From a virus: a stretch of DNA of 39,006 nt. Under the pieces are notes generated by a model. The model searched no databases, was not told the DNA's origin, and worked only from the letters and a program-made list of their open reading frames with translations. Shown piece by piece: positions 1 to 39,006 of the stretch; within the stretch, counting starts at the first letter, position 1; every line of letters begins with the position of its first letter. Location: the IMG/VR virus record IMGVR_UViG_3300028800_000195, positions 1-39,006 of that record. One strand, 5' to 3'. The position numbers were made by a program, and so were the translations under genes.

Positions 1-84
1 AGCAGAACAAAATTTCCTTTTTGTTGCCAATGGATGGCTAAATTTATTTAAGCACTTTAAGCAAATTGTTTCTGTAGTTTTCAT
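1..84 (-). CDS. 5' end of the multi-zinc-ribbon HNH gene (repeat copy)
   Basis: Read leftward from an ATG at 84, this encodes MKTTETICLKCLNKF and so on, and runs off the window edge. It is the same sequence as the start of the 372-residue HNH protein at 37835-38953. It is present twice only because the window carries its terminal overlap twice. In the circular molecule there is one gene, directly downstream of the ribbon-helix-helix gene with a 2-nt gap. Confidence 0.85.
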   Translation of the reverse strand, partial: MKTTETICLKCLNKFSHPLATKRKFCSA

Positions 85-137
85 TATTATCTATATTTCT
101 CATCTATTAAAACTTGTGGCAAAACACAACTCATAAC
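1..137. repeat. Terminal direct repeat, left copy
   Basis: The first 137 bases match 38870-39006 with one difference (c at 127, t at 38996). This is what an assembler leaves at the ends of a circular, circularly permuted or terminally redundant phage genome, so the unit length is about 38,869 bp. The repeat lies inside coding sequence: it holds the 5' end of the leftward HNH gene and the 3' end of the ribbon-helix-helix gene. It is therefore more likely an assembly overlap than a physical terminal repeat. The mismatch points to population variation or a read error. Confidence 0.9.
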
Positions 138-275
138 ATAGCGAGTAATGGTCATCCCTCTATTGATGGCAGCTACTTTTATTCTGTCATAGTGCTGTGA
201 ATCAACATCGATATGCAATCTTTTCTTACCAGTACTAGAGGTTTTTAGTTCTTTATACTTTTTTAAATCTTCCAT
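87..275 (-). CDS. Ribbon-helix-helix (Arc/MetJ-type) DNA-binding protein
   Basis: A 62-residue protein. Residues about 17-60 fit a ribbon-helix-helix fold: a short beta strand (KKRLHIDVDSQHYDRI), then two helices (IKVAAINRGMTITRYVMSCV). Such proteins bind operator DNA as dimers through the strand and usually regulate their own operon. The start is preceded by AGGAG (in leftward sense, just before the ATG at 275). In the circular genome it lies 2 nt upstream of the HNH gene of 37835-38953, so the two are probably co-transcribed. A promoter and CCAT repeats lie in the gap to the divergent fibre gene. The fold is inferred from the pattern. Confidence 0.7.
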   Translation of the reverse strand: MEDLKKYKELKTSSTGKKRLHIDVDSQHYDRIKVAAINRGMTITRYVMSCVLPQVLIDEKYR

Positions 276-294
276 AATGCTCCTATCTATTTAC

Positions 295-323
295 AATATA
301 ACACACAATTACACATTTGTCCA
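295..323 (-). promoter_or_regulatory. Sigma70-like promoter for the leftward RHH-HNH pair
   Basis: In leftward sense there is TGGACA (318-323), a 17-nt spacer, and TATATT (295-300). Both boxes match the bacterial consensus at five of six positions. It lies 20 nt upstream of the RHH start codon. Confidence 0.5.
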
Positions 324-357
324 TGTTTGTTTGCCATACTTTTCCATGTTTTACTTG
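321..357. promoter_or_regulatory. Possible RHH operator: three CCAT-centred direct repeats
   Basis: CCATGTTT (321-328), CCATACTT (334-341 region) and CCATGTTT (344-351 region) lie in tandem between the divergent RHH and fibre genes. They overlap the -35 box of the leftward promoter. RHH regulators commonly bind tandem short repeats, so an autoregulatory operator is a reasonable inference; nothing here proves it. Confidence 0.25.
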
Positions 358-397
358 ATTTTATATATAACTTTTTAACTCTGTAAGGAGAATAATC

Positions 398-2350
398 ATG
401 TCGATTGGATCTGTTCCTAATCAAAGAGCGCTTGGAATAAACCAACCAAGTGTAAAATTGGCGCCTTTGAGTATTATTTCACAACGAGCACCAGATACTA
501 CAGATGTTGGTTATCCGCTTGGTACCGCGTGGTTAGACCAACCTGATTTAGCTGTTTATGTTCTTGTAAGTGTTGTTAACGGTTTGGCAAATTGGATTAC
601 AAGTCCGGCATCAGGTGCAACAACGTTAGCATCTCTCTTAGTTACGCCTGGGAATGCAGATATTGCACTCGGTAACTTATCGGTCTCCACAGGAACATTC
701 TCGGTAGCAGGTGCTTCAACGCTCACTGGCGCAGTCACGCTTAGTTCAACCCTTCAAGTGGCAGGAACTGCAACCTTCAATGGTGCAGTTGCTCTGAATG
801 GCGCAGTAACATTCGCTAACGCTTCTGCATTCCATATTACAACAACGGACAACGTTGCTGATGCAATTTTATTGGAAACTAATGGTGGGGCACTGGAAAC
901 CATTGAGATCCTTAACCAGCAAGGAACTAATGCCTCTGCTATCAATATTGAAGCTATCTCTGGTGGTATTAATATTGAAGCGGTTAAAGATATCGATATC
1001 GTTGGTTCTGGTTCATCAGTTGACATAACCGCTTCTGAAGCTGTCGGTGATGCAATTGTTATCTATGCTACAGATGCAGCCGGCGGTGTGATCATTAAAG
1101 CTGGTTCTGGTGCAGTCAATATTAACCCAAGCATCAATGCTCCGGTTAACATTAATACTGGTACTTCTACTGGGGCTGTCACTATTGGTAACGCAGCAGC
1201 TGGTATCGTTTCAGTACGATCTAATGGCGCTACAGGATCTGACATCGTTCTTAACGCTTCCAATGCTGCTGGTGGTGTTGTAGTAAGTTCAGGATCTGGT
1301 GCTGTCAACCTTAACGCTTCTGTTAATCAGGTAACCAATATCAATACAGGTACATCTACAGGTGCAGTAAACATAGGTAATAACGCTGCTGGTGCCATTA
1401 CCTTAACTTCAAATACTGCAAGTGCTGTAGCTATCGACCTTGTTGCTAATAATGCAGCTGGTGGTATAACTGCCGCTGTTGGAACTGGTGGTCTTCATCT
1501 TGGTAACCAAGCTACTGCTACAACGCTTGATCTTGGGAACGTTGTACCAACAGCAGCTCGAACAACCAACATTGCTGTCGGTACGGTTGCAACAGCTATT
1601 GCTGATACCGTTAACATAGGTACAGCTGGTGTATCAACCAACGCTGGTGCTTCTAAGGTTGTTAATATTGGTTCAGGTAGCGTAACGCTAGGTACTAATA
1701 CCGTTAACCTCGGAACTGGTAATAGAGTTTCAGGGACAGCCGCTGTCAATATATCTACAGGTACTGGAACAAAAGCAGTTAACGTAGGTAACGCTGACGG
1801 TCTTACTACAACGGCTATCCTTGGTCCGGTAAACATTAACGCAAGCCAGAACAGTGTGACTAATATCAACACAGGAACATCTACAAGTGCTGTCAATATT
1901 GGTGGTGCTGCTGCGGGTGTCATCACGGTACAATCCAATGCTGCTAGCGCAAGCGCTATCGTTCTTGATGCGTCCAATGCTGCCGGTGGCGTCACTCTTG
2001 ATGCTGGTACTGGTGGTATTAGTCTTGCAGCTGGTGGTGATGTAATTATCGGTTATGCAACTGCAAGTACTGGTACTGCTGCTGCAACCATCAACCATTA
2101 TTGTGGACGTGTTACATTTACAGGATTCACTACTGCTTCAAGTGGTGTACAAGCGTTTACTATTACTAACTCTTTAGTAACAACAGGCTCGGGTATATTT
2201 GTAAGCATTTGTGATGCAAGTACTAACGCAACATTATGTTCTATCCAAGGTGTTACCGTATTGGCAGGTTCATTCGTTGTTAACATGAAGAACTTTGGCG
2301 CAGCGGCTGTTAATGGAAACTTGATACTTACATTCCAAGTTAGTGCGTAA
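398..2350 (+). CDS. Large repetitive tail fibre protein
   Basis: A 650-residue protein rich in Gly, Ala, Asn, Thr and Val, typical of a beta-helical trimeric fibre. Repeats of about 65 residues, each with a NINTGTSTGAVNIGN-like core followed by an SNAAGGV segment, recur at least three times (about residues 250-320, 320-400 and 490-560). The N-terminal part (about 20-70, PLGTAWLDQPDLAVYVL) resembles the start of the S74 fibre at 7318 and may be the virion-anchoring part. The last ~90 residues are less repetitive and could form the tip. The start follows AAGGAG. It begins the rightward tail array. No enzymatic domain seen; receptor binding is inferred. Confidence 0.75.
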   Translation: MSIGSVPNQRALGINQPSVKLAPLSIISQRAPDTTDVGYPLGTAWLDQPDLAVYVLVSVVNGLANWITSPASGATTLASLLVTPGNADIALGNLSVSTGTFSVAGASTLTGAVTLSSTLQVAGTATFNGAVALNGAVTFANASAFHITTTDNVADAILLETNGGALETIEILNQQGTNASAINIEAISGGINIEAVKDIDIVGSGSSVDITASEAVGDAIVIYATDAAGGVIIKAGSGAVNINPSINAPVNINTGTSTGAVTIGNAAAGIVSVRSNGATGSDIVLNASNAAGGVVVSSGSGAVNLNASVNQVTNINTGTSTGAVNIGNNAAGAITLTSNTASAVAIDLVANNAAGGITAAVGTGGLHLGNQATATTLDLGNVVPTAARTTNIAVGTVATAIADTVNIGTAGVSTNAGASKVVNIGSGSVTLGTNTVNLGTGNRVSGTAAVNISTGTGTKAVNVGNADGLTTTAILGPVNINASQNSVTNINTGTSTSAVNIGGAAAGVITVQSNAASASAIVLDASNAAGGVTLDAGTGGISLAAGGDVIIGYATASTGTAAATINHYCGRVTFTGFTTASSGVQAFTITNSLVTTGSGIFVSICDASTNATLCSIQGVTVLAGSFVVNMKNFGAAAVNGNLILTFQVSA

Positions 2351-2368
2351 TTAAAAGGAGTTAAAACG

Positions 2369-2722
2369 ATGGCTAATACGGCTAAATCAGTACGAATATT
2401 ACCTGATCCATTACGGTCGGCGGCATTTGGTGTTATCACGAACGGATATGTAGCAATTGGCACCCCATTGGCTCATCCTGCTCGTATTGTAAAGTTTAAG
2501 AATTTTACTGACGCAGTGATATTTATCTCATGGGATGGTGTTGATGATCATGTAGCACTAGCTGCTAATAGTGGCGATGTTGAGGATGAGACTGCCAATA
2601 AATCGAGCGTTGAAGGAATGTATATTGCTGAGGGAACTCAGTTTTATATCAAGTATGCATCAGGTGCTCCAACAATGGGTAGTGTATACATAGAAGTTCG
2701 CTATGGATATATAGGAAGTTAA
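2369..2722 (+). CDS. Small virion-associated protein, unknown
   Basis: A 117-residue protein with a good AAGGAG site 18 nt after the preceding fibre gene and a 1-nt gap to the next gene. No signal peptide or membrane segment is seen. Alternating hydrophobic and polar residues suggest an all-beta fold, as in small tail or head decoration proteins. The tight position between two fibre genes suggests a fibre-associated or adaptor role. I do not recognise the family. Confidence 0.65.
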   Translation: MANTAKSVRILPDPLRSAAFGVITNGYVAIGTPLAHPARIVKFKNFTDAVIFISWDGVDDHVALAANSGDVEDETANKSSVEGMYIAEGTQFYIKYASGAPTMGSVYIEVRYGYIGS

Positions 2723-2723
2723 T

Positions 2724-3230
2724 ATGTCACAAATACAAATCTATAACGTTTCAGCGGGAGGGGGAGGACCAATCCTTACCCTTAGCGGAAACTCGGGCGG
2801 TGCTGTACCACCAACTGCCGGCAATATAAATATTGTTGGCGGTGCTGGTGTTACGGTTACCGGAAACCCTGGTACGAGTACTCTTACTATCAACGTCTCC
2901 GGTGAGTTTAAATGGATTGTCACGACGGTCGGTCTAACGGCAGTCTCTAACATGGGTTACATAACCAACAGCGGGGCTCTGGTAGCTATCATACTTCCTG
3001 CGCTTTCAGCAGTAGGTGATGTTATTCGTATCGCTGGACTTGGTGCTGGTGGCTGGACGTTACAGCAGCAGGCAGGCCAAGTTGTTCACTGTATGAGCAG
3101 AGATACAACCGTTGGTGCTGGTGGTTCGCTATCATCAATGACAGCTCACGATACGTTAGAGATCGTTTGTGCTGTTGCAAACACCGAGTGGATCGATATT
3201 TCTCAAAATGGAAACTTGGCGGTCGTATAA
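2724..3230 (+). CDS. Modular tail fibre protein A
   Basis: A 168-residue protein. The N-terminal ~55 residues (GGGGPILTLSGNSGGAVPPT, then NIVGGAGVTVTGNPGTST) are a Gly-rich stalk. The C-terminal ~110 residues form a module shared with the proteins at 3240 and 5457: a GYITNSG motif, an ILPALSAVGDVIRI segment, GAGGWTL, then ANTEWI and a terminal GNLAVV. The shared C-terminal module on different stalks indicates gene duplication and domain shuffling in a fibre or receptor-binding array. The function is inferred from context. Confidence 0.7.
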   Translation: MSQIQIYNVSAGGGGPILTLSGNSGGAVPPTAGNINIVGGAGVTVTGNPGTSTLTINVSGEFKWIVTTVGLTAVSNMGYITNSGALVAIILPALSAVGDVIRIAGLGAGGWTLQQQAGQVVHCMSRDTTVGAGGSLSSMTAHDTLEIVCAVANTEWIDISQNGNLAVV

Positions 3231-3239
3231 AGGAATAAC

Positions 3240-3836
3240 ATGAGTTCAATAAATAGTTGGAACACAAGCGTGCCTGCTCAGGTCTCCTTTGGCGGCACGG
3301 GAAATGCATCATGGGGGACGAACGGCGTAGTTATCACTAACAACGTCAGCCCTTTAGGAGAAACAGCTCCAGGGCTTGCGGGGCAGGTCCTCATCGGGGC
3401 GACAGGGGCCGCTCCAGCCTTTAATACAATAACATCAACAGGCGGGACTATAACGTTCACTCCGGGCGTAAATACTCTCAATATGGAAGCTGCTGGCGGT
3501 GCCTTTGGTATTGCGTGGGTTGAAGTAACGGGTGCATCCCAAGCAATGGCGATCAATACTGGTTATATTGCTAACCATGCATCATTGCTTACCTTTACAT
3601 TGCCTACGGTAGCAGCTGTAGGTTCAATCGTGCGCGTCGTTGGAAAAGGTGCAGGTGGCTGGTCTATAACTTACACAACCAACCAAATCATCCACTTCGG
3701 TGCCGTCAATACAACGATCACGACCGGATCATTATCATCAAGCCAACAGTATGATGCGGTAGAGCTGGTGTGTACTGTTGCAAATCTGGCGTGGACAGTA
3801 GCGTCTGGGCCTCAAGGGAATTTAACTTATGTTTAA
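3240..3836 (+). CDS. Modular tail fibre protein B
   Basis: A 198-residue protein. The N-terminus (NSWNTSVPAQVSFGGTGNAS) carries the same xxxGGTG entry motif as the proteins at 5457, 6050 and 6682. It is followed by a GLAGQVLIGATGAAPAF segment, also shared. The C-terminal half is the module of the proteins at 2724 and 5457 (GYIANHA, LPTVAAVGSIVRV, GAGGWSI, GNLTYV). The start follows AAAGGA. It is a hybrid joining one array family to the other, probably a trimeric receptor-binding or accessory fibre. Confidence 0.7.
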   Translation: MSSINSWNTSVPAQVSFGGTGNASWGTNGVVITNNVSPLGETAPGLAGQVLIGATGAAPAFNTITSTGGTITFTPGVNTLNMEAAGGAFGIAWVEVTGASQAMAINTGYIANHASLLTFTLPTVAAVGSIVRVVGKGAGGWSITYTTNQIIHFGAVNTTITTGSLSSSQQYDAVELVCTVANLAWTVASGPQGNLTYV

Positions 3837-3880
3837 AAGCCGAAGGTGATGTAATGTATAGTGATTAAGAAAGGATCACT

Positions 3881-4498
3881 ATGCAAGAAAAAAAGACATG
3901 TACAATTTGTAAGTTGGAAAAACGAATTGAAGAATTTGGTATATGCGGAATTAAGGAACAGCCAAAGGTATATTATCGTAGAATGTGTAGAAAATGTTCT
4001 AACGAGAGGAAACGAGCAGGTAAAGAAAATGCTTGGAAATACCAAAGCGATGAAACTTGGCCTACTGCATGGAAAAAGGGCAATATTCCATGGAATACAG
4101 GAACTGCTAAGCCTAAACCTGTCAAAGATAAAAAAATCAAAATACGGGTTTATATGCATGTCGGTAGGTGGAGTAGTCCAGCAAGAAAATGGCGCCGCGA
4201 TATTATCAAACGAGATGGAATGTGTATGCAGTGTAATAGTTTAGAAATGTTACAAGCACATCATATTGTTTCCTGGAAAGATAATGAATTTCTTAGATTT
4301 GAATTATCCAATGGAATAGCTTTGTGCAAGTCTTGTCATATAAAACTTCATCAACCTCAAAGAATTGGGCAGCCTGGTACTATGACAGGAAAAAAACATT
4401 CACAAGAATCTAGGAAAAGAATGAGTGAATCGGCAAAGGGAAGAATTCCCTGGAATAAAGGTCTTAAGACTGGCCCTAAGAAAAATAAATTAAATTGA
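3881..4498 (+). CDS. HNH homing-type endonuclease with NUMOD3-like tail
   Basis: A 205-residue protein. The N-terminus has a zinc-finger-like pair (CTICKLEKR, CRKCSNER). Residues about 112-155 form a classical HNH nuclease: RDGMCMQC, LQAHHIVSWKDN, LSNGIALCKSCH, with both zinc CxxC pairs and the His-His dyad intact. The C-terminus has a NUMOD3-like DNA-binding motif (GKKHSQESRKRMSES) followed by IPWNKGLK, a motif that also occurs around residue 70 (NIPWNTG). It has its own AAAGGA site and sits between two fibre genes whose reading frames are intact, so it is a free-standing homing gene and not an intron ORF. It probably cuts fibre or intergenic DNA of related phages. Confidence 0.85.
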   Translation: MQEKKTCTICKLEKRIEEFGICGIKEQPKVYYRRMCRKCSNERKRAGKENAWKYQSDETWPTAWKKGNIPWNTGTAKPKPVKDKKIKIRVYMHVGRWSSPARKWRRDIIKRDGMCMQCNSLEMLQAHHIVSWKDNEFLRFELSNGIALCKSCHIKLHQPQRIGQPGTMTGKKHSQESRKRMSESAKGRIPWNKGLKTGPKKNKLN

Positions 4499-4517
4499 AA
4501 AAACTGGAGGATAATTT

Positions 4518-5447
4518 ATGTCAGGATTTAATAATGCATGGAATGTTCCTTTAGTTCCTAAGGTTACGGCCTATACGACGCCAGGATCATTCACATGGAC
4601 CAAAGCACTGGGCAGTCAGTATATGACGGTCGTGGTTGTTAATGGTGGTGGTGGTGGTGGTTCTGGAAGACGGGGTACATCAACAGCAGCTGGAGGTGGC
4701 GGTGGAGGAGCTTGTGGATCATGTCTCTATTGGCAAGGAAATTCAAACTTCTTTGGTGCTACAGAAACAGTAGTTGTAGGTTCTGGTGGAGTTGGAGGCA
4801 TTGCTCAAACGGTTAACAGTAGTGATGGTAACGTTGGTGGTCAGGGTGGCGTTAGCAGTATGGGAAATATACTGGTAACTCCACAAGCATCTATGGGTGG
4901 AGCTGGTGGTAATACTACCGTTAGTACACCTGGAACATCAGGGCTCTATATATTTTTTTCACCGTTTGGCGTTGAAAGTTCTAGTGGTCCCACACAAGGT
5001 CAAACTCAATTAGCTAATAGCGGTTATGGAAGTAATAGTATAGGAACTGATTCAGGAAATTTTTATATTAGTTATTTTTCTCCCTTAGGTGGTGGTGGTG
5101 GGTCTGGTGCTGATTCTGGAACTGCTCAACAAGCAGGTAATGGTGGATCCCATCAAGACCCATCAGGACATACAATTGTCGTAGCTGGTGGAGCTGGTGG
5201 TATTGAAACTGGCACTATCAATGGTGGTGATGGAAGTCCTCTTAGTTATGCTTCTGGTGGCTATGTAATAAGTGGTACAGGAGCAGGCGGCGGCGGCGGT
5301 CAGAAATCTGGCGGATCTGCGGGCCACGGCGGTGCTGGTAAATCCGGGTCAGGCGGCGGTGGTGGCGGCGGTTCATTGAATGGTACCAATTCTGGCGCTG
5401 GTGGTAATGGTGGTGATGGATACGTTTTAGTAATTGAATACTTCTAA
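4518..5447 (+). CDS. Glycine-rich tail fibre or tip protein
   Basis: A 309-residue protein starting after a GGAGG site. After residue 40 it contains many runs of Gly (GGGGGGSG at ~44, GGGGGGACG at ~62, GGGGGSG at ~193, GGGGGG at ~280). These resemble the polyglycine-rich tip modules known from receptor-binding phage adhesins, which form packed polyglycine helices. The ends are less Gly-rich (start: NNAWNVPLVPKVTAY, with a SFTWTKALGSQYMTVVVVNG segment typical of this class; end: GYVLVIEYF). It lies in the fibre array right after the HNH gene. Receptor recognition is the likely role, by analogy. Confidence 0.7.
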   Translation: MSGFNNAWNVPLVPKVTAYTTPGSFTWTKALGSQYMTVVVVNGGGGGGSGRRGTSTAAGGGGGGACGSCLYWQGNSNFFGATETVVVGSGGVGGIAQTVNSSDGNVGGQGGVSSMGNILVTPQASMGGAGGNTTVSTPGTSGLYIFFSPFGVESSSGPTQGQTQLANSGYGSNSIGTDSGNFYISYFSPLGGGGGSGADSGTAQQAGNGGSHQDPSGHTIVVAGGAGGIETGTINGGDGSPLSYASGGYVISGTGAGGGGGQKSGGSAGHGGAGKSGSGGGGGGGSLNGTNSGAGGNGGDGYVLVIEYF

Positions 5448-5456
5448 GGGATAATG

Positions 5457-6041
5457 ATGAGTACTAATAGCAGTATAAACACGAGTAATCCAATAGGCGT
5501 TGCATCAGGCGGGACTGGACTTGCAACTTTAACAGCCCATGCAATACAGGTAGGTAACGGTACAGGAACAATAACTCAGGTTTCCGGCGGGACCAATGGA
5601 CAGCTCCTCATCGGGGCAACATCGGGCGACCCCGCTATGGCTACACTTACAGCAGGTACTGGGATATCAACGTCTACGGGTACAAATTCACTCACAATCA
5701 ACGCAACGGGCGGTGGTATGACATGGACGGAGGTAACAGGAACATCGCAAGCAGCGGCTGTAAATAACGGTTATATAACGAATAATGCGGGACTTGTTAC
5801 GGTAACGTTGCCAACAACGGCTGCTTTAGGATCAGTAGTTAAGGTTATGGGTAAAAGTGCTTCCGGCTGGAAATTGGCCGTGGGGACTGGGGTTACGATC
5901 TACTTTGGTAGTTCGACAACAACGGTAACTACAGGATATTTGGCATCAACCTTGCAGCGTGATGTGGTTAGTGTGGTATGCATAACGGCTAATACCGAAT
6001 GGGAAGTCGACTATGCAATTGGTAATCTCACAGTTGTGTAG
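5457..6041 (+). CDS. Modular tail fibre protein C
   Basis: A 194-residue protein. I chose the second of two adjacent ATGs (5454, 5457) because its distance from AAGGGA is better and the product then starts like its paralogues (MSTNSSINTSNP). The N-terminal ~65 residues share IxVASGGTGLATLTAHA and a GQLLIGATSGDPA segment with the next genes. The C-terminal ~110 residues are the module of the proteins at 2724 and 3240 (GYITNNA, LPTTAALGSVVKV, SASGWKL, ANTEWEV, GNLTVV). It combines the two module families, so it is a key piece of evidence for shuffling. Confidence 0.7.
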   Translation: MSTNSSINTSNPIGVASGGTGLATLTAHAIQVGNGTGTITQVSGGTNGQLLIGATSGDPAMATLTAGTGISTSTGTNSLTINATGGGMTWTEVTGTSQAAAVNNGYITNNAGLVTVTLPTTAALGSVVKVMGKSASGWKLAVGTGVTIYFGSSTTTVTTGYLASTLQRDVVSVVCITANTEWEVDYAIGNLTVV

Positions 6042-6049
6042 GGATAAAT

Positions 6050-6670
6050 ATGGCTACGAATAACGTAATCGACACAAGCAATCCGATAGCGGTTGCATCA
6101 GGGGGCACTGGGTTGGCGACGCTCACGGCCCACGCTTTGCAAGTAGGAGCTGGAACATCTGCAATAACTCAGATTGGTGTAGGAGCAACGGGGCAGGTTC
6201 TTGTCGGGAATACGTCGGCAGACCCCTCGTGGAGTGCGACACCTACGGTTACAAGTATAACTTTTGGAGCTGGATCTGCATTGTCCAACTATGTTACAAC
6301 AACGTCATGGACACCAGTGCTTAACTTTGGTGGTGCGACTACAGGAATAACATATACAACACAATCGGCTTCATATGTACGCATAGGATCAATGGCATTC
6401 GTTCAAATTAATATAGTGTTATCAAGTAAGGGTTCTGCAACAGGCGTCAATACGATAACAGGGTTTCCATTAACGACAGCACTACCTGGAGATCTACCTG
6501 TGATTCCTCAGCAATTGACCTACACTGGTCAATCTATCGTTTACATTGCTAATGGTAGTAGTACTTTCATTGTGTACAGTACAGCAACAGGAAGTAACAT
6601 TACACAGTTGGCTGATACGGCGTTTTCAAATACCACATCATTATTGATTACCGGTCAGGTACAGTTATAG
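6050..6670 (+). CDS. Modular tail fibre protein D
   Basis: A 206-residue protein whose first ~65 residues are nearly the same as in protein C (NPIAVASGGTGLATLTAHAL, then GQVLVGNTSADPSW). Its C-terminal ~130 residues belong to a different module, shared only with the next gene: TTSWTPVLNFGG, GITYTT, RIGSMAFVQINIVLSSKG, ITGFPL. The same front with a different tip is the expected layout if several fibre variants attach to one socket. The RBS is AGGGAT, 9 nt after the previous stop. Confidence 0.7.
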   Translation: MATNNVIDTSNPIAVASGGTGLATLTAHALQVGAGTSAITQIGVGATGQVLVGNTSADPSWSATPTVTSITFGAGSALSNYVTTTSWTPVLNFGGATTGITYTTQSASYVRIGSMAFVQINIVLSSKGSATGVNTITGFPLTTALPGDLPVIPQQLTYTGQSIVYIANGSSTFIVYSTATGSNITQLADTAFSNTTSLLITGQVQL

Positions 6671-6681
6671 AAAGGTAGAGC

Positions 6682-7308
6682 ATGGCAACAAACAATAGTG
6701 CAAACTTTTCTAATCCCATAACCGTTGCGCAAGGTGGCACATCGGCATCCACGCTAACTAATCATAGTTTGCTTGTAGGTAATAGTACTTCGGCACCAAA
6801 CTTTGTATCAGTGGGCGCATCAAGCACCATTCTTAAAGGAACAACGTCGTCAGATCCCTCGTTTACTGCGACGCCAGCTGTTACCAGTATAAGTTTTGAT
6901 GGAACGCATAATCTTGATACGTATGTTACAACTACGTCATGGACCCCTATTTTATCTTTCGGTGGCGCATCGGTTGGGATAACATATTCAGCCCATTCTG
7001 CTACTTATACACATATAGGAAGTCTTGTATTTATACAAATTAATATGTTTCTATCAAGCAAAGGATCTTCGACGGGTACTATGAGTATTTCAGGATTTCC
7101 ATTTACTTCTGTGTATGACGTATCGCTTACTCCTTATCGAGGAGGAGTATTTACGTATGCCTCGGGACAGATTATAGGGAAGATTGCTGCTGGAGGATCT
7201 GCTATAGTTTTACAGAATATTGTAAGCGGGGGAGCGGCGACAACTCTTGCCGACACAAATTTTGCAAATAACTCATTCTTCAATATTGAAGGTTTTTGTT
7301 TTGTTTAA
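6682..7308 (+). CDS. Modular tail fibre protein E
   Basis: A 208-residue paralogue of protein D over its whole length. The front is NPITVAQGGTSASTLTNHSL and GASSTILKGTTSSDPSF. The tip module has TTSWTPILSFGG, GITYSAHSATYTHIG, INMFLSSKG and ISGFPF. It lies 11 nt after protein D with its own AAAGGTAGAG site, so the pair arose by tandem duplication followed by divergence of the last ~60 residues. No enzymatic motif is seen. Confidence 0.7.
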   Translation: MATNNSANFSNPITVAQGGTSASTLTNHSLLVGNSTSAPNFVSVGASSTILKGTTSSDPSFTATPAVTSISFDGTHNLDTYVTTTSWTPILSFGGASVGITYSAHSATYTHIGSLVFIQINMFLSSKGSSTGTMSISGFPFTSVYDVSLTPYRGGVFTYASGQIIGKIAAGGSAIVLQNIVSGGAATTLADTNFANNSFFNIEGFCFV

Positions 7309-7317
7309 AGGAGAATT

Positions 7318-9609
7318 ATGGTTAATAGAACGATAGCGAACAGTCTCAATCTTGGAGGAACACCGATAAGTAGTACGGGGGTAGTTCCTATCAAGAAACC
7401 AGCGCTTATGTTGGTTGATAGGCCGCCTACGGTCAACGATGATAGCAAGCAGTATATTATTGGTACGATCTGGATTGTACTTAACAGATCTTTAGCTGAT
7501 CCTTATCAGATGTGGTACTTGGCAGACAATGCTTTAGGGCAGCCTGGTAATTATTCTAATGCTACGTGGTTAAGGGTTGCTGCCGGAGGAACTGGTTATG
7601 TAAGCAAAATATTTACAACCAATGATGGCAATACAGCTACGCCTGTGGCCAATCAGTTCATATTCACGGGTAATGCGCCTATATCAGTCACGACAACCTT
7701 ACCCAATACGATAAATTTCACATTAACTGGTGGTGGCACATTCGCTGATAGCTTTCCTACAGATTCTGGCACAGCAACACCTTCAGCTGGAGTATTGAAT
7801 GTATTTGGTTCTGTTGGTGGCGCAGGTCACACGGGCGATAATATCAATACGTCTGCATCTGGTGATACCGTTGTTGTGCATCTCAATAAAGCATTACACA
7901 TGCCCTCTACAACGGCTGATGGATTGCAAGGTATCTGGTATACCGCTGCTACCGGATCGCCCTTAGCAGGTGGAAATATCTTCATGTCCAATCTTGGAAC
8001 AGGCAACACATTCCTTGGTGAGTTGGCGGGCAACCTTACGCTAACCGTAGGATCTGCTAAATACAACAGTGGTTTTGGATCGGGGAATTTAGGGTCACTT
8101 ACCACCGGGACCCAGAATACAACCGGCGGATTTGGAGCCGGCACATCTATAACAACTGCTAGTGATTCAGTACTTATCGGCTATGCATCGGGCGCTGGTA
8201 TAACCACTAAGAATAAATCAGTTGCTGTAGGTTCGGAATCTATGGCAGTCTTCGTGTCAGATACTGGTGGTCCATGGGTGACATCGCCTGTTGCTGTAGG
8301 ATATTCTGCGCTTGCTTCAGCTACGACGCAGTCGCAAGATTCTGCTGACGTTGCAGTGGGATTCAATGCTCTTAAAGCTGCAACTGATGTCGGTGGTGCC
8401 AATACAGCGGTAGGTAGTATTGCCCTAGCAAAATTGAATGATGTTGTGGGCAACGCGTATGGCAACACGGCGCTCGGCAGTGGGGCCATGAATGACTTCC
8501 TGACCGGAAATGAAAATACGGCCGTAGGATCGAAATGCATGCAGCGTACAAGTGCTGGTAGCAGTGGATCTAATAACACCGCTGTTGGTGAAGAGGCCAT
8601 GGGTAGCCTTTCTGCAACTGCAATAACTGGGTCTAGAAACACAGTCATGGGCAATGCTTCGGGCTATGTAATAAGTTCAGGAAACGACCTTGTTCTTATT
8701 GGATATCAGGCCGGTGGATCTTTAACTACAAATTCCAATGCAGTAGCTATTGGATCACAGGCATTATTAACAGCTGCTGGGGACAGCGGAGGAACTGAAG
8801 TAGCAGTTGGGTATCAATCTCAAAAAGCAACAACTCATGCTATTGGTGGAAATACATCGGTTGGTTATAAAACTCTTATAGCCATGCTAACATCAGCAGA
8901 TGGAACAACTTCAGGCTCGGCAAATACTGCTATGGGATCTTCTTCCGGGTTAACTCTTACCACCGGAAATTCAAATAGTTTCTATGGCCAAGCAGCCGGA
9001 GAGGCGGTTACTACGGGAAGTTTTAACACGGCCCTAGGTAAAGCAGCTCTTGGAAATAATGGTGCCGCGGTAACTGGTAGTAATAATATTGCAATAGGAT
9101 ATGACGCTGCATTAGCATTTGCTGGATCTGAATCTAGTAACATTATCATACAATCAACTAATGCTATTTCAGCGGGTATAAGCAATACATTGTACATAGG
9201 ATCTGGTACTGGAAGTAGTGCAGGCCAAATAAATAAGTCATTCATATCGGGCATTAGAGGTATAACAACAACCAATGCTGATGCTGTGGCTGTGTTGGTG
9301 GATTCTGCTGGTCAGCTGGGGACTGTCTCATCATCTGAGCGGTATAAAGAGCAGATTGTTGATATGCCTGATGTCAGTGAATATATTGCCAAGCTGAGGC
9401 CTGTATCATTCAAGTATAAGCAGCATCCTGAAGGTTCTAAAAGCTTTGGGTTGATTGCTGAAGAGGTTGAATCGGTGATACCTGCGCTTGTGGTGTATGA
9501 CAAGGAAGGTCAGCCTGACACGATAAAGTATTCTGAACTTATGTTCTTCATGTTGAAAGAGATTCAGGCATTGCGTAAAGAGGTTGATGCGTTAAAAAGA
9601 CCCCTATAA
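7318..9609 (+). CDS. Tail fibre with C-terminal peptidase S74 chaperone domain
   Basis: A 763-residue protein. Residues ~25-100 hold an anchor-like segment (KPALMLVDRPP, YIIGTIWIVLN) similar to the first fibre. Residues ~230-640 carry many NTAVGSxAL-type repeats (NTAVGSIALAKL, NTALGSGAMND, NTAVGEEAMGS), the left-handed beta-roll pattern known from YadA-like heads. The last ~95 residues are an intramolecular chaperone auto-processing (S74) domain: SSERYKEQIVDM with the cleavage Ser and its Lys, LRPVSFKYK, SFGLIAEEVE, then a C-terminal coiled coil. In this family the chaperone trimerises the fibre and then cuts itself off. It is the last gene of the array, before a strong terminator. Confidence 0.88.
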   Translation: MVNRTIANSLNLGGTPISSTGVVPIKKPALMLVDRPPTVNDDSKQYIIGTIWIVLNRSLADPYQMWYLADNALGQPGNYSNATWLRVAAGGTGYVSKIFTTNDGNTATPVANQFIFTGNAPISVTTTLPNTINFTLTGGGTFADSFPTDSGTATPSAGVLNVFGSVGGAGHTGDNINTSASGDTVVVHLNKALHMPSTTADGLQGIWYTAATGSPLAGGNIFMSNLGTGNTFLGELAGNLTLTVGSAKYNSGFGSGNLGSLTTGTQNTTGGFGAGTSITTASDSVLIGYASGAGITTKNKSVAVGSESMAVFVSDTGGPWVTSPVAVGYSALASATTQSQDSADVAVGFNALKAATDVGGANTAVGSIALAKLNDVVGNAYGNTALGSGAMNDFLTGNENTAVGSKCMQRTSAGSSGSNNTAVGEEAMGSLSATAITGSRNTVMGNASGYVISSGNDLVLIGYQAGGSLTTNSNAVAIGSQALLTAAGDSGGTEVAVGYQSQKATTHAIGGNTSVGYKTLIAMLTSADGTTSGSANTAMGSSSGLTLTTGNSNSFYGQAAGEAVTTGSFNTALGKAALGNNGAAVTGSNNIAIGYDAALAFAGSESSNIIIQSTNAISAGISNTLYIGSGTGSSAGQINKSFISGIRGITTTNADAVAVLVDSAGQLGTVSSSERYKEQIVDMPDVSEYIAKLRPVSFKYKQHPEGSKSFGLIAEEVESVIPALVVYDKEGQPDTIKYSELMFFMLKEIQALRKEVDALKRPL

Positions 9610-9615
9610 CAAAAA

Positions 9616-9652
9616 GCCCTTCCCTGACAAATGCTCTTAAGCAGGGAAGGGC
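9616..9652. terminator. Bidirectional terminator between fibre array and leftward operon
   Basis: A perfect 11-bp stem: GCCCTTCCCTG (9616-9626) pairs with CAGGGAAGGGC (9642-9652). In leftward sense it is followed by TTTTTG, a classic intrinsic terminator for the ERF operon. In rightward sense it is followed by GTTCTCTT, which may also stop transcripts leaving the fibre genes. Confidence 0.85.
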
Positions 9653-9708
9653 GTTCTCTTGGATGTACTGACAAACACCAAAAGGAGAAAAAGTTATTAG
9701 TAGTATAA

Positions 9709-10248
9709 CTACTTCTTAAGATTCTTAATAATGTTATGGTACTGGCGTTCGGTCAGATCGGTGAGGTTATTTACCTTGTTGAACTTACATATATTAGCCT
9801 CAAGCCCAGGACGTTTAGCGCACAGGTCTACCAGTTCATCAAGCTGTTCCTGATTGATATACTCCTCGCCACCACCGTCGTCATCAAGATCATCATGCAG
9901 TTGCAGCATGAACAATCCTCTTAAGATATAGCGGGTTCTATAGGTGCAGCTACCACCGAACTGTTGATCTTCTGACTTGTTGCTATTCACAGCGGCCAAT
10001 TTCGTAGTAAATTCAAGCTCTGCGCCACTGATATGCTGGAGTCTGGTATAAAGACATTCGACACCCTGCTCGTTGACTGTAGGGGTTATTATGAGTGATA
10101 ATCCATGCTTGTTGATTATGGGCGTTACAATCTTGAGGATATCTTCAAGCTTGGCAAAGTAGCCATAGTTACCCTTGCTGTCCTTGTTAATGGCAGGCAT
10201 TTCATACTGTGCCTTGGCAAGGGCTGTATACAGTTCTTTCTTATCCAT
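9709..10248 (-). CDS. erf: ERF family single-strand annealing protein
   Basis: A 179-residue protein of the ERF recombinase family, which anneals complementary single strands during phage recombination and genome circularisation. Diagnostic features are the N-terminal LYTALAKAQYEMPAINKD, the YFAKLEDILKIVTPIINKHG segment (ERF proteins typically have Y..L..I...V.P.L..HGL), GGSCTYRTRYILRGLF, and an acidic DDLDDDGGGEEY stretch. The last ~55 residues (NQEQLDELVDLC onward) are an extra helical region. It is the last gene of the leftward operon, overlapping the previous gene by 8 nt. With RusA it forms the only recognisable recombination set here. Confidence 0.85.
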   Translation of the reverse strand: MDKKELYTALAKAQYEMPAINKDSKGNYGYFAKLEDILKIVTPIINKHGLSLIITPTVNEQGVECLYTRLQHISGAELEFTTKLAAVNSNKSEDQQFGGSCTYRTRYILRGLFMLQLHDDLDDDGGGEEYINQEQLDELVDLCAKRPGLEANICKFNKVNNLTDLTERQYHNIIKNLKK

Positions 10249-10570
10249 TTTTATTCTCTAGTTTTATTATTCGTTCATATAGTTCATTGATTATTTCATG
10301 TAATGGGTAATCAACATGTCTTGGGCTATTTGGTACCGGATAATATTTTTCTTCTTTTTGTTTAGGTAAATTTATTTCTTCTATTGGATACCAATGTCTG
10401 ACGTTTATGAAAGACACATCATGCTCATCACATTCTGGTATAAAATCATAATCTCCTTTATAGATAGCAATAGAAATATAGGGATTTTCATGAGTTAACT
10501 TGCCGCATATCAAAACTTCTTGTCCTAGCTCTGGCTCTTTATCTCTAACAGATATCCAGTTAATTTCCAC
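10241..10570 (-). CDS. DUF551-type small protein with coiled-coil tail
   Basis: A 109-residue protein. Residues 1-~70 show the DUF551 pattern: NWISVRDKEPELGQEVLICG at the start and HWYPIEEINLP near residue 58. In this family a W-I-S-V start and an HW-P-L-P-P end frame a small beta-rich domain of unknown function, common in phage accessory regions. The C-terminus is helical (LHEIINELYERIIKLENKNG). It overlaps both neighbours by a few bases, so it is translationally coupled. It is one of several paralogues in this genome. Confidence 0.7.
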   Translation of the reverse strand: MEINWISVRDKEPELGQEVLICGKLTHENPYISIAIYKGDYDFIPECDEHDVSFINVRHWYPIEEINLPKQKEEKYYPVPNSPRHVDYPLHEIINELYERIIKLENKNG

Positions 10571-10868
10571 GAGTAATGTTTCCTTCTGATGCTATGAGTA
10601 GATCGATGTATTCTTTAAGTTCCATGGCAATGGGGCAAATTTCACGTTTACGGCACGTTGCGAGTTGTATCTTGTAATGTCCTAGGTGCTCATGCAATCT
10701 TTCGGCTGATAGCAATCTTGGCAGTTTTCCTTCAAGGGTAACTTCATCGTCAACCTTGCAGATAGCATCAAGCACTTCATAGCGGTACTTGTTGGTATTG
10801 GGGTTGTGATCCAAGCATGATTGTATCAGTACATGCAGCATGTAATAGAGGAGTGCGAGTGATTTCAT
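10560..10868 (-). CDS. Hypothetical helical protein, early operon
   Basis: A 102-residue, predominantly helical protein with several Cys (SCLDHN, ICKVDDE, ATCRKREICP) but no clear zinc-binding spacing. The N-terminal KSLALLYYMLHVLIQSCL is hydrophobic but too mixed for a confident membrane segment. It overlaps the upstream DUF551 gene by 4 nt (ATGA type) and the downstream one by 11 nt, so it belongs to the same leftward mRNA. I do not recognise the family. Confidence 0.65.
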   Translation of the reverse strand: MKSLALLYYMLHVLIQSCLDHNPNTNKYRYEVLDAICKVDDEVTLEGKLPRLLSAERLHEHLGHYKIQLATCRKREICPIAMELKEYIDLLIASEGNITRGN

Positions 10869-11113
10869 TTTGTATCTTTCGGTAATGGTATTTCTGAAAG
10901 TGGTAACCAGTGTGTTGCCCTACTGAGAGGACTACATGAACAATTAAGATGATCTTCATCATCAATATCATCAGGAGAATGCCATTCAATATTATAAGGC
11001 ATAAAGCTTTTATTTGATGCAATATAAAATGCTGGAATAAGTCGTTCGTCATACATAACTAAAAATACACCACTTTTTTCAGGTAATCGGTCAGAGGTCT
11101 TGACCCAATTCAT
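10865..11113 (-). CDS. DUF551-type small protein
   Basis: An 82-residue DUF551 protein: NWVKTSDRLPEKSGVFLVMY at the start and THWLPLSEIPLPKDTK at the end, exactly the two conserved edges of the family. Between them lies a variable loop with a CSC motif (LNCSCSPLSR). It is closely similar at both ends to the DUF551 protein at 19182-19469 (NWIKTSDRLPED and THWLPITEIPLPEE), although that gene is on the other strand 8 kb away. Its start overlaps the upstream stop (ATGA). The function is unknown. Confidence 0.75.
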   Translation of the reverse strand: MNWVKTSDRLPEKSGVFLVMYDERLIPAFYIASNKSFMPYNIEWHSPDDIDDEDHLNCSCSPLSRATHWLPLSEIPLPKDTK

Positions 11114-11298
11114 TCTACCCTATCGCTAAGTTCGTTTTCTAGTTTATAGATCATGGTCTGATGGTCGCACAGGCATGGAGCTGAGTCTTGGGCCATAAGC
11201 AGCTTGAGTTCCATGATAGAGTTCTTAAGCCGTGGTATCGACATCAGTTCAGGTTTGTTGATGAGTGGTACAATCTGGCATTTCTTTCTAATCTCCAT
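11110..11298 (-). CDS. Small hypothetical protein, early operon
   Basis: A 62-residue protein starting after AGAGGAAT and ending in an ATGA overlap with the DUF551 gene downstream. It has a basic N-terminus (MEIRKKCQ) and a helical middle (RLKNSIMELKLLMAQDS). A CLCDHQTMIYKLENEL segment near the end contains two Cys and a His. No known domain is recognised. The tight coupling on both sides makes it a likely real gene. Confidence 0.55.
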   Translation of the reverse strand: MEIRKKCQIVPLINKPELMSIPRLKNSIMELKLLMAQDSAPCLCDHQTMIYKLENELSDRVE

Positions 11299-11307
11299 GA
11301 GATTCCT

Positions 11308-11658
11308 CTAATTTAAAATACATTTTTGGTTTATGCACTCTATATAATCGGGAGCATTATTTCTCTTGAGAGCAACGCGAGCATCACATGTGGTACATAT
11401 ATAAATAACATGTGGTTTTGTATCTGCGTACGGGGTTATTCTGTTCATTTTTGCAGGCATACCCTTAGGAAAAGGTATTGAATCAAGAGACATCCAATGA
11501 CTTACTTTTTCAATACAGACAGAACCAGTATCAGTCATAAATTCAGGACTACCTATCATCTGCGCAACGAACCATCCATATGTAATTTCATGGTTTGTTA
11601 TAAAAATTACATCTTGATCATGTTTAGGAAGGCCTTCTTGTGTCGAGATCCACTTCAT
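11308..11658 (-). CDS. DUF551-type protein with C-terminal zinc-ribbon-like segment
   Basis: A 116-residue protein. Residues 1-~67 are a DUF551 domain (KWISTQEGLPKHDQDVIFIT to SHWMSLDSIPFPKG). It is then extended by ~45 residues with CTTCDARVALKR and ECINQKCILN. These four Cys in two pairs suggest a zinc ribbon not present in the other DUF551 copies. AGGA precedes the start. The fusion is the odd point: if it binds nucleic acid or protein through the ribbon, the DUF551 part may act as a partner domain. That is speculative. Confidence 0.65.
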   Translation of the reverse strand: MKWISTQEGLPKHDQDVIFITNHEITYGWFVAQMIGSPEFMTDTGSVCIEKVSHWMSLDSIPFPKGMPAKMNRITPYADTKPHVIYICTTCDARVALKRNNAPDYIECINQKCILN

Positions 11659-11661
11659 CGA

Positions 11662-11910
11662 TTAGTGTCCTACTATGGGTCCTAATGGATACCAATAATC
11701 TATCTCTACTGATTCTCCATCAACACTTTTTTCATCATCATAGACAAATACATAGTCATTCTTACCAGTAAAATCTTTCTGGAAGTATCCTTCAAATGAA
11801 TAAGCGTTTCCATTTTCAATTTTCAAACATACAATCCATTCACACCGTTCTGGCATTCGCGATGATAAAGAATTAGGTTCGTATTTAATCCATTTAAAAG
11901 TAAAATTCAT
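11662..11910 (-). CDS. DUF551-like small protein (diverged)
   Basis: An 82-residue protein. It keeps the general layout of the DUF551 group (FKWIKYEPNSLSSRMPERCE at the start, DYWYPLGPIVGH at the end) but lacks the exact HW-P-L motif, with YWYPL instead. The start follows GGAG, and the stop is 3 nt before the next gene. It is best read as a divergent DUF551 paralogue; an unrelated small protein cannot be excluded. Confidence 0.55.
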   Translation of the reverse strand: MNFTFKWIKYEPNSLSSRMPERCEWIVCLKIENGNAYSFEGYFQKDFTGKNDYVFVYDDEKSVDGESVEIDYWYPLGPIVGH

Positions 11911-11924
11911 AGTTCACTCCGAGG

Positions 11925-12104
11925 TTAGATCTTGTTTTCTTCTATCCGTTCTTTTTGTGTTCTAATCCTGCCAAATATAACTACATCATCAATGTCATCT
12001 CTTGTTATTGGAGTATCGTTTAAATTTGGAGAAAGTTTTTCTTTTGGGGTAGCTGTTGTAGTAAGAATGTGAATTACAAGCGCATTCTCAACATCATCAT
12101 TGTT
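11925..12104 (-). other. In-frame open extension after the TGA of the 12105-12695 gene
   Basis: Directly after the TGA that ends the 196-residue gene, the same frame stays open for 59 codons to a TAA at 11925-11927. It reads NNDDVENALVIHILTTT and so on, ending RTQKERIEENKI. No ATG, GTG or TTG start with a ribosome site opens this frame. The stretch looks like ordinary coding sequence in composition. It is either the lost C-terminus of a gene cut by a nonsense mutation, a readthrough product of the UGA-A stop, or chance. Confidence 0.4.
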
Positions 12105-12695
12105 TCATTTGTTTTCTAATGATTCTAATTCTGCGTCTACTTTCTTTACAGCATCTTCAATTTCTATACGGTAATCGCGAAGGTACTTTGTAAATCCTAG
12201 AAGAAATTGGGGAAGGAATCGAGCGAACTTGATGCGCTTGTCTAAAGTGCATAGTTCAAATGGGCGCATGAAAAGTTCATCATCCTCATCGTCATAGTCT
12301 GCAATTTTTACTGAGCGCAGGTAAATATTGCAATCTTTAGCATCTTCAGGTTTTTGCCAGAGCAATTGCCAAGCAATTTCCCTGCCTTGTTCATCTTCTT
12401 CATTAAGAACACACTGAGTATATTCAATAAATACTCCGTGGTATCTGAGAGAACGCTTTATTTTCTCTATGTCTGAGTTGATTGTATCGATAGATTTGTG
12501 GATCTCTCCATAGCGTATCCCTTCAGGGTTATTTTTTGCCCAGTGAAATCCAAGCTTGTCCAGCTCTTCTTCAGCGTAAGCAAAAGGAAATTGTAGTTGT
12601 TCTAATACAGTGAATTGTTCTTTTGTCAGAGTGTTCTGAAACCGAGCGATTGCTGTTTCCAAGCACCATGCATAGGCTTCGTGTGTTATTTTCAT
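12105..12695 (-). CDS. Hypothetical acidic helical protein, first gene of the leftward operon
   Basis: A 196-residue protein with a helical, acidic composition and no recognised domain. A central acidic stretch (ADYDDEDDELFMRPFE) and a C-terminal coiled-coil-like helix (IEDAVKKVDAELESLENK) are visible. It is the first gene behind the leftward promoter at 12738-12766, with an AGAGGA site before the ATG. It would therefore be made first and in quantity, as is common for early takeover proteins. Its frame continues open beyond the stop codon (see 11925-12104). The function is unknown. Confidence 0.65.
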   Translation of the reverse strand: MKITHEAYAWCLETAIARFQNTLTKEQFTVLEQLQFPFAYAEEELDKLGFHWAKNNPEGIRYGEIHKSIDTINSDIEKIKRSLRYHGVFIEYTQCVLNEEDEQGREIAWQLLWQKPEDAKDCNIYLRSVKIADYDDEDDELFMRPFELCTLDKRIKFARFLPQFLLGFTKYLRDYRIEIEDAVKKVDAELESLENK

Positions 12696-12718
12696 GAGAT
12701 TCCTCTTGTAGTAGTTGT

Positions 12719-12747
12719 TTGTCAGTAACTAATAACTATGATATACT
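12719..12747 (+). promoter_or_regulatory. Rightward sigma70-like promoter for the HTH regulator
   Basis: TTGTCA (12719-12724), a 17-nt spacer and TATACT (12742-12747): five of six matches at each box with ideal spacing. It would drive the regulator starting at 12789. It overlaps the opposite promoter at 12738-12766, with the -10 boxes sharing two bases. Confidence 0.7.
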
Positions 12748-12766
12748 ATGTTATGTACATTGTCAA
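12738..12766 (-). promoter_or_regulatory. Leftward sigma70-like promoter for the early operon
   Basis: In leftward sense there is a perfect TTGACA (12761-12766), a 17-nt spacer and TATCAT (12738-12743). It lies just upstream of the 196-residue gene at 12695. Its -10 box overlaps that of the rightward promoter, so both cannot be occupied at once. A perfect palindrome ATGTACAT (12753-12760) lies in its spacer and could be an operator. Confidence 0.72.
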
Positions 12767-12788
12767 TAATAATAACGAAAGTAACAAT

Positions 12789-13049
12789 ATGAATAATCAA
12801 GTATTGATAGACAGATTGAGAGCAGTGATGATCAAGAAGGGGTTTACGCCTGTTCAATTGGCTGAAGATATTGGGGTTGCTGCTGACACCTTACGAGGTT
12901 TTGTCTATGGCAGGAAGAATCCCCAATGGAAGACGCTCCATATGCTCGATCAATATCTACTCAAGCATGAAGATGTGCCCTTTAAGTATGAAGAGATAGT
13001 TGAGCTGGTTAAACAACAAATGGCGAAGGATCCCAACAATAAATCTTAA
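12789..13049 (+). CDS. Small helix-turn-helix regulator
   Basis: An 86-residue protein with an XRE-like helix-turn-helix at about residues 18-42 (KGFTPVQLAEDIGVAADTLR), then a second conserved stretch (GRKNPQWKTLHMLDQYL). I start it at 12789 because 86 residues fit the family and upstream in-frame ATGs lie in the promoter. It is the only gene between its promoter and a terminator, facing the leftward operon across overlapping promoters. It is therefore probably a Cro/CI-type or early-gene repressor. No integrase is present, so it need not mean lysogeny. Confidence 0.75.
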   Translation: MNNQVLIDRLRAVMIKKGFTPVQLAEDIGVAADTLRGFVYGRKNPQWKTLHMLDQYLLKHEDVPFKYEEIVELVKQQMAKDPNNKS

Positions 13050-13103
13050 CCTGCTTTACAGGTAGTAATTAATATTATATCCTGAAGCTGTTTTGATAGA
13101 TAA

Positions 13104-13140
13104 AAAACCCCCTTTGATGTTATCGCTGGGGGAATTTTTA
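13104..13140 (+). terminator. Intrinsic terminator after the HTH regulator
   Basis: AAAAAACCCCC (to 13113), a loop, then GGGGG (13129-13133) followed by AATTTTT. The G/C stem is flanked by an A-run and a T-run, so it could act in both directions. It closes the single-gene regulator transcript. Confidence 0.75.
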
Positions 13141-13144
13141 AGAA

Positions 13145-13210
13145 CACATTGCGCACATTACGATTCTTACTTTTTTTAAGCTAAGAAGGAATTGTAGCCA
13201 GCGCAATGTG
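13145..13210. repeat. 10-bp inverted repeat with nested hairpin
   Basis: CACATTGCGC (13145-13154) pairs perfectly with GCGCAATGTG (13201-13210). Inside, TTCTTA (13164-13169) pairs with TAAGAA (13182-13187). There is no T-run after the outer arm, so it is not a plain terminator. Confidence 0.6.
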
Positions 13211-13703
13211 CTGTAATAAACTGATCCTTAAAGTGGATCAAGCTCCCGACGGTAATCGGGCGAAAGTCTTTTTTATGTTCAATGTCAAGGTGACTAATAA
13301 GATCGCTTCAATATCTTTTCCAATGGTAGTAGAAGACAATACTACAGCAAAATATCCCGATGTCAACTATAATTCTTTAGAAAGTGGCGTATCTAAGCCA
13401 TATTACACTAGTTATACCTGTAGCAAACCTGTCTTGCTACACACAATCCATGACAAACAGAAACAGTTTACTATAGTCCCTCGCGCGCTAAACGCACGCG
13501 TACGCGTAGGAATAGAGATTAAAATAGTCCCTATATTCTTTGCATCTTATCCTAGATTATTTAGTTTTAAAGAGATGGGCATATGCATAAGCTCCTCTCG
13601 GTTGCGACCTCGAATCGCTTATGCTAGTTTAACCACTTCGTTTGCAACTGTCAAGAAAAATTGCAACATCACCACAAATTTAAAAAAAGAAAGAGTAGTA
13701 TGA
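13206..13703 (+). CDS. Doubtful open reading frame
   Basis: A 165-codon open frame. For it: the stop overlaps the next ATG in the ATGA manner usual in this genome. Against it: the start lies inside the right arm of an inverted repeat, the nearest purine-rich site is about 16 nt away, the protein has no recognisable pattern, and the frame crosses a GC-rich palindrome. I regard it as more likely chance reading through a structured leader, and keep it only so that it is not lost. Confidence 0.25.
   Translation: MCCNKLILKVDQAPDGNRAKVFFMFNVKVTNKIASISFPMVVEDNTTAKYPDVNYNSLESGVSKPYYTSYTCSKPVLLHTIHDKQKQFTIVPRALNARVRVGIEIKIVPIFFASYPRLFSFKEMGICISSSRLRPRIAYASLTTSFATVKKNCNITTNLKKERVV
13496..13507. repeat. 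GC-rich 12-bp palindrome ACGCGTACGCGT
   Basis: Two ACGCGT units back to back make a perfect palindrome, within a GC-rich island (13480-13511) that also contains GCGCGC. It stands out against the AT-rich surroundings and could be a protein-binding site. Confidence 0.5.
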
Positions 13704-14776
13704 ACATCCCACAACATATTCAAGAGATCCATGATCTTGTCAGTAAGAAAGTTCCAGGATTAACAATCGCAGGTGCATGTGAACTAAGCGCATACCCTCT
13801 TGATCAGATACGGATCGTTCTTGCAGCCTTCTCAACCCCACACCATTCTAAGTCTGCATACTCATTTTTTAGGCGCAAACTCAACGACTACTGCAACGCA
13901 GCCGACATTAAAGGCGCATGGCGTGAAGCATACGAACACATGGAATCTTTAGGATTTACTAAGGAGTCTAAGAAAGAAGAGACCTCAAACGATGAAGCAA
14001 GCCTACGGCGAGCGCAATCTCGCCTCGTCGGGCGCACATCAAACCAATCCTCTTCGGACAAGTCAACCTTCAATAAGCATGTCTTTCTGGATCCACACGC
14101 AACCGTTCATAAACTCAACCCCGACAAGTACACCAAACCAGATTATGAAACGCTATTTAATGAATTCGAAAAACGCCGAGGTGATGGGTTTGAATCTCAA
14201 AATGTACCCAATCCCTTCGCTTTCAGGATGTCACAACAACAAAAGGCTTCAACCGTCGGCCTTGACTATGCGGCCGATCAAAAACAATTACACCACAACA
14301 TTAAAGCTGAAAACCCCGAGACCCTCTCAGACGAAGCCCTTAAATTCGAACTGGCACGCAGCCAAGGATTACTCGGCAAAGGCTTCGAAGATATGCCCAA
14401 CCCCTTTATAGATAAAGCTGCGGCACTAAGATACTTTGCAGATGCCCTTGGGGCGCAAAAAAAGGGCCGCGGAAGAGAAGAGAGAGGGCAGTATAAGGTA
14501 AATACCCAAGAAGAACCTTTCGTTGCTAAAAAAGAGAATTTGGATGCGTTTGAAAAAGTAAGAAAAGATTTAGAAGAGAAAGAAGCTGAAAAAGCAGCAA
14601 CAAGACTCGAAAGATTGGTAACCGTTAACAACTTTCTTAACGAATACCAAAACAAACAGGCATCACGAGCCTATCATCAAGCCCTCGCTCTCACTGTTGA
14701 ACCACTCGTTGATTTATCAGAAACACCACCAATCATAGAAACTTGGGACGACGGCCAACCAATCAATGAAGTATAG
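13700..14776 (+). CDS. Hypothetical protein, first gene of the packaging operon
   Basis: A 358-residue hydrophilic protein. I start it at 13700, preceded by AAGAAAGAG, rather than at the upstream in-frame ATG at 13661, which has no such site. An N-terminal ~85 residues look like a compact helical domain (SKKVPGLTIAGACELSAYPL). A low-complexity middle follows, then two similar NPF motifs (VPNPFAFRM, MPNPFIDKAA) and a long charged helix (residues ~270-320). It uses more C-ending codons (CCC, AAC) than the fibre genes, as does the next gene. The position before rusA suggests a replication or recombination role. I do not recognise the family. Confidence 0.65.
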   Translation: MNIPQHIQEIHDLVSKKVPGLTIAGACELSAYPLDQIRIVLAAFSTPHHSKSAYSFFRRKLNDYCNAADIKGAWREAYEHMESLGFTKESKKEETSNDEASLRRAQSRLVGRTSNQSSSDKSTFNKHVFLDPHATVHKLNPDKYTKPDYETLFNEFEKRRGDGFESQNVPNPFAFRMSQQQKASTVGLDYAADQKQLHHNIKAENPETLSDEALKFELARSQGLLGKGFEDMPNPFIDKAAALRYFADALGAQKKGRGREERGQYKVNTQEEPFVAKKENLDAFEKVRKDLEEKEAEKAATRLERLVTVNNFLNEYQNKQASRAYHQALALTVEPLVDLSETPPIIETWDDGQPINEV

Positions 14777-14783
14777 GAAAAGA

Positions 14784-15173
14784 ATGAAAATAACCATACC
14801 CGGCAAACCAATATCCTGGAAACGAGCACGAACCAACAATAAACGATACTACGACGAACAAGTAAAACAAAAAGAATCCTACGGCATTCTCTTTAAGATG
14901 AAACAAAAAGAACCCCTCACAGGCCCCCTAACCCTCGTTTGTTGCTTTGTATTCCAATACCCACAAAAACAACGCAACAAAATGAAACTCAACCAACCTT
15001 ATGACAAAAAAAGAGATCTTGATAATATGATTAAATTTGCATTAGATGCAGGAAATGGAATCCTCTACCATGACGACAGTCAAATCGTGCACATCATAGC
15101 CCTCAAAGTATATGGACCTTTACCAAAAACCATGATAGAACTAAAACCATATGAAGAAAAAGAACGAATCTAG
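14784..15173 (+). CDS. rusA: RusA-family Holliday junction resolvase
   Basis: A 129-residue protein starting after AGGAAAAG (an in-frame ATG at 14766 is less well placed). RusA features are the N-terminal ITIPGKPISWKRART and the KKRDLDNMIKFALDAGNG segment with conserved Asp residues, followed by YHDDSQIVHI. These carry the metal-binding acidic residues of the active site. RusA dimers cut four-way junctions symmetrically; in phages they resolve recombination intermediates before packaging. It lies immediately before the terminase genes, a common position, and overlaps the small terminase gene by 23 nt. Confidence 0.88.
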   Translation: MKITIPGKPISWKRARTNNKRYYDEQVKQKESYGILFKMKQKEPLTGPLTLVCCFVFQYPQKQRNKMKLNQPYDKKRDLDNMIKFALDAGNGILYHDDSQIVHIIALKVYGPLPKTMIELKPYEEKERI

Positions 15174-15648
15174 CGATCATAACAAGCAAACCCGTAGACC
15201 GTCCATCGTCTTAGACTACTATTGTCAAATCGGTAACGAGAAGAAATGGCCCCTTCCTCAAAGCTTCATACAAAAGATATGCGAAGAATTACTCGAGTGG
15301 GCCTTCAAGAACCCCGAAGCCTTCCATATACGAGCCTTCTTTAGAGATCGACGCATAGGCAAGAACACTGTCGCCGCTTGGCGTGCTAAATGGCCCGAGT
15401 TTGCTGATGCTTACCTTGAAGCCAAGGATGCTGTAGGAGAACGTAGAGAATCATGCGCTGCCGGCATTGGACACAAGAAGTTCGATGTAACCGTATGGTC
15501 ACGTACCCAACACAAATACGACAGCGATTCTCATGACCTATGGCGTGATGACCAAGCCTACCTTGCAAAGACTAAGGCAGATAATCAAGATAATGAACGT
15601 ACTATTGTTGTACTTAAAGATTATCCAGATGCGATTGATACCAAATGA
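15151..15648 (+). CDS. terS: Terminase small subunit
   Basis: A 165-residue protein. Residues ~35-105 read like a small-terminase DNA-binding domain: a helix-turn-helix-like FFRDRRIGKNTVAAWRAKWP followed by FADAYLEAKDAVGERRESCA. The C-terminal part (TVWSRTQHKYDSDSHD, then WRDDQAYLAKTKAD) would contact the large subunit. It recognises phage DNA and loads the packaging motor. It overlaps rusA upstream, and its stop overlaps the start of an HNH gene (ATGA), which separates it from terL. No strong RBS is seen; there is probably coupling to rusA translation. Confidence 0.75.
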   Translation: MKKKNESSDHNKQTRRPSIVLDYYCQIGNEKKWPLPQSFIQKICEELLEWAFKNPEAFHIRAFFRDRRIGKNTVAAWRAKWPEFADAYLEAKDAVGERRESCAAGIGHKKFDVTVWSRTQHKYDSDSHDLWRDDQAYLAKTKADNQDNERTIVVLKDYPDAIDTK

Positions 15649-16313
15649 TTGGCGCTAAATTTTGGAAATGGACCGTTCTGGAAATAAGAAAATCTCCAAC
15701 TAAAAAGATGACAGTTTATTTTTGTGAATGTGAGTGCGGTACCAAGAAGGAACATCAGCCAAATCTCCTAAGAGAGGGTGATAGTAAGCAATGTATGGAA
15801 TGCTATAGAACAGAGCCCTCTAAGAAATTAATAGGACAATCATTTGGACAATGGAAAGTTACGTCCTATGAAAGATATCCCGGAGTTGCTATAAAATTGG
15901 TTTGCGAATGCTCTTGTGGGAACATTGGAAAAGTTAAAATTGGCGATCTGAAAAATGGAAAAAGTACTCGATGTATTGATTGCTATAACAAGGCTCGAGT
16001 TGCTCATAATAAAACACACAATTTTTCTGGAACTAATATATTTAGATTGTGGTGTCATATGAGGTATAGATGTTCTAACAAGTCGAATCAAGACTACAAA
16101 TATTATGGTGGTCGTGGTATAACCGTCTGCGAAGATTGGCAGTTATTTGAGAATTTTTATCGTGACATGGGTGATCGACCAAAAGGAATGCAAATAGATA
16201 GAATTGATAATAATAAAGGTTATTCTAAAGACAATTGTAGGTGGGTTACCCCCAAAGAAAATTGCAATAATAGGAGAAGATGTGGCCCAATCCCAAAAAA
16301 TAATAGAACTTAA
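15645..16313 (+). CDS. HNH-type homing endonuclease between terS and terL
   Basis: A 222-residue protein. The N-terminal half has two similar Cys-rich modules (IGAKFWKWTVLEI with CECECG..C..C, and IGQSFGQWKVTSY with CECSCG..C..C), probably DNA-binding zinc ribbons. The C-terminal half carries the YYGGRGITVCEDW, MQIDRIDNNKGYS and NCRWVTPKENCNNR motifs typical of phage HNH endonucleases in which the second motif is D-R. The start overlaps the terS stop by 4 nt and the end overlaps terL by 32 nt. The paralogue at 25465-26100 has the same two-module layout. It is a free-standing homing gene embedded seamlessly in the packaging operon. Confidence 0.82.
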   Translation: MIGAKFWKWTVLEIRKSPTKKMTVYFCECECGTKKEHQPNLLREGDSKQCMECYRTEPSKKLIGQSFGQWKVTSYERYPGVAIKLVCECSCGNIGKVKIGDLKNGKSTRCIDCYNKARVAHNKTHNFSGTNIFRLWCHMRYRCSNKSNQDYKYYGGRGITVCEDWQLFENFYRDMGDRPKGMQIDRIDNNKGYSKDNCRWVTPKENCNNRRRCGPIPKNNRT

Positions 16314-17665
16314 TAAGTTTGTTCCACGTTCATACCAATTGCCATTTATCAATGCGATTGAGAAATATAACTATAAGCGTGTGCTTATCGTAATGCCGAG
16401 GAGATCCCGGCAAGGATCTTGTAGCCTTTAATCTATGCATTCGCGCAGCCTTACGCAAAGTACAAGTAATTTATTATATCTTTCCTACATATGCACAAGG
16501 AAAGAAAGTTATATTCGATTCAATCACGAATGATGGTGTTCGCATACTTGATTACATACCTAAAGAAGTAATACATTCTATCAATTCACAAGAAATGAAG
16601 ATTAGATTCATTAATGGGTCATTGATTCAAGTTGTGGGATCAGATTCTTATGATGGGTTAATGGGAACCAACCCACAGATGTGTATATTTTCAGAGTATG
16701 CATTGCAAGATCCACGAGCATACCAATTCTTAAGACCAATATTATTGGCCAATGCTGGCACCGCAATCTTCATAAGCACACCGCGTGGGCACAATGCATT
16801 CTATGATCTTTATAATATAGCAAAACAGTCTGATGAATGGTTCTGTCAGAAATTAACCGTCGATGATACAAAGCATGTATCCGTAGAAGAAATATATAAA
16901 GATATAGAACGTGGTGAGTATAGTTTTGATTTTGCGCAACAAGAATGGTGGGTTTCGTTCGATCTTGGCGTAGAAGGTGCATTTTATAGCAAGGCATTAG
17001 ACAGATGTCGTCTTAACGGCCAGATTACCAATATTCCCTGGGATGTCGCTCATAAAGTCTATACCAGCTGGGATCTTGGCTATCGAGATTCCACAGCGAT
17101 CATATTTTTTCAACTTATAGGATCCGCGGTACATGTGATCGATTGTTATCAAAATTCCAAAGAAGGGCTCGATCATTATATTAAATATGTCTTGTCCAAG
17201 CCTTATATATATGCTGGTCATATAGCGCCATTTGATATAGGAAATACTGAATTCGGAACCGGAATGACTCGCATTGAACAGGCTTCACAATTAGGAATAG
17301 ACTTCCATATCTGTGATAAGCTTTCGCTTATGGATGGAATTGAAGCAGTTAGAGCGTCATTATCACGGATTTATATCGATAAGACTAAATGCGCACCGTT
17401 AATAACTGCCCTTGAATCGTATCGCCAAGAATACGATAGTAAGCATAAAGTCTATAAGCCGACACCATTACACGATTCATCTTCACACTTTTCAGATAGT
17501 TTTAGATATTTATGCCTATCTCTTCCAAAGATTGGCGAAGGCATGACAGCCAAGGACGCAGAAGATATGTACAATCAGGCCCTTTATAGTAGACAGCCTT
17601 CCACGATTAACTCACCTTACTCCAAACCACCTCCAGGCATCTATGGCAACATTCCCCATAGATAA
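16282..17665 (+). CDS. terL: Terminase large subunit, frameshifted in the Walker A motif
   Basis: The ATPase-nuclease of the packaging motor, about 460 residues in two frames. The first frame starts at GTG 16282 after AGGAG and reads to VLIVMPRRS. The second resumes at GGC (16409) with GKDLVAFNLCIRAA. At 16406-16408 TCCC stands where one codon is expected, so one extra base splits the Walker A motif (PRR-x-GKD). Unshifted translation stops at 16431. Later motifs are intact: CIFSEYAL (Walker B region), FISTPRG (motif C), SWDLGYRDST and FSDSFRY (nuclease acidic residues). The options are sequencing error, recent mutation or +1 frameshifting. The start lies inside the HNH gene. Confidence 0.87.
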
Positions 17666-17689
17666 ATGCTATCAAATTTGCTAGCTTTA

Positions 17690-17761
17690 TTGAGCCATAG
17701 TCATTCGCCTTTCTTTCTTATTCCAATCTAAACTGTGTGTGAATGAGTGACTATGGCTCAA
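17690..17761. repeat. 14-bp perfect inverted repeat after terL
   Basis: TTGAGCCATAGTCA (17690-17703) and TGACTATGGCTCAA (17748-17761) are perfect complements with a 44-nt, pyrimidine-rich loop. No T-run follows, so it is not a standard terminator. It may be a protein-binding site, an mRNA stabiliser, or an anti-transcription structure between the packaging genes and the next block. Confidence 0.75.
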
Positions 17762-17811
17762 CAAATATGAGTGTACTAATGTAGATAATCTTCTAACTTA
17801 ATGTAGGGCAT

Positions 17812-18060
17812 ATGAAGAAAAACAAAGTATATAAGGGCTTTTATCTTGATGAAGATACAAAGTTGGTAATGGATGCGTTGCACGCAGAGTATAAAGAGCT
17901 TAATCGTAGTCATACGTATTCAAGTATCTTTAAGATGCTGGTGATGACATCGCCGTTATCGTTAGCAGCAAGGAAGCGATTGGGATTGATGCGAGCGGTC
18001 CGTGACAAGATGTCACAGACTGAGACCTATTACACGGAGAAGTTCAATGACTTTGAGTAA
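17812..18060 (+). CDS. Small hypothetical protein with FNDFE end
   Basis: An 82-residue basic, helical protein (YLDEDTKLVMDALHAEYKEL, then SLAARKRLGLMRAVRDK). The beginning (VYKGFYLDEDTKLVMDAL) recalls a ribbon-helix-helix strand-helix start, but this is weak. The last residues EKFNDFE are encoded by a 24-bp sequence that is repeated at the end of the next gene. Only a weak GGG-type ribosome site precedes it. The function is unknown. Confidence 0.55.
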   Translation: MKKNKVYKGFYLDEDTKLVMDALHAEYKELNRSHTYSSIFKMLVMTSPLSLAARKRLGLMRAVRDKMSQTETYYTEKFNDFE

Positions 18061-18066
18061 GAAAAA
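18043..18066 (+). repeat. 24-bp direct repeat, copy 1
   Basis: An identical 24-base sequence is found at 18389-18412. It begins TTCAATGACTTTGAGTAA. It encodes the FNDFE-stop of the upstream gene and, in another frame, the MTLSKK start of the next gene. Confidence 0.9.
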
Positions 18067-18406
18067 ATCCAATGGAAAAAAGAAATTAGAACTATTACAA
18101 AAATCTGGGATGGTATGGAGTTCTTACGTTGAAAATATACCTACTGACGGCTCTTATTTTCATGCCATCTGGAAAGAGCGAAAGCCTTATTTAAAAAGAG
18201 ATGGGGATACTATTGGAACTAAGCACCTCAATAGATTACATCTTGGAGTAGGAAAGTACTCGCTTGTTGATAAGTGTTTTATATTTTGCCTTGATATTGA
18301 GTTGCCTTACCTAAAAGATAGGATTTTTTTGGCAAAGAACAAAAAAGAATTCGATTGCTGGGTACGAGATGATTGCTATATGAATGATTTCAATGACTTT
18401 GAGTAA
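18047..18406 (+). CDS. Hypothetical protein flanked by a 24-bp repeat
   Basis: A 119-residue protein starting at the ATG inside the repeat (MTLSKKKSNGKKKLELLQKS), preceded by GGAGA and overlapping the previous gene by 14 nt. It is basic at the N-terminus, with WSSY, FHAIWKERKPYL and FDCWVRDDCYMNDFNDFE segments. Its last residues (FNDFE) are the same as in the previous gene, because the 24-bp repeat recurs there. After its stop the repeat offers the same MTLSKK start again, but that frame stops after 11 codons. The gene looks like a cassette gained or duplicated through the repeat. No known family. Confidence 0.55.
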   Translation: MTLSKKKSNGKKKLELLQKSGMVWSSYVENIPTDGSYFHAIWKERKPYLKRDGDTIGTKHLNRLHLGVGKYSLVDKCFIFCLDIELPYLKDRIFLAKNKKEFDCWVRDDCYMNDFNDFE

Positions 18407-18412
18407 GAAAAA
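18389..18412 (+). repeat. 24-bp direct repeat, copy 2
   Basis: The second copy of the repeat at 18043-18066, spaced 346 bp away, bracketing one gene. The following stretch to 18593 has only short frames, one of which (RPEFDVPSKKYVLDRED, about 18476-18538) looks like a gene remnant. Confidence 0.9.
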
Positions 18413-18593
18413 TGGGATGTGCTATTAACATATAGGGAATATGAATGAGAATAGAAAACTTCATAAGGACTAAGACCAGAGTTTGACGTTCCTTCTAAAA
18501 AATATGTGTTGGATCGCGAAGATACGGGAAAGATATAGTATGAGTTTGTTACCGTTCGTTAAAGTACAATTTATTAAGTTAGAAAGGTTGATT

Positions 18594-18800
18594 ATGGAGA
18601 ATGATATGCTCAAAGAGTTCAGGGAAGGGATTGAGGACATTAAGGCAGATATCCTTGATCTTCATCGTAATTCAGTAAGTGAGTATGAGTTTAAGCGTCT
18701 TGAGCGGGAAGTGTTCATTATGCGGATGGTCATGATCGGCTTGCCCGTGATCTATCTGTTTAGTCTTATTGTGCATACTCTGCATGTATTGGCGATGTAA
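18594..18800 (+). CDS. Small protein with coiled coil and one C-terminal membrane helix
   Basis: A 68-residue protein. I start it at ATG 18594 after AGAAAGG, not at the upstream in-frame TTG at 18483. The N-terminal ~40 residues are charged and helical (EGIEDIKADILDLHRNSV). The last ~25 are a membrane helix (IMRMVMIGLPVIYLFSLIVH). This layout resembles XhlA-type holin-associated proteins, and the next gene has a signal-like N-terminus, so a lysis cassette is possible. There is no endolysin beside it, and the assignment is weak. Confidence 0.55.
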   Translation: MENDMLKEFREGIEDIKADILDLHRNSVSEYEFKRLEREVFIMRMVMIGLPVIYLFSLIVHTLHVLAM

Positions 18801-18801
18801 T

Positions 18802-19185
18802 ATGAACCGCCGACAAATAGTCTACAGTTGTCTTCTTTTTGTCTACAGCTGCTGTGGCGTAATACCGTATGATAGTTTGATGATTGCCAAGGATGTACAT
18901 CTAGCGGTAGCGGGCAGATTGAGCAAGCCTGTGCTTACATTGGATGCAAGCGTAGTGAATACCAAGCAAGGGTATATCGTCAAGATTACGGATGAGTTTG
19001 TGTATCTTGACACTCCTGATGGTAGGATTACTGTCTGCACAGCAGAACGTGAGTCTAGAGTGAGGTTGATGGGTATGTCAGCTATTCATACCATGCTCAA
19101 GTTTAAAGAGCAGGAGAAGGGCGAATTTTTTGTTATTGGTAGGAATGATATGGAGTTTCCCAGACCTGTAAGGAGTAACTTATGA
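18802..19185 (+). CDS. Exported or lipoprotein-like small protein, unknown
   Basis: A 127-residue protein. It begins MNRRQIVYSCLLFVYSCCGV, a positively charged start followed by a hydrophobic stretch and adjacent Cys residues, as in a signal peptide or a lipoprotein signal. The rest is probably beta-rich (KQGYIVKITDEFVYLDTPDG). It follows the membrane-helix gene by 1 nt without a clear ribosome site, suggesting translational coupling. It ends in an ATGA overlap with a DUF551 gene. A spanin-like or superinfection-exclusion role is possible, but nothing shows it. Confidence 0.55.
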   Translation: MNRRQIVYSCLLFVYSCCGVIPYDSLMIAKDVHLAVAGRLSKPVLTLDASVVNTKQGYIVKITDEFVYLDTPDGRITVCTAERESRVRLMGMSAIHTMLKFKEQEKGEFFVIGRNDMEFPRPVRSNL

Positions 19186-19469
19186 ACTGGATAAAAACTT
19201 CTGACCGATTGCCAGAAGATAGTTTTAATGTGCTATTCAGAGTAGAGAATGATAGTGAAATTGTTCCGGGTTACTTTTCTTCTGAGTGTTTCAGAGAAGA
19301 TAAGAAGGTTGTTCCTGTTGGTAAAAAATATAAGACTTTAGATGTATATAAACCTGGATTTATATCGGCGTATGATAATTGTTGTTGGGAAACCATACGT
19401 TTTGAAGTTAATGAGGTCACTCATTGGCTGCCAATTACAGAAATACCGTTACCTGAGGAAGCAGAATGA
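19182..19469 (+). CDS. DUF551-type small protein
   Basis: A 95-residue DUF551 protein: NWIKTSDRLPEDSFNVLFRV at the start and THWLPITEIPLPEEAE at the end. It is closest to the leftward copy at 10865-11113. The middle is a variable insert (residues ~30-70) with several Tyr and a CCWE motif. The start overlaps the previous stop (ATGA). It lies in the rightward accessory cluster, so DUF551 genes occur in both transcription units. Confidence 0.75.
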   Translation: MNWIKTSDRLPEDSFNVLFRVENDSEIVPGYFSSECFREDKKVVPVGKKYKTLDVYKPGFISAYDNCCWETIRFEVNEVTHWLPITEIPLPEEAE

Positions 19470-19515
19470 TGATAGAATTAAGAGATTCTTACATTAAATT
19501 AACTAAGGATAAATA

Positions 19516-19626
19516 ATGGCAATAATCAAATGTGATCATAAACATTGTTACAAACACGTAGTAAATGGTGTAGTATGCTATCACTGTCTAGGGTCTGTAA
19601 TTTGTAAGGAATCTAATGGAAATTAA
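19516..19626 (+). CDS. Small zinc-binding peptide, 36 residues
   Basis: A short gene with a good AAGGA site 6 nt before the ATG. The product contains KCDHKHCYKH and VVCYHCLGSVIC, giving two Cys/His pairs with zinc-finger-like spacing. Its end overlaps the start of the next gene by 11 nt, and that gene's own AAGGA lies inside it. Small Cys-rich peptides of this kind are common in phage accessory regions. The function is unknown. Confidence 0.55.
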   Translation: MAIIKCDHKHCYKHVVNGVVCYHCLGSVICKESNGN

Positions 19627-19858
19627 CGCGCATATACTTATACCACAGCAATTAATTCAAGTTTTGGGCAATCTTATGAGTCCGTTGATGTGTTGCTCTT
19701 CCAAGCGTGGAATAGAGCAGGCAGCAGTGTTTATCTACGAAAATAAATCATACTGTGAAGATTGCATAAAGAAATTATCGCTCAGTGTTGAAGACTTAGT
19801 AGGTGCTGAAGTTAATCTTGATGCTAAAGAACTTGATTCAGCGCAAAAGCGTGAGTAG
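19616..19858 (+). CDS. Small hypothetical protein with Cys pairs
   Basis: An 80-residue protein after AAGGA. Cys residues occur as MCCSSKRG near residue 26 and YCEDCIKK near residue 46, which could bind one zinc ion. The C-terminus is acidic and helical (LVGAEVNLDAKELDSAQKRE). It is the last small gene before the portal gene. It is not recognised as a known family; the zinc site is inferred only from spacing. Confidence 0.55.
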   Translation: MEINAHILIPQQLIQVLGNLMSPLMCCSSKRGIEQAAVFIYENKSYCEDCIKKLSLSVEDLVGAEVNLDAKELDSAQKRE

Positions 19859-19913
19859 ACTCACTCCTGTATACAATATATTCTTGCAGGAATGATGCTC
19901 TGAAAGGTGATTC

Positions 19914-22007
19914 ATGTCATACATGCCGATGTACTCTGGTATTCGTCTTAATGAAGATTATCAAGACATACGCGCTTACATGGAGTATGCCTACGCTAAC
20001 GACTACACCATTAACGCAGCTTATTGGTCAGAGGCTGATCTAGATACTAGATTCTATGCGGGCGACCAGCAGCTATGGGATGATATCTATGGCAACGCGT
20101 TCGTAGCTCGCCGTAAGAATTACGTGTTCAATCGCATTATGCGTACATGTAACATGATCAGTGGACACCAGCGCAAGAATAGAAAATCAATCACTGCAAT
20201 ACCTATCGAGAATGCCAATCAACAGACAGCCGATCAGTTAACAAAGATATTCTTCTGGCTCAACCAGCGCGAGAACGTTGAGGAACTATTCTCACAAGCG
20301 TTCGATGGTGCTGTTATATCGGGCATGAACCTTATCGAACTAACCTTGGACTATAGATCAGATCCAATATCAGGCGATCTTAAATTCGTAACCAATAAGT
20401 ACAATAGCTTTCTTATAGACCCATACTTTAGAAACCCGGATCTTTCAGACTGTAATCGTATATGGAAACGTACGTACATGCCTAAATCTGCTGCATGCTC
20501 GCTCTTGCCTGAACATACAGATCAGATCATGAGTTACATGTCTACAACGGGCAAGGATGGCAAGTTTATCTTTATGCCTGAAACGTATAACTATGACATG
20601 ACAAACCTTGTATCGTATGATGAGTTCTGGTATCGGACCTATAGGACACAAAAAATATTGGTTGATCAACAGACCGGTGAATCCATGGAATGGTCAGGCG
20701 ATGATGCTTCATTGAAGTTGTTCGTTCAGTCTCAACCACGAGTCACGGTTATGGAAAGCACGATTCCAACAACACGGCTTGCAATATCTGTTAATGATCA
20801 TGTACTTTGGGAAGGTCCTAATCCTTTAGGTATCGATGAATATCCGTTCGTTCCCGTGCTTGGATATTATATGCCCGAAGTTCCATACTTTCCATGGCGT
20901 ATACAAGGTGTGGTCAGAAATTTAAGGGATGCTCAATACTTATATAATCGACAAAAGATTATTCAATTGGATATCCTTGAATCACAGGTCAATTCTGGCT
21001 GGATAGCTAAAGAGGGGTCCTTCATCAATCCTCAGGATGCTTTCTTTACAGGTCAGGGTAAGGTTTTGTGGCTCAAGAAGAATTCGCAACTTGCAGACGT
21101 TCAGCGTATTCAGCCTGCGGATGTTCCATCGAACATGATAGAAATATCACGCATGCTCGCTGATGAGATACAACAGATATCAGGAGTATCAGAAGAGTTG
21201 TTAGGCGCGGCAGCTGATGACATTCCAGGTATCCGATCGATGCTCAAGCAGGGTGCCGGCCTAACTATCCTTCAAAGATTATTCGATCAGGCAGATCTTG
21301 CCATGAAACTACTTGGTGAACTTAAGATGAAGGTAATCATGCGCAAGTTCACGCCCGGCAAGCTTAAACGTATTCTTGGCGAAGAACCAGCTCCAGAGTT
21401 CTATAACAAAGTATTCGGGAAGTATGGCATTGCCATAGAAGAAGGCCTCAATACAACGACACAGAAACAGATGCAATACGCACAATTGCTCGAAATGCGT
21501 AATGCAGGGGTTAATATCAGTGATGATATTCTAATTGATGCTGCAAATATTCAGAATAAATCGAAGGTTGTTAAGCAAATGCAAGAGCAGCAACAAGCTC
21601 AACAACAAGCTCAACAACAGCAAATGCAGCAACAGATGGAATTGCAGGCAGCTCAGGCAGAACTGGCTAAGGCACGCGCGGCTGCCGACCGAGGGCTTGG
21701 TATTGAACGTGTATCACGTGTTCAAGAGAATGAAGCAATGGCTTCTGAAAAACAAGCTGCTGCTGTTAAAGATAGATATTCTGGAATGTTAGATCTCATA
21801 AAAGGTGTGCGTGAGCTAGATACATTAGATCTTGAGGATATTCACAAATTGATTCAGATGTCGCAAGCTCTAAAAGCAGAAGAGGCTGAATTGAAGACTG
21901 AAAATTCAATGAAGACCCAAGAAGTTATAGCAACTGCAAACAACCCTGCAAAACAACCACCACAGCAACAAATGACCCCTGAAAAACAACCACCAATGGG
22001 CATCTGA
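19914..22007 (+). CDS. Portal protein (podovirus/P22 type)
   Basis: A 697-residue protein that forms the dodecameric ring at one capsid vertex, through which DNA enters and leaves. Recognisable portal features are an N-terminal region with ARRKNYVFNRIMRTCNMISG and HQRKNRKSITAIPIEN, a DYRSDPISGDLKF segment, DEYPFVPVLGYYMPE, and FPWRIQGVVRNLRDAQYLYN. A long helical wing follows (residues ~415-500). The tail is Gln-rich (~550-575) and then helical, with a Pro/Gln-rich end. The length is close to P22 portal (about 725). AAAGGTG precedes the start. It overlaps the next gene by one base (TGATG). Confidence 0.88.
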   Translation: MSYMPMYSGIRLNEDYQDIRAYMEYAYANDYTINAAYWSEADLDTRFYAGDQQLWDDIYGNAFVARRKNYVFNRIMRTCNMISGHQRKNRKSITAIPIENANQQTADQLTKIFFWLNQRENVEELFSQAFDGAVISGMNLIELTLDYRSDPISGDLKFVTNKYNSFLIDPYFRNPDLSDCNRIWKRTYMPKSAACSLLPEHTDQIMSYMSTTGKDGKFIFMPETYNYDMTNLVSYDEFWYRTYRTQKILVDQQTGESMEWSGDDASLKLFVQSQPRVTVMESTIPTTRLAISVNDHVLWEGPNPLGIDEYPFVPVLGYYMPEVPYFPWRIQGVVRNLRDAQYLYNRQKIIQLDILESQVNSGWIAKEGSFINPQDAFFTGQGKVLWLKKNSQLADVQRIQPADVPSNMIEISRMLADEIQQISGVSEELLGAAADDIPGIRSMLKQGAGLTILQRLFDQADLAMKLLGELKMKVIMRKFTPGKLKRILGEEPAPEFYNKVFGKYGIAIEEGLNTTTQKQMQYAQLLEMRNAGVNISDDILIDAANIQNKSKVVKQMQEQQQAQQQAQQQQMQQQMELQAAQAELAKARAAADRGLGIERVSRVQENEAMASEKQAAAVKDRYSGMLDLIKGVRELDTLDLEDIHKLIQMSQALKAEEAELKTENSMKTQEVIATANNPAKQPPQQQMTPEKQPPMGI

Positions 22008-22600
22008 TGAAAGGGCTGATTATGTTGGCCTTTTTATTCGATATTTCTGCTATGGATCTTCCGGTTTACAACCCAGAAACTACGATTGTTCGTAGAATGC
22101 ATAGCGCACAACAGAATGGCGATAGTCCTCTGTCATGGCGTAATATAAATGAACTTAAACACCTACGAGAAGATATAAGAATATATCTCAGGATCAATGG
22201 TGAACATGAGGATACTTATAGATCACTCATTACCATGTTAAGAGCTGCTGAAGAAACCAACAAGGATCGTGATAGCAAGGCTTTAAAACTTACTCCAATG
22301 TCTAGGGCTAAGATTGTATCAGGCGGTGTCTGTATAGGCATTTCTTGCTTACAGGCGGCATTGTTGGTTAAGTCATGGGCAACAGGTAGCTGCATGGATG
22401 GATTTACGTCATTAGAGAATCTACTTTCGATTATTTCGTCGGCTTCTGGTGGAGTTTATTTGGTGTATGACGGGATTAGTAATACTGATGCACAGTTGGA
22501 ATCTGCTGAAGCTGCAAAAACTGAGCTGCTTTTATTACAAAACTATGTAAGATTAAAAAAAAATAGACGGGTCCATTTTTCAGAAGGAGAAAAAGAATGA
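22007..22600 (+). CDS. Membrane protein with hydrophobic start, unknown
   Basis: A 197-residue protein. The first ~18 residues (MKGLIMLAFLFDISAMDLP) look like a signal or anchor. Two further hydrophobic stretches lie at about 104-124 (IVSGGVCIGISCLQAALLV) and 139-158 (LLSIISSASGGVYLVYDGI). A charged C-terminal helix follows. This could be a holin-like or injection-related membrane protein, but no family is recognised. It is coupled by a one-base overlap to the portal gene and by ATGA to the next gene. Confidence 0.6.
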   Translation: MKGLIMLAFLFDISAMDLPVYNPETTIVRRMHSAQQNGDSPLSWRNINELKHLREDIRIYLRINGEHEDTYRSLITMLRAAEETNKDRDSKALKLTPMSRAKIVSGGVCIGISCLQAALLVKSWATGSCMDGFTSLENLLSIISSASGGVYLVYDGISNTDAQLESAEAAKTELLLLQNYVRLKKNRRVHFSEGEKE

Positions 22601-22785
22601 CGGAAGTATCATTTAAATCGGAATGGGCACAAGAATATCCATATCCTTCAGAATATACATGCGATTGTGGAAAGACTGGTGCTAGCTTTCATATGTTTAA
22701 GACCAAAAAGTATGAAGGTTATAAATGTGAACGCTGTTTTATAACATATTTCTGGCCTGAACACCCTTTAGCTATTAAGGAATAA
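22597..22785 (+). CDS. Small zinc-ribbon-like protein
   Basis: A 62-residue protein with CDCGKTG and YKCERCFITYF, a CxC...CxxC arrangement typical of a small zinc ribbon. It starts in an ATGA overlap with the preceding membrane protein gene, after GGAGAAAA. Its place in the head gene block suggests a small accessory protein; the function is unknown. Confidence 0.6.
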   Translation: MTEVSFKSEWAQEYPYPSEYTCDCGKTGASFHMFKTKKYEGYKCERCFITYFWPEHPLAIKE

Positions 22786-22786
22786 T

Positions 22787-22867
22787 ATGGATATGCCTTC
22801 ATTTGCAAACGTATGCCTCGCAATATTAACAATACTGTCAATTTTATCTTTTATTGAGAATCACTAA
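22787..22867 (+). CDS. 26-residue membrane peptide
   Basis: A very short gene with AAGGA placed 5 nt before its ATG, 1 nt after the preceding stop. The product is almost entirely one hydrophobic helix (ANVCLAILTILSILSFIEN). The good ribosome site and tight packing favour a real micro-gene, but at this length chance cannot be excluded. Confidence 0.4.
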   Translation: MDMPSFANVCLAILTILSILSFIENH

Positions 22868-22871
22868 CTAG

Positions 22872-22900
22872 TTGATCGGTAGTATAAATCATTATATCCT
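22872..22900 (+). promoter_or_regulatory. Possible promoter before the 22982 gene
   Basis: TTGATC (22872-22877), a 17-nt spacer and TATCCT (22895-22900): four of six matches at each box with ideal spacing. It lies in a 114-nt gap, one of the few in this otherwise tightly packed block. Confidence 0.4.
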
Positions 22901-22901
22901 A

Positions 22902-22955
22902 CCCATGTAGCTAGACGGTATTAATAAACGTTGCACTCATAGCTAGCTCTATGGG
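22902..22955. repeat. Imperfect inverted repeat in a 5' leader
   Basis: CCCATGTAGCTAG (22902-22914) and CTAGCTCTATGGG (22943-22955) pair as 5 + 6 bp with a two-base mismatch between. No T-run follows. It could fold in the leader of the next gene's mRNA. Confidence 0.5.
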
Positions 22956-22981
22956 AGGCAGTATCTACGGAAGGGCACACA

Positions 22982-23323
22982 ATGCCTAAACACAAAAAGC
23001 ACCACAGTTCAAAGCGTATGGGTCATGAACGCGAAGCTCATTCAGAGATGCGTGGTTATGATAATAAAGCGTATGATTATGATGGCGCAGGCATGGGCAC
23101 GAAACGCGATGTAACAGGTTCTGATATGGGTCGCTATGATGAAAATATGCTTGATGGACGAGGGCAATTTGCCAACCTTCCGCAACATGTTGTCATGAAA
23201 GAATGGCCTAAAAATCCACACCATGAGCTTGAAGAATATCCTAATGGATTGAAAGCAGCTGATCGCCAAATGATGCGTGACAAAAAAGGTATCCATAAGG
23301 TTGGTCTTCCTAATAGAGGATAA
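22982..23323 (+). CDS. Basic, His-rich hypothetical virion-region protein
   Basis: A 113-residue, highly charged protein with a His/Lys-rich start (MPKHKKHHSSKRMGHERE), a Gly/Asp/Tyr-rich middle and a basic end. No hydrophobic core is apparent, so it may be partly disordered. It lies between portal and scaffold genes behind its own candidate promoter and leader hairpin. An internal head protein or DNA-associated protein would fit, but that is inference only. Confidence 0.6.
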   Translation: MPKHKKHHSSKRMGHEREAHSEMRGYDNKAYDYDGAGMGTKRDVTGSDMGRYDENMLDGRGQFANLPQHVVMKEWPKNPHHELEEYPNGLKAADRQMMRDKKGIHKVGLPNRG

Positions 23324-23326
23324 ACT

Positions 23327-23470
23327 ATGCCATGCATGCCACAAGATAAAAAAGCTGAGAAAATAGCCTTCAAAATCATGGGAGTTCCTGCTAATATAGC
23401 TACTGCCAATGATATGAAGCGTACTGAAGAACAGCTCAAAAAAGAGACTTCGTCGCTTGTAAGAAGTTAG
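23327..23470 (+). CDS. 47-residue hypothetical protein
   Basis: A short gene with AGGA 7 nt before the ATG, 3 nt after the previous stop and just before a strong terminator. The product (MPCMPQDKKAEKIAFKIMGV, then a helical ANDMKRTEEQLKKETS) is small and charged. Its position between a coupled gene and the terminator supports it. No family is recognised. Confidence 0.5.
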   Translation: MPCMPQDKKAEKIAFKIMGVPANIATANDMKRTEEQLKKETSSLVRS

Positions 23471-23483
23471 CTTACTTTTTCTT

Positions 23484-23525
23484 AAAGGGTCCATGGAAAT
23501 ACCACCATACTTCCATGGACCTTTT
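23484..23525 (+). terminator. Strong intrinsic terminator
   Basis: A 15-bp stem including one G.U pair: 23484-23498 with 23511-23525. The perfect core is GGTCCATGGAA and TTCCATGGACC, ending in TTTT. It ends the portal-side transcript before the next small-gene block. Confidence 0.8.
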
Positions 23526-23583
23526 CGCTTGTAGATAGTACTATGAGGGTGCTAAACTACCATCTAAAAAGCGAAGGAAGTAG

Positions 23584-23916
23584 ATGACCCTATGGACCAT
23601 CGTTTATAAGAAAATAAATATCCTGCCAATAGATAGGCCATTTCTTGCCTATTGGAAAACCCATATCTGTATCGTTCAATTTGAACCCCAGCTCAACCAG
23701 TTTGTATGCGCAGCATTTCCAGCTGAGCATATCCACATGATCCAATTGCGCCCCAGAGATTTGAATGATATAACTCATTGGATGGAATTGCCTCGAGCTC
23801 CACTCCGAGAAGCCAAGACAGGCGACACCAGAAAAGCAAATTATGCAAAGTATAATTCAGGAAAGGACCATGATGAAAAAGAAGAAAGTCTCCAAGAAAA
23901 TGCACAAAGCCGGTAA
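23584..23916 (+). CDS. DUF551-like protein with charged tail
   Basis: A 110-residue protein. It has the family layout: LWTIVYKKINILPIDRPFLA at the start and ITHWMELPRAPLRE near residue 66-80. It is then extended by ~30 charged residues (KANYAKYNSGKDHDEKEES). The tail overlaps the start of the next gene by 47 nt in another frame. GGAAG precedes the ATG. It is the only DUF551-type gene in the head-assembly block. The function is unknown. Confidence 0.65.
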   Translation: MTLWTIVYKKINILPIDRPFLAYWKTHICIVQFEPQLNQFVCAAFPAEHIHMIQLRPRDLNDITHWMELPRAPLREAKTGDTRKANYAKYNSGKDHDEKEESLQENAQSR

Positions 23917-24130
23917 GAAGGCTGGCAAAGCCGTCAAAAAGATGGTGAAAAAAGTAAAGAAAGAAGGTAAGGTAGCTAAAGTAATGAAGGAGTATTCTGA
24001 AAACGCCCTCCACAGCGGGTCTAAGAAAGGTCCACTCGTGAAAAGCCGCTCTCAGGCGATTGCGATAGGATTGAGTGAGGCGCGTAAAGCAGGCGAAAAA
24101 GTTAAGCCTAAATCTAAAAAACGTAAGTAA
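23870..24130 (+). CDS. Small Lys-rich protein, DUF6496-like
   Basis: An 86-residue protein, about a third Lys. I start it at the double ATG at 23870 after GGAAAGG. The N-terminal half is a basic helix (KAGKKAGKAVKKMVKKVKKE). The C-terminal half matches the short DUF6496-type motif: HSGSKKGPLVKSRSQAIAIG followed by LSEARKAGEK. Such proteins are found in bacteria and phages without known function; the charge suggests DNA contact in the capsid or histone-like packaging. Confidence 0.65.
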   Translation: MMKKKKVSKKMHKAGKKAGKAVKKMVKKVKKEGKVAKVMKEYSENALHSGSKKGPLVKSRSQAIAIGLSEARKAGEKVKPKSKKRK

Positions 24131-24132
24131 TC

Positions 24133-24678
24133 ATGATCGAAAAGAAAAAGAGTCGTAAAAAACTAGGAGAGATAGCGCTTGATTTTCAGGCAAAGGAATT
24201 GGTTGAGACCAGGCCTATCTCTATTAATGAACTGAGTAAGAATATACTGTATGGTCAGGCTGATGGAGTCACTGAAGGAGTTGCCAAGGGATACCTATCT
24301 AGAGTATGGGATGAAGCTGTTGATGCTTTCGAGAAGCTTCATACTGATGTGTGCTTTATTGAGGTTCGTTATAAATCTATGGGAGCATTGGCTCATAATA
24401 CTACCGATAAGCTATTTATTGGTCGTAGGAGTTGCCCTACTCCTGATTATAACCAAGACGCATTCAGAGTGCACAATGATGGATCAATAGAGTTTCTATG
24501 GAGCTTGCCTTCAAAATTGGATGTCTATATCCTTCTTGAAGAACGGCATAAGCTCGTGCTCGATCCTGAGTATGGAGAACTTGTTAGGATGGTCATAGAT
24601 TTTTCTGATGGGACCTTGCTAAGATTGGCACAGACGTTTGATGCTCAATACGATGAAATGATAAAAGGAAATGCATGA
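24133..24678 (+). CDS. Hypothetical protein upstream of the scaffold
   Basis: A 181-residue soluble protein with mixed alpha and beta character and no recognised domain. The N-terminus is basic (EKKKSRKKLGEIALDFQAKE); the middle has YKSMGALAHNTTDKLFIGRR. It lies 2 nt after the basic gene and ends in an ATGA overlap with the scaffold gene. This position fits a head-assembly accessory protein. No strong ribosome site is visible, so translation may depend on coupling. Confidence 0.6.
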   Translation: MIEKKKSRKKLGEIALDFQAKELVETRPISINELSKNILYGQADGVTEGVAKGYLSRVWDEAVDAFEKLHTDVCFIEVRYKSMGALAHNTTDKLFIGRRSCPTPDYNQDAFRVHNDGSIEFLWSLPSKLDVYILLEERHKLVLDPEYGELVRMVIDFSDGTLLRLAQTFDAQYDEMIKGNA

Positions 24679-25403
24679 ACGAAGAACTCACACAAGAAGA
24701 ACAGGTAGTAGATCAAAATTCACAAGAGTTGGTTGATCAACTTGAAGCCCCCCAAGAAGCAGCAGTTGAAGAAAAACCAGCCAAAAAAGATACATCGGCA
24801 GAACGCAACTTTAAAGAACTGCGCGAGAAGACAGAGCGGCTCGAACGTGAGCGAAATGACCTGGCTCGGCGCATGGCTGAAATTGAACAGCGTAACAAAC
24901 CAACTATGCCAGAGCCCGAGCCTGAGTTTAACTTTGGCGACGATGATCTTGTCGAAGGCAAAGTCCTCAAAAAGATTGCAAAGAACTTTGAAAAGAAACT
25001 TGCAGACTATCAACGCCAACAACGAGAACTAACCACTGAAACCATGCTCAAAACCAAATACAATGACTTTGATACCGTGGTCAATAATGACACCATAAAC
25101 ACCCTCAAGGAACGATATCCAGAGGTTGCCCAATCACTTGCAGATCAACCTGACCCTTACACTAAGCTATCAGCAGCATACCGACTGATAAAAGATCTGA
25201 ATATCTACGAAGCAAGTACTCCACAGTACGAGGAAGAAAAAGCTACCATGCAACGCAATCTCAAGCAGCCTCGGGCAGCAGGTACCATGTCACCTCAGAC
25301 AGGCACAACCCCACTGTCCCAAGCCAATGACTTTGCTAAACGCTATTCTTCAAACATGGACGAAAAGATTCGTGCTGAGGTTGAAAGCCTTATTAAAAGA
25401 TAG
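24675..25403 (+). CDS. Scaffolding-like protein
   Basis: A 242-residue, very charged protein placed between the portal and the major capsid gene, where tailed phages keep their scaffold. The N-terminus is Glu/Gln-rich; residues ~30-75 form a coiled coil (NFKELREKTERLERERNDLA). A Pro-Glu patch (PTMPEPEPEFNFGDDD) and further helices follow. The C-terminus is helical (FAKRYSSNMDEKIRAEVESL). Scaffolds guide capsid subunits during procapsid formation and leave later. The assignment rests on composition and position. Confidence 0.72.
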   Translation: MNEELTQEEQVVDQNSQELVDQLEAPQEAAVEEKPAKKDTSAERNFKELREKTERLERERNDLARRMAEIEQRNKPTMPEPEPEFNFGDDDLVEGKVLKKIAKNFEKKLADYQRQQRELTTETMLKTKYNDFDTVVNNDTINTLKERYPEVAQSLADQPDPYTKLSAAYRLIKDLNIYEASTPQYEEEKATMQRNLKQPRAAGTMSPQTGTTPLSQANDFAKRYSSNMDEKIRAEVESLIKR

Positions 25404-25431
25404 AAGTCGTTCACTACACTCCTTTTTTTTG

Positions 25432-25466
25432 CAATGCCAGGTGACACTCTTGCCTGGCATTGTTTT
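25432..25466 (+). terminator. Intrinsic terminator after the scaffold gene
   Basis: CAATGCCAGG (25432-25441) pairs perfectly with CCTGGCATTG (25453-25462), followed by TTTTATTT. It separates the scaffold transcript from the antisense HNH gene and the capsid gene, so the capsid gene probably has its own promoter. Confidence 0.8.
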
Positions 25467-26100
25467 ATTTAATCTTATGTTTACGTTTGTTGTTATTGTT
25501 TTCTTTTGATGTCACCCACCTGCAATTAGATGGTTCATAATTACCATATGGATCAATTCTATCTAATTGTAATCCTTCTGGTTTTACTCCCATGTCATCC
25601 AAGAAGTTTTTAAATGTTCCCCATCTTTCACAAACGGTTACACCTTTTGCACCATAGTATTTGTAGTTATGATTTTTTTGATTAGTGCATCGAGCAATCA
25701 TAGTTCTCCATGTATATTTTGTAGGAGTTTTATCCATTCCATGAATAAGATTTAAACAATCCTTACATCCATTAGCCTTTCCTTTGAAAAGTCTAGATCC
25801 CTGAACTGAATGGATTCTTCCACAATCACACTGACATTCAAATAACTTTGATTGACCATCAAAGTTTATTCTTTTACCGACGGTCCATTTCCCTATTTTT
25901 TTACCGATGATTGAGTTTTCTACTATATCAATTTCTTTTTGTCGGCAATTCTTGCATTGTTTCGATCTTTTATTTTTTAATATATCACCACGAATTTGGT
26001 ATATGTCGCCACAATCACACCTGCAATCATAATAAGTTCCATGTTTTCCGTTATAAACTCTCTCTATAACCAACCATTTGCCGATTTTTTCACCAATCAT
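25465..26100 (-). CDS. HNH-type homing endonuclease, antisense, upstream of the capsid gene
   Basis: A 211-residue paralogue of the HNH protein at 15645-16313. It has two N-terminal Cys modules (IGEKIGKWLVIERV with CRCDCG, and IGKKIGKWTVGKRI with CQCDCG), each ending in a C..C pair. They are followed by the nuclease half with YYGAKGVTVCERW, LQLDRIDPYGNYE and NCRWVTSKENNNNKR. It has AGAGG before its ATG and is transcribed against the structural genes. It lies 153 nt upstream of the intron-rich capsid gene, so it may be a free-standing homing gene that targets the capsid region. Confidence 0.82.
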   Translation of the reverse strand: MIGEKIGKWLVIERVYNGKHGTYYDCRCDCGDIYQIRGDILKNKRSKQCKNCRQKEIDIVENSIIGKKIGKWTVGKRINFDGQSKLFECQCDCGRIHSVQGSRLFKGKANGCKDCLNLIHGMDKTPTKYTWRTMIARCTNQKNHNYKYYGAKGVTVCERWGTFKNFLDDMGVKPEGLQLDRIDPYGNYEPSNCRWVTSKENNNNKRKHKIK

Positions 26101-26253
26101 TGCATCAGCCTCTATTTTTTGTTAAACCATTAATAAAGCGTATCGGAGTTCGCTTCTCCACCTATCGCGTATTGTGCTTCGCAAGCACGGGCGTAATTGT
26201 ACAGAGAATCGCCATCTCGAGGAAAATGTTTAATCCTATTTTAAGGATATAAC

Positions 26254-29006
26254 GTGTCAATTACAACTACAAGTAGCCTTTCTAGATAGGTGGGCTCGTA
26301 AAATCTTCCCTGATAGTCTTGAAACTCTGACCGGGTGGCGCCGAAGACAACAAGGAGCAAGCAGGAGAAATCCGTGCAGCTTGAACGCAGTAAGCGGGAA
26401 GAGATCGAAAGATCATGCGGTACTCTGAACTCATAAGAAATTATGAGAGGTAGGCTGAGAAGATCTACCCGCCTCATCTGAGGTTATAAAGTAACAGAAT
26501 GTCCGGCTCCCTTACAGGCGACATTTAATATGCGTCTGTTGCCGTGGAAGCAGCCGAACTTAATCATGAAGCTTGCAGCGGATTATTACCGTATGCCAGC
26601 ATCAGGTGGTACCACGCTAAGATTGCGTAGGTACACCAAACTTGTTCCACCCGTGGTTCCTTTAGGGAATACCGGCGTAACAGGACCAAGCCAAAACCTA
26701 ACAGCTGTGGATAGAGTCTATGTCCACATTAAATCTTTCCTTATGGACTTGGAGTTCCTAATGCGTAATGGCATGGATAACAAGGCGCAAGCAACCATAT
26801 GGTGTGCAGCGTGAACGAACAAGCGGAAAGAAGTTGAAAGACTATGCGATGTTCTAGACTTTGCAGTAATGCAGAGAGACGTGCAGAAATGACCGTCCGC
26901 CCAGTAGCAGGGTTAAGAAGTAATAGAATGATAGATGCTCAAATGAGCTTTTATGCTACGCACGTGGATAGAGTGATGTCCACGCTAAACCATGGGTAAT
27001 TGACTTGAAGTTCCTAATGCGTAATGGCAAGGATAACAAGGGCCAAGCAGCGAAAGCGTGCAGGTCGAGAGACTAAACCCTGTGGCCTCATAAAAGAGGA
27101 TGCGATAGTACCGAGCTCTATGGAAACATAGAGAGGCAACAGAAATGATTGCCCGCCCCTAAGGGTCATAAAGTAACAGAACGATCAACGAGCAGGTCAC
27201 GCTTCAGGCACAGGATAGGCCATTGAACGAGGCTGTAAAATTACTCGGTCAAGCAATGAGAGAGGCGGAAGATCAATTAACAAGAGACGTTCTTGTAGCG
27301 ACTGCCGGCTTTATAAATTGCGTAAACGGAGTCAACGGTAAAGATGTTGCCGTTGTAAAATCTTTGATAATTGACTTGAAACCCGAAGTGGCTTTTAGCT
27401 AACCGGCAACAAGGGCCAAGCAGGAGAAATCCGTGCAGGCTGACAGACTAAATTCAGAGACCTCGAAAGAGGATGCGATAGTCGAGTCTCATGGGATAAC
27501 CATGAGAGGTAGCAGAAATGACTACCCGCTTACGGTTTTATTACCTTTAAGGTTTAAAGAATGAATTTTAGCAACAATATCTTCTCTAGTTTTAAGGACC
27601 TCGGCATAGTGAGATCTAAAAATCTCTGTGTGTCTAGCTCCACCATTAGTAAGAGTTGTTGCATAGAATTTAATAAGCTCTTCACAGACCGGTTTCTTAT
27701 GTCTAAGAAACGGATGTATTTTGTGCAGTATTTTGGAAAGAGCTCTACCGCTCAATCTCCAAGCAAGTTGATTTCTTCTTCTAAGATTTCTTCGGTCTAT
27801 AAAGTTTGTATGACCACCAAATCTTTCAAGAAGCCATTTAAAAACTGGTGCTTTAGAATTATTAACCAACAAACTAATTTTGTAGGTGTAATTTGGTTTT
27901 TCCCTAGGTTTATATTTATTAACATTAAGACAGCATTCGGCGTCTATAAATCCAGAAAGATAAGCAAAATCATTTTCAGAAGGATTAATTGTGTTTCTAA
28001 AAATTTGAAACTCACTTTTGTGATGCTTAGAAACAAGATTGGCGGTATCTTTAAGAGACCTCATTTGATTAATCATGATTTCTTTTTCATGAACATCATT
28101 TGTTTGAGCAAATTTCAAGGCAAGAGCACATTCATCTCTTTTTTCAACAAGAAATGGCATGATATTTTTACAAATCAAAACGCTATCATTTTTTCTTGTA
28201 ATAAATTGATAAAGAGATTTGTTGTTATCATGCGCAGCTTTAACGAGCCTTACACTACCACCAAAAACTTCTTTAAATCTATCAAGTGTATGTTTATTAA
28301 CAGAAGAAATAACTATGCTTACTACATATCTTTGTCGCATGCGTTTTTTGGAGGAATATTTTCCTATATAAAAACATCCATCGCCATCAAGATATCCAGC
28401 AAAATAAGCATATTCACTTGGTTCAATTCTTTTTTCCATACACCAAATATATCAAAAAAAGACCGTAAGTCCACAAGTAATAGTTTTTCGGACAGCCCTA
28501 CAGAAATAACGCTCCCTGATGTCAATACGACTGTTCAGGCCCTTTTGGGTAATGATGCGTATACCATTATGGATGTTGTTGAAGCTCAAGATAAATTTGG
28601 GACAAGTCCTACTCGTCCTTCTTATCTTGTGTATGCGCATACTAATATGTTCTCATCATTGCAAAATGTTGACACATTCATTAGTACCAATAACTATCCA
28701 TCTCAGGCTAACGTAAATAGTTCTGAAGTTGGAGCAGTATCTAATGGTAGATTCTTTATTTCATCTAAAGGATCAGTGATACCTAACGCTTCGGCTAATG
28801 GTAATGACGTGTATAACAACATCTTTGTTGGTCTGCACTCTTACGGATGTATTGAGCAGGATCAGTATAGTGCTCAGTTCATCTATCGACCACCTATATT
28901 TAGTGGTCCTGAAGCCTTGAACTCAACTGCTGCTGTTAAATTCGCAGAAGTGTCCCGCGTACTTTATGACGCATGGATCGTTCTGCTACGCGCTACTATA
29001 GCGTAA
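26254..29006 (+). CDS. Major capsid protein (N4gp56 type), five exons split by four group I introns
   Basis: Exons 26254-26279, 26502-26712, 26931-26969, 27184-27339 and 28491-29006 total 948 nt: 315 residues plus TAA, in one frame. GTG start after AAGGA. Spliced, the protein shows the N4gp56 capsid pattern: MSITTTSSL/PAPLQATFN, ASGGTTLRLRRYTKL, NLTAVD/IDAQMSFYATHVD/INEQVT, DQLTRDVLVATAGFINCVNG, VNG/DSPTEITLPDV, YSAQFIYRPPIFSGP and DAWIVLLRATIA. It forms the HK97-fold shell. Every intron lies in a conserved stretch. Without splicing, translation stops at the TAG at 26287, so splicing is needed for a capsid. Exon 3 has only 13 codons. Boundaries are inferred from P1 pairing, the terminal intron G and frame; they have not been tested. 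Confidence 0.92.
26280..26501 (+). ncRNA. Group I intron 1 of the capsid gene (222 nt, no ORF)
   Basis: P1: exon AGCCU (26275-26279) pairs with GGGCU (26292-26296), leaving the splice-site U.G pair. The last intron base is G26501. P7: AGUA (26389-26392) with UACU (26421-26424). P8 is a GATC-GAAA-GATC hairpin at 26403-26414. The P9 hairpin is CCTCATCTGAGG near 26472. It shares GCAGGAGAAATCCGTGCAG with intron 4. Splicing joins CT to T, giving Leu-Pro-Ala as expected for the family. Confidence 0.85.
26713..26930 (+). ncRNA. Group I intron 2 of the capsid gene (218 nt, no ORF)
   Basis: P1: exon UGUGGAU (26706-26712) pairs with GUCCACA over seven pairs, ending in the U.G pair at the splice site. 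The last intron base is G26930. P7: GAACA (26817-26821) with UGUUC (26850-26854), a compensating change relative to the GACUA/UAGUC of intron 4. It shares 20 identical bases (26754-26773) with intron 3. Splicing restores VD/ID between codons. Confidence 0.88.
26970..27183 (+). ncRNA. Group I intron 3 of the capsid gene (214 nt, no ORF)
   Basis: P1: exon CGUGGAU (26963-26969) with GUCCACG, seven pairs ending in U.G. The last intron base is G27183. P7: GACUA (27071-27075) with UAGU (27106-27109). P8 is CCTC-ATAAAA-GAGG, and P9 a short CCCTAAGGG hairpin. The target GTGGAT/AT is the same as for intron 2, 39 exon bases upstream. Splicing restores HVD/INEQ. Confidence 0.88.
27340..28490 (+). mobile_element. 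Group I intron 4 of the capsid gene (1151 nt) with an antisense LAGLIDADG gene
   Basis: P1: exon AACGGU (27334-27339) with GCCGUU, ending in U.G. P7: GACUA (27446-27450) with UAGUC (27479-27483). P8: CCTC-GAAA-GAGG. P9: CTTACGGT (27529-27536) with ACCGTAAG (28462-28469); the endonuclease gene fills the P9 loop, reading on the opposite strand. The last intron base is G28490. Splicing restores VNG/DSPTEIT. The combined ribozyme and endonuclease make this a potentially mobile intron. Confidence 0.9.
27522..28439 (-). CDS. LAGLIDADG homing endonuclease inside capsid intron 4, antisense
   Basis: A 305-residue protein with two LAGLIDADG motifs: YFAGYLDGDGCF (~12-23) and YLSGFIDAECCL (~160-171), so it can act as a monomer. 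The first motif has the catalytic Asp; the second ends in DAE, with the acidic residue kept as Asp or Glu. Between and after lie the usual beta-rich DNA-binding halves. Such enzymes cut the intronless allele and so copy the intron into it. The gene occupies the P9 loop, reads against the host gene, and its last codons overlap the P9 5' strand. No clear ribosome site is seen; a TATATT box lies just upstream. Confidence 0.9.
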   Translation of the reverse strand: MEKRIEPSEYAYFAGYLDGDGCFYIGKYSSKKRMRQRYVVSIVISSVNKHTLDRFKEVFGGSVRLVKAAHDNNKSLYQFITRKNDSVLICKNIMPFLVEKRDECALALKFAQTNDVHEKEIMINQMRSLKDTANLVSKHHKSEFQIFRNTINPSENDFAYLSGFIDAECCLNVNKYKPREKPNYTYKISLLVNNSKAPVFKWLLERFGGHTNFIDRRNLRRRNQLAWRLSGRALSKILHKIHPFLRHKKPVCEELIKFYATTLTNGGARHTEIFRSHYAEVLKTREDIVAKIHSLNLKGNKTVSG

Positions 29007-29019
29007 GAAAGGATAGACA

Positions 29020-30033
29020 ATGGCAGACATGACACAAACCCAATCACAAGGGTATTTCACAAGTAATGGTAAATCTACAACGATCAAGCTTGCTTCAGGT
29101 GTTGATTGGTTGCAGATTTGGAATATTACTCAATCAGCGGCATCTCAAACTACTGCCGTACCAGTTGGATGGTATTGGCAGAGTGGGTTCCCTGCTGGTG
29201 CTGGTATTTCTTATTGGAAGTCTAACGCAGCTGCTGCGGCAAACCTTCAGCAATACAATACCACTAATGGATTCACACTCATTAACGGGTATGGTCCTCA
29301 GTACAGCACTCCTTCAGCGATAACATCGAGCTCTAATGCTGCGACTCCTGTTTATACAGTTGCCAGCACGACTGGTATATCTGTTGGAAGCGTTGTGCGT
29401 ATTTATGGTACTAACCAGATGAGTGTTAATGGATATGATGTCCAAGTTGGTGCGTTTACGCCTAGTACAAGTTTCACCTCAGCGGTGGCATTTGCTAGTG
29501 CGCTTCCTGCTTCAACAGGTGGATTCTATTCGATTGTTAATCCACTATCGCCGTGGTATCCAGCACGACGTCTTGTTGTTAACATATCACAGGCTGCTCA
29601 AGCGGTTGTTACAACTTCAGTTCAACATAACTATGTTGTAGGACAAGAAGTAACGTTCCGTGTTAATAAGTCTTTTGGTATGGTTCAAATTGATCAGTTG
29701 GTTGGATCGATTGTAGCTGTAAGTCAGTTTACGTTTACAGTTAACATCGATACTACTGCATTCACAGCGTTTGCATGGCCAAGTTTCACTAAAGCTGTAA
29801 CATTGCCTCAGGTATTGCCTGTTGGTGAAGATACTGCTGTGGCACTTGTTCAATCGCCACCGTTGTATGAATTCAGCGATGCGACATTAAATACTGCATA
29901 TATTGGTATTCAGTTCCCTGGTGGAGCATCAGCTGCTGCCGCAGGACCTGCTGGTATTAATAATGACGTAATCTATTGGCGCGCAGGTGTTTCATTCCAG
30001 AATGATTCAACTGGCAGTTTGATTATTCAGTAG
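29020..30033 (+). CDS. Virion structural protein with FCCH-like beta domain
   Basis: A 337-residue protein right after the capsid gene, with AAAGGA before its ATG. Composition (Gly, Ala, Ser, Thr, Val, aromatic) is that of a beta-rich capsid or tail protein. Residues ~185-250 carry a module (VVTTSVQHNYVVGQEVTF, then NIDTTAFTAFAWP) also present in the 30710 protein and, more distantly, in the 32835 protein. Phage annotations often call this module FCCH-domain-like. Residues ~300-337 (GGASAAAAGPAGINNDVIYW) may be a tail. A head decoration or vertex role is likely from position. Confidence 0.72.
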   Translation: MADMTQTQSQGYFTSNGKSTTIKLASGVDWLQIWNITQSAASQTTAVPVGWYWQSGFPAGAGISYWKSNAAAAANLQQYNTTNGFTLINGYGPQYSTPSAITSSSNAATPVYTVASTTGISVGSVVRIYGTNQMSVNGYDVQVGAFTPSTSFTSAVAFASALPASTGGFYSIVNPLSPWYPARRLVVNISQAAQAVVTTSVQHNYVVGQEVTFRVNKSFGMVQIDQLVGSIVAVSQFTFTVNIDTTAFTAFAWPSFTKAVTLPQVLPVGEDTAVALVQSPPLYEFSDATLNTAYIGIQFPGGASAAAAGPAGINNDVIYWRAGVSFQNDSTGSLIIQ

Positions 30034-30048
30034 ACGATATATATAGTG

Positions 30049-30082
30049 GGGGAAGGAGTTTTACCGTAGCTTCTTCCCCTTT
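30049..30082 (+). terminator. Hairpin after the capsid-side genes, probably an attenuating terminator
   Basis: GGGGAAGGAG (30049-30058) pairs with CTTCTTCCCC (30070-30079), ten pairs with one G.U, followed by TTTAAG. The short T-run suggests partial termination that lowers expression of the genes downstream of the capsid. Confidence 0.65.
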
Positions 30083-30095
30083 AAGAAAGGAATTT

Positions 30096-30704
30096 ATGTC
30101 AGAACTAATAACTAACCTAGAACAAGAGACAGCTTCACAAAAAAGAGAAACCGAACAACAAATGGCTAAAAAGAAAGCCAAGGTTGTTGATGGTAAAGAA
30201 GCTAAATTTGAAACACGACAAAGCTATCAAGAACAGTACACAGGCTGTAGCGGCATCATCACCGAAAAGAATACGTTCGGTATGGACGATGATAGAAAGG
30301 CTGAGCTTGCAGCACGAATAGCGCGCGATAGAAAGGAAGAATCAAAACCAGTAAAAGGTATCTTCCGTAACTTTGAAACACCAGGCGGTGAGTTTACCTT
30401 CCCTTACCTGGCATACAAAGGCGATCCTTTGGCAATGTACAAACTCCGTGACGGAAAAGAATATACGATTCCTTTAGGAGTTGCACGACATCTTAGACAT
30501 CACTGTGAATATCCTGTTCGCGGCTGGGCTGTTGATGAAAACAATCTTGCAACCCATACCGCAACACGAAGAATGATAAAACGTTGCACGTTTGAATATA
30601 CTGATTCATTCGATCCAAGAGACGAGGAATTCCGTTTAAAACAACAACAACAAATGGCTCCCGATGTTATAGGTACTAATGTAGGAACTGTTGGTAGAAG
30701 GTAA
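30096..30704 (+). CDS. Hypothetical virion-region protein with charged ends
   Basis: A 202-residue protein with a charged, coiled-coil-like N-terminus (LEQETASQKRETEQQMAKKK), a compact middle (VKGIFRNFETPGGEFTFPYL, then KYTIPLGVARHL-like sequence), and a Gln-rich, Gly-ending C-terminus. It is placed between capsid and adaptor genes with AAAGGA before the start. Related podovirus genomes often keep such a gene here, but no function is established that I can name. It may be a minor head protein. Confidence 0.62.
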   Translation: MSELITNLEQETASQKRETEQQMAKKKAKVVDGKEAKFETRQSYQEQYTGCSGIITEKNTFGMDDDRKAELAARIARDRKEESKPVKGIFRNFETPGGEFTFPYLAYKGDPLAMYKLRDGKEYTIPLGVARHLRHHCEYPVRGWAVDENNLATHTATRRMIKRCTFEYTDSFDPRDEEFRLKQQQQMAPDVIGTNVGTVGRR

Positions 30705-30709
30705 TAACA

Positions 30710-31096
30710 ATGACGTTTGCTTCTTATAAATGCATTCTACAGCCCAACCCTAGATTTGGTCCTTACATTAATCTTATAGCTGCTATTACGAATGCAAACC
30801 CTGCACAAGTAACCACGCAAACACCTCATAATTATGTAAACCAGATGGTAGTTAAACTGTATGTTCCACCAGCATGCGGCATGCAAGGCGTTAGTGATTT
30901 GCAAGGAGTTATAACAGTCGTTGACCAGTACAATTTTTTGATTGATATTGATACCACAATGTTTACAGCGTTTGCGATTCCTGTATCTCCTAACCCAAAA
31001 TCAGATATATGCGCGCAAACCATACCCGTTGGTGATGTATCATTGAATTTTCAAGGATTGGTACATAATCTTTCAGGGCCACAGCAAGGCGTATAG
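30710..31096 (+). CDS. Small structural protein made of one FCCH-like domain
   Basis: A 128-residue protein consisting almost wholly of the module seen in the 29020 protein: ITNANPAQVTTQTPHNYV, QMVVKLYVPPACGMQG, DLQGVITVVDQYNFLIDIDT and TMFTAFAIP. The high similarity in order and spacing indicates duplication of one domain. It lies 5 nt after the previous gene. A capsid decoration or head-tail joining role is inferred from its place between the head and tail adaptor genes. Confidence 0.7.
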   Translation: MTFASYKCILQPNPRFGPYINLIAAITNANPAQVTTQTPHNYVNQMVVKLYVPPACGMQGVSDLQGVITVVDQYNFLIDIDTTMFTAFAIPVSPNPKSDICAQTIPVGDVSLNFQGLVHNLSGPQQGV

Positions 31097-31108
31097 AAAG
31101 GAACCAGT

Positions 31109-32101
31109 ATGCCGGTAACGCAAGCAGTTTCTAATCTGCAACAAATCATGACCAAGGTCAGGAAGCTTACCTATGCTCCTACCGGGTCACAGTTGTCTGA
31201 CAGCGATATCCAACAGTATGTAAATACGTTCTATATCTATGATATGCCTATGCACCTGCGGCAATGGAACCTTCGTGAAACATTTACCTGGGTCTGTGAA
31301 CCGTTCGTTGATACCTATAGCATTAATCCTACCGATGTTACCAATCAGTTTTATGGATTTATCAATAAGTACAATGCGGTTTACATGCCCGTGTATATTG
31401 GTGGTTATCAGGCATACTATACCCAATCCCGCCAAGAACTGTTCAACATGTACCCTCAAGTGAGAGCGTTACAGCAAATAGGCCAAGGCGATGGTGTAAA
31501 TACGTTCTTTAGTGGAACGTTGCAATATAGCCCAATAACGCAAAATAGCATTCTGTTTGATAGCGTTACTACAGCAAATACAGGCACCTCAGTGGTCGAT
31601 GATGGGCTTGGTAATCTTATTATACCACCACCCCTCAACACGATTGTGGGTACTATTAATTATGTGACTGGTGCGTATGCGTTTCAGTTTGCGGTTGCGC
31701 CTGGCACTGGCAATCCGGTCAATGCACAAGTATTGCCGTATGTTGCAGCACGACCTCAGACGCTATGCTTTTATGATAATACGTTTATCTTGAGACCTAT
31801 ACCTGACCAACCTTATCAGATTAACTTTGAGGTTGATCTATTACCTACACAGTTTATGGATACTTCTGATAACCCTATGGTTAACCAATGGTGGCAATAT
31901 ATAGCTTATGGTGCTGCAAAAAAGGTATTGGAAGATCGTAGGGATATGGACGCAGTTCAGCAAATCATGCCAGAGTATGAAAAGCAAGAATCACTTGTAG
32001 AACGTAGAACCTTGATTCAAGCGGCTAACCAAAGATCACAAACTATCTATGTTGCACAGAGCATTGCGTCTGGTAACTGGGGTGGTTGGGGCTTTTACTA
32101 A
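31109..32101 (+). CDS. Head-tail adaptor (tail tubular A / P22 gp4-like)
   Basis: A 330-residue protein. The N-terminal helices (LQQIMTKVRKLTYAPTGSQL, then DSDIQQYVNTFYIYDMPMHL) and the C-terminal helices (PMVNQWWQYIAYGAAKKVLE, DMDAVQQIMPEYEKQE) match the helical core of podovirus adaptors that seat under the portal. Between them is an inserted beta-rich domain (~130-240) reminiscent of fibre-binding inserts. AAAGGA precedes the start. It is followed by the stabilisation protein, the usual order. The assignment rests on pattern and position. Confidence 0.75.
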   Translation: MPVTQAVSNLQQIMTKVRKLTYAPTGSQLSDSDIQQYVNTFYIYDMPMHLRQWNLRETFTWVCEPFVDTYSINPTDVTNQFYGFINKYNAVYMPVYIGGYQAYYTQSRQELFNMYPQVRALQQIGQGDGVNTFFSGTLQYSPITQNSILFDSVTTANTGTSVVDDGLGNLIIPPPLNTIVGTINYVTGAYAFQFAVAPGTGNPVNAQVLPYVAARPQTLCFYDNTFILRPIPDQPYQINFEVDLLPTQFMDTSDNPMVNQWWQYIAYGAAKKVLEDRRDMDAVQQIMPEYEKQESLVERRTLIQAANQRSQTIYVAQSIASGNWGGWGFY

Positions 32102-32110
32102 AGGAATTGT

Positions 32111-32236
32111 ATGAATATTTTATCTCGCTATGAAACAATCACGATAGGCACCGTTCTGTTTTGCATTGTTTTATCATTCCTATACTTTATGTACATATTC
32201 ATTGATAAAGACAGCTCAAAAAAGAAGGATAGTTAA
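32111..32236 (+). CDS. 41-residue membrane peptide
   Basis: A short gene with AAGGA 5 nt before the ATG. Its stop overlaps the next start (TAATG), and the next gene's AAGGA lies inside it. The product has one membrane helix (IGTVLFCIVLSFLYFMYIFI) and a basic tail (DKDSSKKKDS), so a type with its C-terminus in the cytoplasm is expected. It could be a small holin-like or injection-aiding peptide; nothing proves either. Confidence 0.55.
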   Translation: MNILSRYETITIGTVLFCIVLSFLYFMYIFIDKDSSKKKDS

Positions 32237-32826
32237 TGGCAATCCCGTACAATAATGCGATCCCGCAAGCGACTGACCAGATATCCCAGTCACAACCATT
32301 GATATTTCAGAACTTTGCAGGAATCGACCAATTGATTGGCATAGACCATGCTTCATTCGCTTCAGGTAACGCAGGATTCCATAACAAGGTTACATTGCCC
32401 GATCAGACTGCAAGCCTTCCAACATTTGGTGGTACTAATGACGGCATCTATGCAAAGGTTAATGCTACTAGTACAAAGAATGAAATCTATATCCATAAGG
32501 ATGGTATTGCAATTGATTATCCTATAACTTTTTCTAATTTGGATGCAAATAGTATAGGTTATTTCTATTTACCCAATGGTTTATTAGTTAATACGGGAAT
32601 TGCGAATACTTCCTTAGGTACTGGTACTAATATGTTCATTAAACCATACAAAAGTGGTACTAAGCCCGTTGTGATAGCAACAGCAAAAGTAACTTCAGCA
32701 GTTCTAACGGTAATAGCAATAAATCCAGGAGCAACACCAGATACAAGTTATATAGCATATTCATGGGTCAATGGAGTTCTTGCAACAGCAAATTATTACT
32801 TTGTTGCTATTGGAACCCCTCCATAA
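32236..32826 (+). CDS. Tail-associated structural protein
   Basis: A 196-residue protein beginning MAIPYNNAIPQATDQISQSQ, followed by LIFQNFAGIDQLIGIDHASF and HNKVTLPDQTASLPTFG. This start (Pro-Asn-Ala..D..S.SQ..I..NF..I...I.VDH) is a recurrent N-terminal pattern in phage tail proteins that attach to the tail hub. The remainder is beta-rich. It lies between the adaptor and the stabilisation protein. A hub or fibre-anchoring role is inferred. Confidence 0.68.
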   Translation: MAIPYNNAIPQATDQISQSQPLIFQNFAGIDQLIGIDHASFASGNAGFHNKVTLPDQTASLPTFGGTNDGIYAKVNATSTKNEIYIHKDGIAIDYPITFSNLDANSIGYFYLPNGLLVNTGIANTSLGTGTNMFIKPYKSGTKPVVIATAKVTSAVLTVIAINPGATPDTSYIAYSWVNGVLATANYYFVAIGTPP

Positions 32827-32834
32827 GGAAAAAC

Positions 32835-35066
32835 ATGGCATACGATCGTTTTCTTATAGCGCCATTCAAGACGGGTCTCCAGCAAGATTTGAAGCGTTTT
32901 TTACTGCCGGAAGATGCCTTCTCCCAAATGAATAATGCGTTTGTCTTTCGTGGTCGTATCAAGAAACGATTCGGTTCGTTCTGGACTGGCAACCCAGCAG
33001 TGCCCAATAATTCTCGACTGAGAATACAAGTTGGAACGACTGACGGGTCTGGCAATTTAAGTACAACGCTTGCCAATACCTTCACCTATGCAATAGGCCA
33101 ACAATTCACCGTCGGAACTGCTACGTATACTATCAAGGCTTCAAGCGGAGCGTTGCTGGCAACGGTAGGATCAGGAACGTTCGATATCACCACGAGAGTT
33201 ATCAATATTGTTGCAACAGGTGCAAACGCAGGACTTGTAGTATATGCCTATCCTTCTCAGCCGGTTATGGGTTTATCGATCTATGAGAATGGACCTATCA
33301 ACAACCAGCCTGCTGTAGCTTTCGATATGCAAAATCCCTATACCTATACAGGATCTGCATGGAAATGGTTGAATGGTTCAGGAACAACACCAAAGTTTAC
33401 TGGAACTAACCTTGATTATTTTTGGACTACTAATTGGCGTGGCGCTGCTGCCCAAGACAACATTCTATTTGTTACCAACAATGTGGACCCTATATGGTAT
33501 TGGAATGGATCAGACTGGACAATCTTTGAGCCATTCATTAATAGTAATCTCAATTCTATTGTTAATGCTCTTATTATTCTTCCGTTTCAAGGGCATTTAA
33601 TCATGCTCAATACCACTGAGGAAACATCGCTTAGCCCCTATGAAACTGCAACCTATGTAAACAGATGTAGATTCTCTGCTTATCAGGATCCATTCTCAAT
33701 AGGAGCATGGACTATCTATGGTCAGCCTATAGTAGCTGTTGGAACTTATAACCCTATAGGTGGTGGGTTTGTTGATGCTGCTACCAAGGAAGCTATCATT
33801 GGAGCAGAGTTCATCAAGGATCGTCTTATCGTGTACTTTGAGGCAAGCACGTGGGAATTGGCGTATACTGCCAACCAAGTTCTACCATTCAGATGGCAAA
33901 AGATTAACACTGAGCTTGGGGCCGTAGGAACATTCTCTACAGTTCCATTCGATAAGGCTGTTCTTGGCATAGGAAAGACGGGCGTTCATGCCTGTTCTGG
34001 TGCAAACGTAGAACGTATTGACCAAAAGATACCTGATGAAGTATTCCAGTTTAAGGTTAAAAATAATGCCTATAAACGAATATGGGGTATCCGTGTCTAT
34101 CAGCCAGAACTTGTCGTATGGTCATTCACTGATGCCGATGCACCATCTACATCCAACTTTACCGATAAGATAATGGTCTACAACTATGAGAATCAAACAT
34201 GGTCATTCAATGATGACTGCATAACCTGTTATGGATACTTTGAGCAACAATCAGATCTATTGTGGGAGAATGCAACATTCCCTTGGGAGGAGGCTTCATT
34301 TGCATGGGATTCAAACGTAGAACCTGCACAGCTTCGCCAAGTCATATTTGGCAACCAACAAGGATTTGTATGTATCCTAGAACCAGACGTCCCTCGTAAT
34401 GCTGGCAATATGCAAGTAACTAACATGACCAATGTTGGAAATATTTGGACGTTCACTGTTATAAATCATAACTTGGCTCAAGATGATTACATATTATTGG
34501 AAAATGCCGTAGGTATAACAATCGATCCTGCTTCAGACGGTATATTTAAAGTATGGTCATCTCCCGATAGCACCCCTGCAAGCACAGCCAATACATTCAT
34601 TGTTGACACTCCATATCTTTCAGGAACCTATGCCGGCGCAGGAACGCTTGCTCGTGTTTCACAGATAGATATTATCTCAAAGCAATGGAACCCGTACCTT
34701 GAAAAAGGATATGGTGTTTACCTAGCAAAGATCGTGTTTGCAGTAGAGACAACGGTTGCCGGTAATATCATGGTGTATTACAATCCTGACGACAGTAATA
34801 AGAAATTTGTTGATGATAGTGGTCCTGGTGGAACTAATGCACTTATAGGAACCAGCACATTGGATACCTTCCCCTATCCGGGATTTGATACTGATGGATC
34901 TGAACGTCTTTGGCATCCTGTGTATTTTCAAGGTCAAGGTAACTGCGTACAGATTCGCATAATGCTTGATGATGCTCAGATGCTTTCAGCAGCGTCAGCA
35001 CTGGAAGAGTTTGAAGTGGAAGCGATAGTTTTAAATACGATGAGTGGCGTAATAAAGGGTCTCTAA
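32835..35066 (+). CDS. Tail stabilisation protein (tail tubular B / P22 gp10-like)
   Basis: A 743-residue protein, started at 32835 after AAGGA (not at the in-frame 32763, which lies inside the previous gene). The N-terminus (RFLIAPFKTGLQQDLKRFLL, PEDAFSQMNNAFVFRGRIKK, RFGSF) is typical of podovirus tail tube proteins that wrap the adaptor. A beta-propeller-like middle follows (many WxWxxxDW-type segments such as YWNGSDWTIFEP). Residues ~525-615 contain a distant FCCH-like module (VINHNLAQDDYILLENAVG). It overlaps the next gene by one base. Confidence 0.8.
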   Translation: MAYDRFLIAPFKTGLQQDLKRFLLPEDAFSQMNNAFVFRGRIKKRFGSFWTGNPAVPNNSRLRIQVGTTDGSGNLSTTLANTFTYAIGQQFTVGTATYTIKASSGALLATVGSGTFDITTRVINIVATGANAGLVVYAYPSQPVMGLSIYENGPINNQPAVAFDMQNPYTYTGSAWKWLNGSGTTPKFTGTNLDYFWTTNWRGAAAQDNILFVTNNVDPIWYWNGSDWTIFEPFINSNLNSIVNALIILPFQGHLIMLNTTEETSLSPYETATYVNRCRFSAYQDPFSIGAWTIYGQPIVAVGTYNPIGGGFVDAATKEAIIGAEFIKDRLIVYFEASTWELAYTANQVLPFRWQKINTELGAVGTFSTVPFDKAVLGIGKTGVHACSGANVERIDQKIPDEVFQFKVKNNAYKRIWGIRVYQPELVVWSFTDADAPSTSNFTDKIMVYNYENQTWSFNDDCITCYGYFEQQSDLLWENATFPWEEASFAWDSNVEPAQLRQVIFGNQQGFVCILEPDVPRNAGNMQVTNMTNVGNIWTFTVINHNLAQDDYILLENAVGITIDPASDGIFKVWSSPDSTPASTANTFIVDTPYLSGTYAGAGTLARVSQIDIISKQWNPYLEKGYGVYLAKIVFAVETTVAGNIMVYYNPDDSNKKFVDDSGPGGTNALIGTSTLDTFPYPGFDTDGSERLWHPVYFQGQGNCVQIRIMLDDAQMLSAASALEEFEVEAIVLNTMSGVIKGL

Positions 35067-35614
35067 TGGCTACAGGTCAAGATTTTGGCGTATATGTACC
35101 AACGACGGATGTATGGGATACCAGCCAGATTCAATCGCTTAAGGATGAATCAGAACAGCTTAAAGAGTTATTGATAAGGTTGTATCAGAACCTCAATAGA
35201 CTTTCTACCGCTGCAAATCTTAAAGGTTCTGCTATCTATGACATACAGGAATTCGTGGATGGATCTTCATGGTTTCAAACGACAGCCAACACGACTGATA
35301 ATCCATCATCATCGTCCGTCTATAGACCAGAACGTAGGCTTGTAATCAATTTTGGCGCACTTCCCAATACAGGTACAAAATCAGTCGCGCACAAGATACC
35401 GTGTACAACGTCCACATCGTTTACAAGAATTTATGCAACTGCTACTAATCCTGTTTCAACGTTCTCATATATACCGATACCTTATTCGAGTACAGTTTCG
35501 GTTAATGACAATATAGAGTTGTACGTTGATGGAACTAATGTAAATATAACAACGGCAGCTGATTATAGTGCGTATACTATTTGTTATGTGGTACTAGAGT
35601 ATCTTCAAACTTAA
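35066..35614 (+). CDS. Tail protein with helical start and beta C-terminal part
   Basis: A 182-residue protein. Residues ~15-50 form a coiled coil (SQIQSLKDESEQLKELLIRL), and the rest is beta-rich (YRPERRLVINFGALPNTGTK, YVDGTNVNITTAADYSAYTI). Coiled coil plus small beta domain is common in trimeric tail needles or short fibres. Its place between the stabilisation protein and ejection-type proteins supports a tail-needle or knob role, as an inference only. It starts by TAATG overlap. Confidence 0.65.
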   Translation: MATGQDFGVYVPTTDVWDTSQIQSLKDESEQLKELLIRLYQNLNRLSTAANLKGSAIYDIQEFVDGSSWFQTTANTTDNPSSSSVYRPERRLVINFGALPNTGTKSVAHKIPCTTSTSFTRIYATATNPVSTFSYIPIPYSSTVSVNDNIELYVDGTNVNITTAADYSAYTICYVVLEYLQT

Positions 35615-35622
35615 GGAAAATT

Positions 35623-36309
35623 ATGGCTAATATTTTTACAGGATCATCAGGCAGGACTGAACAAGTTAATAGGTTCAATCCCCAACAAATGCAACAGCAG
35701 GCTGCGGCAGGTCAGTTAGGACTTCAGGGTATACAGAATACTTCTATGGACTTTAATAAAGTCCGACCAAGAATTATGCGCGAATTTCAGACCAACACAG
35801 TTCCTGGACTATTAGAACGTCTACAAGGATTTCAGGGTGCTGGAGTGGGTAATTCTTCAGCCTTAGGACAGCAACTTGGTGGAGCTTTGGAAAACCTTGG
35901 TGAGAACTTATACGGCCAAGAACAACAGTTTAATCTACAAAAATTCCAGAACTTATTGCAGGCTTTCCAACAAGGACAACAATCACCATGGGATACTATA
36001 CAGCATGCTGCGCAGCCTGGATTATTGAATTATTTAGCAGGTGGCGCAGGACAAGCATTGGGAAGTGCTGCTATGGGTGGAGGAAATCCTATGTCAATGT
36101 TAAGTTCATTATTGTCTATGTTTGGAGGTGGTAATAAAACTCAATCATCTACTGGTGGTTCAATGGGTGGTGGAGCTCCTGTGTCAAATATGGGTGGATC
36201 TACTCAGCCATATTCCCCAGGATTTTCACAACAAGCTCCAGGGTTTAATGCAAGAAGTTTATATAGAGCAACATCCGCTTTTCCTATGGGAATGCAAAAC
36301 TTTTTTTAA
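35623..36309 (+). CDS. Gln/Gly-rich ejection-type protein
   Basis: A 228-residue protein started at 35623 after AAGGA. It is rich in Gln and Gly (FNPQQMQQQAAAGQLGLQG, GNSSALGQQLGGALENLGEN). A hydrophobic, Met/Gly-rich stretch (~150-185: GQALGSAAMGGGNPMSMLSS) follows, then a low-complexity end. Podovirus ejection proteins that leave the capsid with the DNA and form a channel often look like this. The next gene is of the same kind. The assignment comes from composition and position after the tail genes. Confidence 0.6.
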   Translation: MANIFTGSSGRTEQVNRFNPQQMQQQAAAGQLGLQGIQNTSMDFNKVRPRIMREFQTNTVPGLLERLQGFQGAGVGNSSALGQQLGGALENLGENLYGQEQQFNLQKFQNLLQAFQQGQQSPWDTIQHAAQPGLLNYLAGGAGQALGSAAMGGGNPMSMLSSLLSMFGGGNKTQSSTGGSMGGGAPVSNMGGSTQPYSPGFSQQAPGFNARSLYRATSAFPMGMQNFF

Positions 36310-36320
36310 GGAGATAGGTA

Positions 36321-37346
36321 ATGGCAGTATATTTTAATAATCAACCTACATCCAAATGGGACTTGTTAGGCCAACAACTTGGTGGTGGAATTCAACAGGG
36401 TATAAGTTCCATGTTGGAAGCAAAAGTTAAGGCACTACAAAATAAGCCTTATGCCCAAGCTTTAAGCCAATTATTTGGCGATCAGGGTGGTCAGCAACAA
36501 GGTGGATTACCAACGGGACTTAATAATGAGTCTACAGAAAGATCTAGTTCTAATAATGGTCAAGCAATAGATTTAACTGGTCTAAATGCTCAACAAGCCA
36601 CTGAGCTTACTAAGTTAGCAATGAAAAAACGAGCAGAAGATCAAAAAAGGCAATATGAAGAGAAAAAAATTGCCTTAAAAGAACAAAAAAAAGAGGAAGC
36701 TGCTACTCAAAAAGAAACTAAAGAATATTACTATGAAACTTTAAAGTCACAAAGAACTGGTCAAGAAACTGTGCAAACGCTGGATAAAATGGAAAAGTTA
36801 ATAGAAAACAAAAAACTACCACCGGCCGCATTGTATAAATTCGTTAAAGATATACAAAAAGATGTTTCTATTTCCTCTGGGGCAGCTGGTGGAGGAGCTA
36901 TAGGAGCAGCTGTCGGAAGTTTGGCTGGTGGAATAGGGGCAGCTCCTGCCGCTATTGTAGGTGCAGGAATAGGAGCAATGATTAGTCCAATTGCCTCACT
37001 AGTAGAGTCTGGTATAAAATCAGTCTATACAGATACTGAAGAGTTTGAAAAGCTATCAAACTCGTTTATTCGCGGAGCAAAAGATCTTTTTGGGGCCCGT
37101 ATTACCGATTCAGATTTAAGTGCTTTTCTCGCAACAGTACCAACATTAATGCAAACCGAACATGGAAAACGCCAGATCATAAATAATATGAGAATAATTT
37201 CACAAGCTGCTGAAGTTAGAGGAAACGCCATGAAAGAAATTATAAAAGAGAATAAAGGGAAAAGGCCCGGAGATCTAGCTATCCTAGTGGAAGAACGAGC
37301 CTCAAAAGAATTGGATGATTTGGCATATAAATTCGTTAACGGGTAA
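36321..37346 (+). CDS. Internal virion / DNA ejection protein with glycine-zipper helix
   Basis: A 341-residue protein. Gln/Gly-rich at the start, then a long charged coiled coil (~90-140, KKRAEDQKRQYEEKKIALKE). A glycine-zipper membrane segment follows at ~188-225 (AGGGAIGAAVGSLAGGIGAA then GAGIGAMISPIASL), then helices to the end. A zipper that can insert in membranes plus a coiled coil is the expected make-up of a protein injected to help DNA cross the cell envelope. It closes the rightward structural operon. Its end overlaps an antisense micro-gene by 11 nt. Confidence 0.68.
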   Translation: MAVYFNNQPTSKWDLLGQQLGGGIQQGISSMLEAKVKALQNKPYAQALSQLFGDQGGQQQGGLPTGLNNESTERSSSNNGQAIDLTGLNAQQATELTKLAMKKRAEDQKRQYEEKKIALKEQKKEEAATQKETKEYYYETLKSQRTGQETVQTLDKMEKLIENKKLPPAALYKFVKDIQKDVSISSGAAGGGAIGAAVGSLAGGIGAAPAAIVGAGIGAMISPIASLVESGIKSVYTDTEEFEKLSNSFIRGAKDLFGARITDSDLSAFLATVPTLMQTEHGKRQIINNMRIISQAAEVRGNAMKEIIKENKGKRPGDLAILVEERASKELDDLAYKFVNG

Positions 37347-37446
37347 TCAGATTAAATAGTATCCAACTAAGGAAGAATGTTATACCAACAGATTCTTCCT
37401 TAGTTAAATCATTAAACGTCTTATTTGGCATTATATAGAATTTCAT
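37336..37446 (-). CDS. Possible 36-residue membrane peptide, antisense
   Basis: In leftward sense an ATG at 37446, preceded by AGGG about 10 nt away, opens 36 codons. They encode MKFYIMPNKTFNDLTKEESV and then a hydrophobic helix (GITFFLSWILFNLITR). It follows the 110-residue leftward gene by 12 nt, so it could be the last gene of that unit. A 14-bp inverted repeat lies within it, which might instead be the main function of this stretch. Confidence 0.4.
   Translation of the reverse strand: MKFYIMPNKTFNDLTKEESVGITFFLSWILFNLITR
37365..37405. repeat. 14-bp perfect inverted repeat between convergent transcripts
   Basis: AACTAAGGAAGAAT (37365-37378) and ATTCTTCCTTAGTT (37392-37405) are perfect complements with a 13-nt loop. 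It sits where rightward and leftward genes converge, as expected of a bidirectional terminator, but no T-run of four or more follows either arm. Confidence 0.7.
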
Positions 37447-37458
37447 TTTTATTTATCC

Positions 37459-37791
37459 CTAAACTTTAGTTAATTTCCATGATTCAACTTCTGACTTTCT
37501 ATATGATTCAAGGTCAACACCTTCAAGTTCAGGAACCTTGGTATAATCCACAGAACCCTTGCGTAAAATCTTGCTATACAGGAAGCTTCCATCAGTTGAA
37601 GACTCATATTGAGACAATTCCCTCAAGTCATCTATAAGTGGTTTTGCAAGTTCTGTATGCGTTTTTATAATGCATTGCAAACGGTATAATTCCTCAGCCT
37701 TAATTGACCATTCACCATTCCTTTTTTTTGCATTAGGGAATCTATATTCCTTGGTTAATTGTTCGATTGTGAGTAATGTATTGAATTCCAT
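37459..37791 (-). CDS. Hypothetical leftward protein
   Basis: A 110-residue protein preceded by GGGAGAAAG. The start (MEFNTLLTIEQLTKEYRFPN, then AKKRNGEWSIKAEELYRLQC) looks like a small helical domain, possibly DNA-binding. A helical middle follows, with an end rich in charged residues (ESYRKSEVESWKLTKV). It is transcribed leftward, against the structural genes, in the same direction as the HNH gene upstream of it. Not recognised. Confidence 0.6.
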   Translation of the reverse strand: MEFNTLLTIEQLTKEYRFPNAKKRNGEWSIKAEELYRLQCIIKTHTELAKPLIDDLRELSQYESSTDGSFLYSKILRKGSVDYTKVPELEGVDLESYRKSEVESWKLTKV

Positions 37792-37834
37792 AATAGTCTT
37801 TCTCCCTATCAGGTTTAACGGTTAATAATACCTA

Positions 37835-38953
37835 TTAATTTTCAAGTTTTACGTGTTTCCAAGTTTCTCCACGTTTTATTTTATTGATGGCACTCTTGCT
37901 TATATTATATAGTCCCATCAACTCTATGGTTGATAATCCCGACTTAGCAAGTTTTTTTATCTCTATAACTTTTTCATCTGTTAATTTAGCAAATGGAAGC
38001 TCTTTGCCACCTTTATGCAATTGCTTCATATTTTTAATTATTGAATCTATATCGGGATTAGAAACGCTTTTCCAACTTTTCTTATTCTTGATTGATCCAA
38101 CAGTTGATCGATTTATGTCAAATTTTTTAGCTATTTCTTTGTGTTTAATACCCATATAAAGTAATTGTTTTATTTCTACAATCTGTTGCGCAGTTAATTT
38201 GTGAAGATAATGACTTTCTCCTTTTATATTTCTACCTTTAGCAACCATATCGGCAACATTATCATCGTTAGTACCGATCCATAAATGTTTGGGGTTCGAA
38301 CAAATTCTATTATCGCCGCCAGGACAATTGTGTAATACATGCATACCATCAGGTATTTCTCCGATGTGAATAATATAACTTGCTCTATGAGCACCAAGTT
38401 CTTTATCTTTATAGGATATCCCACCATATCCTTTTCTTGTCCATCCCTTCCAAGACCAACATTTGTTATCTCCTTGTTTAATAACTTTTTTTGCATAGCG
38501 TTTTTTAAGTGATTCAAACGCTTGTTGATCTGTTTCTTTTAACAATCCACCGCACTTCTGAGAGCATCTAGTACTATTACGTGATATGGTTGATGCGAAC
38601 TCAATACCACATTTTTTACAATTAATAGTAATGTGAGCGGGATAAGAAAGTTCTTTGCACTTTAATGAGCAATAATTTTTCTTCTTTTTAAGAATCTTAA
38701 ATTCGGTGCCACATTGTAAACATTTATTCTTAGGGGAAATATCTTGTTTGTGAGAAAAATAACAAGCTTGTGAACAATATTTACCAAGAGTCTTACTCTT
38801 TTTTTTAAAACAAATTCCACAGTTCAAACAAATATGTGCGGCAACTTTAAATAAATTATCAGCACATTGAGCAGAACAAAATTTCCTTTTTGTTGCCAAT
38901 GGATGGCTAAATTTATTTAAGCACTTTAAGCAAATTGTTTCTGTAGTTTTCAT
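37835..38953 (-). CDS. HNH endonuclease with zinc-ribbon tandem and two helix-turn-helix repeats
   Basis: A 372-residue, three-part protein. Residues ~1-140 hold at least four Cys modules of the CxxC...YCSxxC type (CLKCLNKF..FCSAQC, CLNCGICF..YCSQAC, CLQCGTEF..YCSLKC, CKKCGIEF..RCSQKC). Residues ~155-245 are an HNH nuclease: GAHRASYIIHIGEIPDGMHV, LHNCPGGDNRICSNPKHLWI. Residues ~250-372 hold two similar helix-turn-helix repeats (KLTAQQIVEIKQLL..IAKKF, KLTDEKVIEIKKLAKSGLS), each ending in SWKSV or TWKHV. It is a free-standing homing-type enzyme with unusually elaborate DNA-binding parts, downstream of the RHH gene across the circle junction. Confidence 0.85.
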   Translation of the reverse strand: MKTTETICLKCLNKFSHPLATKRKFCSAQCADNLFKVAAHICLNCGICFKKKSKTLGKYCSQACYFSHKQDISPKNKCLQCGTEFKILKKKKNYCSLKCKELSYPAHITINCKKCGIEFASTISRNSTRCSQKCGGLLKETDQQAFESLKKRYAKKVIKQGDNKCWSWKGWTRKGYGGISYKDKELGAHRASYIIHIGEIPDGMHVLHNCPGGDNRICSNPKHLWIGTNDDNVADMVAKGRNIKGESHYLHKLTAQQIVEIKQLLYMGIKHKEIAKKFDINRSTVGSIKNKKSWKSVSNPDIDSIIKNMKQLHKGGKELPFAKLTDEKVIEIKKLAKSGLSTIELMGLYNISKSAINKIKRGETWKHVKLEN

Positions 38954-39006
38954 TATTATCTATATTTCTCATCTATTAAAACTTGTGGCAAAACATAACT
39001 CATAAC
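38870..39006. repeat. Terminal direct repeat, right copy
   Basis: It matches 1-137 with a single base difference (t at 38996). See the left copy; together they show that the window is one full circle plus 137 bp of overlap. Confidence 0.9.

Follow-up and report, generated by a model that had tools for sequence, protein, structure and literature searches.

The locus analysed here raises the question of how a phage could make its major capsid protein from a gene whose reading frame is broken by four insertions. The window, i.e. the whole stretch of 39,006 nucleotides that was analysed, carries at positions 26254-29006 what had been read, from its letters alone, as an N4gp56 capsid gene interrupted by four group I introns. 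This sequence-only reading is supported: the N4-gp56 capsid gene carries four group I introns, as established by exact intron boundaries, a covarying fold with compensating changes, a covariance model, a full-length capsid family match (TIGR04387) and homologues with and without introns. That the introns are spliced out in the cell is inferred, as no RNA reads were available.

Exons, reading frame and identity of the capsid gene

The boundaries were obtained with a spliced aligner, using a profile of nine intact relatives from which the window was excluded. Introns of any phase were permitted, and the only splice rule was a U as the last base of an exon and a G as the last base of an intron. 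The aligner yielded exactly 26280-26501, 26713-26930, 26970-27183 and 27340-28490 as introns 1 to 4 (222, 218, 214 and 1151 nt, respectively, all on the plus strand), which sit after nt 26, 237, 276 and 432 of the coding sequence (CDS). The five exons, also on the plus strand, are exon 1 (26254-26279, with a GTG start), exon 2 (26502-26712), exon 3 (26931-26969), which consists of 39 nt or 13 codons and is in frame, exon 4 (27184-27339) and exon 5 with the stop codon (28491-29006). All of them rest on the joined frame and on the leave-out profile, together with the TIGR04387 match for exon 1 and the gap-free alignment for exons 2 to 5.

Without splicing, all three frames of the capsid region are interrupted. 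Once joined, the five exons give 316 codons including the stop, i.e. 315 residues, with no internal stop. The spliced product was aligned to the nine intact relatives, a check that had been proposed along with the intron claim, and it fills 315 columns without internal gap, at 47-57% identity; the junctions are therefore fixed at the protein level, independently of the U/G splice rule. Relatives with uninterrupted capsid genes are indeed present in the viral contig collection. Concerning its identity, the product matches TIGR04387, the N4-gp56 equivalog, with 120.3 bits (cut-off 60; model positions 1-320 of 324), and phrog_1357 (major head protein) at 2e-24. PF25209 remains below its cut-off on the window product (24.2 vs. 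27), and three intact relatives are above it. Pfam Phage_capsid_3 gave no match on the unspliced record, which is uninformative. Both the single 315-codon frame and the N4gp56 identity, as first proposed, were thus borne out.

An ORF of 481 codons (27561-29006, plus strand) extends along the sense strand of intron 4 into exon 5 without change of frame, so that automatic gene prediction would join translated intron sequence to the C-terminus of the capsid protein.

Fold, ribozyme family and probable origin of the four introns

In all four window introns, P1 is closed by a U.G pair (5, 7, 7 and 7 bp for introns 1 to 4) and the final base is a G. P1 consists of AGCCU/GGGCU in intron 1, UGUGGAU/GUCCACA in intron 2, CGUGGAU/GUCCACG in intron 3 and CAACGGU/GCCGUUG in intron 4, while introns 2, 3 and 4 have a P10 of 6, 4 and 4 bp (AUAGAU/GUCUAU, AUCA/UGAU and GACA/UGUU, respectively). 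No clear P10 was seen in intron 1; P10 is not universal in group I introns. P3 and P7 were located at 26304-26310/26396-26402 and 26387-26392/26421-26425 in intron 1, and at 26734-26740/26825-26831 and 26817-26821/26850-26854 in intron 2; the core of intron 4 spans 27354-27529. The earlier statements that every 5' splice site lies in a U.G-closed P1, that every intron ends in G and that three introns measure only 214-222 nt all held, the last one by virtue of the exact boundaries from the leave-out profile.

The fold was assessed on an alignment of ten introns (the four of the window and six from relatives), on which the group I structure was drawn by hand, with P7 crossing P3. In the P3-P9 helices, 98.6% of the cells hold standard pairs, vs. 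73.5% (shuffled) and 41-49% (slid), and compensating changes occur in 24 of the 35 pairs. The covariation score is 0.711 against 0.207, and none of 500 shuffles reached 0.711. P3, P4, P6 and P7 are paired in 100% of the cells, with compensating changes in six of seven P3 pairs, three of four P6 pairs and three of five P7 pairs. The P7 changes noticed by eye (AGUA/UACU, GAACA/UGUUC and GACUA/UAGUC) are real, since all P7 cells of the ten introns are paired. A clade covariance model, built from introns of twelve relatives and containing no window sequence, matched introns 1 to 4 with 129.7, 117.2, 109.6 and 113.5 bits, respectively (E about 8.7e-31 to 8e-26), and gave no further significant site on either strand of the 39 kb window.

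Rfam gave no group I match at the gathering score on the window, at E up to 5 over 25400-29100, or at the gathering score on ten relatives with dozens of these introns, whereas RF00028 matches four control genomes with the same tool. RF00028 also failed on archaeal introns of group I that Nawrocki and colleagues had identified by means of subtype models (PMC6125680). In view of the controls and of this precedent, the miss is a limit of the model and not a refutation. RF00028 was the check first proposed for these introns; taken as the deciding criterion, it would have led to the intron claim being wrongly refuted, and the clade-specific model is passed. About five bases separate the guide from P3, and three separate P7 from P3'; with such short spacers, P2 and P7.1/P7.2 seem to be absent. 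Having no recognisable P2 or P7.1/P7.2, the window introns could not be assigned to any known subtype, and a comparison with isolated phages gave no match to them. Four compact ribozymes, invisible to the standard Rfam model, lie within a phage gene that ranks among the most highly expressed. With a group I family that Rfam does not see, many phage introns have probably been missed and their host genes annotated as broken.

Four insertions in a single essential gene, no longer recognised as introns by RF00028, could also be the remnants of once-active introns in a dead, decaying copy of the capsid gene. Yet all exons are open and in frame once joined, conserved residues are kept, the N4-gp56 match is full length, and P3, P4, P6 and P7 are still paired in all four cores, which makes such a decayed copy very improbable. 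Frame-breaking insertions in a phage gene likewise recall programmed bypassing as in T4 gene 60, in which the ribosome would bridge the insertions without any splicing. In each full insertion, however, about 175 nt make up a covarying group I core, and we can give this explanation hardly any credit. According to the self-splicing that we prefer, each intron would fold its own ribozyme and leave the transcript through two transesterifications: an exogenous G would attack behind the U of P1; in the second step, the terminal G would take the P7 site and the exons would be ligated. Introns 1 to 3 would be reduced to the bare ribozyme.

The additional 0.9 kb or so of intron 4 corresponds to a LAGLIDADG homing endonuclease gene on the opposite strand (27522-28439, minus strand, 305 aa, two motifs; PF00961, E 2.4e-14), which was absent from the sequence-only reading. 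The product has two LAGLIDADG-type domains, matched by PF00961 in two stretches; cleavage activity is only inferred. The site-432 introns of relatives L196, L237, L315, L317 and L323 carry antisense LAGLIDADG homologues that are 46-61% identical, and the DNA of intron 4 shares 70-73% identity with the same-site introns of L196, L237, L315 and L317. We infer that this endonuclease probably drives homing into the intron-less capsid genes of co-infecting relatives. Being antisense, it would need its own promoter or antisense transcription. As for the relatives in general, the LAGLIDADG genes of introns at site 36/38 read in the sense direction, while those at sites 290/312/314/350/432 are antisense with few exceptions.

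Same-site introns exist in relatives at nt 26, 237 (13 distinct introns) and 432; the nearest relatives of intron 1 lie at other sites (nt 36 and 312) in other phages. The first 85 bases of intron 3 (the 5' half) share 79% identity with intron 2; over its full length, intron 3 is best matched in relatives by introns at site 237, i.e. at the intron 2 site. Introns 2 and 3 both cut after GUGGAU, a motif present at site 276 in none of 211 relatives. The simplest reading of these comparisons, which remains an inference, is that intron 3 probably arose through a second insertion of a site-237 intron (such as intron 2), 39 nt downstream. Since introns 2 and 3 have guides for one and the same target, exon 3 (39 nt) could conceivably be skipped without loss of the frame.

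Elsewhere in the window, endonuclease-like ORFs were found outside the introns at 3881-4498 (plus strand, Pfam HNH and NUMOD3), 15645-16313 (plus strand, no Pfam match, by eye similar to the following one), 25465-26100 (minus strand, matching PHROG HNH families) and 37835-38953 (minus strand, sub-threshold HNH_3). At 16395-16425, a single additional base breaks the large terminase frame at Walker A (RRS is followed by GKDLVAFNL in frame +1), reflecting either an assembly error or a programmed frameshift. A fifth intron at this break, near 16400, was rejected, since a single extra base leaves no room for it.

Intron sites and short insertions in related capsid genes

A search with the 3' end of the introns GGTYAYAAAAGTAACAGA, naming no gene, retrieved at least 120 viral loci; among the matches listed, a capsid gene of the N4-gp56 family was present in 90 of the 119 fetched loci examined. 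Applying the aligner to all fetched loci provided 179 distinct complete capsid genes, a sample biased by the fetching of the loci. Within this sample, 107 genes have introns: one in 48 genes, two in 35, three in 14, four in seven and five in three, the other 72 having none. The recurring sites are nt 26, 36/38, 81, 93, 157, 237, 290, 312/314, 350, 354, 372, 432 and 543, among others, and the capsid gene is a hot spot for such introns. The four introns of the window gene had been called exceptional. This stands against the published cases found, with at most three introns per phage gene (PMC11878797), but not within the phage group itself, where ten of the 179 genes carry four or five. Away from sites 264 and 354, the aligner reported short "introns" for some relatives that are distant or truncated (L134, L163, L171, L179, L201, L214, L326 and others); these were discarded as alignment artefacts.

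The window comes from a metagenomic contig, for which a chimeric assembly or a sequencing error could be invoked; the sites, the intron family and the endonuclease nevertheless recur in many independent contigs of other samples, and the chance of such an artefact is negligible. The versions found in the relatives (intact, with one intron, with five introns) form a dated series in which intron gain, loss and jumping become directly testable. Five relatives from the genome collection lie in MAGs, three of the five being Parachlamydiales; the MAGs holding capsid relatives L322, L323 and L325 belong to the Simkaniaceae and Parachlamydiaceae. This is a weak hint that phages of this group may infect environmental chlamydiae.

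At CDS nt 264, a single codon, relatives carry 86 distinct frame-breaking insertions of 28-62 nt (e.g. L016 2789-2824, L024 4267-4303, L300 and L235), hereafter mini-elements, which are not found in the window. They were detected first without any pattern, and later with patterns fixing P1 and parts of P10. Their length leaves no space for a catalytic core: the ends work as those of group I introns do, but the elements are non-autonomous. In L300, the mini-element measures 28 nt and full introns of 199 nt lie at nt 290 and 312; in L235, it measures 35 nt and an intron of 225 nt lies at nt 314. They come after UACGGU, have a G as last base and contain a guide, GUGCCGUA, that pairs with the 5' exon (P1); in L204, both strands of this P1 are changed (UUCGG/CCGAA). 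P10 involves the third base of the 3' exon, which is the wobble position of a Thr codon and was not constrained by the search patterns. In 85 of the 86 mini-elements, this base complements the guide, all four pair types being represented (C-G 53, G-C 12, U-A 12 and A-U 8).

The tail of the mini-elements pairs with the downstream coding sequence, some 8 nt ahead of the next full intron, forming a second helix (the tether). For the site-290 class, taken in a single fixed register, 89.8% of the cells are paired vs. 65.4% after shuffling (maximum of 500 shuffles: 70.1%) and 22-46% when slid. The partner of the tether tracks the next full intron, lying at about nt 274-282 for an intron at 290, 294-303 for 312, 296-307 for 314 and 332-342 for 350; at the local position, the site-314 and site-350 classes show no comparable helix. 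In 69 of 79 cases, the tether ends 6-9 nt upstream of the splice site of this intron, against 19% for shuffled tails. A full-size intron is found downstream (nt 279-360) for each of the 81 mini-elements with complete downstream sequence, the fetched sequence of the remaining five ending before this region, and the clade covariance model detects group I cores in nearly all mini-element loci.

Bypassing fares no better for these small insertions: the take-off codon is GGT in 86 of 86, but GGN precedes the resumed frame in none of them, and the lack of a matched landing codon makes a ribosomal bypass unlikely. Removal by splicing would instead rely on the neighbouring ribozyme, which in many relatives appears to serve adjacent core-less mini-introns as well. 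The guide of the mini-intron itself, through P1 and P10, would align the flanking exons, and its tether would stack beside the P1 of the following intron; the core of the latter would then bind the mini P1 and terminal G, excise the mini-intron and afterwards remove itself. The pairings with their covariation, the co-occurrence with an intron and the geometry are observed, whereas catalysis by the neighbouring ribozyme and the order of events are inferred in the absence of RNA data.

At CDS nt 354, where other relatives have full introns, L196, L237 and L123 (identical in L216) show frame-breaking insertions of 4-5 nt (UUCG, UAUG and UAAUG), which are preceded by U and have G as last base. Each of the three genes has a full-size intron at nt 432; directly upstream of this intron, the coding sequence contains GGCGGAGUU, a potential pairing partner of CUCCGU in the 5' exon. 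CUCCGU and GCGGAG occur together in one of 173 other distinct genes, and a P10-like pairing fits two of the three micro-insertions. Their removal seems to be guided by the coding sequence ahead of the nt 432 intron, but with three cases this is a lead only.

On the whole, we consider it likely, without being assured of it, that the relatives hold natural non-autonomous group I introns, namely core-less mini-introns excised by the ribozyme of the next intron and micro-insertions cut out at nt 354. The mini-introns would then parasitise what is itself a parasite, and their excision would be trans-excision-splicing as it occurs in nature. As for the complete explanation, which combines self-splicing of the four introns, endonuclease homing, the duplication giving intron 3 and the service to mini-introns, we hold it with strong confidence, the boundaries, the covarying fold and the homologues being shown and these four components inferred.

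Comparison with known systems

In LittleE, a Cluster J mycobacteriophage, splicing of the capsid intron was demonstrated by cDNA and protein sequencing (PMC3706429). As in the window, a group I-like intron lies in the major capsid gene and the endonuclease gene is oppositely oriented; LittleE differs by its single intron (four in the window), its HK97-type capsid (N4-gp56) and its HNH enzyme (LAGLIDADG).

Several group I introns per phage gene are also known from Twort, with three introns in one gene and exon skipping (Landthaler and Shub 1999, cited in PMC11878797), and from the polymerase and terminase genes of Bastillevirinae, with up to three each (PMC11878797). These cases nevertheless involve at most three introns and non-capsid genes, the word "capsid" not occurring in PMC11878797. 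The Bastillevirinae introns, detected there with RF00028 and with models from GISSD, have a mean length of 802 nt, vs. 214-222 nt for window introns 1 to 3, whose family is missed by RF00028. Four introns are thus beyond the published phage cases found, yet ordinary in their own phage group.

The mini-elements share with the T4 gene 60 bypass a short, non-coding and frame-breaking phage insertion of similar length, but they lack matched take-off and landing codons and show a P1/P10 guide and a dependence on the neighbouring intron. Trans-excision-splicing (TES) ribozymes and spliceozymes are engineered group I ribozymes that excise an internal segment from another RNA (PMC6155759; PMC4094466). 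No report of a natural trans-excision-splicing case was found in the literature searched, which covered few subscription journals. In both the engineered systems and the mini-elements, a group I core would act on a core-less segment with a 5' U and a 3' G. The former are engineered and act in trans, whereas the mini-elements are natural, bring a P1/P10 guide of their own and are connected through a helix with the exon beside the serving intron. If real, the mini-introns would represent a natural group I ribozyme serving several introns, i.e. a proposed step from self-splicing to trans splicing.
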